From: Actinomycetes bacterium
GTDB taxonomy: Bacteria; Actinomycetota; Actinomycetes; S36-B12
Direction: 5' to 3'
Assembly (NCBI GenBank): GCA_014190275.1
Contig: BJGE01000018.1
Coordinates: forward strand, 1 to 35,301
DNA: 35,301 nucleotides
Both the position numbers and the translations under genes were made by a program. Under the pieces are notes generated by a model. That model searched no databases and was not told the DNA's origin. It was given only the letters and a program-made list of their open reading frames with translations. Of this stretch, positions 1 through 35,301 are shown one piece after another (position 1 is the first letter of the stretch; every line of letters begins with the position of its first letter).

Positions 1-1
1 G

Positions 2-136
2 CAAAAGGAAAATCGGCAAATTATCCTATCCGCGATGCAGGCGGCTGGTTTCGTGAACCTGCCCGAGGAGTGGTGGCACTACACGCTCGCCAACGAGCCC
101 TGCCCCGAGACCTTCTTCGACTCACCCATCGAGTGA
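2..136 (+). CDS. D-alanyl-D-alanine dipeptidase (VanX/DdpX family), C-terminal end only
   Basis: The window opens inside this gene; 44 codons and a TGA stop are present. The translation ends ...AMQAAGFVNLPEEWWHYTLANEP. The EEWWHY block is the C-terminal signature of VanX-type zinc D,D-dipeptidases (peptidase M15D), where the Glu is the catalytic base and the His a zinc ligand. The family hydrolyses D-Ala-D-Ala, either in glycopeptide resistance (VanX) or in recycling and use of the dipeptide (DdpX). With only the tail visible I cannot tell which, nor see a signal peptide. The gene lies just outside the putative att repeat at 181-200. A small GC-rich hairpin follows the stop. Confidence 0.8.
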   Translation, partial: QKENRQIILSAMQAAGFVNLPEEWWHYTLANEPCPETFFDSPIE

Positions 137-141
137 CCTCA

Positions 142-155
142 CCGAGCCGCCTCGG
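142..155 (+). terminator. Small GC hairpin after the dipeptidase gene
   Basis: CCGAG and CTCGG pair around a 4-nt loop, six bases past the TGA stop. There is no T-run after it, so it is at best a weak terminator or an mRNA 3' end stabiliser. It is short enough to occur by chance in GC-rich DNA. Confidence 0.25.
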
Positions 156-180
156 GGAACCGTCGCTAGCGCTCCTCCCC

Positions 181-200
181 ACCCCGGACCCACGCATTAC
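181..200. repeat. att-like direct repeat, distal copy of a tRNA-Thr segment
   Basis: These 20 bases match positions 1307-1326, inside the tRNA-Thr gene, in the same orientation with one mismatch (C at 191, T at 1317). The shared segment covers the anticodon-loop edge, the 3' side of the anticodon stem, the variable loop and part of the T arm. Tyrosine-recombinase elements often use such tRNA pieces as attachment sites. The rest of the tRNA 3' half is not present here, so this is a core-only copy. No integrase gene lies in the 1.1 kb between the copies, so any element would be a remnant or a deletion derivative. Confidence 0.5.
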
Positions 201-318
201 CAGCCGTTCGCAAGCCCCCTAAGGCCACGCTCTTACCCGCCCATACTGAGGCTTACCCCGGCGTGTTCGGCCATACCTGCGCCTTGTCCCGGGGCATGAC
301 CGGGGCGTTTCGAGATGC

Positions 319-573
319 TCACCGGTAGATCTCGCGTCGATGACCGATCCGGACGACGTGGACCAGGAGCACAGCGTCAAGGACCTCGTAGACGATCCGG
401 TAGTCGCCGACGCGCACCCGGTAGACCGAGTCCTCACCCTGCATCGCGACGCAGTTCGGCGGACGAGGGTTGTCGGCCAGCAGATCCAGCGCCGCCCGGA
501 TCCGCTGCTGCTCGCGGCGCTGCAATGCCGAGAGTGCCCGAGCGGCTCGCCGCGCCAGCCTGACCTCGTACAT
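319..573 (-). CDS. RelE/ParE-superfamily toxin of a type II toxin-antitoxin pair
   Basis: An 84-residue basic protein starting MYEVRLARRAARAL. The C-terminal half carries the RelE-fold core YRVRVGDYRIVYEV followed by VVRIGHRREIYR, the usual pattern of the last beta strands in this superfamily. Proteins of this type are ribosome-dependent mRNA interferases (RelE, YoeB) or gyrase poisons (ParE). The short helix-then-sheet layout and the Arg/Tyr/His-rich C-terminus favour RelE, but the class is inferred. I chose ATG 573 because it lies 5 nt after the antitoxin stop and fits the family length; upstream in-frame starts would overlap the antitoxin. It is co-transcribed with and downstream of the antitoxin, the standard order for this type. 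Confidence 0.85.
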   Translation of the reverse strand: MYEVRLARRAARALSALQRREQQRIRAALDLLADNPRPPNCVAMQGEDSVYRVRVGDYRIVYEVLDAVLLVHVVRIGHRREIYR

Positions 574-578
574 GGCGG

Positions 579-830
579 TCACGACAGGCCGAGGTCGCCC
601 TTGACCTGCTCCCACGGGATGTAGTCATCCTCATTTCGCGCCAGCGCAAGCTCAGCACGATCGAGGGCATCCTCCGCGTCATCAAGGAGCTTCTCGAACA
701 CCACAGGATCGACGACCACGGCGACCGCGCGACCGCGCCTGGTCAGGTAGACCGGCTCACCCGTCCGCTGGGCGCTGTCGATCACCTCCGCCAAGTGCTC
801 CCGGGCCTCGCTCACCGCCATCTCCGTCAT
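579..830 (-). CDS. Phd/YefM-family antitoxin
   Basis: An 83-residue acidic protein: MTEMAVSEAREHLAEVIDSAQRTGEPVYLTRRGRAVAVVV. This is the canonical Phd/YefM DNA-binding N-domain, in which a strand with short helices precedes a turn containing 'TRRGRAVAVVV'. The acidic C-terminus (LLDDAEDALDRAEL..NEDDYIPW) would wrap the toxin. The pair should neutralise the toxin and autorepress its own promoter. ATG 830 is preferred over the nearby in-frame ATG 821 because a TACTAT box ends 6 nt upstream, giving a leaderless transcript. A TGTAC-type inverted repeat covers that promoter and the start codon. An in-frame extension to 1106 is not credible because it runs through non-coding repeats. Confidence 0.85.
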   Translation of the reverse strand: MTEMAVSEAREHLAEVIDSAQRTGEPVYLTRRGRAVAVVVDPVVFEKLLDDAEDALDRAELALARNEDDYIPWEQVKGDLGLS

Positions 831-866
831 GTACAAATAGTACAACTCAGAAGGCTTAGAGGTCAA
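830..866 (-). promoter_or_regulatory. Promoter and palindromic operator of the toxin-antitoxin operon
   Basis: On the minus strand a -35-like TTGACC (861-866) is followed after 18 nt by TACTAT (837-842), and the antitoxin ATG begins 6 nt further on. A perfect inverted repeat TGTAC-AAATA-GTACA (830-844) overlaps the -10 box and the start codon. TGTACA-core palindromes are the known operator motif of the YefM-YoeB complex in E. coli, so this is a natural autorepression site. The spacing to the ATG implies a leaderless mRNA. Confidence 0.6.
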
Positions 867-968
867 TACGCCAGGTGAAGTCGGGGTTCGCCCAGGTCGC
901 CGCCCAGACGGTGCCCGGCGGCGACCGGCGGCGCCCCTGTCAACCATTTGATAGCCCAGGGGTCCGTC

Positions 969-992
969 TTCGGGGGCGAGTTCGGGGGCGAG
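969..992. repeat. Tandem 12-bp direct repeat, TTCGGGGGCGAG twice
   Basis: Two perfect adjacent 12-bp copies (969-980 and 981-992). Related units sit at 1189-1200 (CTCCGGGGGCGC) and 1201-1212 (CTCGGGGGCGAC), again side by side. Paired short direct repeats flanking a tRNA-linked core resemble integrase or excisionase arm-binding sites, though slippage in GC-rich DNA would also produce them. Confidence 0.45.
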
Positions 993-1253
993 CCCTGCAG
1001 CCGATGACCAAGCCTCGCACCACGGGGAGGCGCCGTGTCGGACACCACCCAGGTCCGTTAGAGCGGCCATACCCAACAACCACAGCATGATCGCCGCCGA
1101 ACACACGTCTCGTCCACCGGCACGACACCGCGCGCTTTGGCATTGCTACGGACCACGACGAGGAGCCCATGGGCATGGGGCTCCAGACCTCCGGGGGCGC
1201 CTCGGGGGCGACTTGGCCACGCGCGGAAATGCTTGCATTCATCACGGGCGCCC

Positions 1254-1281
1254 GGAATCCTCAGCAATTGCAACGGATTCC
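1254..1281 (-). terminator. Hairpin just downstream of tRNA-Thr
   Basis: GGAATCC and GGATTCC form a perfect 7-bp stem around a 14-nt loop, three bases past the encoded CCA of the tRNA on its 3' side. It may end the tRNA transcript or guide 3' processing. No clear T-tract follows on the minus strand. Confidence 0.35.
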
Positions 1282-1284
1282 ACG

Positions 1285-1359
1285 TGGAGCCGCCTCGGGG
1301 ATTTGAACCCCGGACCTACGCATTACGAGTGCGTTGCTCTACCACTGAGCTAAGGCGGC
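1285..1359 (-). tRNA. tRNA-Thr(CGT), 75 nt with encoded CCA
   Basis: The minus strand gives a full cloverleaf. The acceptor stem is GCCGCCT with AGGCGGC. The D arm contains GCTCAGTGGTAGAGC, and the anticodon stem ACGCA/TGCGT holds loop CTCGTAA with anticodon CGT. The T arm is CCGGGGTTCAAATCCCCG, followed by discriminator T and encoded CCA. It decodes ACG threonine codons. A weak -10-like TAGCAT lies upstream (complement of 1381-1386). The anticodon-to-T-arm segment is duplicated at 181-200. Confidence 0.95.
1307..1326. repeat. att-like direct repeat, copy within tRNA-Thr
   Basis: Partner of 181-200 (19 of 20 identical, same orientation). Because it lies inside an intact tRNA gene, this would be the att side that keeps the tRNA functional. 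The interval between the copies holds the toxin-antitoxin pair and the GC-rich repeats. Confidence 0.5.
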
Positions 1360-1406
1360 GCGCTCATGACGAGCCTGCCCATGCTACCCGCAGGGCCGTT
1401 TCGCCC

Positions 1407-2933
1407 TTACTCGCAGACCAAGTCGGCAGCCGGCAGCTTGCCGCTCAGCCAGAAGGCATCGATGGCGGCGTCAATGCACTCCGAACCCTCTGCATAGGCA
1501 GTGTGGTGGTGGCTATCCCAAGTTATTAGACGCGCATTACCCAACTGCTCGGCGACCCGCTGCCCCCATTGATAGGGGGTGGCCGGATCATGCTTGGTCG
1601 ACACGATGAGCATTGGCGGGGCCAGGTCCGCGGTGATCGCGACCGGCTGATCGGCCGATTTCGCCGGCCAGTTGGCACAGGTGAGTAACCCCCACGCCTG
1701 AGCCACACCAAATGTTGGTGCCGAAACTGCCCACTCCTTCGCAAGCTGCTGCACTTTGACCTTGTCACCTAAGAACGGACGATCCAGGCAGCTGACGGCG
1801 TAGAAGGCCTCGGTCGAGTTATCTAGATAGCGTCCGTCGATCCCTCGACTGATGCGCGCATCGAGGAGTTCGAACAATGGTTTGGCATTACCGTCGGCAA
1901 CGGCTGCACTAAGTGCTGGGCGCAGCTCCGCGTAATCACTGGGCGGGAAATAGAGGTAGGAAAGCAACGCGTAGGTGGCAACCGGCTCATTGAGGATGCG
2001 GCCATTTTCGATTAGTGGCTTTGAGTCGAGCCCCTCCAACCAGGCACGCAATTGTTGCGCTATCGAGGGCCCGTCCCCAACAAATGGGCAGTCACTTTGG
2101 GTTGCACAATCCGCGGCAAAGTCATCCACAGCGACCTCGAAGGCTTCCGCCTGCTCCTTCGATACCTGCTCCAAGGTTAGGTCGGGCGGCAAAACCCCAT
2201 CGAGAACCATGCGGCCAACATTGGCCGGGAACAATTGCGAATAGACAATGCCGATATCGGAGCCATAAGACTTACCAAGGTAGTTGAGCACCGGGTCGTT
2301 TACTAATGCACGAGCGATGTCTAGATCACGTGCCGCGTCAATAGTTGCCATATGTGCCAAGAGTTCACCTGCTTTGTCCTTGCATGACTGACCGATCTCG
2401 GCCGAGACCTCGACCACCTGCTGTTCTTCCGCCGGGCTGTCCGGCGTGCCATCAGCTTCCAGGATTTCGTCAATTTGATCACCGGTGAGACAGGTGATTG
2501 GTGAGCTATGCGCGACCCCGCGCGGGTCAACACCGACGACGTCGTAGTTATCACGGATATCAGGACTGACGATGTAGTCAGCGGCTTTCGCGTAGTCGAA
2601 TGCGCTACCACCGGGTCCACCCGGGTTTACGAACAGTGAGCCTATCGGCTCGACATTGGCCTTGACCTTGGTGATCGCCAGTTTTGTGGTCGGGCCGTTG
2701 GGGTCCGCATAATTAACCGGCACGATAATCTTGGCGCAATCGGCATCACCGCAATTACGCCAAACCACCTCCTGGCTATAGAACTCCTCTAGGCCCGGCG
2801 GCGTTGGCGCTGAAGGGGATTTGGCACTTGGGGGTGCTACCTCTGGGCTACTCAGGAATCCGCAGGAGCTAAGGCCGAAAGCGATCGTAAGTACCAGAAC
2901 AGATAACCGCGGCACCGACATACTTAGAACCAT
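1407..2933 (-). CDS. Secreted lipoprotein alpha/beta hydrolase, tripeptidyl-aminopeptidase (TAP) type
   Basis: About 508 residues. The N-terminus is a lipoprotein signal: a short basic start, a hydrophobic run, then lipobox LSSCG, followed by a Pro/Ser-rich linker. The body is an alpha/beta hydrolase of the actinobacterial SlpD/TAP peptidase S33 type. It has oxyanion-loop motif NPGGPGGSAFD, nucleophile elbow GKSYGS (Ser about residue 222), an Asp in VSTKHDPATPY and a His in DSHHHTAY, plus the TAP-like C-terminal domain with conserved cysteines. It probably trims N-terminal peptides from oligopeptides outside the membrane. Starts at ATG 2933 (GAGG 10 nt upstream) or ATG 2921 both give a good signal peptide. 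It lies 44 nt after holB on the same strand and may be read through from it. Confidence 0.85.
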   Translation of the reverse strand: MVLSMSVPRLSVLVLTIAFGLSSCGFLSSPEVAPPSAKSPSAPTPPGLEEFYSQEVVWRNCGDADCAKIIVPVNYADPNGPTTKLAITKVKANVEPIGSLFVNPGGPGGSAFDYAKAADYIVSPDIRDNYDVVGVDPRGVAHSSPITCLTGDQIDEILEADGTPDSPAEEQQVVEVSAEIGQSCKDKAGELLAHMATIDAARDLDIARALVNDPVLNYLGKSYGSDIGIVYSQLFPANVGRMVLDGVLPPDLTLEQVSKEQAEAFEVAVDDFAADCATQSDCPFVGDGPSIAQQLRAWLEGLDSKPLIENGRILNEPVATYALLSYLYFPPSDYAELRPALSAAVADGNAKPLFELLDARISRGIDGRYLDNSTEAFYAVSCLDRPFLGDKVKVQQLAKEWAVSAPTFGVAQAWGLLTCANWPAKSADQPVAITADLAPPMLIVSTKHDPATPYQWGQRVAEQLGNARLITWDSHHHTAYAEGSECIDAAIDAFWLSGKLPAADLVCE

Positions 2934-2977
2934 AACCCGAGGGCCTCGTTGCGCAAGTGTTGCGCCCACCGCTGCGA

Positions 2978-4171
2978 CTAAGCAGATGCGGCTCGGATCC
3001 AAGGGTCCTTGATTTCCACCATCAAAGACTCCAACCCCACCAATGGCGTGACTCCGGCCTGGATCTGGGCGCGCGCGTAGCCGATAGCACCGAGGCGGCG
3101 GCCGGTGTCATTGGCCGTGCTGTTTGCCGCCAATTGCTGGATCTGGGGCCGCATCTCCGCATTTATCAATGGGACGACAGCGTCAATCTGGATAACCAGC
3201 ACATCGCGGTAGAGCCCGAGGAGATCCAGCAGTGCCCGGTCGACTTGATCACGAACCGTGCGAGTGCTTCGCGTCTTTTGGCGCTTCATCAGGTCTTTTA
3301 ATGCCGCATCGCGCGACCTCTTGAGTTGGCCTTTGATCGCCGCGGACCCACCGACCCCGTAGCTGGCATCAAGGTCTTCGATCTCAACTTCATTAAGTGG
3401 TGAAGTTATGGCCTCAGCATCTTCGGTCGCGGCCGCCAAGATATTTGCGGCGCAAATGAAACAGGACTGCAGATCGCGCAGTTCAAGTGGCACCCGCAGG
3501 ACTTCAGCCCGGCGGATTCGCGCGTGCTCATCGGTGGCAAGGGCCCGGGCCCGCCCAATATGCCCTTGGGATGCGCGTGCGGCAAAAGCCGCAATCGCTG
3601 GGTCCACCCCGTACCGATCGGTTAGAGCCTTGGCTACCTCGCCTGTTGCCGGGGTGCGAAGTGGTACGTGACGAGTTCTGGAGACCACGGTTGGCAGCAC
3701 ATCTTCGACGCTCGGTGCACAAAGCAGCCAGATGGTGTGAGGCGGTGGCTCCTCGATGGACTTCAACAACACGTTTACCGCTTGATCGGTCAACCTGTCG
3801 GCGTCTTCGACTATCACCACATGCCAATGGCTACCGGCAGGTGACAGCGCCGCCTGCTTGACCAATTCGCGAGCCTCGTCAACGCTATAGCTCAGGCCCT
3901 CGGGGCGGATGACATCAACATCGGGGTGGCCGCCAAATGGTGCCGTTCGGCAGGCCTGGCAGACCCCGCAGCCACCCTCGGGGCAGACCAGCGCGGCCCC
4001 AAAACAGGTTGCCGCGGTGGAGCGGCCCGATCCGGGCGGGCCGGTAAAGAGCCAGGCATGGGTCATCCCGGGCCCCGGTTCGCCTCGGGTCAGCAATTCG
4101 GCAGCGTCGACGGCACGCCTCAGTTGTGCTACCACCTCGTCTTGGCCAACTAGGGCGTTCCAGACGCTCAT
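2978..4171 (-). CDS. holB: DNA polymerase III subunit delta' (clamp loader)
   Basis: 397 residues. The N-terminal AAA+ domain has a P-loop-like GPPGSGRS (44-51) with Arg in place of the Walker lysine, as expected for delta', which does not hydrolyse ATP. Four cysteines (63, 68, 71, 74) form the usual zinc module. The DADRLT and NVLLKSIEEPPPHT segments and an SRTRH motif replacing SRC are also typical. The helical C-terminal domain fits the collar. It works with DnaX and HolA to load the beta clamp. The ATG overlaps the tmk stop by 4 bp (ATGA), so translation is probably coupled to thymidylate kinase, a conserved bacterial arrangement. Confidence 0.9.
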   Translation of the reverse strand: MSVWNALVGQDEVVAQLRRAVDAAELLTRGEPGPGMTHAWLFTGPPGSGRSTAATCFGAALVCPEGGCGVCQACRTAPFGGHPDVDVIRPEGLSYSVDEARELVKQAALSPAGSHWHVVIVEDADRLTDQAVNVLLKSIEEPPPHTIWLLCAPSVEDVLPTVVSRTRHVPLRTPATGEVAKALTDRYGVDPAIAAFAARASQGHIGRARALATDEHARIRRAEVLRVPLELRDLQSCFICAANILAAATEDAEAITSPLNEVEIEDLDASYGVGGSAAIKGQLKRSRDAALKDLMKRQKTRSTRTVRDQVDRALLDLLGLYRDVLVIQIDAVVPLINAEMRPQIQQLAANSTANDTGRRLGAIGYARAQIQAGVTPLVGLESLMVEIKDPWIRAASA

Positions 4172-4797
4172 CTGGGCACCTGAAACAGTAACCCAACCCG
4201 CTTGGTTATCTCGGCGGCTATTTCACCTTTGGGCAAGTTCGCGTCAACGACGAGATAGCGGTGTGGGTCAGCGCCCGCAATCTCCAAGAAGGCCGCGCGA
4301 ACGCGGACGTGATACTCAATCGGCTCGGCTTCTAGCCGATCTGGATTGGTGATTCGCTTTAGCCCGATCAACGGATCAATATCGAGAACGATCGTTAAAT
4401 TAGGTAGCAGGTTGTTAGTCGCCCACAAACTTAAGCCGCGAATCCTTTCGGCCCCTAGTCCCCGGCCGTAGCCTTGATAGGCAACAGACGAATCCAGGTA
4501 CCGATCGCAAACGACAACCGCCCCACGCTCTAGCGCTGGTCGAATGACTCGCGCCACGTGCTCCCCGCGCGATGCGGCAAATAGCAGTGCTTCTGACCTG
4601 GCATCTAGGCCGGTGAACTGCGGACTCAGCACGATATTTCGCACGGCCTCAGCCGCCGGAGTACCACCGGGCTCTCGGGTGCGGACGACCTCGTGGCCGG
4701 CGGCGGTTAGGTGCTCGGCCAGCAACCGCTCCTGCGTTGACTTGCCGGCACCCTCGCCACCTTCAAAGGCAATGAACGCACCGGGGCTGGTCGCCAT
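4168..4797 (-). CDS. tmk: Thymidylate kinase (dTMP kinase)
   Basis: 209 residues, normal family length. P-loop GGEGAGKST is at 13-21. TREPGGTPAAEAVR is the dTMP-binding/P-loop partner segment, and CDRYLDSSVAYQG is the DRY/DRH motif with the substrate-binding region. It phosphorylates dTMP to dTDP in the cytoplasm for DNA synthesis. The ATG is 2 nt after the topA stop, and its own stop overlaps the holB start, so topA-tmk-holB reads as one operon. Confidence 0.95.
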   Translation of the reverse strand: MATSPGAFIAFEGGEGAGKSTQERLLAEHLTAAGHEVVRTREPGGTPAAEAVRNIVLSPQFTGLDARSEALLFAASRGEHVARVIRPALERGAVVVCDRYLDSSVAYQGYGRGLGAERIRGLSLWATNNLLPNLTIVLDIDPLIGLKRITNPDRLEAEPIEYHVRVRAAFLEIAGADPHRYLVVDANLPKGEIAAEITKRVGLLFQVPR

Positions 4798-4799
4798 GG

Positions 4800-7529
4800 T
4801 TACCGCGAACCCGCCGGAGCAAGGGCGGCCCGCTTGACGGCCTTCTTATTCGGCTTCTTCGAAGCGCGCTTAGTGGGGCGCTTGGCCGCCCCTTTCTTGG
4901 CCGCCTTACTCGTCCCCTTCTTCACCACCCGCTTGGTGGTCTTCTTGACTCCACCACCACCGTCAAGGGCGATGCGCGAGCGGCGCTCGGACAGCAGGTC
5001 GCTGGCTCGGTCCACCGAAATAGTGGCCGGATCATCGGCGGTTCGAAGCGATGCATTTGTCTCACCGTCGGTTACATAGAGCCCGAACCGGCCCTCCCGC
5101 ACCACAATCGGCAAGTTGGTGGTCGGGTCGTTACCGACTTCACGAATAGGTGCCGCCACTTGACCGCGACCGCGCCGTTGCTTTGGTTGGGCATAAAGGG
5201 CTAGTGCTTGCTCCAAGTTGACGGTGAAGATGTCGGCCTCACTTGCCAGTGACCTAGAGTCGGTGCCGCGCATCAGATAAGGACCGTAGCGACCATTTTG
5301 CGAGGTGATGTCTTCACTGGTTGCGGGGTCGACACCAACAACACGCGGCAAACTCAAAAGACGCAGGGCGTCTTCGAGGTTCACGTTGTCCAGGGTCATG
5401 TCGGAGAATAGCGAGGCCGTGCGCGGCTTCGCCGACTTCGGCGAACCCTCCGGCAGTACTTCGGTGAAGTACGGGCCGTAGCGCCCGGTTTTAGCCACGA
5501 TGTCCAGGCCGGTGTCCGGATCAACCCCGAGTTCACGATCCCCTGATGGCATAGCAAGCAGCTCTTCGGCTTTGGCCGCCGTTAACTCATCGGGTGCCAA
5601 TCCAATCGGGATATTCGCCCGTTCCTCGCCGCGTTCTACATAAGCGCCATAACGACCTACGCGAAGGGTTGCGTCGGTACCGTCAATCGGGCTGGTCGCG
5701 ATCTCACGAGCATCGATGGCCGAGAGATCCTCGGTCAGTGGCTTAATGCCCGGGAACGGCCCGGAGACACTTTCGCCACCACGCCAAAATGCCTCTAGCT
5801 GTTGCACCCGATCTGATTCGCCATTGGCGATTAGGTCGAGGACTTCTTCCATATTCGCGGTGAACTGATAATCAACGAGTGCTTCGAAGTGCTCTTCAAG
5901 CAGGCGAACAACCGAAAACGCGGTGAAGCTCGGCACCAAGGCCGAGCCTTTCTTCCAGACATAACCCCGGTCAATGATCGTTGACATGATGGATGCGTAG
6001 GTGGACGGGCGGCCGATACCCAACTCCTCGAGGCGTTGCACGAGCTTGGCTTCGGTGAAGCGCGCCGGCGGGGTGGTGGTGTGTGATGACGCATCTAGGT
6101 TTGTTGCCTTGATTGTTTGGCCTTCGGCCAGGCTCGGCAGTTCGCGCTCGCGGTCCTCGTCATTAGCATCATCATCTACATCTTTCAGGGCCGCATAAAA
6201 GCCGGGGAAGACAACAACTGTGCCCGATGCGGTGAACTCGGCGTCGGTACCGGCCTTGCTGGCTGCACCGAACTTAACCGTGGTCGTGGCAACTTTCGCA
6301 TTGACCATCTGCGATGCCACGGTGCGCTTCCAGATGAGATCGTAGAGCGCGAACTCATCGGCATTTAGCTCACCCGAAACCTCGCCCGGGGTGCGAAAGG
6401 CATCACCCGATGGTCGAACCGCCTCATGGGCCTCCTGCGCGTTCTTGACCTTGCTCGAATATTTGCGGGGCGCATTTGGCACGTACTGCGCGCCGTACAG
6501 CTCACGGGCCTGATCCCGTGCAGCGTTAATTGCCTGATCGGAGAGATGGACGGAGTCGGTGCGCATATAGGTGATGTAGCCGTTTTCGTAAAGGCTCTGC
6601 GCGATGCGCATCGTGCGCTGCGCCCCCCAGCGCAGGCGATTGGATGCCTCCTGCTGCAAAGTCGAGGTAATAAATGGTGCCTTCGGTGAGCGCTCACTGG
6701 GCTTTTGCGCCACCGAGCGCACCTTGAATTCCGCATCGGTCAGCCCAGTGACCAGCTCCCGGGCAGCTTTCTCATCAAGCAGGACCAAGTCCTTGGTCTT
6801 AAGTGCCCCGAGTTCGTCGAAGTCCCGGCCGGCGGCCACGCGCACCCCGTCGACACTTGTTAACTTGGCATCAAAGTCACCCGGGGTGAAAGTGCCCTCG
6901 ATATCCCAGTAGCCCGCGGAACGGAACGCGATGCGATCGCGCTCGCGGTCCACAACAAGTCGCACGGCAATTGACTGCACCCGACCCGCTGACCTGGCGT
7001 CGCGGCCGATCTTCTTCCAGAGCACCTCCGATACCGGGTAGCCGTAGAGCCGGTCGACGATTCGGCGGGTCTCCTGCGCCTCGACCAAGGCCATATCCAG
7101 GTCACGTGGATTGGCTACCGCCTCGCGGATGGCATCGGGGGTGATCTCGTTGAACACCATGCGATGGACCGGCACCTTGGGGCGGAGCACCTCGAGCAGG
7201 TGCCAGGAGATGGCTTCACCCTCGCGGTCCTCGTCGGTTGCGAGCAGGAGCTGATCTGCGTCTTTCAGCGCCCGTTTGAGTTCGGCGATGGTCGCCTTCT
7301 TCGACTCATGAACCACGTAGTAAGGCTGGAACTCGTCGTCGACATTGACGGCGTACTTGGCCCAGGGCTGCTTGCGGTCGGCTTCGGGTAGCTGGGAGGC
7401 CTTTGATGCCAGGTCACGGATATGGCCAACCGAAGCCAGGACGGTATAGCCGTCGCCCAAGTAGCCGGCGATCTTCTTCGCCTTCGCCGGTGATTCAACG
7501 ACCACCAAGGTTTTACCCGCCACGCTCAC
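4800..7529 (-). CDS. topA: DNA topoisomerase I (type IA)
   Basis: 909 residues from GTG 7529. The Toprim domain comes first (LVVVESPAKAKKI, then ATDEDREGEAISWH), followed by the type IA gate domains with catalytic Tyr about residue 321 in YITYMRTDS. The C-terminal half carries repeats of the 'GRYGPYL / GRFGLYV' kind and a Lys/Ala-rich tail (KKTTKRVVKK..KAAKKGAAK), with no zinc-finger cysteines. That is the actinobacterial form of TopA, whose basic tail aids processivity. It relaxes negative supercoils. GTG 7529 fits a GAGGA about 5 nt upstream and places the start just before the conserved AGKTLVVVES; the extra 33 codons upstream look non-coding. A TTGACA (complement of 7590-7595) may be part of its promoter. 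Confidence 0.92.
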   Translation of the reverse strand: MSVAGKTLVVVESPAKAKKIAGYLGDGYTVLASVGHIRDLASKASQLPEADRKQPWAKYAVNVDDEFQPYYVVHESKKATIAELKRALKDADQLLLATDEDREGEAISWHLLEVLRPKVPVHRMVFNEITPDAIREAVANPRDLDMALVEAQETRRIVDRLYGYPVSEVLWKKIGRDARSAGRVQSIAVRLVVDRERDRIAFRSAGYWDIEGTFTPGDFDAKLTSVDGVRVAAGRDFDELGALKTKDLVLLDEKAARELVTGLTDAEFKVRSVAQKPSERSPKAPFITSTLQQEASNRLRWGAQRTMRIAQSLYENGYITYMRTDSVHLSDQAINAARDQARELYGAQYVPNAPRKYSSKVKNAQEAHEAVRPSGDAFRTPGEVSGELNADEFALYDLIWKRTVASQMVNAKVATTTVKFGAASKAGTDAEFTASGTVVVFPGFYAALKDVDDDANDEDRERELPSLAEGQTIKATNLDASSHTTTPPARFTEAKLVQRLEELGIGRPSTYASIMSTIIDRGYVWKKGSALVPSFTAFSVVRLLEEHFEALVDYQFTANMEEVLDLIANGESDRVQQLEAFWRGGESVSGPFPGIKPLTEDLSAIDAREIATSPIDGTDATLRVGRYGAYVERGEERANIPIGLAPDELTAAKAEELLAMPSGDRELGVDPDTGLDIVAKTGRYGPYFTEVLPEGSPKSAKPRTASLFSDMTLDNVNLEDALRLLSLPRVVGVDPATSEDITSQNGRYGPYLMRGTDSRSLASEADIFTVNLEQALALYAQPKQRRGRGQVAAPIREVGNDPTTNLPIVVREGRFGLYVTDGETNASLRTADDPATISVDRASDLLSERRSRIALDGGGGVKKTTKRVVKKGTSKAAKKGAAKRPTKRASKKPNKKAVKRAALAPAGSR

Positions 7530-7630
7530 CCTTTCCTCACCCCCGGCCGGTGCGGCCTTGGCGGAGTCTGACGCTAAGCCAGCCCCTAATGTCAAATCCA
7601 GCCGCCCCCACCCAGTACCCGCTGGCACCC

Positions 7631-7652
7631 CGCTCCCCCTAAGGGGGGAGCG
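7631..7652 (-). terminator. GC-rich hairpin between hppA and topA
   Basis: CGCTCCCCC pairs with GGGGGAGCG (9 bp) around loop TAAG. Together with the adjacent hairpin at 7660-7693 it separates the hppA transcript from topA. No T-tract follows, so it may be factor-assisted. Confidence 0.5.
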
Positions 7653-7659
7653 CAGTCAA

Positions 7660-7693
7660 CCGCCCTGCGTCCGGATACCGGAACACAGGGCGG
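7660..7693 (-). terminator. Hairpin 16 bp after the hppA stop
   Basis: CCGCCCTG (7660-7667) pairs with CAGGGCGG (7686-7693), with an inner CCGG/CCGG helix around ATA. It sits directly downstream of hppA on the minus strand, and the second hairpin at 7631-7652 follows. The tandem pair probably ends hppA transcription. Confidence 0.6.
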
Positions 7694-7709
7694 CCACGGG
7701 GGGCAACTA

Positions 7710-10031
7710 CTAGCTCGCTGCCGCCGCCTGATCCCCGACCGCAATCGGGCGCCGCTTGGAGATTACGACCGAGACGATGACGATGGCTGCTGCTACCAGC
7801 GCGATCGCCCACCGCAAGGTGGTATTCGCGGAGGCACCAAGTGACATGGTGACGATGGCCGGTGCGATCAACAAGGCGACCAGGTTCATCACCTTGATCA
7901 ACGGGTTGATAGCCGGGCCAGCGGTGTCCTTGAATGGATCTCCGACGGTGTCGCCGACGACGGTGGCGGTGTGGGCTTCGGACCCCTTGCCGCCGAAGTG
8001 GCCGTCCTCAACGTACTTCTTGGCGTTATCCCAGGCCCCACCGGAGTTGGACAAGAACACCGCCATGAGCACACCGGTTGCAATGGTGCCCGCAAGGTAC
8101 GCACCGAGTGCGCCAACGCCCAGGCCGAAACCAACGGCGATCGGGGTAAGCACCGCGAGTAGGCCTGGTGTGACGAGCTCACGCAGTGAATCGCGCGTGA
8201 CGATGTCAACGACCTTGGCGTACTCCGGCTTGGTGGTGCCTTCCATGATGCCGGGGATATCGCGGAACTGGCGGCGCACCTCGAAGATAACAGCGCCTGC
8301 AGCGCGCGACACCGCATTGATCGCGAGCCCCGAGAATAGGAAGACAACTGCCGCTCCGATGATCAAACCAACGAGGTTGGCGGGCGAGGCCACGTCAAGG
8401 ACACCGAAGAACTGGTAACCCTCCGGGACAACCTTGCCCAAGCCATCGGCAATCATGCTCGGCTCCCAGCCGGTACTGATCGCCGCGGCAATAACCGTGT
8501 CGCGGAAGGCACCGAACAAGGCGGTCGCCGCAAGAACCGCGGTTGCGATCGCGATGCCCTTGGTGATGGCCTTGGTGGAGTTGCCGATGGCATCTAGGCG
8601 GGTAAGAACCGCGGCACCTTCGCCGTGCACGTCACCGGACATCTCGGCGATACCCTGCGCATTGTCAGATACCGGTCCGAAGGTGTCCATCGAGACGATG
8701 ACCCCGACGGTGGTCAACAGTCCGGTGCCGGCAAGGGCGATGGCGAACAGGCTGAGCAGCACCACGCCACCACCGAGCAGGAACGCTCCGTAAACCGCGG
8801 CGCCAATCAGCAGCGCTGAGTAGACGGCTGATTCTAGGCCGAGGGAGATACCCGACAGAATCACCGTGGCCGGGCCGGTCATTGAGGTCTTCGCGACATC
8901 ATCAACCGGCCGGCGATTGGTCTCGGTAAAGTAAGCGGTCAACTGCTGGATCAACGCCGCTAGTGCTATACCGATGAACACCGCGCCGATCACGAAGACC
9001 CGCGGGTTAAGTGAAGCGCCGGTCAGATCCGCGGCGATACCACCTAGTGATTCGATACCTGCCCAATCGGCCGGTACCCATACGAAGACTGCGACGATAA
9101 CGAGAACCGCCGATATCACCGCGGAAATGAAGAACCCGCGATTGATGGCCGACATCCCCGAGCGATCACTAGCCCGCGGTGATACCGCGAAGATGCCGAT
9201 GACCGCGGTGAGCACACCGATGGCCGGGATGATCAGTGGCAGTACGAGGCCAAGTTCACCGAAAGCCGCCTTGCCCAAAATGAGTGCGGCAACCAAAGTC
9301 ACGGCATAAGACTCGAAGAGGTCAGCTGCCATGCCTGCGCAGTCGCCGACGTTATCGCCGACGTTATCGGCAATGGTTGCCGCGTTGCGGGGGTCATCCT
9401 CAGGGATACCCTGCTCGACTTTGCCAACTAGGTCAGCGCCAACGTCAGCTGCCTTGGTGAAGATGCCGCCGCCGACGCGCATGAACATGGCGAGCAGTGC
9501 GGCTCCGAAACCGAAGCCCTCAAGTACCTTGGGTGCTTCGCCTTTATATACAAGCACCACGAGGGCCGCGCCAAAGAGGCCCAGCCCCACGGTGAACATG
9601 CCTGCGACACCGCCAGTGCGGAAAGCTATCTTCATGGCCTTCTGCTCACCGCCAACGTCGTTGGCAGCAGCAGCAACGCGCACGTTGCCGCGCACCGCGA
9701 GCCACATGCCGATGTAGCCGGTGGTGCCGGAGAACACGGCCCCGACCAGGAAGAAGATACTGCGTCCGATGCGCTCCCCGGTCGTTTCGGCCGGGAGCAG
9801 GAAGAGGACGAAGAAGACGATGACGGCGAAAATCGCAAGGGTCTTGAACTGCCGAGTGAGATACGCCGATGCGCCCTCTTGGATCGCGCCCGCAATCTCC
9901 TTCATGCGGTCGGTACCCTCACTGGCCGATAGGACCTGCCGGACGAGAACGGCGGCAACGCCAAGGGCGGCCAACGCGATGACGGCAACGATGACGACGA
10001 GGGTCATGTTGGTGCCGGATAACTCAATCAT
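7710..10031 (-). CDS. hppA: Membrane-bound proton-pumping pyrophosphatase, K+-independent type
   Basis: 773 residues, about 16 membrane segments. Family motifs are intact: DDPRNAATIADNVGDNVGDCAGMAADLFESY for Mg-PPi binding, and GGAWDNAKKYVEDG..GSEAHTATVVGDTVGDPFKDTAGPAINPLIK near the C-terminus. The potassium-dependence signature reads GNSTKAIT with Lys487 and Thr490, the K+-independent combination, so it should be a pure H+ pump driven by PPi hydrolysis. Start ATG 10031 has AGGAG about 4 nt upstream. It lies between the STAS gene and topA, the same neighbourhood as in streptomycetes. Two hairpins follow its stop. Confidence 0.95.
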   Translation of the reverse strand: MIELSGTNMTLVVIVAVIALAALGVAAVLVRQVLSASEGTDRMKEIAGAIQEGASAYLTRQFKTLAIFAVIVFFVLFLLPAETTGERIGRSIFFLVGAVFSGTTGYIGMWLAVRGNVRVAAAANDVGGEQKAMKIAFRTGGVAGMFTVGLGLFGAALVVLVYKGEAPKVLEGFGFGAALLAMFMRVGGGIFTKAADVGADLVGKVEQGIPEDDPRNAATIADNVGDNVGDCAGMAADLFESYAVTLVAALILGKAAFGELGLVLPLIIPAIGVLTAVIGIFAVSPRASDRSGMSAINRGFFISAVISAVLVIVAVFVWVPADWAGIESLGGIAADLTGASLNPRVFVIGAVFIGIALAALIQQLTAYFTETNRRPVDDVAKTSMTGPATVILSGISLGLESAVYSALLIGAAVYGAFLLGGGVVLLSLFAIALAGTGLLTTVGVIVSMDTFGPVSDNAQGIAEMSGDVHGEGAAVLTRLDAIGNSTKAITKGIAIATAVLAATALFGAFRDTVIAAAISTGWEPSMIADGLGKVVPEGYQFFGVLDVASPANLVGLIIGAAVVFLFSGLAINAVSRAAGAVIFEVRRQFRDIPGIMEGTTKPEYAKVVDIVTRDSLRELVTPGLLAVLTPIAVGFGLGVGALGAYLAGTIATGVLMAVFLSNSGGAWDNAKKYVEDGHFGGKGSEAHTATVVGDTVGDPFKDTAGPAINPLIKVMNLVALLIAPAIVTMSLGASANTTLRWAIALVAAAIVIVSVVISKRRPIAVGDQAAAAS

Positions 10032-10117
10032 GGGTCTCCTGACCTACCGGGGCTGCTGAGACGAGCGGAACGGGCGGAGTCTACGCAATGGCTGTCCCGC
10101 TGGGCCGAACAGGTGCG

Positions 10118-10453
10118 CTAGATGGCCGCGAGGGCCAAGTCCAACGTGGCATGGATATCGAGCAGGGTGTCGATCCCGGTGATCGCGAACACCCGCATAA
10201 CCCGGGGCTCGGCGATCACCAAACCCAGCGAAGTACCCGACTCGCGGGCGCGTTTTAGGGCTGTGACGAAGACACTCAGGCCCGATGAATCCATAAAAGT
10301 TACGTCGGTTAGGTCAACCACGACCGGCTGACCGGCCGCAACGGCCGGGCTCAGCACCTCGGCTAGATCCGGAGCGGTGTGGATATCTAGCTCACCGCTG
10401 ACCGCGATTACGGTCGCGGCACCGACCTCACGCGAGTGCACGGCAAAATCCAC
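10118..10453 (-). CDS. STAS-domain anti-anti-sigma factor, BldG/RsbV-like
   Basis: About 111 residues, a single STAS domain: VDFAVHSREVGAATVIAVSGELDIHTAPDL, then DLTDVTFMDSSGLSVFVTALKRAR. The Ser in DSSG (56-57) is the phosphorylation site used to switch anti-anti-sigma factors. In the family the unphosphorylated form binds an anti-sigma kinase and frees a sigma factor. Its N-terminal pattern and position next to hppA-topA match BldG, the streptomycete developmental and stress regulator. I prefer GTG 10453 by comparison with BldG; ATG 10471 is also possible. The anti-sigma partner that accompanies bldG in streptomycetes is not in this window. Confidence 0.85.
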   Translation of the reverse strand: MDFAVHSREVGAATVIAVSGELDIHTAPDLAEVLSPAVAAGQPVVVDLTDVTFMDSSGLSVFVTALKRARESGTSLGLVIAEPRVMRVFAITGIDTLLDIHATLDLALAAI

Positions 10454-10489
10454 AACCCCACTCTGGCACATGGGCCAGGCCGTCGCACG

Positions 10490-10858
10490 CTATTGCTCGG
10501 GCTGACCGGCCCGGGCACTGGCCGCGATGCGGGCAAGTGGCTGGCCGAGGAAACCAAAGAGGCGCTCCAGCAACCCGGGGGCCGGTACCGTGCCGCCGAC
10601 AACTACATCGCCGTGGTCGAGGTAACAGGTATTAAGCAGCGCACCATTGGCCTGTGCCACCAAAAATGCCGAATCGCAGGGCTCACCACCTGATTGCGCA
10701 CCCGCAAGGGCGGCTAGGTCCATCGCGGTGCTGACCTGCTGGCGGGCCACCGCAACTTGGCCGGTGGCCATGGCGACGAGACCGCCAAGAAGCAACATGA
10801 AAGTAAGGGCTAAGGACCAAAGTGTTGCGGCACCACGGTCCGCACGTAGGTCGTTCAC
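10490..10858 (-). CDS. TadE-like pseudopilin-type protein (Rv3654c-like)
   Basis: 122 residues. The N-terminus RGAATLWSLALTFMLLLGGLVAMATGQVAVARQQVSTAMDLAALAGA is the actinobacterial TadE-like secretion/membrane segment (Rv3654c type, sharing the N-terminal pattern of TadG-like proteins). A short extracellular part with two cysteines follows. It is a likely minor pilin or assembly component of the Tad system encoded upstream. The GTG start overlaps the stop of the preceding TadE gene by 4 bp (GTGA). It ends the Tad gene run. Confidence 0.75.
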   Translation of the reverse strand: MNDLRADRGAATLWSLALTFMLLLGGLVAMATGQVAVARQQVSTAMDLAALAGAQSGGEPCDSAFLVAQANGALLNTCYLDHGDVVVGGTVPAPGLLERLFGFLGQPLARIAASARAGQPEQ

Positions 10859-11274
10859 CGGGTTGAATTCTCGCGGGCGGCCACCGCAGAGCGCTGCACG
10901 GTCAAACCAACTCCATCGAGCATCGGAATTGGTAGCGCTACGTACTGGGTCAGTTCAACCACGACGGTGTCGGCCGATTGATCGATATTCAACTGTGCCT
11001 TCGGTGCCTGCTGATTGGTCTTGTGCGCGATGACCTCGAGGCTTTCACCGCGGGCAATGGCTCGAGCTGACTCGCGAGCAACATCACCGAGCGAGAGGGC
11101 GGTGGTCGCAACGCCAAGGGCCCAGATCAGTGACATCGCAATAGCGAACAGCATCGGAATTGCAATTGCGGTTTCGAGGAGCACGCTGCCGCGATCGCGC
11201 GAGAATAGAAGTCTGATAGCCCGGCGTGGTGAGCCACTAGGGCCCACCACACCTCCCCCGCCTGGTTTTCTCAT
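10855..11274 (-). CDS. TadE-family minor pilin
   Basis: 139 residues. After a basic N-terminus comes RDRGSVLLETAIAIPMLFAIAMSLIWALG, the TadE prepilin-like segment with the conserved Glu in the hydrophobic helix. The rest is a predicted surface domain. TadE proteins are processed like type IV pilins and help Flp pilus assembly. The ATG overlaps the stop of the pilin-like gene (ATGA), and its own stop overlaps the next start (GTGA). Confidence 0.8.
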   Translation of the reverse strand: MRKPGGGGVVGPSGSPRRAIRLLFSRDRGSVLLETAIAIPMLFAIAMSLIWALGVATTALSLGDVARESARAIARGESLEVIAHKTNQQAPKAQLNIDQSADTVVVELTQYVALPIPMLDGVGLTVQRSAVAARENSTR

Positions 11275-11456
11275 CCGCCGAAGATGGCTCTAAATGCCGA
11301 TGCAATCACATTGAAGATCAGATCCTTGACGGCGTCGCTGGTCAACAGTTTGATCAAGATGCCACCGAGGCCGGCAACGGCAACGGTGCCGACGGCGTAC
11401 TCGGCGGTCGAAAGGCCCCGCTCGTCTTTAACTAAACGCGAGAGCATGAAACGCAT
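11271..11456 (-). CDS. Flp-pilin-like DUF4244 protein
   Basis: 61 residues: MRFMLSRLVKDERGLSTAEYAVGTVAVAGLGGILIKLLTS. The RGLSTAEYAVGTVA core matches the DUF4244 family, the small single-helix protein in actinobacterial tad loci (Rv3656c type). It takes the place of the Flp major pilin, with the Gly-Leu-Ser-Thr..Glu pattern of a prepilin cleavage region. Start ATG 11456 has a strong AAGGAGA at suitable spacing. A 153-bp hairpin-rich gap separates it from tadC, suggesting its own promoter or processing for higher expression. Confidence 0.85.
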   Translation of the reverse strand: MRFMLSRLVKDERGLSTAEYAVGTVAVAGLGGILIKLLTSDAVKDLIFNVIASAFRAIFGG

Positions 11457-11472
11457 GGAGTTCTCCTTAATT

Positions 11473-11568
11473 CACGTGCTTTGCCGACGAACGGTCGGCG
11501 CGTGCTGCCTATTGGCAAATCCAACTTTGTTTTAGATTGCCGGACTAGAACAGGTCCACTTTTTGGAC
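11473..11568 (-). promoter_or_regulatory. Hairpin-rich leader before the pilin-like gene
   Basis: The 153-bp gap 11457-11609 is the only break in an otherwise overlapping gene run. It holds three inverted repeats: GCCGAC-5-GTCGGC (11483-11499, with flanking CACG/CGTG at 11473 and 11501), TGCC-TATT-GGCA (11506-11517) and GTCCA-5-TGGAC (11554-11568). They could terminate the tadABC transcript, cap a processed pilin mRNA, or bind a regulator. Confidence 0.5.
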
Positions 11569-11609
11569 TGTGGATGCGCCGGCAAGCCCGCGGTAATTTG
11601 GGGATAACT

Positions 11610-12326
11610 TCAGCCGTAGAAGAGATCACTCGCCATTGACGCAACGACAGGAACCACCCCGAGCAGTAAAAAAGCCGGTAAGAAACATGCTGCAAGTGGT
11701 GCCACCGCGCGGACACCAGCAGCACGTGCGGCAACTTCAACATTGAGTCGATGCCTTCTACGCAGATCATCAGCCGTGCCGGCTAACAGGGTTGATAGCG
11801 GAGCACCCGAAGTCGCCGAGCGCACAAATGCGAGGGCTATCGGGGCCAGTGAGGGATCATCGAGCACATGGGCCCAGGCATCAGCCGGATCCGCCCCCAA
11901 CTCCAATGCCGCACCTATCGGCAGAAGAAGTTCTGAACTCGGCGCACCCACCGCTTCCGCAACCGCCCGTAAGGCAGCGCGCAGTGGTGCCCCCGATGCC
12001 AAGGTGGCTGCCAATAGGTCAGCGATGTCGGGGGCCTGTTTCATTAACGCGGTACGGCGCGTGCGGGCTGCGCGCGGCTCCATCCGCGTAATTATTTTCG
12101 GTGCGATTACCGCGATACCCGCCCCGAGAATCACACCTGTGAAGCCGCCAATGAGTAGGGCTACGCCAATACCAAAGACAATTGCACTTGCTCTGGCCAA
12201 AGCCCCGCGCGACATCCGTCGGGTGACTTTTGGCTGAGCAAAAAGTTCGCGCAACCGGCCATTTATCCCTGGGCGCAACCAAAACCAAACCGCAGCGAAA
12301 GTGGCGGCGGCGGCGAGGGCACTCAC
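11610..12326 (-). CDS. tadC: TadC-like type II secretion F-domain protein
   Basis: 238 residues. Two N-terminal and two C-terminal hydrophobic segments flank a cytoplasmic helical domain with APDIADLLAATLASGAPLRAALRAVAEAVG, the T2SF (GspF/TadC) pattern. It forms the inner-membrane platform with TadB on which the ATPase TadA acts. The GTG start overlaps the tadB stop by 4 bp (GTGA). Its stop precedes the hairpin-rich gap. Confidence 0.85.
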   Translation of the reverse strand: MSALAAAATFAAVWFWLRPGINGRLRELFAQPKVTRRMSRGALARASAIVFGIGVALLIGGFTGVILGAGIAVIAPKIITRMEPRAARTRRTALMKQAPDIADLLAATLASGAPLRAALRAVAEAVGAPSSELLLPIGAALELGADPADAWAHVLDDPSLAPIALAFVRSATSGAPLSTLLAGTADDLRRRHRLNVEVAARAAGVRAVAPLAACFLPAFLLLGVVPVVASMASDLFYG

Positions 12327-13021
12327 AGTTCACGCTCCACTGCCTTAGCGATGCGCGCGGTCCAGGCCATCCCAGCCACGGTGAGCAGTGCCCCACCGAG
12401 CAGGCAGAGAAGTCCCGGTGCGGTGCCGAGTAACCACTGCAATGGATCAGCGCCCATCAGCATCCCCATGGCCAACCCGATTAGCGGCAAAGTCGCGAGC
12501 ATGCGGGCGGTAGCACGCGGCCCGGCAAGTTGCGCTTCCAATTGCACCCGGACATCCTCGGCAACCCGAGCCGAGTTCGCCAATCGATCAACCGCCGCCG
12601 AGAGTCCACTGCCCGATGCGGAGCTCACCTGCCAACAGGCGGCTAAAGCCGCCAGAACCGGCCGGGCCCTTGCATCTAGTCGCAGCGCCGCGGTGACGTC
12701 GCCATCAAGTCGCAGGGCCGCCAAAGTCGCCGGCCAGACCGGTGGGGAGCCGGCCGCATTTGCCAAGGCCACCCCGAGTGGCTGCCCACCACGAAGCTCG
12801 GCGGCAAGTGCCGATAGTGCTTCGACCGCCTTGGCGCGGTGCGCGGTGATGGCCCGGCGCGAAGCCGGCCCGAAGCCAAGGTGTGCGAGCAGGAAGCTGG
12901 CTACATTCCCCCGACGCGGGGTTGGTGCAATCAGGCCACTTGTTGTCAGCCGCCAACTAGCGTCAGCCGGCAGCAGCAGTGCCACCGTGACGCCAACGAG
13001 TAGGGCGCTGAGAAGAATCAC
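12323..13021 (-). CDS. tadB: TadB-like type II secretion F-domain protein
   Basis: 232 residues. A membrane N-terminus is followed by a helical region with ALSALAAELRGGQPLGVALANAAG and DRLANSARVAEDVRVQLEAQLAGPRATARML, the F-domain pattern, then a C-terminal hydrophobic pair. It is the partner of TadC in the Tad inner-membrane platform. The GTG start overlaps the tadA stop by 4 bp (GTGA). It is shorter than typical proteobacterial TadB, as usual in actinobacteria. Confidence 0.82.
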   Translation of the reverse strand: MILLSALLVGVTVALLLPADASWRLTTSGLIAPTPRRGNVASFLLAHLGFGPASRRAITAHRAKAVEALSALAAELRGGQPLGVALANAAGSPPVWPATLAALRLDGDVTAALRLDARARPVLAALAACWQVSSASGSGLSAAVDRLANSARVAEDVRVQLEAQLAGPRATARMLATLPLIGLAMGMLMGADPLQWLLGTAPGLLCLLGGALLTVAGMAWTARIAKAVEREL

Positions 13022-14178
13022 GGGGTCTCGATGGCGGGGGCGCCCACCCGATCGGTCAGTCGCCGGATACCGGGTTCGGGCAATAACACCCGCCCATGCC
13101 GACGCAGGGCCGGCACCGCCCGCACCAATTGATCCGCGCCGCGCTCCAGCACATAGATACCCTCGACAACTCGTAGCCCCGATAAATCCCGTTGCAGGTG
13201 CACCACTGCATCAAGACCGGCCGCCACGAGAGCGTGCACAGCGAGCCGGTCTAGCCCGGCGGTGAGACCAAGTGCTTCCAATCGCGCTGGCACATCCGCG
13301 GCCGAGTTCGCATGCACGGTGCCGCACCCGCCCTCGTGGCCGGTGTTCAGGGCGGTCAGCAACTCGACCACTTCGGCACCACGCACTTCACCGACGACGA
13401 TGCGATCCGGGCGCATTCGAAGTGCTTGCCTGACTAATTCGCGCATGGTGATCAACCCGGCACCTTCAACATTTGCCACTCGAGACTGCAATCGCACGGC
13501 GTGCGGGTGATCGGGCATTAGCTCAGCGGAGTCTTCGATCATCACGATGCGTTCCTCACGTGGTACCAAACCGAGCAACGCCGATAGAACTGTTGTCTTG
13601 CCGCTGCCGGTGCCGCCGCTGATGACAAACGCCAGGCGCTGCTCAATTAACATGCGCAGCCACTGCGCCCCCGTGGCATCGATGCTCCCCATCGACTCCA
13701 GTTCGGCCAAGGTGAACGCTCGGTGCTGCGGGACCCGGATCGAGATCAAGGAGCCCGCAACCGCAATCGGTGGAATTACCGCATGTAATCGGGTGCCATC
13801 GGGTAAGCGCGCATCAACGAAGGGCGTCGAGTCGTCGAGTCGGCGGCCAACAGAGGCGGCCAACCGCTGCGCCAGCTTGCGCACATCATCATCGGAGCGG
13901 AAAACCACATCGGTTCGCTCCATGCCGTTACCGCGATCAATCCAGACATCCTTCGGGCCATTAACCAAGACGTCTGTCACATCGCCCATGTGCAGTAATG
14001 GCTCAAGGGGCCCGGCCCCGATCAACTCCTGACGTAACGACTCGACTAGCCCGAGGACGGCGTCATCACCCAGCACTACGCCTTCCGCGCGCAGGGCCGA
14101 AGCCACCCGGGTCGGCGTTGCATCCGCGTGCGCCGCGATTAGCCGCGTGCGCACCCGATCAAGTAACGGGGCATTCAC
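13018..14178 (-). CDS. tadA: TadA/CpaF-type secretion ATPase
   Basis: 386 residues. Features in order: an N-terminal helical domain with LIGAGPLEPLL and DVLVNGPKDVWIDRG, Walker A GGTGSGKTT (188-196), Asp/Glu box IEDSAEL, Walker B DRIVVGEVRGAE (258-269), and His box NTGHEGGCGTVHANS (278-292). These define the CpaF/TadA family of hexameric ATPases that power pilus extension or secretion. The GTG start overlaps the ssd stop (GTGA) and the stop overlaps the tadB start, implying translational coupling. Confidence 0.92.
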   Translation of the reverse strand: MNAPLLDRVRTRLIAAHADATPTRVASALRAEGVVLGDDAVLGLVESLRQELIGAGPLEPLLHMGDVTDVLVNGPKDVWIDRGNGMERTDVVFRSDDDVRKLAQRLAASVGRRLDDSTPFVDARLPDGTRLHAVIPPIAVAGSLISIRVPQHRAFTLAELESMGSIDATGAQWLRMLIEQRLAFVISGGTGSGKTTVLSALLGLVPREERIVMIEDSAELMPDHPHAVRLQSRVANVEGAGLITMRELVRQALRMRPDRIVVGEVRGAEVVELLTALNTGHEGGCGTVHANSAADVPARLEALGLTAGLDRLAVHALVAAGLDAVVHLQRDLSGLRVVEGIYVLERGADQLVRAVPALRRHGRVLLPEPGIRRLTDRVGAPAIETP

Positions 14179-15257
14179 GCGAGACTTAATTTCGGGACCA
14201 CACCGCTCAGCGCCTCAATGCAGGCCCGTGCAAATGGTGTGCGCGGCCCAGGGATCTCACCCTGCTCGGCACCAGCCGCAATCGTCGCGTCCACTACTAG
14301 AGAGGTTCCAAACCCTTGACCTAATGCTCGCTCCATCTCACCGATGCCCAATCCACGCGGTGACTTGCGCATGATCAGTGTCAATGGCCCGCCGAAATCC
14401 AATGCTGGTAGCAGTGCCGCGGCCGCGGCTACCGCACGCACCGAGTTCGGGATCACCAGATAGGCACCTGTCGCTGAACTCAGGCAGCTAGTGGTAACCG
14501 CATCGATCCCGCGTACTAGATCAACCACTACGAGGTCGTAACCGCGCACTGCGGCGTCAAGTACACAGGTAAGTGCCTCGGAATTTAGTAATCCCGCATA
14601 CTGACGACCGAATGACAACACCGCCACCCCATCAACGTGGGGTAATGCTTCATCAAGAGTTGTGACACTTAGTCGACCCCGAGCATCGGCAAGATCAGCC
14701 CATCGGGCCCCCGGAACCTGCTCGGCCCCCAGAAGTAGGTCCAGACCCCCGCCGGTGGCGTCGGTATCGATCAACAGCACCCGTCGACCCTGACTTTGTG
14801 CCGCCGTCGCCATCACGGCGGCAACGGTTGAAGCACCAGCCCCACCACAGGCCCCCAGTACACAAACCACGGCCCCCTGCCTTGATGGGCCTTCACCTGA
14901 CTCAGCTAGGCGCTCGATCAGCCACCGCTCAGCATCGGGTAATGACACGACATGCTCTGCCCCAATTGCAATGGCATCTCGCCAAACCGTATCCGACACC
15001 GGTGGGGTCGCAACGGCACCGTTAAGTTCGCGGGCGATGACAACGACATCACGGCGCCTGGGCAGGTTGCTGAAATCGGCGAGTCGATCCACCCCGATAA
15101 GTACGAGCGGCGCAATAGCCCACTGCGCCCGCGCGGCGTCGGCGTGCGCGGCGAGGTGAATATCAACACCCGTCGCCGCAGCCAGCCGCAGAATGTCTTC
15201 GGTGAGGTCAGTATCATCAGTAATCAGTAGTGGCCGCCTGGTTTCCATTGTTTCCAT
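14175..15257 (-). CDS. ssd: Ssd/CpaE-like ParA-family protein (septum-site-determining type)
   Basis: 360 residues. The N-terminal 120 residues resemble a degenerate receiver-like domain. The rest is a MinD/ParA-type domain whose P-loop reads GACGGAGAST (135-144), lacking both the signature and the Walker lysine; LLIDTDATGGGLDLLLG and YDLVVVDLVRGIDAV follow. The same deviant P-loop is a feature of actinobacterial Ssd (Rv3660c), which sits at the head of the tad locus and affects septation. It likely positions or regulates the Tad machine rather than acting as a classic ATPase. ATG 15257 has AAGG 7 nt upstream; ATG 15248 is an alternative. Confidence 0.85.
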   Translation of the reverse strand: METMETRRPLLITDDTDLTEDILRLAAATGVDIHLAAHADAARAQWAIAPLVLIGVDRLADFSNLPRRRDVVVIARELNGAVATPPVSDTVWRDAIAIGAEHVVSLPDAERWLIERLAESGEGPSRQGAVVCVLGACGGAGASTVAAVMATAAQSQGRRVLLIDTDATGGGLDLLLGAEQVPGARWADLADARGRLSVTTLDEALPHVDGVAVLSFGRQYAGLLNSEALTCVLDAAVRGYDLVVVDLVRGIDAVTTSCLSSATGAYLVIPNSVRAVAAAAALLPALDFGGPLTLIMRKSPRGLGIGEMERALGQGFGTSLVVDATIAAGAEQGEIPGPRTPFARACIEALSGVVPKLSLA

Positions 15258-15412
15258 TGGCCCACCTTCAGCGCCACGTAGCGCAACCGCCAGCGGTCAG
15301 GTGCCTACTGTGGACATTAATTTCCGGGCTGTGGATAACGATTCACTGTGAATTTGCGCTCAAAACGCACTGCGTTTCGCGCACCATGGCTAGGGCGGGG
15401 TACCGTCAAGGG
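15258..15412. promoter_or_regulatory. Divergent promoter region between ssd and the HAD hydrolase
   Basis: 155 bp with outward genes on both sides. On the plus strand TACCGT (15401-15406) ends 6 nt before GTG 15413, matching the leaderless spacing seen elsewhere in the window. An AAGGGG also abuts the GTG. No clear operator palindrome was seen. Confidence 0.45.
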
Positions 15413-16195
15413 GTGAAAACCGCTGCCTTCTTCGACCTCGACAAGACCATCTTGGCGCGCTCTAGTTCGTTCGCCTTCGCGCGTCCCTTTTATAAGGGTG
15501 GGTTAATTGGCCGAAGTGACGTAATTCGCAGTGCCTACGCACAATTTGTCTATCTCGCTTCCGGCGCCGACCACGACCAAATGGAGTCAATGCGCACCTA
15601 CATGTCGAAGCTGGTTACCGGCTGGGATGTCGACAAAGTCAAACAGATAGTCGCTGAGACTCTCGACGAGATCGTTGACCCGATGGTGTACGACGAGGCC
15701 ATCAAGCTCATCGAAGACCACAAAGCCGAAGGCCACGACGTCATCATCATCTCCTCATCGGGCACCGACGTCGTCGAACCAATAGGCCAACGCCTCGGTG
15801 CCGACATAGCGATCGGCACTCAGGTCGCCGTTGAGGACGGTCATTACACCGGCGAGATCTTGTTCTACGCATACGGTGAGGGCAAAGCCGAAGCCGTGCT
15901 GGCCCTAGCCGCCGAGCATGACTACGACCTCACCGCCTGCTACGCCTACACCGATTCGCAAACAGATCTACCGATGCTCGAACTCGTCGGCAACCCTGTT
16001 GCAGTAAACCCGGACTCCGAATTACGCAAAATCGCAACGGAACGCGAATGGCCGGTATTGGATTTCCAAACACCGGTCGCATTACGGAAATCAATCGACA
16101 CCAAACAGGCGGCCGCCGCCGGCGCCGGCGTTGCTTTGGGCGCGGTAGCACTTGGTATTGCCTGGTACGCCCGGCGCCGGGTCACGCGCGCCTAA
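15413..16195 (+). CDS. HAD-IB family phosphatase with C-terminal membrane anchor
   Basis: 260 residues from GTG 15413. HAD motif I is FFDLDKTI near the N-terminus, motif II IISSSGTD, then GEGKAEAV with the motif III lysine and AYTDSQTDLPML with the acidic motif IV. This is the serine-phosphatase-like subfamily IB. A C-terminal Ala/Gly-rich hydrophobic stretch followed by WYARRRVTRA looks like a single membrane anchor. The homologue in the same place in mycobacteria is Rv3661 (SerB-like), whose physiological substrate I do not know. In-frame sequence upstream to 15230 overlaps ssd and is not counted. Confidence 0.88.
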   Translation: MKTAAFFDLDKTILARSSSFAFARPFYKGGLIGRSDVIRSAYAQFVYLASGADHDQMESMRTYMSKLVTGWDVDKVKQIVAETLDEIVDPMVYDEAIKLIEDHKAEGHDVIIISSSGTDVVEPIGQRLGADIAIGTQVAVEDGHYTGEILFYAYGEGKAEAVLALAAEHDYDLTACYAYTDSQTDLPMLELVGNPVAVNPDSELRKIATEREWPVLDFQTPVALRKSIDTKQAAAAGAGVALGAVALGIAWYARRRVTRA

Positions 16196-16231
16196 GAACC
16201 TCCGGCCACCACCCACGGCCGCAACCACTTA
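16193..16231. terminator. Inverted repeat spanning both stop codons of a convergent pair
   Basis: TAAG (16193-16196) pairs with CTTA (16228-16231), and CGGCC (16203-16207) with GGCCG (16217-16221), with 6-nt internal loops on each side. The outer ends are the TAA stops of the HAD gene and of the Fic-like gene. It is a possible bidirectional terminator; the stem is short. Confidence 0.4.
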
Positions 16232-17020
16232 GCCGGAGACTGCTTTCGCGCCCAGCGCGCAGGCTCCCGCAAACCAGATCAGGTAGGCCGATGAGCCGGC
16301 CATGGTGCCGGATGCATAGGCCCGCATCGCGTCAACATAAGCCGGCCGCCCCATGGTGAACATTCCGTTTTCTGGGATCGTGAACAACGATGGATCCACC
16401 GCGCGCTCGGCGAGTACGCAGCGGGCCGCGGCGCGGGCCACCAGACCCGAACCCCAGGCAAAGGGCCGAAGGGTGAGCAACTCGGCATGCACAATGCCCG
16501 CGACTAACATCGCCGGAGCCGTCGTCGGGGCGAGTACCAACTCCGCGAGCAGGGTCAACCGCGGACCCACCAGGGCGGCCGGGGGTAGTTGGCCGATGCG
16601 CAGCGGATCATCGGCCAGCTCCTGTGATCGCGGTCTGCCCAGTTCATCCTTGGTGGTGAAATCGTTGGCCGCGATGGCATGTAGGGCGGCAATCACCTGT
16701 AGGGGGGCCGATGACCAAGCGCCTACTTGGCCAGGCACCGCCGCGGTGACGTCAATCGCCCGGGCCAGTACCCGGCCCATCGGGGAGTCGTCGATGACCG
16801 CGGTATCGGCCCCGTCAATAGCCGCCGAATCACGACCCCCGCGCTCGATGGAGGCCCGGGCGACCGACGCCGCATTGGTCCGAATATCGCGGCGCCAAAG
16901 CACGGAATCGATCTCCGCACGCGCGGCCGCTAAAACCGAGGCGACCGCCGGGTCCTGGGCGAGTGCCGCGAATGGGTCGGTCCCTAGAACTTTGCTTTCA
17001 ATTTCCGCCACGCCACCCAT
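16229..17020 (-). CDS. Fic/Fido-fold protein with degenerate active site (Rv3662c-like)
   Basis: 263 residues. An N-terminal SAAIDGADT (65-73) mirrors the inhibitory-helix motif S/TxxxE-G of class II Fic proteins, with Asp for Glu. The core motif HPFxxGNGRxxR is recognisable but altered: LRPFAWGSGLVAR (184-196), with His to Arg, Asn to Ser and the first Arg to Leu. The fold is therefore probably Fido, but AMP transfer by the usual His is unlikely. Similar proteins occupy this slot beside the HAD gene in many actinobacteria; their function is not known to me. Start ATG 17020 lies only 28 bp from the divergent acs start. Confidence 0.65.
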   Translation of the reverse strand: MGGVAEIESKVLGTDPFAALAQDPAVASVLAAARAEIDSVLWRRDIRTNAASVARASIERGGRDSAAIDGADTAVIDDSPMGRVLARAIDVTAAVPGQVGAWSSAPLQVIAALHAIAANDFTTKDELGRPRSQELADDPLRIGQLPPAALVGPRLTLLAELVLAPTTAPAMLVAGIVHAELLTLRPFAWGSGLVARAAARCVLAERAVDPSLFTIPENGMFTMGRPAYVDAMRAYASGTMAGSSAYLIWFAGACALGAKAVSG

Positions 17021-17037
17021 CTAACCGCCCGGTTCGC

Positions 17038-17043
17038 CATAAT
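17038..17043 (+). promoter_or_regulatory. -10 box of acs in a 28-bp divergent gap
   Basis: CATAAT ends 5 nt before the acs GTG (17049), so the transcript should be leaderless. Read on the minus strand the same bases give CATTAT, a possible -10 for the divergent Fic-like gene. The two promoters would overlap and could exclude each other. Confidence 0.5.
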
Positions 17044-17048
17044 GCAGT

Positions 17049-19016
17049 GTGCCCTCACAGACCTTGGAAAGTGCCGCCCACGAGAACCTCTCCTTCCCGC
17101 CCCCGCCCGATTTCGTGGCGCAGGCGAATGTCACCGCTGCGGCGTATGACCAAGCCGCCGCCGACCGCCTTGAATTTTGGGCGACCCAAGCACGGCGTCT
17201 TTCCTGGGCGACACCCTTTAATGAGGTGCTCGACTGGTCAGATGCCCCATTTGCTAAGTGGTTCGTCGGTGGCAAGCTAAATGTTGCCTACAACTGTGTC
17301 GACCGCCATGTTGAGGCCGGCTACGGCGATCAGGTGGCAATTAAGTTTGAGGGAGAACTTGGCGACCGACGCGATATCACCTACGCACAGTTGCAGCGCG
17401 AAGTCTCGCAGGCCGCCAATGCGCTAATCGAACTTGGAATAACCACCGGGGATCGAGTTGCCATCTACCTGCCAATGATCCCCGAGGCGATAATTTCGAT
17501 GCTGGCCTGCGCCCGGTTGGGGGCACCGCACTCCGTTATTTTCGGTGGCTTCTCAGCACATGCACTGGAAAGCCGCATCAACGACGCTGAGGCGAAACTG
17601 GTCATCACCGCGGATGGTCAACATCGACGCGGCAGTATCTTGCCCCTTAAGCATGCGGTTGACGAAGCTGTCGCCAACACCCCGACCGTCGAGCACGTGC
17701 TGGTGGTGCACCGCACCGGACTTGATGTTGATTGGGACGACTCCCGTGATGTCTGGTGGCACGACATTGTTGACAGCCAACCGGCCACGCACGCCCCCGA
17801 AGCCTTCGATAGTGAGCATCCCCTTTTCATTCTCTATACGTCGGGCACTACCGGCACCCCAAAAGGCATCCTCCACACGACCGGGGGCTACCTGACCCAA
17901 ACTTCGTACACGCACTATGCGGTCTTTGATTTGAAGCCCGACACCGACGTTTACTGGTGCACCGCCGACGTCGGCTGGATCACCGGCCACTCCTATGTGG
18001 TCTACGGCCCACTATCGAACCGCGTCACCCAGGTGATCTACGAAGGCACTCCTGACACTCCAACCCAAGATCGCTGGTGGGATGTGGTGGAGCGTCATAA
18101 AGTCTCAATCCTCTACACCGCGCCCACCGCAATTCGAACTTTCATGAAGTGGGGGGACGATCTGCCCAATGGCAAGGATCTTTCCTCACTTCGGCTACTC
18201 GGCTCAGTTGGCGAACCCATCAACCCCGAAGCTTGGCTTTGGTACCACGAAGTAATTGGCGGTGGCCGCTGCCCAATCGTCGACACCTGGTGGCAGACCG
18301 AAACCGGTGCGATCATGATCTCACCGCTTCCTGGCGTAACAACTTGCAAACCTGGTTCGGCGATGACCGCCCTGCCCGGTATCGGCACTGCCGTTGTTGA
18401 CGATCATGGGCTGCCAACCGGCGAAGGCACCACCGGCTACCTAATCCTCACCGAGCCTTGGCCGTCAATGCTGCGCGGTATTTGGCGCGACCCCGAGCGC
18501 TACCAGGAGGGCTACTGGAAGCACTTCCCCGATGTCTACTTCGCCGGTGACGGCGCCCGCCTGGACCATGACGGTGCGATTCGCTTACTCGGCCGAGTTG
18601 ATGACGTAATGAACGTCTCTGGTCATCGCATCTCGACCACCGAGGTGGAGGCGGCACTTGGCTCCCATCCAAGAGTTGCCGAATCCGCCGTGGTCGGGGC
18701 CACCGATGCAACCACCGGGCAAGGCATCGTGGCCTTTGTCATTCTCAAAGGCGGCGTTGCCGAGGAGGGCGCCGGGCGCACTTCAATTATCAAGGAGTTG
18801 CGAGACCATGTGGCGCACGAGATCGGGCCCATCGCCAAGCCCCGTCAGATCCTCATCGTTGCCGAATTACCTAAGACACGATCCGGCAAGATCATGCGCC
18901 GCCTACTTCGTGATGTGGCCGAGCATCGCGATATCGGCGACGCCACCACCCTCGCCGACCCCGCAGTTATGAGCCTTATTGCCTCCGGCCTTGCCGCCAA
19001 TAGCTCCGAGGACTGA
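17049..19016 (+). CDS. acs: Acetyl-CoA synthetase (acetate-CoA ligase, AMP-forming)
   Basis: 655 residues, full family length. The adenylation P-loop is [24 protein letters not shown] is the A5 motif, and [10 protein letters not shown] and [16 protein letters not shown] are the hinge region. The C-terminal catalytic lysine sits in [11 protein letters not shown] (Lys614), the residue commonly acetylated to switch Acs off. It activates acetate to acetyl-CoA in the cytoplasm. GTG 17049 is preceded by CATAAT with leaderless spacing. nhaA follows after 10 bp, so the two may be co-transcribed. Confidence 0.95.
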
Positions 19017-19026
19017 TACTTAGTCG

Positions 19027-20307
19027 GTGACTACGCCTGACGACTTTCTGGCGCGGCCATCACTGCGCGAACGCAACTGGGTTCTTGAGCAACTGCGTGA
19101 TGAGACTTTTGGCGGGGTACTGCTGCTCATCGCGGCCGCGCTCGCCCTCATTTGGGCTAACTCCACTTGGAGTGCGACCTATTTCGCCTTCGTGCAAATC
19201 GAGATTGGACCACCTTGGCTGTCCTTACCACTATCGGCTTGGGCGGCTGATGCGTTACTAGCGTTTTTCTTCTTCGTTGTCGGACTCGAGCTTAAACATG
19301 AATTTGTTTTGGGGTCGCTATCGAAGCCCGCAAAAGCAGCTGTCCCAATAGCTGGGGCACTCGGTGGCATGGTGCTTTCGGCGGCAATCTTCTTCGCCAT
19401 CAACGCAACTGCCGCGGACGGCTCCACTCGGGGCTGGGGTATTCCAATGGCCAGTGATATCGCATTTGGCCTCGCTGTACTTGCCGTAGTGGGCAAAGGA
19501 GTACCCGTTGCACTACGCGCTTTTTTACTGACACTGGCTGTGGTAAATGACCTCGGCGCAATTCTCGTCATCGGGATTTTCTATTCAAGTTCATTTAATG
19601 TCTGGTGGGTTCTTTCGTCTATTGCTTGCTTTATAATTTATTGGTACGCACAGCGTCGGCGCATCACTTCAGCCTTTATCTACGTCCCACTTGTAATATT
19701 CACCTGGATTTCTATGTATGAAAGCGGAATTCATGCAACGGTCGCAGGTGTCGTAATTGGGCTGCTCACTCGAGTCAAGCTTGATCCCGGTGAGGCCCGC
19801 GCGCCTGCCGACCGGGTTGGGCATCGATTACATCCACTCAGCGCCGGGTTCTGCGTCCCAGTTTTTGCGTTCTGCGTGGTCGGGGTTGATCTCACGGCCA
19901 TCGGGCTCGGTGAGGTTATCGGCACCCCCATTGCGATGGGAGTCATCATTGGACTCGTAGTCGGCCAACCCATCGGTGTGGTCACTACCTCGTGGATCGT
20001 GGCGCGGTTTACCAAAGCCTCACTGGCGGCACCACTTAAATGGCTTGATGTCACGGCCATCGGGCTGCTAGCAGGTATCGGGTTCACCGTCCCGCTGCTT
20101 ATTGCTGAGGTCGCATACGGTGAAACCCCACTTGAGCTGGGCACCGCGAAGACGGCCATTCTCACCGGCTCAATAACCTCGGCCCTACTTGCCTCAATCC
20201 TCCTTGTCACAAGAAACCGGCATTTCGCCGCCATCGAATCGGTTGAGGAGCGCGATGCGGACGGCGATGGAATCCCAGATGTGTACCAGCAGGGGCCCGG
20301 GCGGTAG
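19027..20307 (+). CDS. nhaA: NhaA-family Na+/H+ antiporter with altered ion-site pair
   Basis: 426 residues, about 12 membrane helices, with NhaA signatures FFFVVGLELKHE, GIPMASDIAFGLAVLAVVGK and LAGIGFTVPLLIAEVAYG. In E. coli NhaA the transport site is Asp163-Asp164 plus Lys300. Here the first Asp is Asn (Asn174-Asp175 in LAVVNDLGAI) and the Lys is Gln (Gln314 in VVGQPIGV), so the salt-bridge pair is replaced as a unit while the essential Asp is kept. The C-terminus ends in an acidic, calcium-binding-like tail (ERDADGDGIPDVY). GTG 19027 is chosen; GATACT lies 6 nt upstream. Confidence 0.92.
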   Translation: MTTPDDFLARPSLRERNWVLEQLRDETFGGVLLLIAAALALIWANSTWSATYFAFVQIEIGPPWLSLPLSAWAADALLAFFFFVVGLELKHEFVLGSLSKPAKAAVPIAGALGGMVLSAAIFFAINATAADGSTRGWGIPMASDIAFGLAVLAVVGKGVPVALRAFLLTLAVVNDLGAILVIGIFYSSSFNVWWVLSSIACFIIYWYAQRRRITSAFIYVPLVIFTWISMYESGIHATVAGVVIGLLTRVKLDPGEARAPADRVGHRLHPLSAGFCVPVFAFCVVGVDLTAIGLGEVIGTPIAMGVIIGLVVGQPIGVVTTSWIVARFTKASLAAPLKWLDVTAIGLLAGIGFTVPLLIAEVAYGETPLELGTAKTAILTGSITSALLASILLVTRNRHFAAIESVEERDADGDGIPDVYQQGPGR

Positions 20308-20327
20308 CCTCTACCCGGAGGATCCCC

Positions 20328-20735
20328 ATGGCAGCTAAAACCGAACCGAGTATCTCTGAACTAGTTGGCAAGGTTATTTCCGATGCCCAGCGGCTGGCGA
20401 TGGCGCAGTTGGCCCTGGCCAAGGATGAGATTGGCAAGGCGGGTTCGCGAATTGGCGCGGGAGCCGCACTTGCGATAGCGGCTCTTAGCTTGATCTCATT
20501 GGCAACGGTTTTCCTGCTCATCGCGTTGGCCTACGGTCTGGTGCAACTCGGGCTGCAAATCTGGCTCGGCTTCTTGATCGTGGCCCTGCTACTGATTCTC
20601 GGTGCTGTAATTACCGGGCTCATCGCTCGGAAGAAAATTCTCGAGGTCCGTGCCGGCACGATGACCACCATCGATGAACTCAGCAAGACCGCGAGTGCGT
20701 TGGGGGCCACCGATCCCGAGAGTCCCGGCATCTGA
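20328..20735 (+). CDS. Actinobacterial holin-X-like membrane protein
   Basis: 135 residues. An amphipathic N-terminal helix (SELVGKVISDAQRLAMAQLALAKDEIGKAG) precedes two hydrophobic helices (about 40-65 and 75-98) and a soluble tail. This is the layout of the putative actinobacterial Holin-X family (phage-holin-like, PF07332), common in this acs-nhaA neighbourhood and not evidence of a phage. Function is unproven. Start ATG 20328 has GGAGG 6 nt upstream. The next gene begins 3 nt after its stop. Confidence 0.75.
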   Translation: MAAKTEPSISELVGKVISDAQRLAMAQLALAKDEIGKAGSRIGAGAALAIAALSLISLATVFLLIALAYGLVQLGLQIWLGFLIVALLLILGAVITGLIARKKILEVRAGTMTTIDELSKTASALGATDPESPGI

Positions 20736-20738
20736 CCC

Positions 20739-21650
20739 GTGCCGATTGTTGACCCCGAACAGGCTATCCGGTTACCAGGACCTTGGACCCATCGCGAGGT
20801 ACCCGCACACGGCGCACGCTTCCATGTTGTTGAAGCAGGTAGTGGCCCCGCGGTGGTGCTCCTGCATGGCTTTCCCACCTACTGGTGGACTTGGCGAAAC
20901 CAGTTAACTGCACTAGCCGAAGCCGGCTATCACGCCATCGCGATGGATCTGCGCGGCTACGGCGGCTCTGACCACACACCGCACGGCTATGACCCGATGA
21001 GCCTTTCGGCCGACGTCGCGGGTGTGATTCGGTGCCTTGGTGAATCCGGTGCGATCGTCATCGGCCATGGTTGGGGTGGCTTGATCGCCTGGTCGATGGC
21101 AGTTACGCAACCAGATGCAGTACATGGAATCGTCACAGTTTCAGCCCCACATCCACGGTTGATGCGCCGGGCGGCACTGCGGCCACGGCAATTGGCGAAA
21201 CTGGGTTACCTTGCCGGTTTCCAACTGCCGTTCTTGCCCGAGAATTCATTCATGAAAGCCGACGGCAAGCGCATCAGCGACCTACTGAAAAAGTGGTCCG
21301 CCGACCCGGCTTGGGTTGACGAAGCCGGTGAGATGTATCGCGCGGCATTTCTGCGCTGGCCGACCGCGCACACCGCAATTGAATACCACCGCTGGTCGGT
21401 GCGATCCCTGCTGCGTCCAGATGGCCTGCGTTATATGTCTGCTATGTCAGCGCCCATTGATAATAATGTGCTTCAGATCCACGGTACCGAAGACCCAATG
21501 GTGCTACTTGATAGTTGCGGAGGCAGCGATAAGTACGTAAGTGGCGAATATCAATTCCGGACTTTACCGACCGGGCACTTCCCGCATGAGGAAACCCCGG
21601 GGGCCTTTAACGAACTTATCCTGCATTGGCTTGCCGCACAGCATAATTAG
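20739..21650 (+). CDS. Alpha/beta hydrolase, epoxide-hydrolase-like, nucleophile replaced by glycine
   Basis: 303 residues. The fold is clear: oxyanion HGFPTYWWTWRNQL, then DLRGYGGSD, the nucleophile-elbow sequence IVIGHGWGGLIAW, an acid in HGTEDPMV and a His in PTGHFPHEE. In epoxide hydrolases and dehalogenases the elbow is GHDWGG and in serine hydrolases GHSxGG. Here residue 111 is Gly (codon GGT, 21069-21071). The Asp and His remain. It may be non-catalytic or use another mechanism. EphE-type proteins occupy this position in mycobacteria. GTG 20739 follows the previous stop by 3 nt. Confidence 0.85.
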   Translation: MPIVDPEQAIRLPGPWTHREVPAHGARFHVVEAGSGPAVVLLHGFPTYWWTWRNQLTALAEAGYHAIAMDLRGYGGSDHTPHGYDPMSLSADVAGVIRCLGESGAIVIGHGWGGLIAWSMAVTQPDAVHGIVTVSAPHPRLMRRAALRPRQLAKLGYLAGFQLPFLPENSFMKADGKRISDLLKKWSADPAWVDEAGEMYRAAFLRWPTAHTAIEYHRWSVRSLLRPDGLRYMSAMSAPIDNNVLQIHGTEDPMVLLDSCGGSDKYVSGEYQFRTLPTGHFPHEETPGAFNELILHWLAAQHN

Positions 21651-21654
21651 GTTC

Positions 21655-22041
21655 ATGCCGCGCCCACGTGATCGTTACGGCAGGCCCCTGGCGCCCGACG
21701 CCCCGACGGCACAGATAACCCCACCAGCTCCCGAACGGGAGAACATCACCAGCGCGGAGGCGTGGGGCGAGGCGATTAACTACCTGAATGTCGATTTACC
21801 TTTCCACGCGCACGAAGTCTTCGAGCAACGCTGGCGTTGCTGCCCGCCCGCCGAGCGTGACTGCTGGCGCGCTCTTGCGCAGTGGGGTGCCGCGCTTACC
21901 CACCTTGCCCGCGGCAACCCCAAGGGCAGTCGGGACGTCGCACTTCGAGCAGGTGAGTTACTTGGCAACTGCACCATCATCGCGCCGGTGGATCGTGAAT
22001 TCGTATTGGATTCGCTCGCCAGGCTCATTACCTGCAAATAG
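21655..22041 (+). CDS. DUF309-family protein
   Basis: 128 residues. The core AWGEAINYLNVDLPFHAHEVFEQRWRCCPPAERDCWRALAQWGAALTHLARGNPKGSRDVALRAGELL matches DUF309, a small helical family with a conserved HEvfE..W motif and no established biochemical role. ATG 21655 is used because CATAAT (21642-21647) ends 7 nt upstream, a leaderless arrangement embedded in the end of the preceding gene. An in-frame extension to 21541 lies inside the hydrolase gene. The stop codon is part of the terminator stem at 22036-22079. Confidence 0.8.
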   Translation: MPRPRDRYGRPLAPDAPTAQITPPAPERENITSAEAWGEAINYLNVDLPFHAHEVFEQRWRCCPPAERDCWRALAQWGAALTHLARGNPKGSRDVALRAGELLGNCTIIAPVDREFVLDSLARLITCK

Positions 22042-22079
22042 TTGAGGGTGGCCAAGATTTAGGCCACCCTCAACTATTT
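22036..22079. terminator. Bidirectional terminator with perfect 18-bp stem
   Basis: AAATAGTTGAGGGTGGCC (22036-22053) and its exact complement (22062-22079) flank an 8-nt loop between convergent genes. A/T pairs at both bases supply T-runs on each strand. The TAG stop of the DUF309 gene lies inside the stem, and the APC permease stop is 10 nt beyond it. Confidence 0.9.
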
Positions 22080-22088
22080 ATTCATGAA

Positions 22089-23789
22089 TTAACTTTGCGG
22101 TGGCTGGTTGTATCCCCTGCCCTCGCGTTCAAGGGCGATCTCATCTGCCGATGAAACCCCCGCGGGTAGATCGATTGTCATCTTCGGGCCGGTGAACCAC
22201 TTTTTGGCTGAAACATGCCAGCCGATCCAAAGTGCGATTAAAATCGCCCCTAGTACTAGTGGGGCATAGTTGACCGACTTCCAATCAAATGGCACCTCTT
22301 CAACGCTCGGTGCTCCTAAGAAGCCACGCATGAAACCCGGTGCTCCGCCTGGATACAGCGGCAGGATGAAATACACAGAAGTCACCACGATTTCAATGAC
22401 GGCAAGTGGCGCCATCCACTTCCACTTATTGCCAAGGTTCCAAGAACCCTGCTTGAAGTCCGCGCCCTTCTTCCACCGATAGTAAATCGGGATCGCGAAG
22501 GCTAGGTACAACCCGAGTACCCCGATCGACACCACCGCGAAGAATGCGGTCACGGTGTAGATGGGCTCTTCCGGCGATCCGATATTCACCTTCCACAGCG
22601 CCGGGAGGGTCAAGATCAAGCCGGCGACGGTTACAGCGATGACAGCGTAGATTGGAGTCTTCGCCTTGTTGACCCGCGACCACAACTTGGCCCCTGGTAC
22701 CGCACCGTCGCGGCTAAAAGCGAACAGCATTCGTGAGGCTGAGGTCAGGCACGCCGTCGTGCAGAACAACTGCCCGATCGTCGCGATCAGCAGCACGCTG
22801 CCAGACATCTGCGGAGTCAGTGCTTGGTCGAGGATGACTTGGACGCCCCCACCACCGGCCGACACCGCGACCGGATCCTGAACGGCGAACAAGAACAGGA
22901 GCAGGAGTATCCACCCGCCGATTGCGGAGTAGAAGATCGAACGCCAGATCCCCTTTGCCGCCGCATTGGCCGCACCATTTGTTTCCTCCGAAAGGTGCGC
23001 GGAAGCGTCGTATCCGGTGATCGTGTACTGGGTAAGCAAGAAACCCAATGGCAGCACATAGAACCAGAAACCCGGGCCACTCGTACCAGCACCGTTCAGG
23101 GCACCGTCTCCGCTGCCGAACAGGCCGAAGGTGTTGTTAACCCGACCGGTGAAAACATCGGTCACACCCCAGTGCGTTGCACCTTCCTTCAAGAAGAAGA
23201 GCAAGATGATCACGATAACGGCGGCACCAGCGACGTGCCACCAAACCGAGATGTTGTTGAAGACGGCCAGTAGCCGGCTGGAGAAGATATTGGCTAGCGC
23301 GGTCAGCGCCAAAATACACAAGAAGATGAAGAACACCCGTTCAAGTGAATACCCCGCTGCCCATGATTCGCTGAACCGGGAAATCGAGTAGTCGAAGAAG
23401 GTAGCCGCGCCATAGGCGACAGATGCCACGATGGCGATCAGGCCTACCAGGTTCAACCACCCGGTGTAGTAACCAGCTTTTACGCTACCCAGCTTGCTGG
23501 CCCACCAGTAGATACCGCCCGAGGTCGGGTACGCCGAAACCAACTCGGACATACAAAAACCAATTACTAAAATGCAGGCCGCAATTACTGGCCAGCCGAT
23601 GGAGATGGCGATTGGACCGCCATTGTTCCACCCAAAGTAGAAGGTGGTAAAGCAGCCGGCCAGAATAGAGATAATCGAAAATGAGATCGCGAAGTTGGAA
23701 AAACCAGACCAACTTCGATTGAGTTCCTGCTTGTAACCAAGATCTGCCAGCTGTTTTTCGTCAGCACTCATGGTCGATTGATCTGCCAC
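22089..23789 (-). CDS. APC-family amino acid/amine permease
   Basis: 566 residues from GTG 23789, chosen for its strong ribosome site AAGGAGG 6 nt upstream. The longer frame to 23912 lacks one. It has about 12-13 membrane helices with APC-superfamily signatures: ELNRSWSGFSNFAISFSIISILAG, ELVSAYPTSGGIYWWASKLG and TGYDASAHLSEETNGA, the pattern of GABA/choline/amino-acid permeases of the ACT group. It probably imports the amine used by the neighbouring ligase and oxidoreductases. It lies downstream of the kinase-like gene on the same strand, 158 bp away. Confidence 0.88.
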   Translation of the reverse strand: MADQSTMSADEKQLADLGYKQELNRSWSGFSNFAISFSIISILAGCFTTFYFGWNNGGPIAISIGWPVIAACILVIGFCMSELVSAYPTSGGIYWWASKLGSVKAGYYTGWLNLVGLIAIVASVAYGAATFFDYSISRFSESWAAGYSLERVFFIFLCILALTALANIFSSRLLAVFNNISVWWHVAGAAVIVIILLFFLKEGATHWGVTDVFTGRVNNTFGLFGSGDGALNGAGTSGPGFWFYVLPLGFLLTQYTITGYDASAHLSEETNGAANAAAKGIWRSIFYSAIGGWILLLLFLFAVQDPVAVSAGGGGVQVILDQALTPQMSGSVLLIATIGQLFCTTACLTSASRMLFAFSRDGAVPGAKLWSRVNKAKTPIYAVIAVTVAGLILTLPALWKVNIGSPEEPIYTVTAFFAVVSIGVLGLYLAFAIPIYYRWKKGADFKQGSWNLGNKWKWMAPLAVIEIVVTSVYFILPLYPGGAPGFMRGFLGAPSVEEVPFDWKSVNYAPLVLGAILIALWIGWHVSAKKWFTGPKMTIDLPAGVSSADEIALEREGRGYNQPPQS

Positions 23790-23858
23790 CGCTGTCCTCC
23801 TTATCGACGCCGGCAATGTCACTCCACGGTGAGTTCGCGTCTGACGACCCCGTGGACG

Positions 23859-23904
23859 GGACACTATTGCTGCTGAGTGTCCTCCCGCAGAGCTTTTAAT
23901 TAAA
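23859..23904 (-). promoter_or_regulatory. Inverted repeats before the permease gene
   Basis: In the 158-bp gap between the kinase-like gene and the permease, GGACAC (23859-23864) pairs with GTGTCC (23877-23882) across 12 nt, and TTTAATTAAA (23895-23904) is a perfect AT palindrome. Either could be an operator or part of an AT-rich promoter. The permease leader therefore seems to have its own control. Confidence 0.35.
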
Positions 23905-23947
23905 TTCGACACGCCAACAAGTTAAATAGAGACTTAGCCACTTGCAT

Positions 23948-24889
23948 TTATTCAGTCGGGGTCACCGAATGCAGGAGGTCGGCGAACCCCGGGCTGTCGA
24001 ATTCGGCAACGGCTCGCTCATACTTCTCCATGCCCCAGCCCCAGTAGTCAAAGTCAATGGGGCTCATCGCCGCCTGGATTGATGCCCATAGGGTCCAGCC
24101 GTATTTCGAGGCCACCCCCCAAAGTCGCGCCCTGGCAACCTTGCTGGCCGCTGCCCGACCCCAATAACTTGCGACTAATTCCGCTAACAGCTCGTCTGGG
24201 AGGGTGGATTCACTCCAGATATTGCCGATCTCAAAGCTAGCCTCGTTATTGCCCGAATACTCATAGTCAATGAGCCATAGCCGCTCACCGTCATCAATGA
24301 AATTCGCAGCCAAAAGGTCGTTATTGCAAGGTACCGTTGGCTCGGGATGCTCGAACATAATCTTTTTCATGAGCTCGAATTTCGGTAAGAACTCAAGATA
24401 CCGATCGGGCAGCCGGTAGCCCTTTGCTTGCACCAAGGATAGGTAGCGGGCCTGAATATCGAACATATTGAAGTCGCTGACGAATCTGGGGCCAGCGTGC
24501 AGCATGCGGCACGCCTGGGCGATCCTGGGCAGGTTGGCCGGATCGCGAACATCTACTTCGGCGTACGTTCGCCCTTCGATCCACCCCACCACTAGGGCCC
24601 CGGCCTGTGGCAGGTACTCGATGACCGGGGGCCCGGCACCGGACATCGCCGCGGAGATCGAGTTCAGGTGCTCGTTATCCCGGTCAATTGCGAGCGCTGA
24701 CGACTCGGCATCCGAAAGCCGAACCACGATGATCCCGCCGGGGGTAACCACCCGGTAATTGCGGTTAGTGATGCCGCCTGCCAGCTCGGACACCGCGGTG
24801 GCACCCCGGGCACTCGGTAACTGCCGAATTCGATCAGCGTCCGCACTAGGGATGCCCGCGTATACGTCAGCTGCTCGCACCGCATCCAT
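23948..24889 (-). CDS. Choline/ethanolamine-kinase-like phosphotransferase
   Basis: 313 residues. The kinase-like fold has GGITNRNYRVV (nucleotide loop), the catalytic loop PCNNDLLAANF (187-197) and the metal-binding LIDYEYSGNN (206-215, Asp208). This is the choline/ethanolamine kinase pattern (APH superfamily). The usual loop reads HNDL; here Asn replaces the His (Asn190), but Asp191 and Asn196 remain. The expected reaction is ATP-dependent O-phosphorylation of an amino alcohol, in keeping with an ethanolamine-linked locus. It is divergent from the ligase gene. No Shine-Dalgarno is evident at ATG 24889; TACGCT lies 7 nt upstream. Confidence 0.75.
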   Translation of the reverse strand: MDAVRAADVYAGIPSADADRIRQLPSARGATAVSELAGGITNRNYRVVTPGGIIVVRLSDAESSALAIDRDNEHLNSISAAMSGAGPPVIEYLPQAGALVVGWIEGRTYAEVDVRDPANLPRIAQACRMLHAGPRFVSDFNMFDIQARYLSLVQAKGYRLPDRYLEFLPKFELMKKIMFEHPEPTVPCNNDLLAANFIDDGERLWLIDYEYSGNNEASFEIGNIWSESTLPDELLAELVASYWGRAAASKVARARLWGVASKYGWTLWASIQAAMSPIDFDYWGWGMEKYERAVAEFDSPGFADLLHSVTPTE

Positions 24890-25020
24890 AGGTGGGAGCG
24901 TAGGTCACCGTCGGGGTCAGCCTGTAGTTAATAGGCCGGCAATTTGGGGGTAGGGAGGCTAACCGCCGGCCCGATAGGGCAGGGTTGGGGTACCGAGTTG
25001 ATCACGACATGGAGGCAAAA
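24890..25020. promoter_or_regulatory. Divergent control region, kinase-like gene against gamma-glutamylamide ligase
   Basis: 131 bp between two outward-facing starts. On the minus side a TACGCT box sits 7 nt before ATG 24889. On the plus side GGAGG (25011-25015) serves ATG 25021. No clear regulator palindrome was found and no regulator gene lies in the cluster. Confidence 0.35.
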
Positions 25021-26385
25021 ATGGCCCGCATTGCCCGACTCGATGTCGAGACCCTCAAGCGCGAAGTCGAGGCCGGAAACATCGACACCGTTGCCGTGGC
25101 CATCACCGACATGCAGGGGCGCCTGCAAGGCAAGCGCATTCACGCGCACTATTTCGTCGACGAGGTCATGGGCCATGGCACCGAGGGCTGCAACTACGTC
25201 CTTGCTGTCGACGTCGACATGAATACCGTCGATGGCTACGCGATGTCATCATGGGAGACCGGTTACGGCGACCTAGTGATGCGTCCCGACCTTGACACCT
25301 TGCACTACCAGCCCTGGCAGCCGGGCACCGTTGGGGTGTTATGCGATGTGCTTTGGGAGGACGGCTCTGACGTCGTCGCCTCACCCCGGCAAATCCTGCG
25401 AGGGCAACTTGCTCGCCTAGCGGATGCGGGTATGGGCGCCTTCGTTGGCACCGAGCTTGAGTTCATTGTGTTCTTGGATTCCTATGAAGAAGCCTGGGAG
25501 AGCGGGTACCGCGATCTGACCCCCGCGAATCTTTATAACGTTGATTATTCGATGCTCGGCACCGCACGGGTCGAACCCCTGCTTCGCCGCATTCGTAATG
25601 AGATGACAGCAGCAGGCATGACCGTTGAAAGCGCCAAAGGTGAATGCAATCTCGGACAGCATGAGATCGCCTTCAAGTACACCGATGCCCTAGCGACCTG
25701 CGATAACCACGTCGTCTACAAGACCGGCGCTAAGGAGATTGCCGCCCAAGAAGGGGTGTCACTCACCTTCATGGCCAAGTTCAATGAGCGTGAGGGCAGT
25801 TCCTGCCACATCCACCTATCCTTCCGCGGCAACGACGGCTCGATGGTCATGGCCGACGACTCCGACCCGTCTGGAATGTCAGCGTTGGGTAAAGCATTCA
25901 TCGCGGGTCAGTTGGCACATATTGATGAACTCACGCTGCTCTACGCACCCCAGATCAACTCTTATAAGCGCTTTGTGCCCGGCTCCTTCGCGCCGACCGC
26001 GGTGCGCTGGGGTCGCGATAATCGAACCTGTGCCTTCCGCTTGGTTGGGCACGGGCAGTCACTTCGACTCGAGAACCGGGTGCCCGGCGGCGATGTGAAT
26101 CCTTATCTTGCGGTCGCCGGGATGATCGCTGCCGGCCTTGACGGCATCGAGCGTAATCTGCCCCTTGAGCCCACATTCGAAGGCAACGCCTATTCAAGTG
26201 ACTCCGCCCATGTGCCATCGGACATGCGCGACGCCCTAAGATTGTGGGAGTCCTCAACGTGGGTTACCGACACCTTCGGCGCCGCAGTGCAGGCGCACTA
26301 CTCGAATATGGCCCAGGTGGAGCTAGCGGCCTTCGGCAAAGCGGTTACCGACTGGGAGCGTTATCGCAGCTTCGAACGCCTCTAG
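25021..26385 (+). CDS. Glutamine-synthetase-like gamma-glutamylamide synthetase (GlnA4/PuuA type)
   Basis: 454 residues. GS-family catalytic segments are present: GTELEFIVF (metal Glu), ECNLGQHEIAFKY, SSCHIHLSF, FVPGSFAPTAVRWGRDNRTCAFR and RVPGGDVNPYLAVAG. The divergent N-terminal domain and the partner genes (aldehyde dehydrogenase, SDR, amidotransferase-type hydrolase) point to a ligase joining glutamate to an amine, not nitrogen assimilation. The gene set parallels mycobacterial Rv2857c-Rv2860c (glnA4 region), and streptomycete GlnA4 is reported as a gamma-glutamylethanolamide synthetase. The substrate here is inferred. ATG 25021 has GGAGG 5 nt upstream; the in-frame TTG at 24985 is less likely. 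Confidence 0.85.
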   Translation: MARIARLDVETLKREVEAGNIDTVAVAITDMQGRLQGKRIHAHYFVDEVMGHGTEGCNYVLAVDVDMNTVDGYAMSSWETGYGDLVMRPDLDTLHYQPWQPGTVGVLCDVLWEDGSDVVASPRQILRGQLARLADAGMGAFVGTELEFIVFLDSYEEAWESGYRDLTPANLYNVDYSMLGTARVEPLLRRIRNEMTAAGMTVESAKGECNLGQHEIAFKYTDALATCDNHVVYKTGAKEIAAQEGVSLTFMAKFNEREGSSCHIHLSFRGNDGSMVMADDSDPSGMSALGKAFIAGQLAHIDELTLLYAPQINSYKRFVPGSFAPTAVRWGRDNRTCAFRLVGHGQSLRLENRVPGGDVNPYLAVAGMIAAGLDGIERNLPLEPTFEGNAYSSDSAHVPSDMRDALRLWESSTWVTDTFGAAVQAHYSNMAQVELAAFGKAVTDWERYRSFERL

Positions 26386-26427
26386 ACCAAGCACCCGCAC
26401 CGCCAAATTCACCACTCAGGAGATGAA

Positions 26428-27786
26428 ATGCACGCCGTAATCAACCCCGCCACCGAAGAGGTTGTTGCCAATATCGCGGCAACTTCCGCGGAGGAAGCAG
26501 ACCAGGCCATCGCTCGGGCGCATGCAGCATTTGATTCTTGGCGGGCCATTGCACCGGGAGATCGAGCGAATCTGCTTCGCAGGTTTTCTGATGTAGTGCG
26601 CGAGCACGTTGAGGAACTGGCGTTGCTTGAAGTTAAGAACTCCGGTCACACCATCGGCAATGCCCGCTGGGAGGCAAATAACGTCGCGAACGTCCTGAAC
26701 TACTACGCCGGCGCCCCCGAGCGGTTGTTCGGACAGCAGATCCCGGTGCCGGGGGGAGTCGACATAACTTTCAAGGAGCCGATCGGCGTCGTCGGAGTGA
26801 TTGTGCCGTGGAATTTCCCGATGCCAATTGCCGGCTGGGGTTTCGCCCCCGCATTAGCTGCGGGCTGCACCGTGGTGTTGAAGCCAGCCGAGCTAACTCC
26901 CCTCACCGCCATCCGCTTAGGTGAATTAGCCCTTGTCGCCGGCATCCCTGAACACGTGTTAATCGTCCTGCCCGGCAAGGGATCGGTCGTCGGTCAGCGG
27001 TTCGTCGACAACCCGCTCGTGCGAAAAGTGGTTTTCACCGGGTCAACCTCGGTGGGTGCGGCAGTTATGGCCGGGTGCGCATCACAAATCAAGCCGGTCA
27101 CCCTTGAACTGGGCGGCAAGAGCGCGAATATTATTTTCGCCGACGCCGATATCGAGAAGGCCGCCGCCACCGCGCCATACGGGGTATTCGATAACGCCGG
27201 CCAAGATTGCTGCGCCAGGTCGCGCATTTTGGTGCAGCGCTCGGTAATGGATCGCTTCATGGGGCTGCTAGAAACCGCAGTCAAGGGCGTCGTAGTCGGT
27301 GACCCGGCACTCGAAAAAACCGAAATGGGCCCACTTATTTCACGCGGGCAGCACGACACTGTTTCGTCTTATGTGCCAAGTGATGCCCCCATCGCAATCC
27401 AAGGTAGCTGCCCCAGCGGGCCGGGCTACTGGTTCGCCCCGACCGTGCTGGCCCCGGTAGCACCCAGTGCCCGGGCATTTCGTGAAGAGATTTTCGGTCC
27501 GGTTGTTGTCGTGACCGCCTTTGAGGATGAAGCCGATGCGATCGCCTTGGCAAATGATTCCGAGTTTGGGCTTTCGGGCTCCATCTGGACGCGAGATGTC
27601 GGTCGCGCCCTACGCGTTGCCCGTGGAGTCGAAGCCGGCAACCTCTCGGTGAACTCCCACTCCTCGGTTCGCTATTGGACCCCGTTCGGCGGCTTCAAGC
27701 GCTCCGGGCTCGGCCGCGAGCTCGGCCCCGATGCACTAGACGCCTTCACCGAAACCAAGAATGTATTCCTGAGCACCGAAGATTAA
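26428..27786 (+). CDS. NAD(P)-dependent aldehyde dehydrogenase
   Basis: 452 residues, slightly short at the N-terminus compared with the roughly 480-residue norm. It has substrate-channel motif VPWNFPMPIAGW, dinucleotide motif FTGSTSVG, general base Glu227 in ELGGKS and catalytic Cys261 in NAGQDCCARSR. In this cluster it should oxidise the gamma-glutamyl aldehyde to its acid, as PuuC does in putrescine breakdown. Start ATG 26428 has AGGAG 5 nt upstream, 42 nt after the ligase stop, so it is in the same operon. Confidence 0.9.
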   Translation: MHAVINPATEEVVANIAATSAEEADQAIARAHAAFDSWRAIAPGDRANLLRRFSDVVREHVEELALLEVKNSGHTIGNARWEANNVANVLNYYAGAPERLFGQQIPVPGGVDITFKEPIGVVGVIVPWNFPMPIAGWGFAPALAAGCTVVLKPAELTPLTAIRLGELALVAGIPEHVLIVLPGKGSVVGQRFVDNPLVRKVVFTGSTSVGAAVMAGCASQIKPVTLELGGKSANIIFADADIEKAAATAPYGVFDNAGQDCCARSRILVQRSVMDRFMGLLETAVKGVVVGDPALEKTEMGPLISRGQHDTVSSYVPSDAPIAIQGSCPSGPGYWFAPTVLAPVAPSARAFREEIFGPVVVVTAFEDEADAIALANDSEFGLSGSIWTRDVGRALRVARGVEAGNLSVNSHSSVRYWTPFGGFKRSGLGRELGPDALDAFTETKNVFLSTED

Positions 27787-27830
27787 ACCCATAACCAGCA
27801 GCGATTTCACTTACTAAGAATTGAGGAATC

Positions 27831-28610
27831 ATGGGTGACAGCAACTGCCGCCGGCTCGTTGGTCGCGTCGCGGTCGTAACCGGCGGGGCCAGTGGCATTG
27901 GCCTGGCCACTGTGCGCCGGTTCGCTGACGAAGGTGCACTGGTCGTGATCGGTGACGTTGACCCGACAAGCGGTGAGGCCGCCGCGGCCGAAGTCGGTGG
28001 CCTATTCATCAAAACCGATGTCACTAACGCCGACCAGGTCGCTGCCATGTTCAAAGCTGCCAAGGATACCTACGGCAGCGTCGACATTGCCTTCAACAAC
28101 GCTGGTATCTCACCACCCGATGACGACTCCATCTTGGAGACCGGCATCGAAGCCTGGCGCCGAGTCCAAGAAGTAAACCTCACCTCGGTGTTTCTTTGCT
28201 GCAAGGCGGTGCTGCCCTACATGCTCGAGCAGGGCAAGGGTTCGATCATCAACACGGCTTCATTTGTCGCCACCATGGCCGCCGCAACTTCGCAGATCTC
28301 CTACACGGCCTCCAAGGGCGGCGTCCTCGCCATGAGCCGCGAGCTCGGCGTGCAATTCGCGCGCTCCGGGGTGCGGGTCAACGCCCTGTCGCCCGGACCG
28401 GTGAACACCCCGCTACTTATTGAGCTTTTCGCCAAGGATCCAGAGCGCGCAGCACGTCGCCTCGTGCATATTCCGTTCGGCCGCTTTGGCGAGCCCGATG
28501 AGATAGCCGCCGCGGTTGCCTTTTTGGCCAGCGATGACTCCTCGTTTATCACCGCATCTAATTTCTTGGTCGACGGTGGCATCTCCGGGGCGTACGTCAC
28601 CCCGCTGTAA
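27831..28610 (+). CDS. Short-chain dehydrogenase/reductase (classical SDR)
   Basis: 259 residues. NAD-binding TGGASGIG (17-24), NNAG (89-92), catalytic Ser144, Tyr158 and Lys162 (YTASK) and the C-terminal FLVDGG are all intact. GDVD after strand 2 suggests NAD preference. In the inferred pathway it would oxidise the hydroxyl of a gamma-glutamyl amino alcohol to an aldehyde for the neighbouring dehydrogenase. It is third in the plus-strand operon, 44 nt after the ALDH gene, with GAGG just before the ATG. Confidence 0.9.
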   Translation: MGDSNCRRLVGRVAVVTGGASGIGLATVRRFADEGALVVIGDVDPTSGEAAAAEVGGLFIKTDVTNADQVAAMFKAAKDTYGSVDIAFNNAGISPPDDDSILETGIEAWRRVQEVNLTSVFLCCKAVLPYMLEQGKGSIINTASFVATMAAATSQISYTASKGGVLAMSRELGVQFARSGVRVNALSPGPVNTPLLIELFAKDPERAARRLVHIPFGRFGEPDEIAAAVAFLASDDSSFITASNFLVDGGISGAYVTPL

Positions 28611-28634
28611 CCCCGCACCCGCGCGCTATCTGCT

Positions 28635-28690
28635 TAAACCTGCTCGTTCCGTCAAATATCGCCCCAGAAATGACGGAACGAGCAGGTTTA
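28635..28690. terminator. Perfect 20-bp inverted repeat between SDR and amidotransferase genes
   Basis: TAAACCTGCTCGTTCCGTCA (28635-28654) is repeated in exact inverse at 28671-28690 around a 16-nt loop. The genes converge here. The terminal TAA of the minus-strand arm is the stop codon of the amidotransferase gene. It is a likely bidirectional terminator; the length of the stem could also mark a REP-like element. Confidence 0.8.
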
Positions 28691-29407
28691 CCGACCGGTG
28701 GTGCGGTAGCTGCTGGCCGCGGCCAAGAAGGCGCCGATCAGGTTGGCATCGGCAACCCGTCGGTCTGGGTGCTCCGGGTGCCACTGCACCCCGAGGCAAA
28801 AATCAGCACCCTTGTCCTCGCAAACTTCGATGGTGCCGTCAGCGGCCCAACCGGTCACCGTTAGCTCACCTGGGCTATCAACCCCTTGGTGGTGCGAGGA
28901 GTTAACGGTGGTTGCGGTGGTGCCCATCACCTGTGCGATGAGCGATCCGGGGGCGAAAGTCGCTTCGTGTTCCACGAACTGCCCTGGCACTTCACGGTGC
29001 ACCGTGGCCAGCCCCAGATCCGGCAGGTTCTGGATCAGCGTGCCGCCGTGGGCCACAGCCATGATCTGCAGGCCGCGGCAGATACCCAGCACCGGCATCC
29101 CGCGCTCCCGCGCACCTAGGTAAAGCACGGTTTCAGACTCATCCCTTGACTCACGTGGCGCGTCCGCGGTCTTATGGGGTGCGGCGCCGTAGCGACGTGC
29201 ATCGACATCGGCGCCGCCGACGAGTACCAAGCCGTCGAGGCGGTCCAATGCGTCGGCATTGGTCGCGGGGGGTAGCAACACGATGCGCCCGCCGGCATCT
29301 TGGAATAGATCCAGATACCAGTGCGGGAGTTCGGCCGCCTTGATATCCCAAGCCCCCCATTTGGCCTGCTCGAAATAGACGGAGACACCGACCACGGGCG
29401 CTGACAT
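28688..29407 (-). CDS. Class-I glutamine-amidotransferase-like gamma-glutamyl hydrolase (PuuD type)
   Basis: 239 residues. Catalytic Cys110 sits in GICRGLQ, and the His/Glu pair is His210/Glu212 in VQWHPE. LVLVGGADVDARRYG is typical of the peptidase C26 / gamma-glutamyl-GABA hydrolase family. It would cleave the gamma-glutamyl amide at the end of the pathway, freeing glutamate and the oxidised amine. It is convergent to the SDR gene and divergent from the antiporter. No clear Shine-Dalgarno precedes ATG 29405-29407. Confidence 0.88.
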   Translation of the reverse strand: MSAPVVGVSVYFEQAKWGAWDIKAAELPHWYLDLFQDAGGRIVLLPPATNADALDRLDGLVLVGGADVDARRYGAAPHKTADAPRESRDESETVLYLGARERGMPVLGICRGLQIMAVAHGGTLIQNLPDLGLATVHREVPGQFVEHEATFAPGSLIAQVMGTTATTVNSSHHQGVDSPGELTVTGWAADGTIEVCEDKGADFCLGVQWHPEHPDRRVADANLIGAFLAAASSYRTTGR

Positions 29408-29441
29408 CCGGCAATGTTCTCACAGCCGCAGCCCGTTGCCG

Positions 29442-29447
29442 TAGATT
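29442..29447 (+). promoter_or_regulatory. -10 box deciding the antiporter start
   Basis: TAGATT ends 7 nt before GTG 29455. This spacing matches the leaderless pattern elsewhere in the window and argues for GTG 29455 over the in-frame TTG at 29446, which overlaps the box. Confidence 0.5.
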
Positions 29448-29454
29448 GCCCAGC

Positions 29455-30639
29455 GTGCAATCGGATCTATCCTCGCTCCTTGTCATCGTGGCCATCTCCG
29501 CCTTGGTTCCGCTCATCGTTGGCCTGACAAGGATCAAGGTTTCCGAGGTGGTACTGCTCCTGGGCGGGGGCATCATCTTTGGCCCAAATGTCCTGGATTT
29601 GATCCACACAGATGCCGCGATTGATCTACTCGCTGAGATGGGCCTGGGCCTGCTCTTCTTCTTGGCCGGTAATGAGTTGGAGAGAAATGCAATCTCCGGC
29701 AAGAATGGCAAGCTCGCCGCCATCGGCTGGGGTGCCTCGCTCCTAATGGCCGGGCTGGTCACCGGTGGCTTGTCTGCGATTGGTTTCATCCAAGACTATT
29801 TAGGGATTGCGATCGCACTAACCACCACCGCCCTAGGTACTTTGTTGCCGGTGCTGCGCGATGCCGGCGAATCCAATACGCGTTTTGGGCTGTTTTTCAT
29901 GGGGGCGGGGGCGTGGGGTGAGTTAGGCCCAATCATCACGATCGCAATTTTGTTCGGTGCCAAATCCTCGTTCGTGGCGATTCTCTCCCTTACCGGTTTC
30001 GCGATTGTCGCCTTGATCGTGGCACTGCTACCACAGCGATTGAACAACCCTCGGGTGCGGGCCGTGCTGCAGCGCGGGTATGGCACCAGTTCGCAAACCG
30101 CGGTACGCATCACCATGCTGCTGCTCGTCTTTCTCTTGACAATCGCTTCAGATTTTGGGTTGGACGCAATCCTCGGCGCCTTCATCGCCGGCATCATCGT
30201 GCGGCGGTACGCACCACGTAGTGAAGAATCAATGCTGCATGGTCGGATCGAAGGAATAGCGTTCGGATTCTTCATCCCAATTTTCTTCATCATCTCCGGT
30301 GCCAATCTGGATATAGTGTCTATCATCCAAAACCCACTTACCCTCATCGTTTTCTTCGCACTACTGCTACTGGTTCGTGGGCTGCCGCAATTCTTTATCT
30401 ACCGTAAAGCGATTCCCGATGCCTTTCAGCGCGGGCGCTTCTCCTTACTGGTTGCCACCGGCTTGCCGATGATCGTCGCTATCACCACATTGGAGGTTGA
30501 AACCGGGGCAATGCTGCCGCGAAACGCGGCCGGGTTGGTCGGTGCGGGCGCTCTTTCGGTTCTAGTTTTCCCGCTAGTTGCTAGTGCACTCGGGAAAAAG
30601 GTGCGAAACCCACTCCCTGAAGAAGAGCTAGCGCATTAA
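29455..30639 (+). CDS. CPA2-family cation:proton antiporter (KefB-like membrane domain)
   Basis: 394 residues from GTG 29455, about 12-13 membrane helices, no C-terminal RCK domain. Signatures are EMGLGLLFFLAGNELE, GAGAWGELGPIITIAILFG (the acidic ion-site helix, Glu in place of Asp) and DFGLDAILGAFIAGIIV. It likely exchanges K+ or Na+ for protons. It is divergent from the amidotransferase gene and convergent with rlmB, with only 9 bp between the stops. Substrate and regulation are not visible. Confidence 0.82.
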   Translation: MQSDLSSLLVIVAISALVPLIVGLTRIKVSEVVLLLGGGIIFGPNVLDLIHTDAAIDLLAEMGLGLLFFLAGNELERNAISGKNGKLAAIGWGASLLMAGLVTGGLSAIGFIQDYLGIAIALTTTALGTLLPVLRDAGESNTRFGLFFMGAGAWGELGPIITIAILFGAKSSFVAILSLTGFAIVALIVALLPQRLNNPRVRAVLQRGYGTSSQTAVRITMLLLVFLLTIASDFGLDAILGAFIAGIIVRRYAPRSEESMLHGRIEGIAFGFFIPIFFIISGANLDIVSIIQNPLTLIVFFALLLLVRGLPQFFIYRKAIPDAFQRGRFSLLVATGLPMIVAITTLEVETGAMLPRNAAGLVGAGALSVLVFPLVASALGKKVRNPLPEEELAH

Positions 30640-30651
30640 GCCCCACGCTTA
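30637..30651. terminator. Mini inverted repeat made of the two stop codons
   Basis: TAAGC (30637-30641) and GCTTA (30647-30651) surround CCCAC. Its ends are exactly the TAA stops of the antiporter and of rlmB. The stem is only 5 bp, so it may be a vestigial bidirectional terminator. Confidence 0.3.
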
Positions 30652-31599
30652 GGTTCGAGCGGCATAAACCGCATGCAAAGCGATACCGGCAGCGACTGCA
30701 GCATTCAGGGACTCCGTGGCACTGCTCATATCTATTCGCGATAGCCAATCGCAGGTCTCACCGACCAACCGCGATAAGCCTTCGCCTTCAGCCCCAATCA
30801 CAATCACCACCCGATCTGTCAACGTGCCAACAGGCAGCCCGCCCAAGGCGGTGGCCCCATCAGCCGCCAGCCCAATAACCGTAAAGCCCTGTTTTTGCAA
30901 GGACTGCAAGGCGCGGGTCAAGTTCGGCACCTGGGCAACGGGCACGCGCGCCAGCGCCCCGGCCGAAGTCTTCCATGCCCCTGCGCTGATTCCCGCAGCT
31001 CGCCGAGTCGGGATGACGATGCCATCCGCGCCGAAGGCTGCGGCTGAACGTGCAACCGCACCCAGATTTCGTGGGTCGGTCACCCCATCAAGTGCGACGA
31101 GGAGTCGGCCCCCGCTGATAGCCGCAAGGTCGGCATACTCATATGGCGGCATCGTGAGAACCAAACCTTGATGCACGGCATTGTGAGTCATTTCGTCAAG
31201 ATCGGCTCGGGGGATTTCGAATGTCGGCACATTCTGCGCGACGGCCAACCGCAGCGCCTCACGCAACCGATCGTCGGCATCTAATTTGACCTGGACGTAT
31301 AGGGCTTTGGCCGGAACGCGAGCGCGCAGTGCTTCAACCACGGAGTTGCGCCCGATAAGCAGGTCTGCGGTGTCGCGCGTGCGACCGCTGGACGGGCGAG
31401 CCGACTTCTTCGCCGTGTCTTGTATCCGGGCTGAGGCACGTTCCTTGCGTCCAGCCGGATGGTGTGGACGCTCAACCGCCTTTGGTGTCGGGCCTTTGCC
31501 CTTTAGTTGCTTGCGGCGTTGACCCCCCGAACCAACCGTTGCCCCCTTCTTGCTGCCCTCACTTCGCATAGCGCCACGACGCTGTGAATTACCGGCCAT
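30649..31599 (-). CDS. rlmB: 23S rRNA 2'-O-ribose methyltransferase of the SpoU family (RlmB/TrmH type)
   Basis: 316 residues. A basic disordered N-terminus (about 1-80, many Lys/Arg) is followed by the substrate-binding domain (LLIGRNSVVEALRARVPAKALYVQ) and the SpoU knot. Knot motifs are ALDGVTDPRNLGAVARSAAAFGADG, VIGAEGEGLSRL and IDMSSATESLNAAVAAGIAL. The family methylates G2251 of 23S rRNA in bacteria, though in actinobacteria close relatives include TsnR-like enzymes, so the exact base is inferred. The ATG lies 2 nt after cysS. Confidence 0.88.
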   Translation of the reverse strand: MAGNSQRRGAMRSEGSKKGATVGSGGQRRKQLKGKGPTPKAVERPHHPAGRKERASARIQDTAKKSARPSSGRTRDTADLLIGRNSVVEALRARVPAKALYVQVKLDADDRLREALRLAVAQNVPTFEIPRADLDEMTHNAVHQGLVLTMPPYEYADLAAISGGRLLVALDGVTDPRNLGAVARSAAAFGADGIVIPTRRAAGISAGAWKTSAGALARVPVAQVPNLTRALQSLQKQGFTVIGLAADGATALGGLPVGTLTDRVVIVIGAEGEGLSRLVGETCDWLSRIDMSSATESLNAAVAAGIALHAVYAART

Positions 31600-31601
31600 G
31601 A

Positions 31602-33011
31602 CTATTGCTCCAAAGTCCAGCGGGCACCTTGGGGGGTGTCCTCGATGCGAATGCCGATGGCGTCAAGCCCATCGCGGATGGCATCGGACGCCGCAAAGTC
31701 TTTACGTGCCCGAGCTTCTTGGCGCTGCTGCAGTGCAACCTGCACCAGCGCATCGATCACCGATTCGGAATCGGCCTTGCCGGCAGCCACCCACGGCTGT
31801 GCCCAAGGGTTTAGTCCAAGCACATCCAGCATGGCGAGGGTTGCCTTGAAGGCATCGGCTACCACACTCGCGCTCTTCTCGGTTAACGCCGCATTACCAC
31901 CGCGCACTGTCTCATGAAGAATCGCGAAAGCCTGCGGCACTGCTAGGTCGTCATTCATCGCAGCGTCAAATGCCTCGGGTCGAGATGAGGGGTCGGGATC
32001 AAGCAACCGCGGATCTGCACCTAAGAACTCATGGCTGCGCTGCAGAAAACCTTCAATGCGACGAAAACCTTGGCCGGCTTCATTAACGGATTCGTCCGAG
32101 TACTCCAGCATCGACCGGTAGTGGGCACCCACCAAGTAGTAGCGTAATTCAATCGGACGGACCCGCTTCACTACTTCGTCAACCAGCAAGGAATTACCAA
32201 GTGACTTACTCATCTTTTCGCCGGCGGTCGTGACCCACGCATTGTGTACCCAGTAATTGGCGAATTGATCACCGGCGGCTTTGGACTGCGCGATCTCATT
32301 TTCATGATGCGGGAAAACCAAGTCCAGCCCGCCGCCATGAATATCAAAATTCGGACCTAGGTATCTGGCCGCCATCGCCGAGCACTCAATATGCCAACCC
32401 GGACGGCCCGGGCCCCAAGGGGTATCCCAACAAGGCTCACCCGGTTTGGCCGACTTCCACATTGCGAAATCACGAGCATCGCGCTTGACCTGCGCTTCTG
32501 AGTCGGGCGAGGCCAACATGTCATCAATGCGCTGGCCACTTAACTTGCCATATCCTTCGAAGGCGCGTACATCGAAATAGACATCACCGTTAGTCGCATA
32601 GCCGTACCCCTCGGTGATCAATCGTTGCATCATCGCGATCATCTCGGGGATGTGGCCCGTGGCTCGGGGCTCATAGGTTGGTGGCAGGCAACCGAGTGCG
32701 TCGTAAGCGCGGCTAAAGGCCCGCTCATTACGCATCGCAACTACCCAATAAGGGACGCCGTCATGGCCGGCATTGTGGATGATCTTGTCGTCAATGTCGG
32801 TGACATTACGAATGAAGGTGACGCCATACCCCTGATCGATCAACCACCGGCGCAACACATCAAAGGCCACCCCACTGCGAATGTGCCCCACATGCGGTGG
32901 CGCCTGAACGGTCGCCCCGCATAGGTAAATACCCACCTCACCAGGTGAGATTGGTACGAACTCGCGCACCGAGCGCGTCGCGGTGTCATGAAGGGACAGG
33001 GAAGATGGCAC
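31602..33011 (-). CDS. cysS: Cysteinyl-tRNA synthetase
   Basis: 469 residues. The zinc-binding start IYLCGATVQAPPHVGHIRS contains the HIGH variant HVGH (40-43) with Cys31; GWHIECSAM and GGGLDLVFPHHENE supply the other zinc ligands. GEKMSKSLGNS is the KMSKS loop. CGATVQ instead of CGPTVY is the usual actinobacterial form. It charges tRNA-Cys. GTG 33011 is preceded by TAGCCT at leaderless spacing (6 nt) and lies 9 nt after the oxidoreductase gene. Confidence 0.95.
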   Translation of the reverse strand: MPSSLSLHDTATRSVREFVPISPGEVGIYLCGATVQAPPHVGHIRSGVAFDVLRRWLIDQGYGVTFIRNVTDIDDKIIHNAGHDGVPYWVVAMRNERAFSRAYDALGCLPPTYEPRATGHIPEMIAMMQRLITEGYGYATNGDVYFDVRAFEGYGKLSGQRIDDMLASPDSEAQVKRDARDFAMWKSAKPGEPCWDTPWGPGRPGWHIECSAMAARYLGPNFDIHGGGLDLVFPHHENEIAQSKAAGDQFANYWVHNAWVTTAGEKMSKSLGNSLLVDEVVKRVRPIELRYYLVGAHYRSMLEYSDESVNEAGQGFRRIEGFLQRSHEFLGADPRLLDPDPSSRPEAFDAAMNDDLAVPQAFAILHETVRGGNAALTEKSASVVADAFKATLAMLDVLGLNPWAQPWVAAGKADSESVIDALVQVALQQRQEARARKDFAASDAIRDGLDAIGIRIEDTPQGARWTLEQ

Positions 33012-33020
33012 AGGCTAAGG

Positions 33021-33422
33021 CTATCGCTGAAGCGTGACGATCTTTTCCGGCGTTATGCGGACGACCACCCGCACGTTGTCGGTGCCGTCATCAAAGGCGT
33101 ATCTATCCAGGCCCATATATGCCTGTGCCGCCCGATCTATCAGCTCACGACCACCTGATTCGGTCATCGTGGCAGTGCCCCGGACTTCCACATACGAGTA
33201 AGGGTTGTCCTTCGGATAGACCAGCAAGGTGACCCGAGGATCCTTCTCAATATTTAGGTGCTTGCGTCGACCCTTAACTGTTGAGACAAGTAAGTCATCC
33301 CCGTCGCGCTCAACCCACACCACCGAGAGATGAGGTTGCCCGTCTGGGAGCAAGGTTGCGATGGTGGCAAACTCAGGATCATCAAACCAGGGTTTTACGG
33401 TGTCGGGGAGCGCGATGGCCAT
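33021..33422 (-). CDS. PPOX-class F420-dependent oxidoreductase (split beta-barrel)
   Basis: 133 residues from ATG 33422. The split-barrel FMN/F420 fold is seen in FATIATLLPDGQPHLSVVWVERDGDDLLVSTVKGRRKHLNIEKDPRVTLLVYPKDNPYSYVEVRGTA. These proteins reduce or bind flavin/F420 cofactors; many are F420H2-dependent reductases of unknown substrate. The start is taken at ATG 33422 because TAGACT (33430-33435) ends 7 nt upstream. The longer frame overlaps ispF. It is inserted between ispF and cysS, which are adjacent in many relatives. Confidence 0.82.
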   Translation of the reverse strand: MAIALPDTVKPWFDDPEFATIATLLPDGQPHLSVVWVERDGDDLLVSTVKGRRKHLNIEKDPRVTLLVYPKDNPYSYVEVRGTATMTESGGRELIDRAAQAYMGLDRYAFDDGTDNVRVVVRITPEKIVTLQR

Positions 33423-33438
33423 GAACCGGAGTCTAGAT

Positions 33439-33918
33439 CTACGCGGGCGTGGCCAGCACACTGGCAATGGCCAACGCGGCCAGCCCCTCGCCCCGGCCGG
33501 TCAGGCCCAGGCCATCGGTGGTGGTACCGGAAACCCGCACCGGAGCCCCGATCGCCGCCGACAGTACGTCTTCGGCTTCTTGGCGGCGCGGTCCGACCCG
33601 CGGTTGATTGCCGATGATCTGCACACTCGCATTACCGATGGTGAAGCCCCCTTCGCGTACCAAGGACGCCACCTCGGATAACAAGGTAACCCCGGAGGCC
33701 CCGGCATACTTCGCTTCATCAGTCCCGAAAACCGATCCCAGATCACCGAGGCCTGCGGCTCCAAGGAGGGCATCGCAAATTGCATGCGCGGCGACGTCGG
33801 CATCTGAGTGCCCGCTTAGGCCGACTGCGTCAGGCCAATGAAGACCGGCAAGCCAAAGCGGACGACTCGCGTCAAAAGCGTGCACATCCACCCCGAGGCC
33901 AACAAGTGGAATCGGCAT
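33439..33918 (-). CDS. ispF: 2-C-methyl-D-erythritol 2,4-cyclodiphosphate synthase
   Basis: 159 residues from ATG 33918. Metal-site motif GVDVHAF is near the N-terminus, followed by [41 protein letters not shown] and a C-terminal [20 protein letters not shown] follow. It performs the fifth step of the MEP isoprenoid pathway as a trimer. ATG 33918 gives the normal length and lies 10 nt after the ispD stop; GTG 33939 would overlap ispD by 11 nt. Confidence 0.93.
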
Positions 33919-33928
33919 CTGTTGGTTA

Positions 33929-34636
33929 TTAGACGGCACCGGCGGCTCGCCGTCTAGCGAGAATGGCCTCGGCCAAGATTAAGTCAATCGGACGCGTAAC
34001 TTTGAATGCTTCTTCATGCCCTGCAATCACGTGGACCGTAACACCCATGCGCTCAACCATGCCCGCATCATCGGTTATCACCGTTTCATCAATATCCAAG
34101 GCGGCATGCGCAGCCTGCAGCACTTCGCGGGTGAAACCCTGTGGAGTTTGTATCGCACGAAGTGCTGATCGGGCCGGAGTTGACGTGACATCGGATTTCG
34201 CATCCACCTCTTTGACGGTGTCGACCATCGGTACCCCAGGTACCACCGCACGATGGCCTTGCCGCACCGCGGCGACCACAGCGCTAACCAACTCCGGTGG
34301 CACAAGTGGCCGCGCCGCGTCATGCACAAGTACGACATCCACATCCGGTGGGAGGCCGATCAAGGCGCGAGCAACCGACTCGGGTCGGGTATCGCCACCC
34401 GCAACCACGCTGACATCAGCTGTGAATTGCTGCTGCACGAGGAGTGCACTGACTTCGTCCACACTTGCTGCAGGTACCGCGACAATCACCAGATCGACAG
34501 ATCGCGACTCCGCGAGTGCGTTGACGGCGTGCACAAACATCGGCACACCAGCAAGTTGGCGCAATGCTTTTGGAGTACCCGGGCCAAGTCGCTCGCCCCG
34601 ACCTGCTGCCGGCACTAGGGCCGCGGTTCGCCCCAC
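33929..34636 (-). CDS. ispD: 2-C-methyl-D-erythritol 4-phosphate cytidylyltransferase
   Basis: 235 residues. The N-terminal nucleotide-binding motif is [35 protein letters not shown] and [12 protein letters not shown] are also diagnostic of IspD, and [11 protein letters not shown] lies near the C-terminus. It uses CTP to activate MEP, the step before IspE. Start GTG 34636 with a purine-rich GGTGGTGA upstream. carD ends 15 nt before it on the same strand. Confidence 0.94.
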
Positions 34637-34651
34637 CTAAATCACCACCGA

Positions 34652-35134
34652 CTAGGAAGCTAGGACCTCGTCGAGGATCGCCTCGGCATTGTCCTCATTA
34701 GTCTTCTCGGCAAGGGCTAGCTCGCTCACCAGAATCTGCCGGGCTTTGGCCAGCATGCGCTTCTCGCCGGCGGACAACCCACGCTCACGCTCCCGGCGCC
34801 AAAGATCACGGACCACCTCGGCGACCTTGATGACATCGCCGGAGGCGAGTTTCTCGAGATTGGCTTTGTAGCGGCGCGACCAATTGGTCGGTTCTTCGGT
34901 GTATGGCTGGCGCAGCACGTTAAAAACTCGCTCGAGACCCTCGGCGTTCACGACATCGCGGACACCGACTAAGTCAACGTTGTCGGAGGGAACTCGAACG
35001 GTCAAATCACCCTGAGCCACCCGCAGCACGAGGTACTCACGGTCTTCGCCTTTAACTGTCCGGATCTCAACAGCCTCAATGAGTGCCGCCCCGTGATGTG
35101 GATAGACGACCGTGTCACCGACGTTGAAAGCCAT
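34652..35134 (-). CDS. carD: CarD-family RNA-polymerase-binding transcription regulator
   Basis: 160 residues. The N-terminal RNAP-interaction domain [23 protein letters not shown] is nearly that of mycobacterial CarD. The conserved tryptophan is Trp85 in [18 protein letters not shown]. The C-terminal helical domain binds the upstream edge of the promoter bubble. CarD stabilises open complexes at rRNA and other promoters. A hairpin with a T-run ends 4 nt before the ATG, and the 3' arm of that hairpin contains the likely ribosome site AGGGG. Confidence 0.95.
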
Positions 35135-35138
35135 ATGG

Positions 35139-35161
35139 AAAAACCCCTCTCGAAGGGGCTT
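35139..35161 (-). terminator. Terminator-like hairpin directly before the carD start codon
   Basis: On the minus strand AAGCCCCT pairs with AGGGGTTT (one G-T pair) around a 5-nt loop and is followed by a run of five T, CCAT and then the ATG. It has the form of an intrinsic terminator but lies in the leader of carD. It also contains the Shine-Dalgarno AGGGG, so it could limit carD by attenuation or by hiding the ribosome site. Confidence 0.55.
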
Positions 35162-35170
35162 AGAATACCA
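35162..35170 (-). promoter_or_regulatory. Possible extended -10 of carD
   Basis: TGGTATTCT fits an extended -10 (TG-N-TATTCT). A TTTGGG about 16 nt upstream is a weak -35. Normal spacing would place the RNA start inside the 5' arm of the hairpin at 35139-35161. Confidence 0.4.
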
Positions 35171-35197
35171 CGCTCACAGCGGCCCCAAATCCTCCGC

Positions 35198-35203
35198 TAC
35201 CCT
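35198..35203 (+). promoter_or_regulatory. -10 box of the divergent lipoprotein gene
   Basis: TACCCT ends 7 nt before GTG 35211, with no Shine-Dalgarno, so the mRNA is probably leaderless. Confidence 0.4.
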
Positions 35204-35210
35204 CCTGCCT

Positions 35211-35301
35211 GTGACCTCATCTCCGCGCCAAGCACGCGCCACCCGCCCCGCCCTTGCCATAGCGACCATCGCGGTCGCACTGACTGCCACGCTAAGTGGC
35301 T
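35211..35301 (+). CDS. N-terminus of a lipoprotein, LpqE-like by position (cut by window end)
   Basis: GTG followed by a translation with basic residues (RQARATRP) and a hydrophobic run ALAIATIAVALTATLSG. The next codon begins with T, consistent with the lipobox cysteine. In mycobacteria the gene divergent from carD is the lipoprotein LpqE, so this is probably its counterpart. Only 30 codons are present, so the family cannot be confirmed. Confidence 0.6.
   Translation, partial: MTSSPRQARATRPALAIATIAVALTATLSG

Follow-up and report, generated by a model that had tools for sequence, protein, structure and literature searches.

The terminator-like hairpin ahead of carD in an actinomycete: probably a compact promoter and translation-start module with its start inside the stem

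The window, the whole 35,301-nt stretch of actinomycete DNA analyzed here, carries a carD gene near its end. The 160-aa product, encoded on the minus strand from 35134 to 34652, matched the Pfam domains CarD_C (2e-38) and CarD_TRCF_RID (2.6e-15). Read 5' to 3', the leader consists of TGGTATTCT, AAGCCCCTTC, GAGAGGGG, TTTTT and CCAT, followed by the ATG at 35134. The features of the region are as follows.

35162-35170, minus strand: extended -10 element TGGTATTCT of the carD promoter, recognized from the TGnTAnnnT lying 8-12 nt ahead of the Shine-Dalgarno sequence (SD) in the leaders of relatives
35152-35161, minus strand: -10-to-SD spacer AAGCCCCTTC, comprising the discriminator and the expected start region according to the leader comparison
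35161-35153, minus strand: 5' arm of the stem, made of spacer bases
35144-35151, minus strand: SD GAGAGGGG, aligned with the position of GGAAAGGGG in relatives
35149-35144, minus strand: core of the 3' arm, made of SD bases
35139-35143, minus strand: five-T run, the SD-to-ATG spacer; the T tract is not kept outside the genus
34652-35134, minus strand: carD coding sequence, 160 aa, identified by its Pfam domains
35198-35203, plus strand: TACCCT, putative -10 of the divergent gene (GTG at 35211), proposed from sequence

The hairpin AAGCCCCTT-CGA-GAGGGGTTT runs from 35161 to 35141 on the minus strand, with arms at 35161-35153 and 35149-35141 closing on the loop CGA. These exact coordinates bore out a preliminary description of the locus, in which a stem with a five-T tail ended 4 nt before the carD ATG. 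The RNA fold was computed at -11.4 kcal/mol, with a z score of only -1.14, and 28 of 200 shuffles were equally stable. A scan of 19.3 kb for terminator-like patterns returned 22 sites, the carD hairpin included, against 17.3 +/- 3.3 expected from shuffles. As a terminator-like pattern, therefore, the hairpin showed no excess over chance. Compared with other genes of its own genome, it was somewhat unusual. Within 435 kb, the last 25 nt folded equally stably in 11 of 277 SD-led genes (4%), and a terminator-like stem plus T run occurred in the last 40 nt of 2 of the 277, carD counted in both cases; gene starts in these sets, and in the pyrimidine-run control set described below, were crude guesses. 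An Rfam search up to E 10 gave a single match at E 4.8, which is chance level and far under the gathering score. The open literature, with most subscription papers lying outside the search, yielded neither a mapped carD start nor a carD leader hairpin.

Comparison of carD leaders revealed a shared plan of TGnTAnnnT, 8-12 nt, an SD of the type GAAAGGGG, a short spacer and the ATG. Of the 76 family leaders, 75 contained this -10/SD module, the sole miss being a contig end; other families of the same order had it in 18 of 24 leaders. It was also present in 77 of 80 named carD loci, which were mostly Streptomyces and in some cases came from the same genomes as unnamed ones, so that the leader sets overlap. 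The class sample gave 19 of 19; these genomes were hand-picked, mostly one per family, from the 193 that gave a match among 197. The regular expression for the module was composed after the leaders had been inspected. Among the controls it matched a single gene of 277, which was carD, and 5 of 10,070 random 60-mers. The strict 27-nt pattern TGnTAnnnT-N10-GARAGGGG gave 14 matches in 34 genomes, all directly upstream of carD by coordinates and one of them in the window's genome, at carD; the reversed pattern gave 0 matches in the same 34 genomes. Judged from these leader sequences, conservation of the carD -10/SD module extends throughout the class samples analyzed. Because the leaders share this plan, the 3' arm of the hairpin can be read as the SD, the T run as the SD-to-ATG spacer and the 5' arm as the start region. 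That the stem holds the carD ribosome site, as had been proposed beforehand, was thus confirmed, the 3' arm being the conserved SD.

Some leaders and records departed from the common type. Three members of family f6 of the order (G047, G051 and G055) kept the extended -10, but had a longer and different -10-to-SD stretch and CAAAGGATC in place of GAAAGGGG. G039 of the same family was a looser case, with the extended -10 kept and CAAAAGGAC replacing GAAAGGGG. The record titles of two metagenome-assembled genomes, Bifidobacterium breve and Rubrivirga sp. (L005 and L008), appear wrong; their carD genes are 95% and 92% identical to that of the window and have leaders of the family type. One genome, G091, had two carD matches with identical scores (C5:93757-94236 and C8:43463-43942), either a duplication or an assembly duplicate.

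The only conserved -10 candidate in the leader lies at 35170-35162. Since the preferred start is 7 bp past the -10, according to the part of PMC5730371 consulted, the carD start is expected at about 35155, the 7th base. The computed fold depended sharply on the start base. It amounted to -11.0 to -9.5 kcal/mol when the RNA began at the 1st to 3rd base, -8.0 at the 4th, -5.4 at the 5th and -2.7 at the 6th, and from the 7th base onward only -1.6 kcal/mol remained of the initial value of about -11. This series agrees with the earlier suggestion that RNA made from the likely -10 would begin inside the stem, and that the choice of start would decide whether the hairpin is included. The computed accessibility of the SD, however, was nearly flat across start bases (0.17 to about 0.23), because in RNAs that begin later the SD pairs with bases further downstream.

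We consider it probable, though well short of certain, that the hairpin is carD's compact promoter and translation-start module, with the start most likely inside the stem and most messages free of the hairpin. The core of the locus would consist of the extended -10 (TGnTAnnnT), 8-12 nt, a strong SD and the ATG. RNA polymerase would start 7-8 nt past the -10, at about 35155-35154, within the so-called 5' arm. The resulting carD mRNA would have a leader of about 21 nt, led by the SD and lacking most of the hairpin. The stem-loop would then be a by-product of a purine SD set behind a pyrimidine-rich start region and followed by a T-rich SD-to-ATG spacer, and the full hairpin would presumably have no regulatory role.

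The full stem and T run were not conserved. A simple terminator rule was passed by 10 of 99 carD leaders, in 3 genera and with that of the window included, and failed by the other 89. Ten genomes of the genus were searched; 3 had no carD match, and the 7 with a match gave six distinct leaders. Among these, none of the 9 pairs of the 9-bp stem had changed on both sides: 3 never varied, 3 varied on one side and 3 only broke, so that 6 of 9 varied or broke, and the SD was kept while the 5' arm varied. In 3 of the 7 carD-bearing members (G003, G006 and G009) the full stem was weak or broken, at only -4.4 to -5.3 kcal/mol. Covariation swap tests were marginal or negative, with p 0.055 within the genus, 0.18 family-wide, a median of 0.56 for one leader per genus, and 0.91 in other families. 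One of eight genera tested singly, g10, gave p 0.009, which we did not count as support, and the rest ranged from 0.07 to 1.0. When spacers were shuffled, the mean z was -0.60 over 14 family genera (p 0.043) compared with -0.23 in other families (p 0.36); this analysis kept 91 of 100 leaders, and G009, lost to the regular expression, was re-added by hand for the swap tests. Strong stems occurred in several members of other genera, for example G061, G083 and G103, and leaders of genera g3, g9, g12 and g13 folded no better than their shuffles. According to the preliminary description, a single start inside the stem with no sequence conservation would speak against a switch at this site; the loss of conservation is largely what we see, and the inside start is predicted from the -10.

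The 5' arm nevertheless contains one feature that counts against reading the locus as a plain module. Bases 7-9 past the -10, a triplet chosen after inspection, consisted entirely of pyrimidines in 48 of the 58 distinct leaders of the family and in 3 of 47 outside it, the outside set comprising 7 of 24 leaders, all 19 class leaders, same-order leaders passing the regular expression and those Streptomycetaceae that contained one SD string. Bases 7 and 8 were both pyrimidine in 55 of the 58. Counted by the majority of leaders in each group, this held for 13 of 14 family genera and, outside the family, for 15 of 34 groups (p 0.003 by Fisher's test, post hoc). The family-specific triplet is complementary to the SD and occupies the place of the expected start base, and pyrimidines at these preferred start places are unusual for a start site. 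Measured at genus level, the pyrimidine run varied less in its distance to the SD (sd 0.53) than in its distance to the -10 (sd 1.06; r 0.89). A purine run directly preceded by at least 3 pyrimidines was seen in the family in 58 of 65 leaders, in other same-order families in 8 of 24, and among control genes in 48 of 174. Together with the spacer-shuffle tendency, the run gives a hint of selection for SD pairing, and shared ancestry may lie behind part of both signals.

These signals bear on start-site-gated masking of the SD, in which early starts (bases 2-5 past the -10) would carry a 5'-terminal hairpin hiding the SD and later starts would not. The ratio of early to late starts could be set by the pool of the initiating nucleotide or by the effect of CarD on the open complex, which would tune CarD. 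A family-specific, SD-complementary triplet that tracks the SD, family hairpins that outdo their spacer shuffles, the strong stems of other genera and the steep dependence of the fold on the start base all fit such gating. Set against them are the swap tests, the four genera that fold no better than shuffles, the nearly constant SD accessibility and, in the window, a preferred 7th-base start that already lacks the hairpin. We hold masking by start choice to be a live yet minority reading, and rather unlikely. A bolder version, that the CarD level throughout the family is set by where polymerase starts, with the triplet acting as an anti-SD, early starts SD-masked and poorly translated, and late starts SD-free, strikes us as more doubtful again. 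If it were true, CarD, and through it rRNA synthesis, would be coupled to nucleotide pools or to open-complex scrunching.

An operator seems very improbable. The inverted repeat could work as DNA, serving a repressor or CarD autoregulation, in that a short palindrome overlaps the start region and, in the part of PMC8820732 consulted, Rhodobacter CarD represses its own promoter via the extended -10 and adjacent spacer. The 5' half of the repeat, however, is not preserved even within the genus, and the 3' half is accounted for by the SD. That the carD leader holds an intrinsic terminator or attenuator deserves hardly any weight. Its 5-9 bp stem and T run do satisfy the simple rule, in the window as in the few other leaders noted above, but most leaders fail it, the number of such sites in the scan was close to expectation, and the predicted start falls within the stem. 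Like an intrinsic terminator, the locus has a short G+C stem and then five T; unlike one, its stem begins at the expected start and its T run is the non-conserved spacer between SD and ATG. Terminator-type attenuation of carD, one of the two roles put forward in the preliminary description, was accordingly not sustained: stem and T tract are not conserved together, and the preferred start removes the hairpin.

The upstream genes of relatives pointed in the same direction. The statement that no upstream gene reads into carD was correct for the window, where the neighbor is divergent (GTG at 35211), but at least 4 of the 7 genus members with a carD match have a gene of the same orientation that ends some 84 nt upstream. 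In G001, G003, G008 and G009 a same-direction frame ends in TAG ahead of the carD promoter, and an ORF scan found the frame in L084, L087 and L089. A separate terminator-like GCAGG/CCTGC hairpin with a T run precedes the carD promoter in G003, G006, G008 and G009; it has one changed base and is weaker in G009, and G001 has an altered form. The SD stem is not performing upstream-gene termination in these relatives. The letters of the original observation were right and the terminator reading is not supported; what lies here is probably an ordinary promoter/SD module plus a lineage-specific pyrimidine run. A compact promoter with an SD behind it can pass for a terminator, and recognizing this averts a false riboregulator call. 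A lineage-specific start-site oddity is left at the global regulator carD.

In enteric bacteria, a choice between start sites that responds to nucleotides controls an SD-holding hairpin in the leaders of pyrC and pyrD. The carD leader resembles them in having pyrimidines at the preferred start base and an SD-holding 5'-end hairpin only in the longer RNA. It differs in that the hairpin is already gone with the preferred start at the 7th base, the window offers no obvious purine alternative close by (after the 3rd base the next purine is the 11th), nothing ties carD to pyrimidine pools, and the pairing is not kept by compensatory change in the swap tests or the genus stem. A parallel to the module itself is found in mycobacteria, outside which the present organism falls. 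In the part of PMC8820732 consulted, the carD promoters of 91 mycobacterial species have a conserved extended -10 with CG in front, likewise a CG-TGnTAnnnT just upstream of carD; the SD spacing, the family pyrimidine triplet and the hairpin are unmentioned in that paper's section on transcriptional regulation.

We also noted several features around the locus. Among members of the genus, L085, L087, L088 and L089 contain a near-perfect inverted repeat, TTGGGGTG-TGATC-CACCCCAA (-12.7 kcal/mol as RNA), around the carD -35 region and past the terminator-like hairpin, which may be an operator. In the window, TACCCT lies 7 nt ahead of the GTG of the divergent gene (35198-35213, plus strand), whose transcript probably has no leader or almost none. 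The start of this lipoprotein-like gene (window 35190-35301) occurs twice in the assembly at 97% identity, and the second copy (L002, G000:C37:3361-3472) adjoins an amidohydrolase-like frame and a RegX3/PhoB-like response regulator, both named by eye. The window's contig ends at the duplicated stretch, which suggests a strain variant or an assembly branch.
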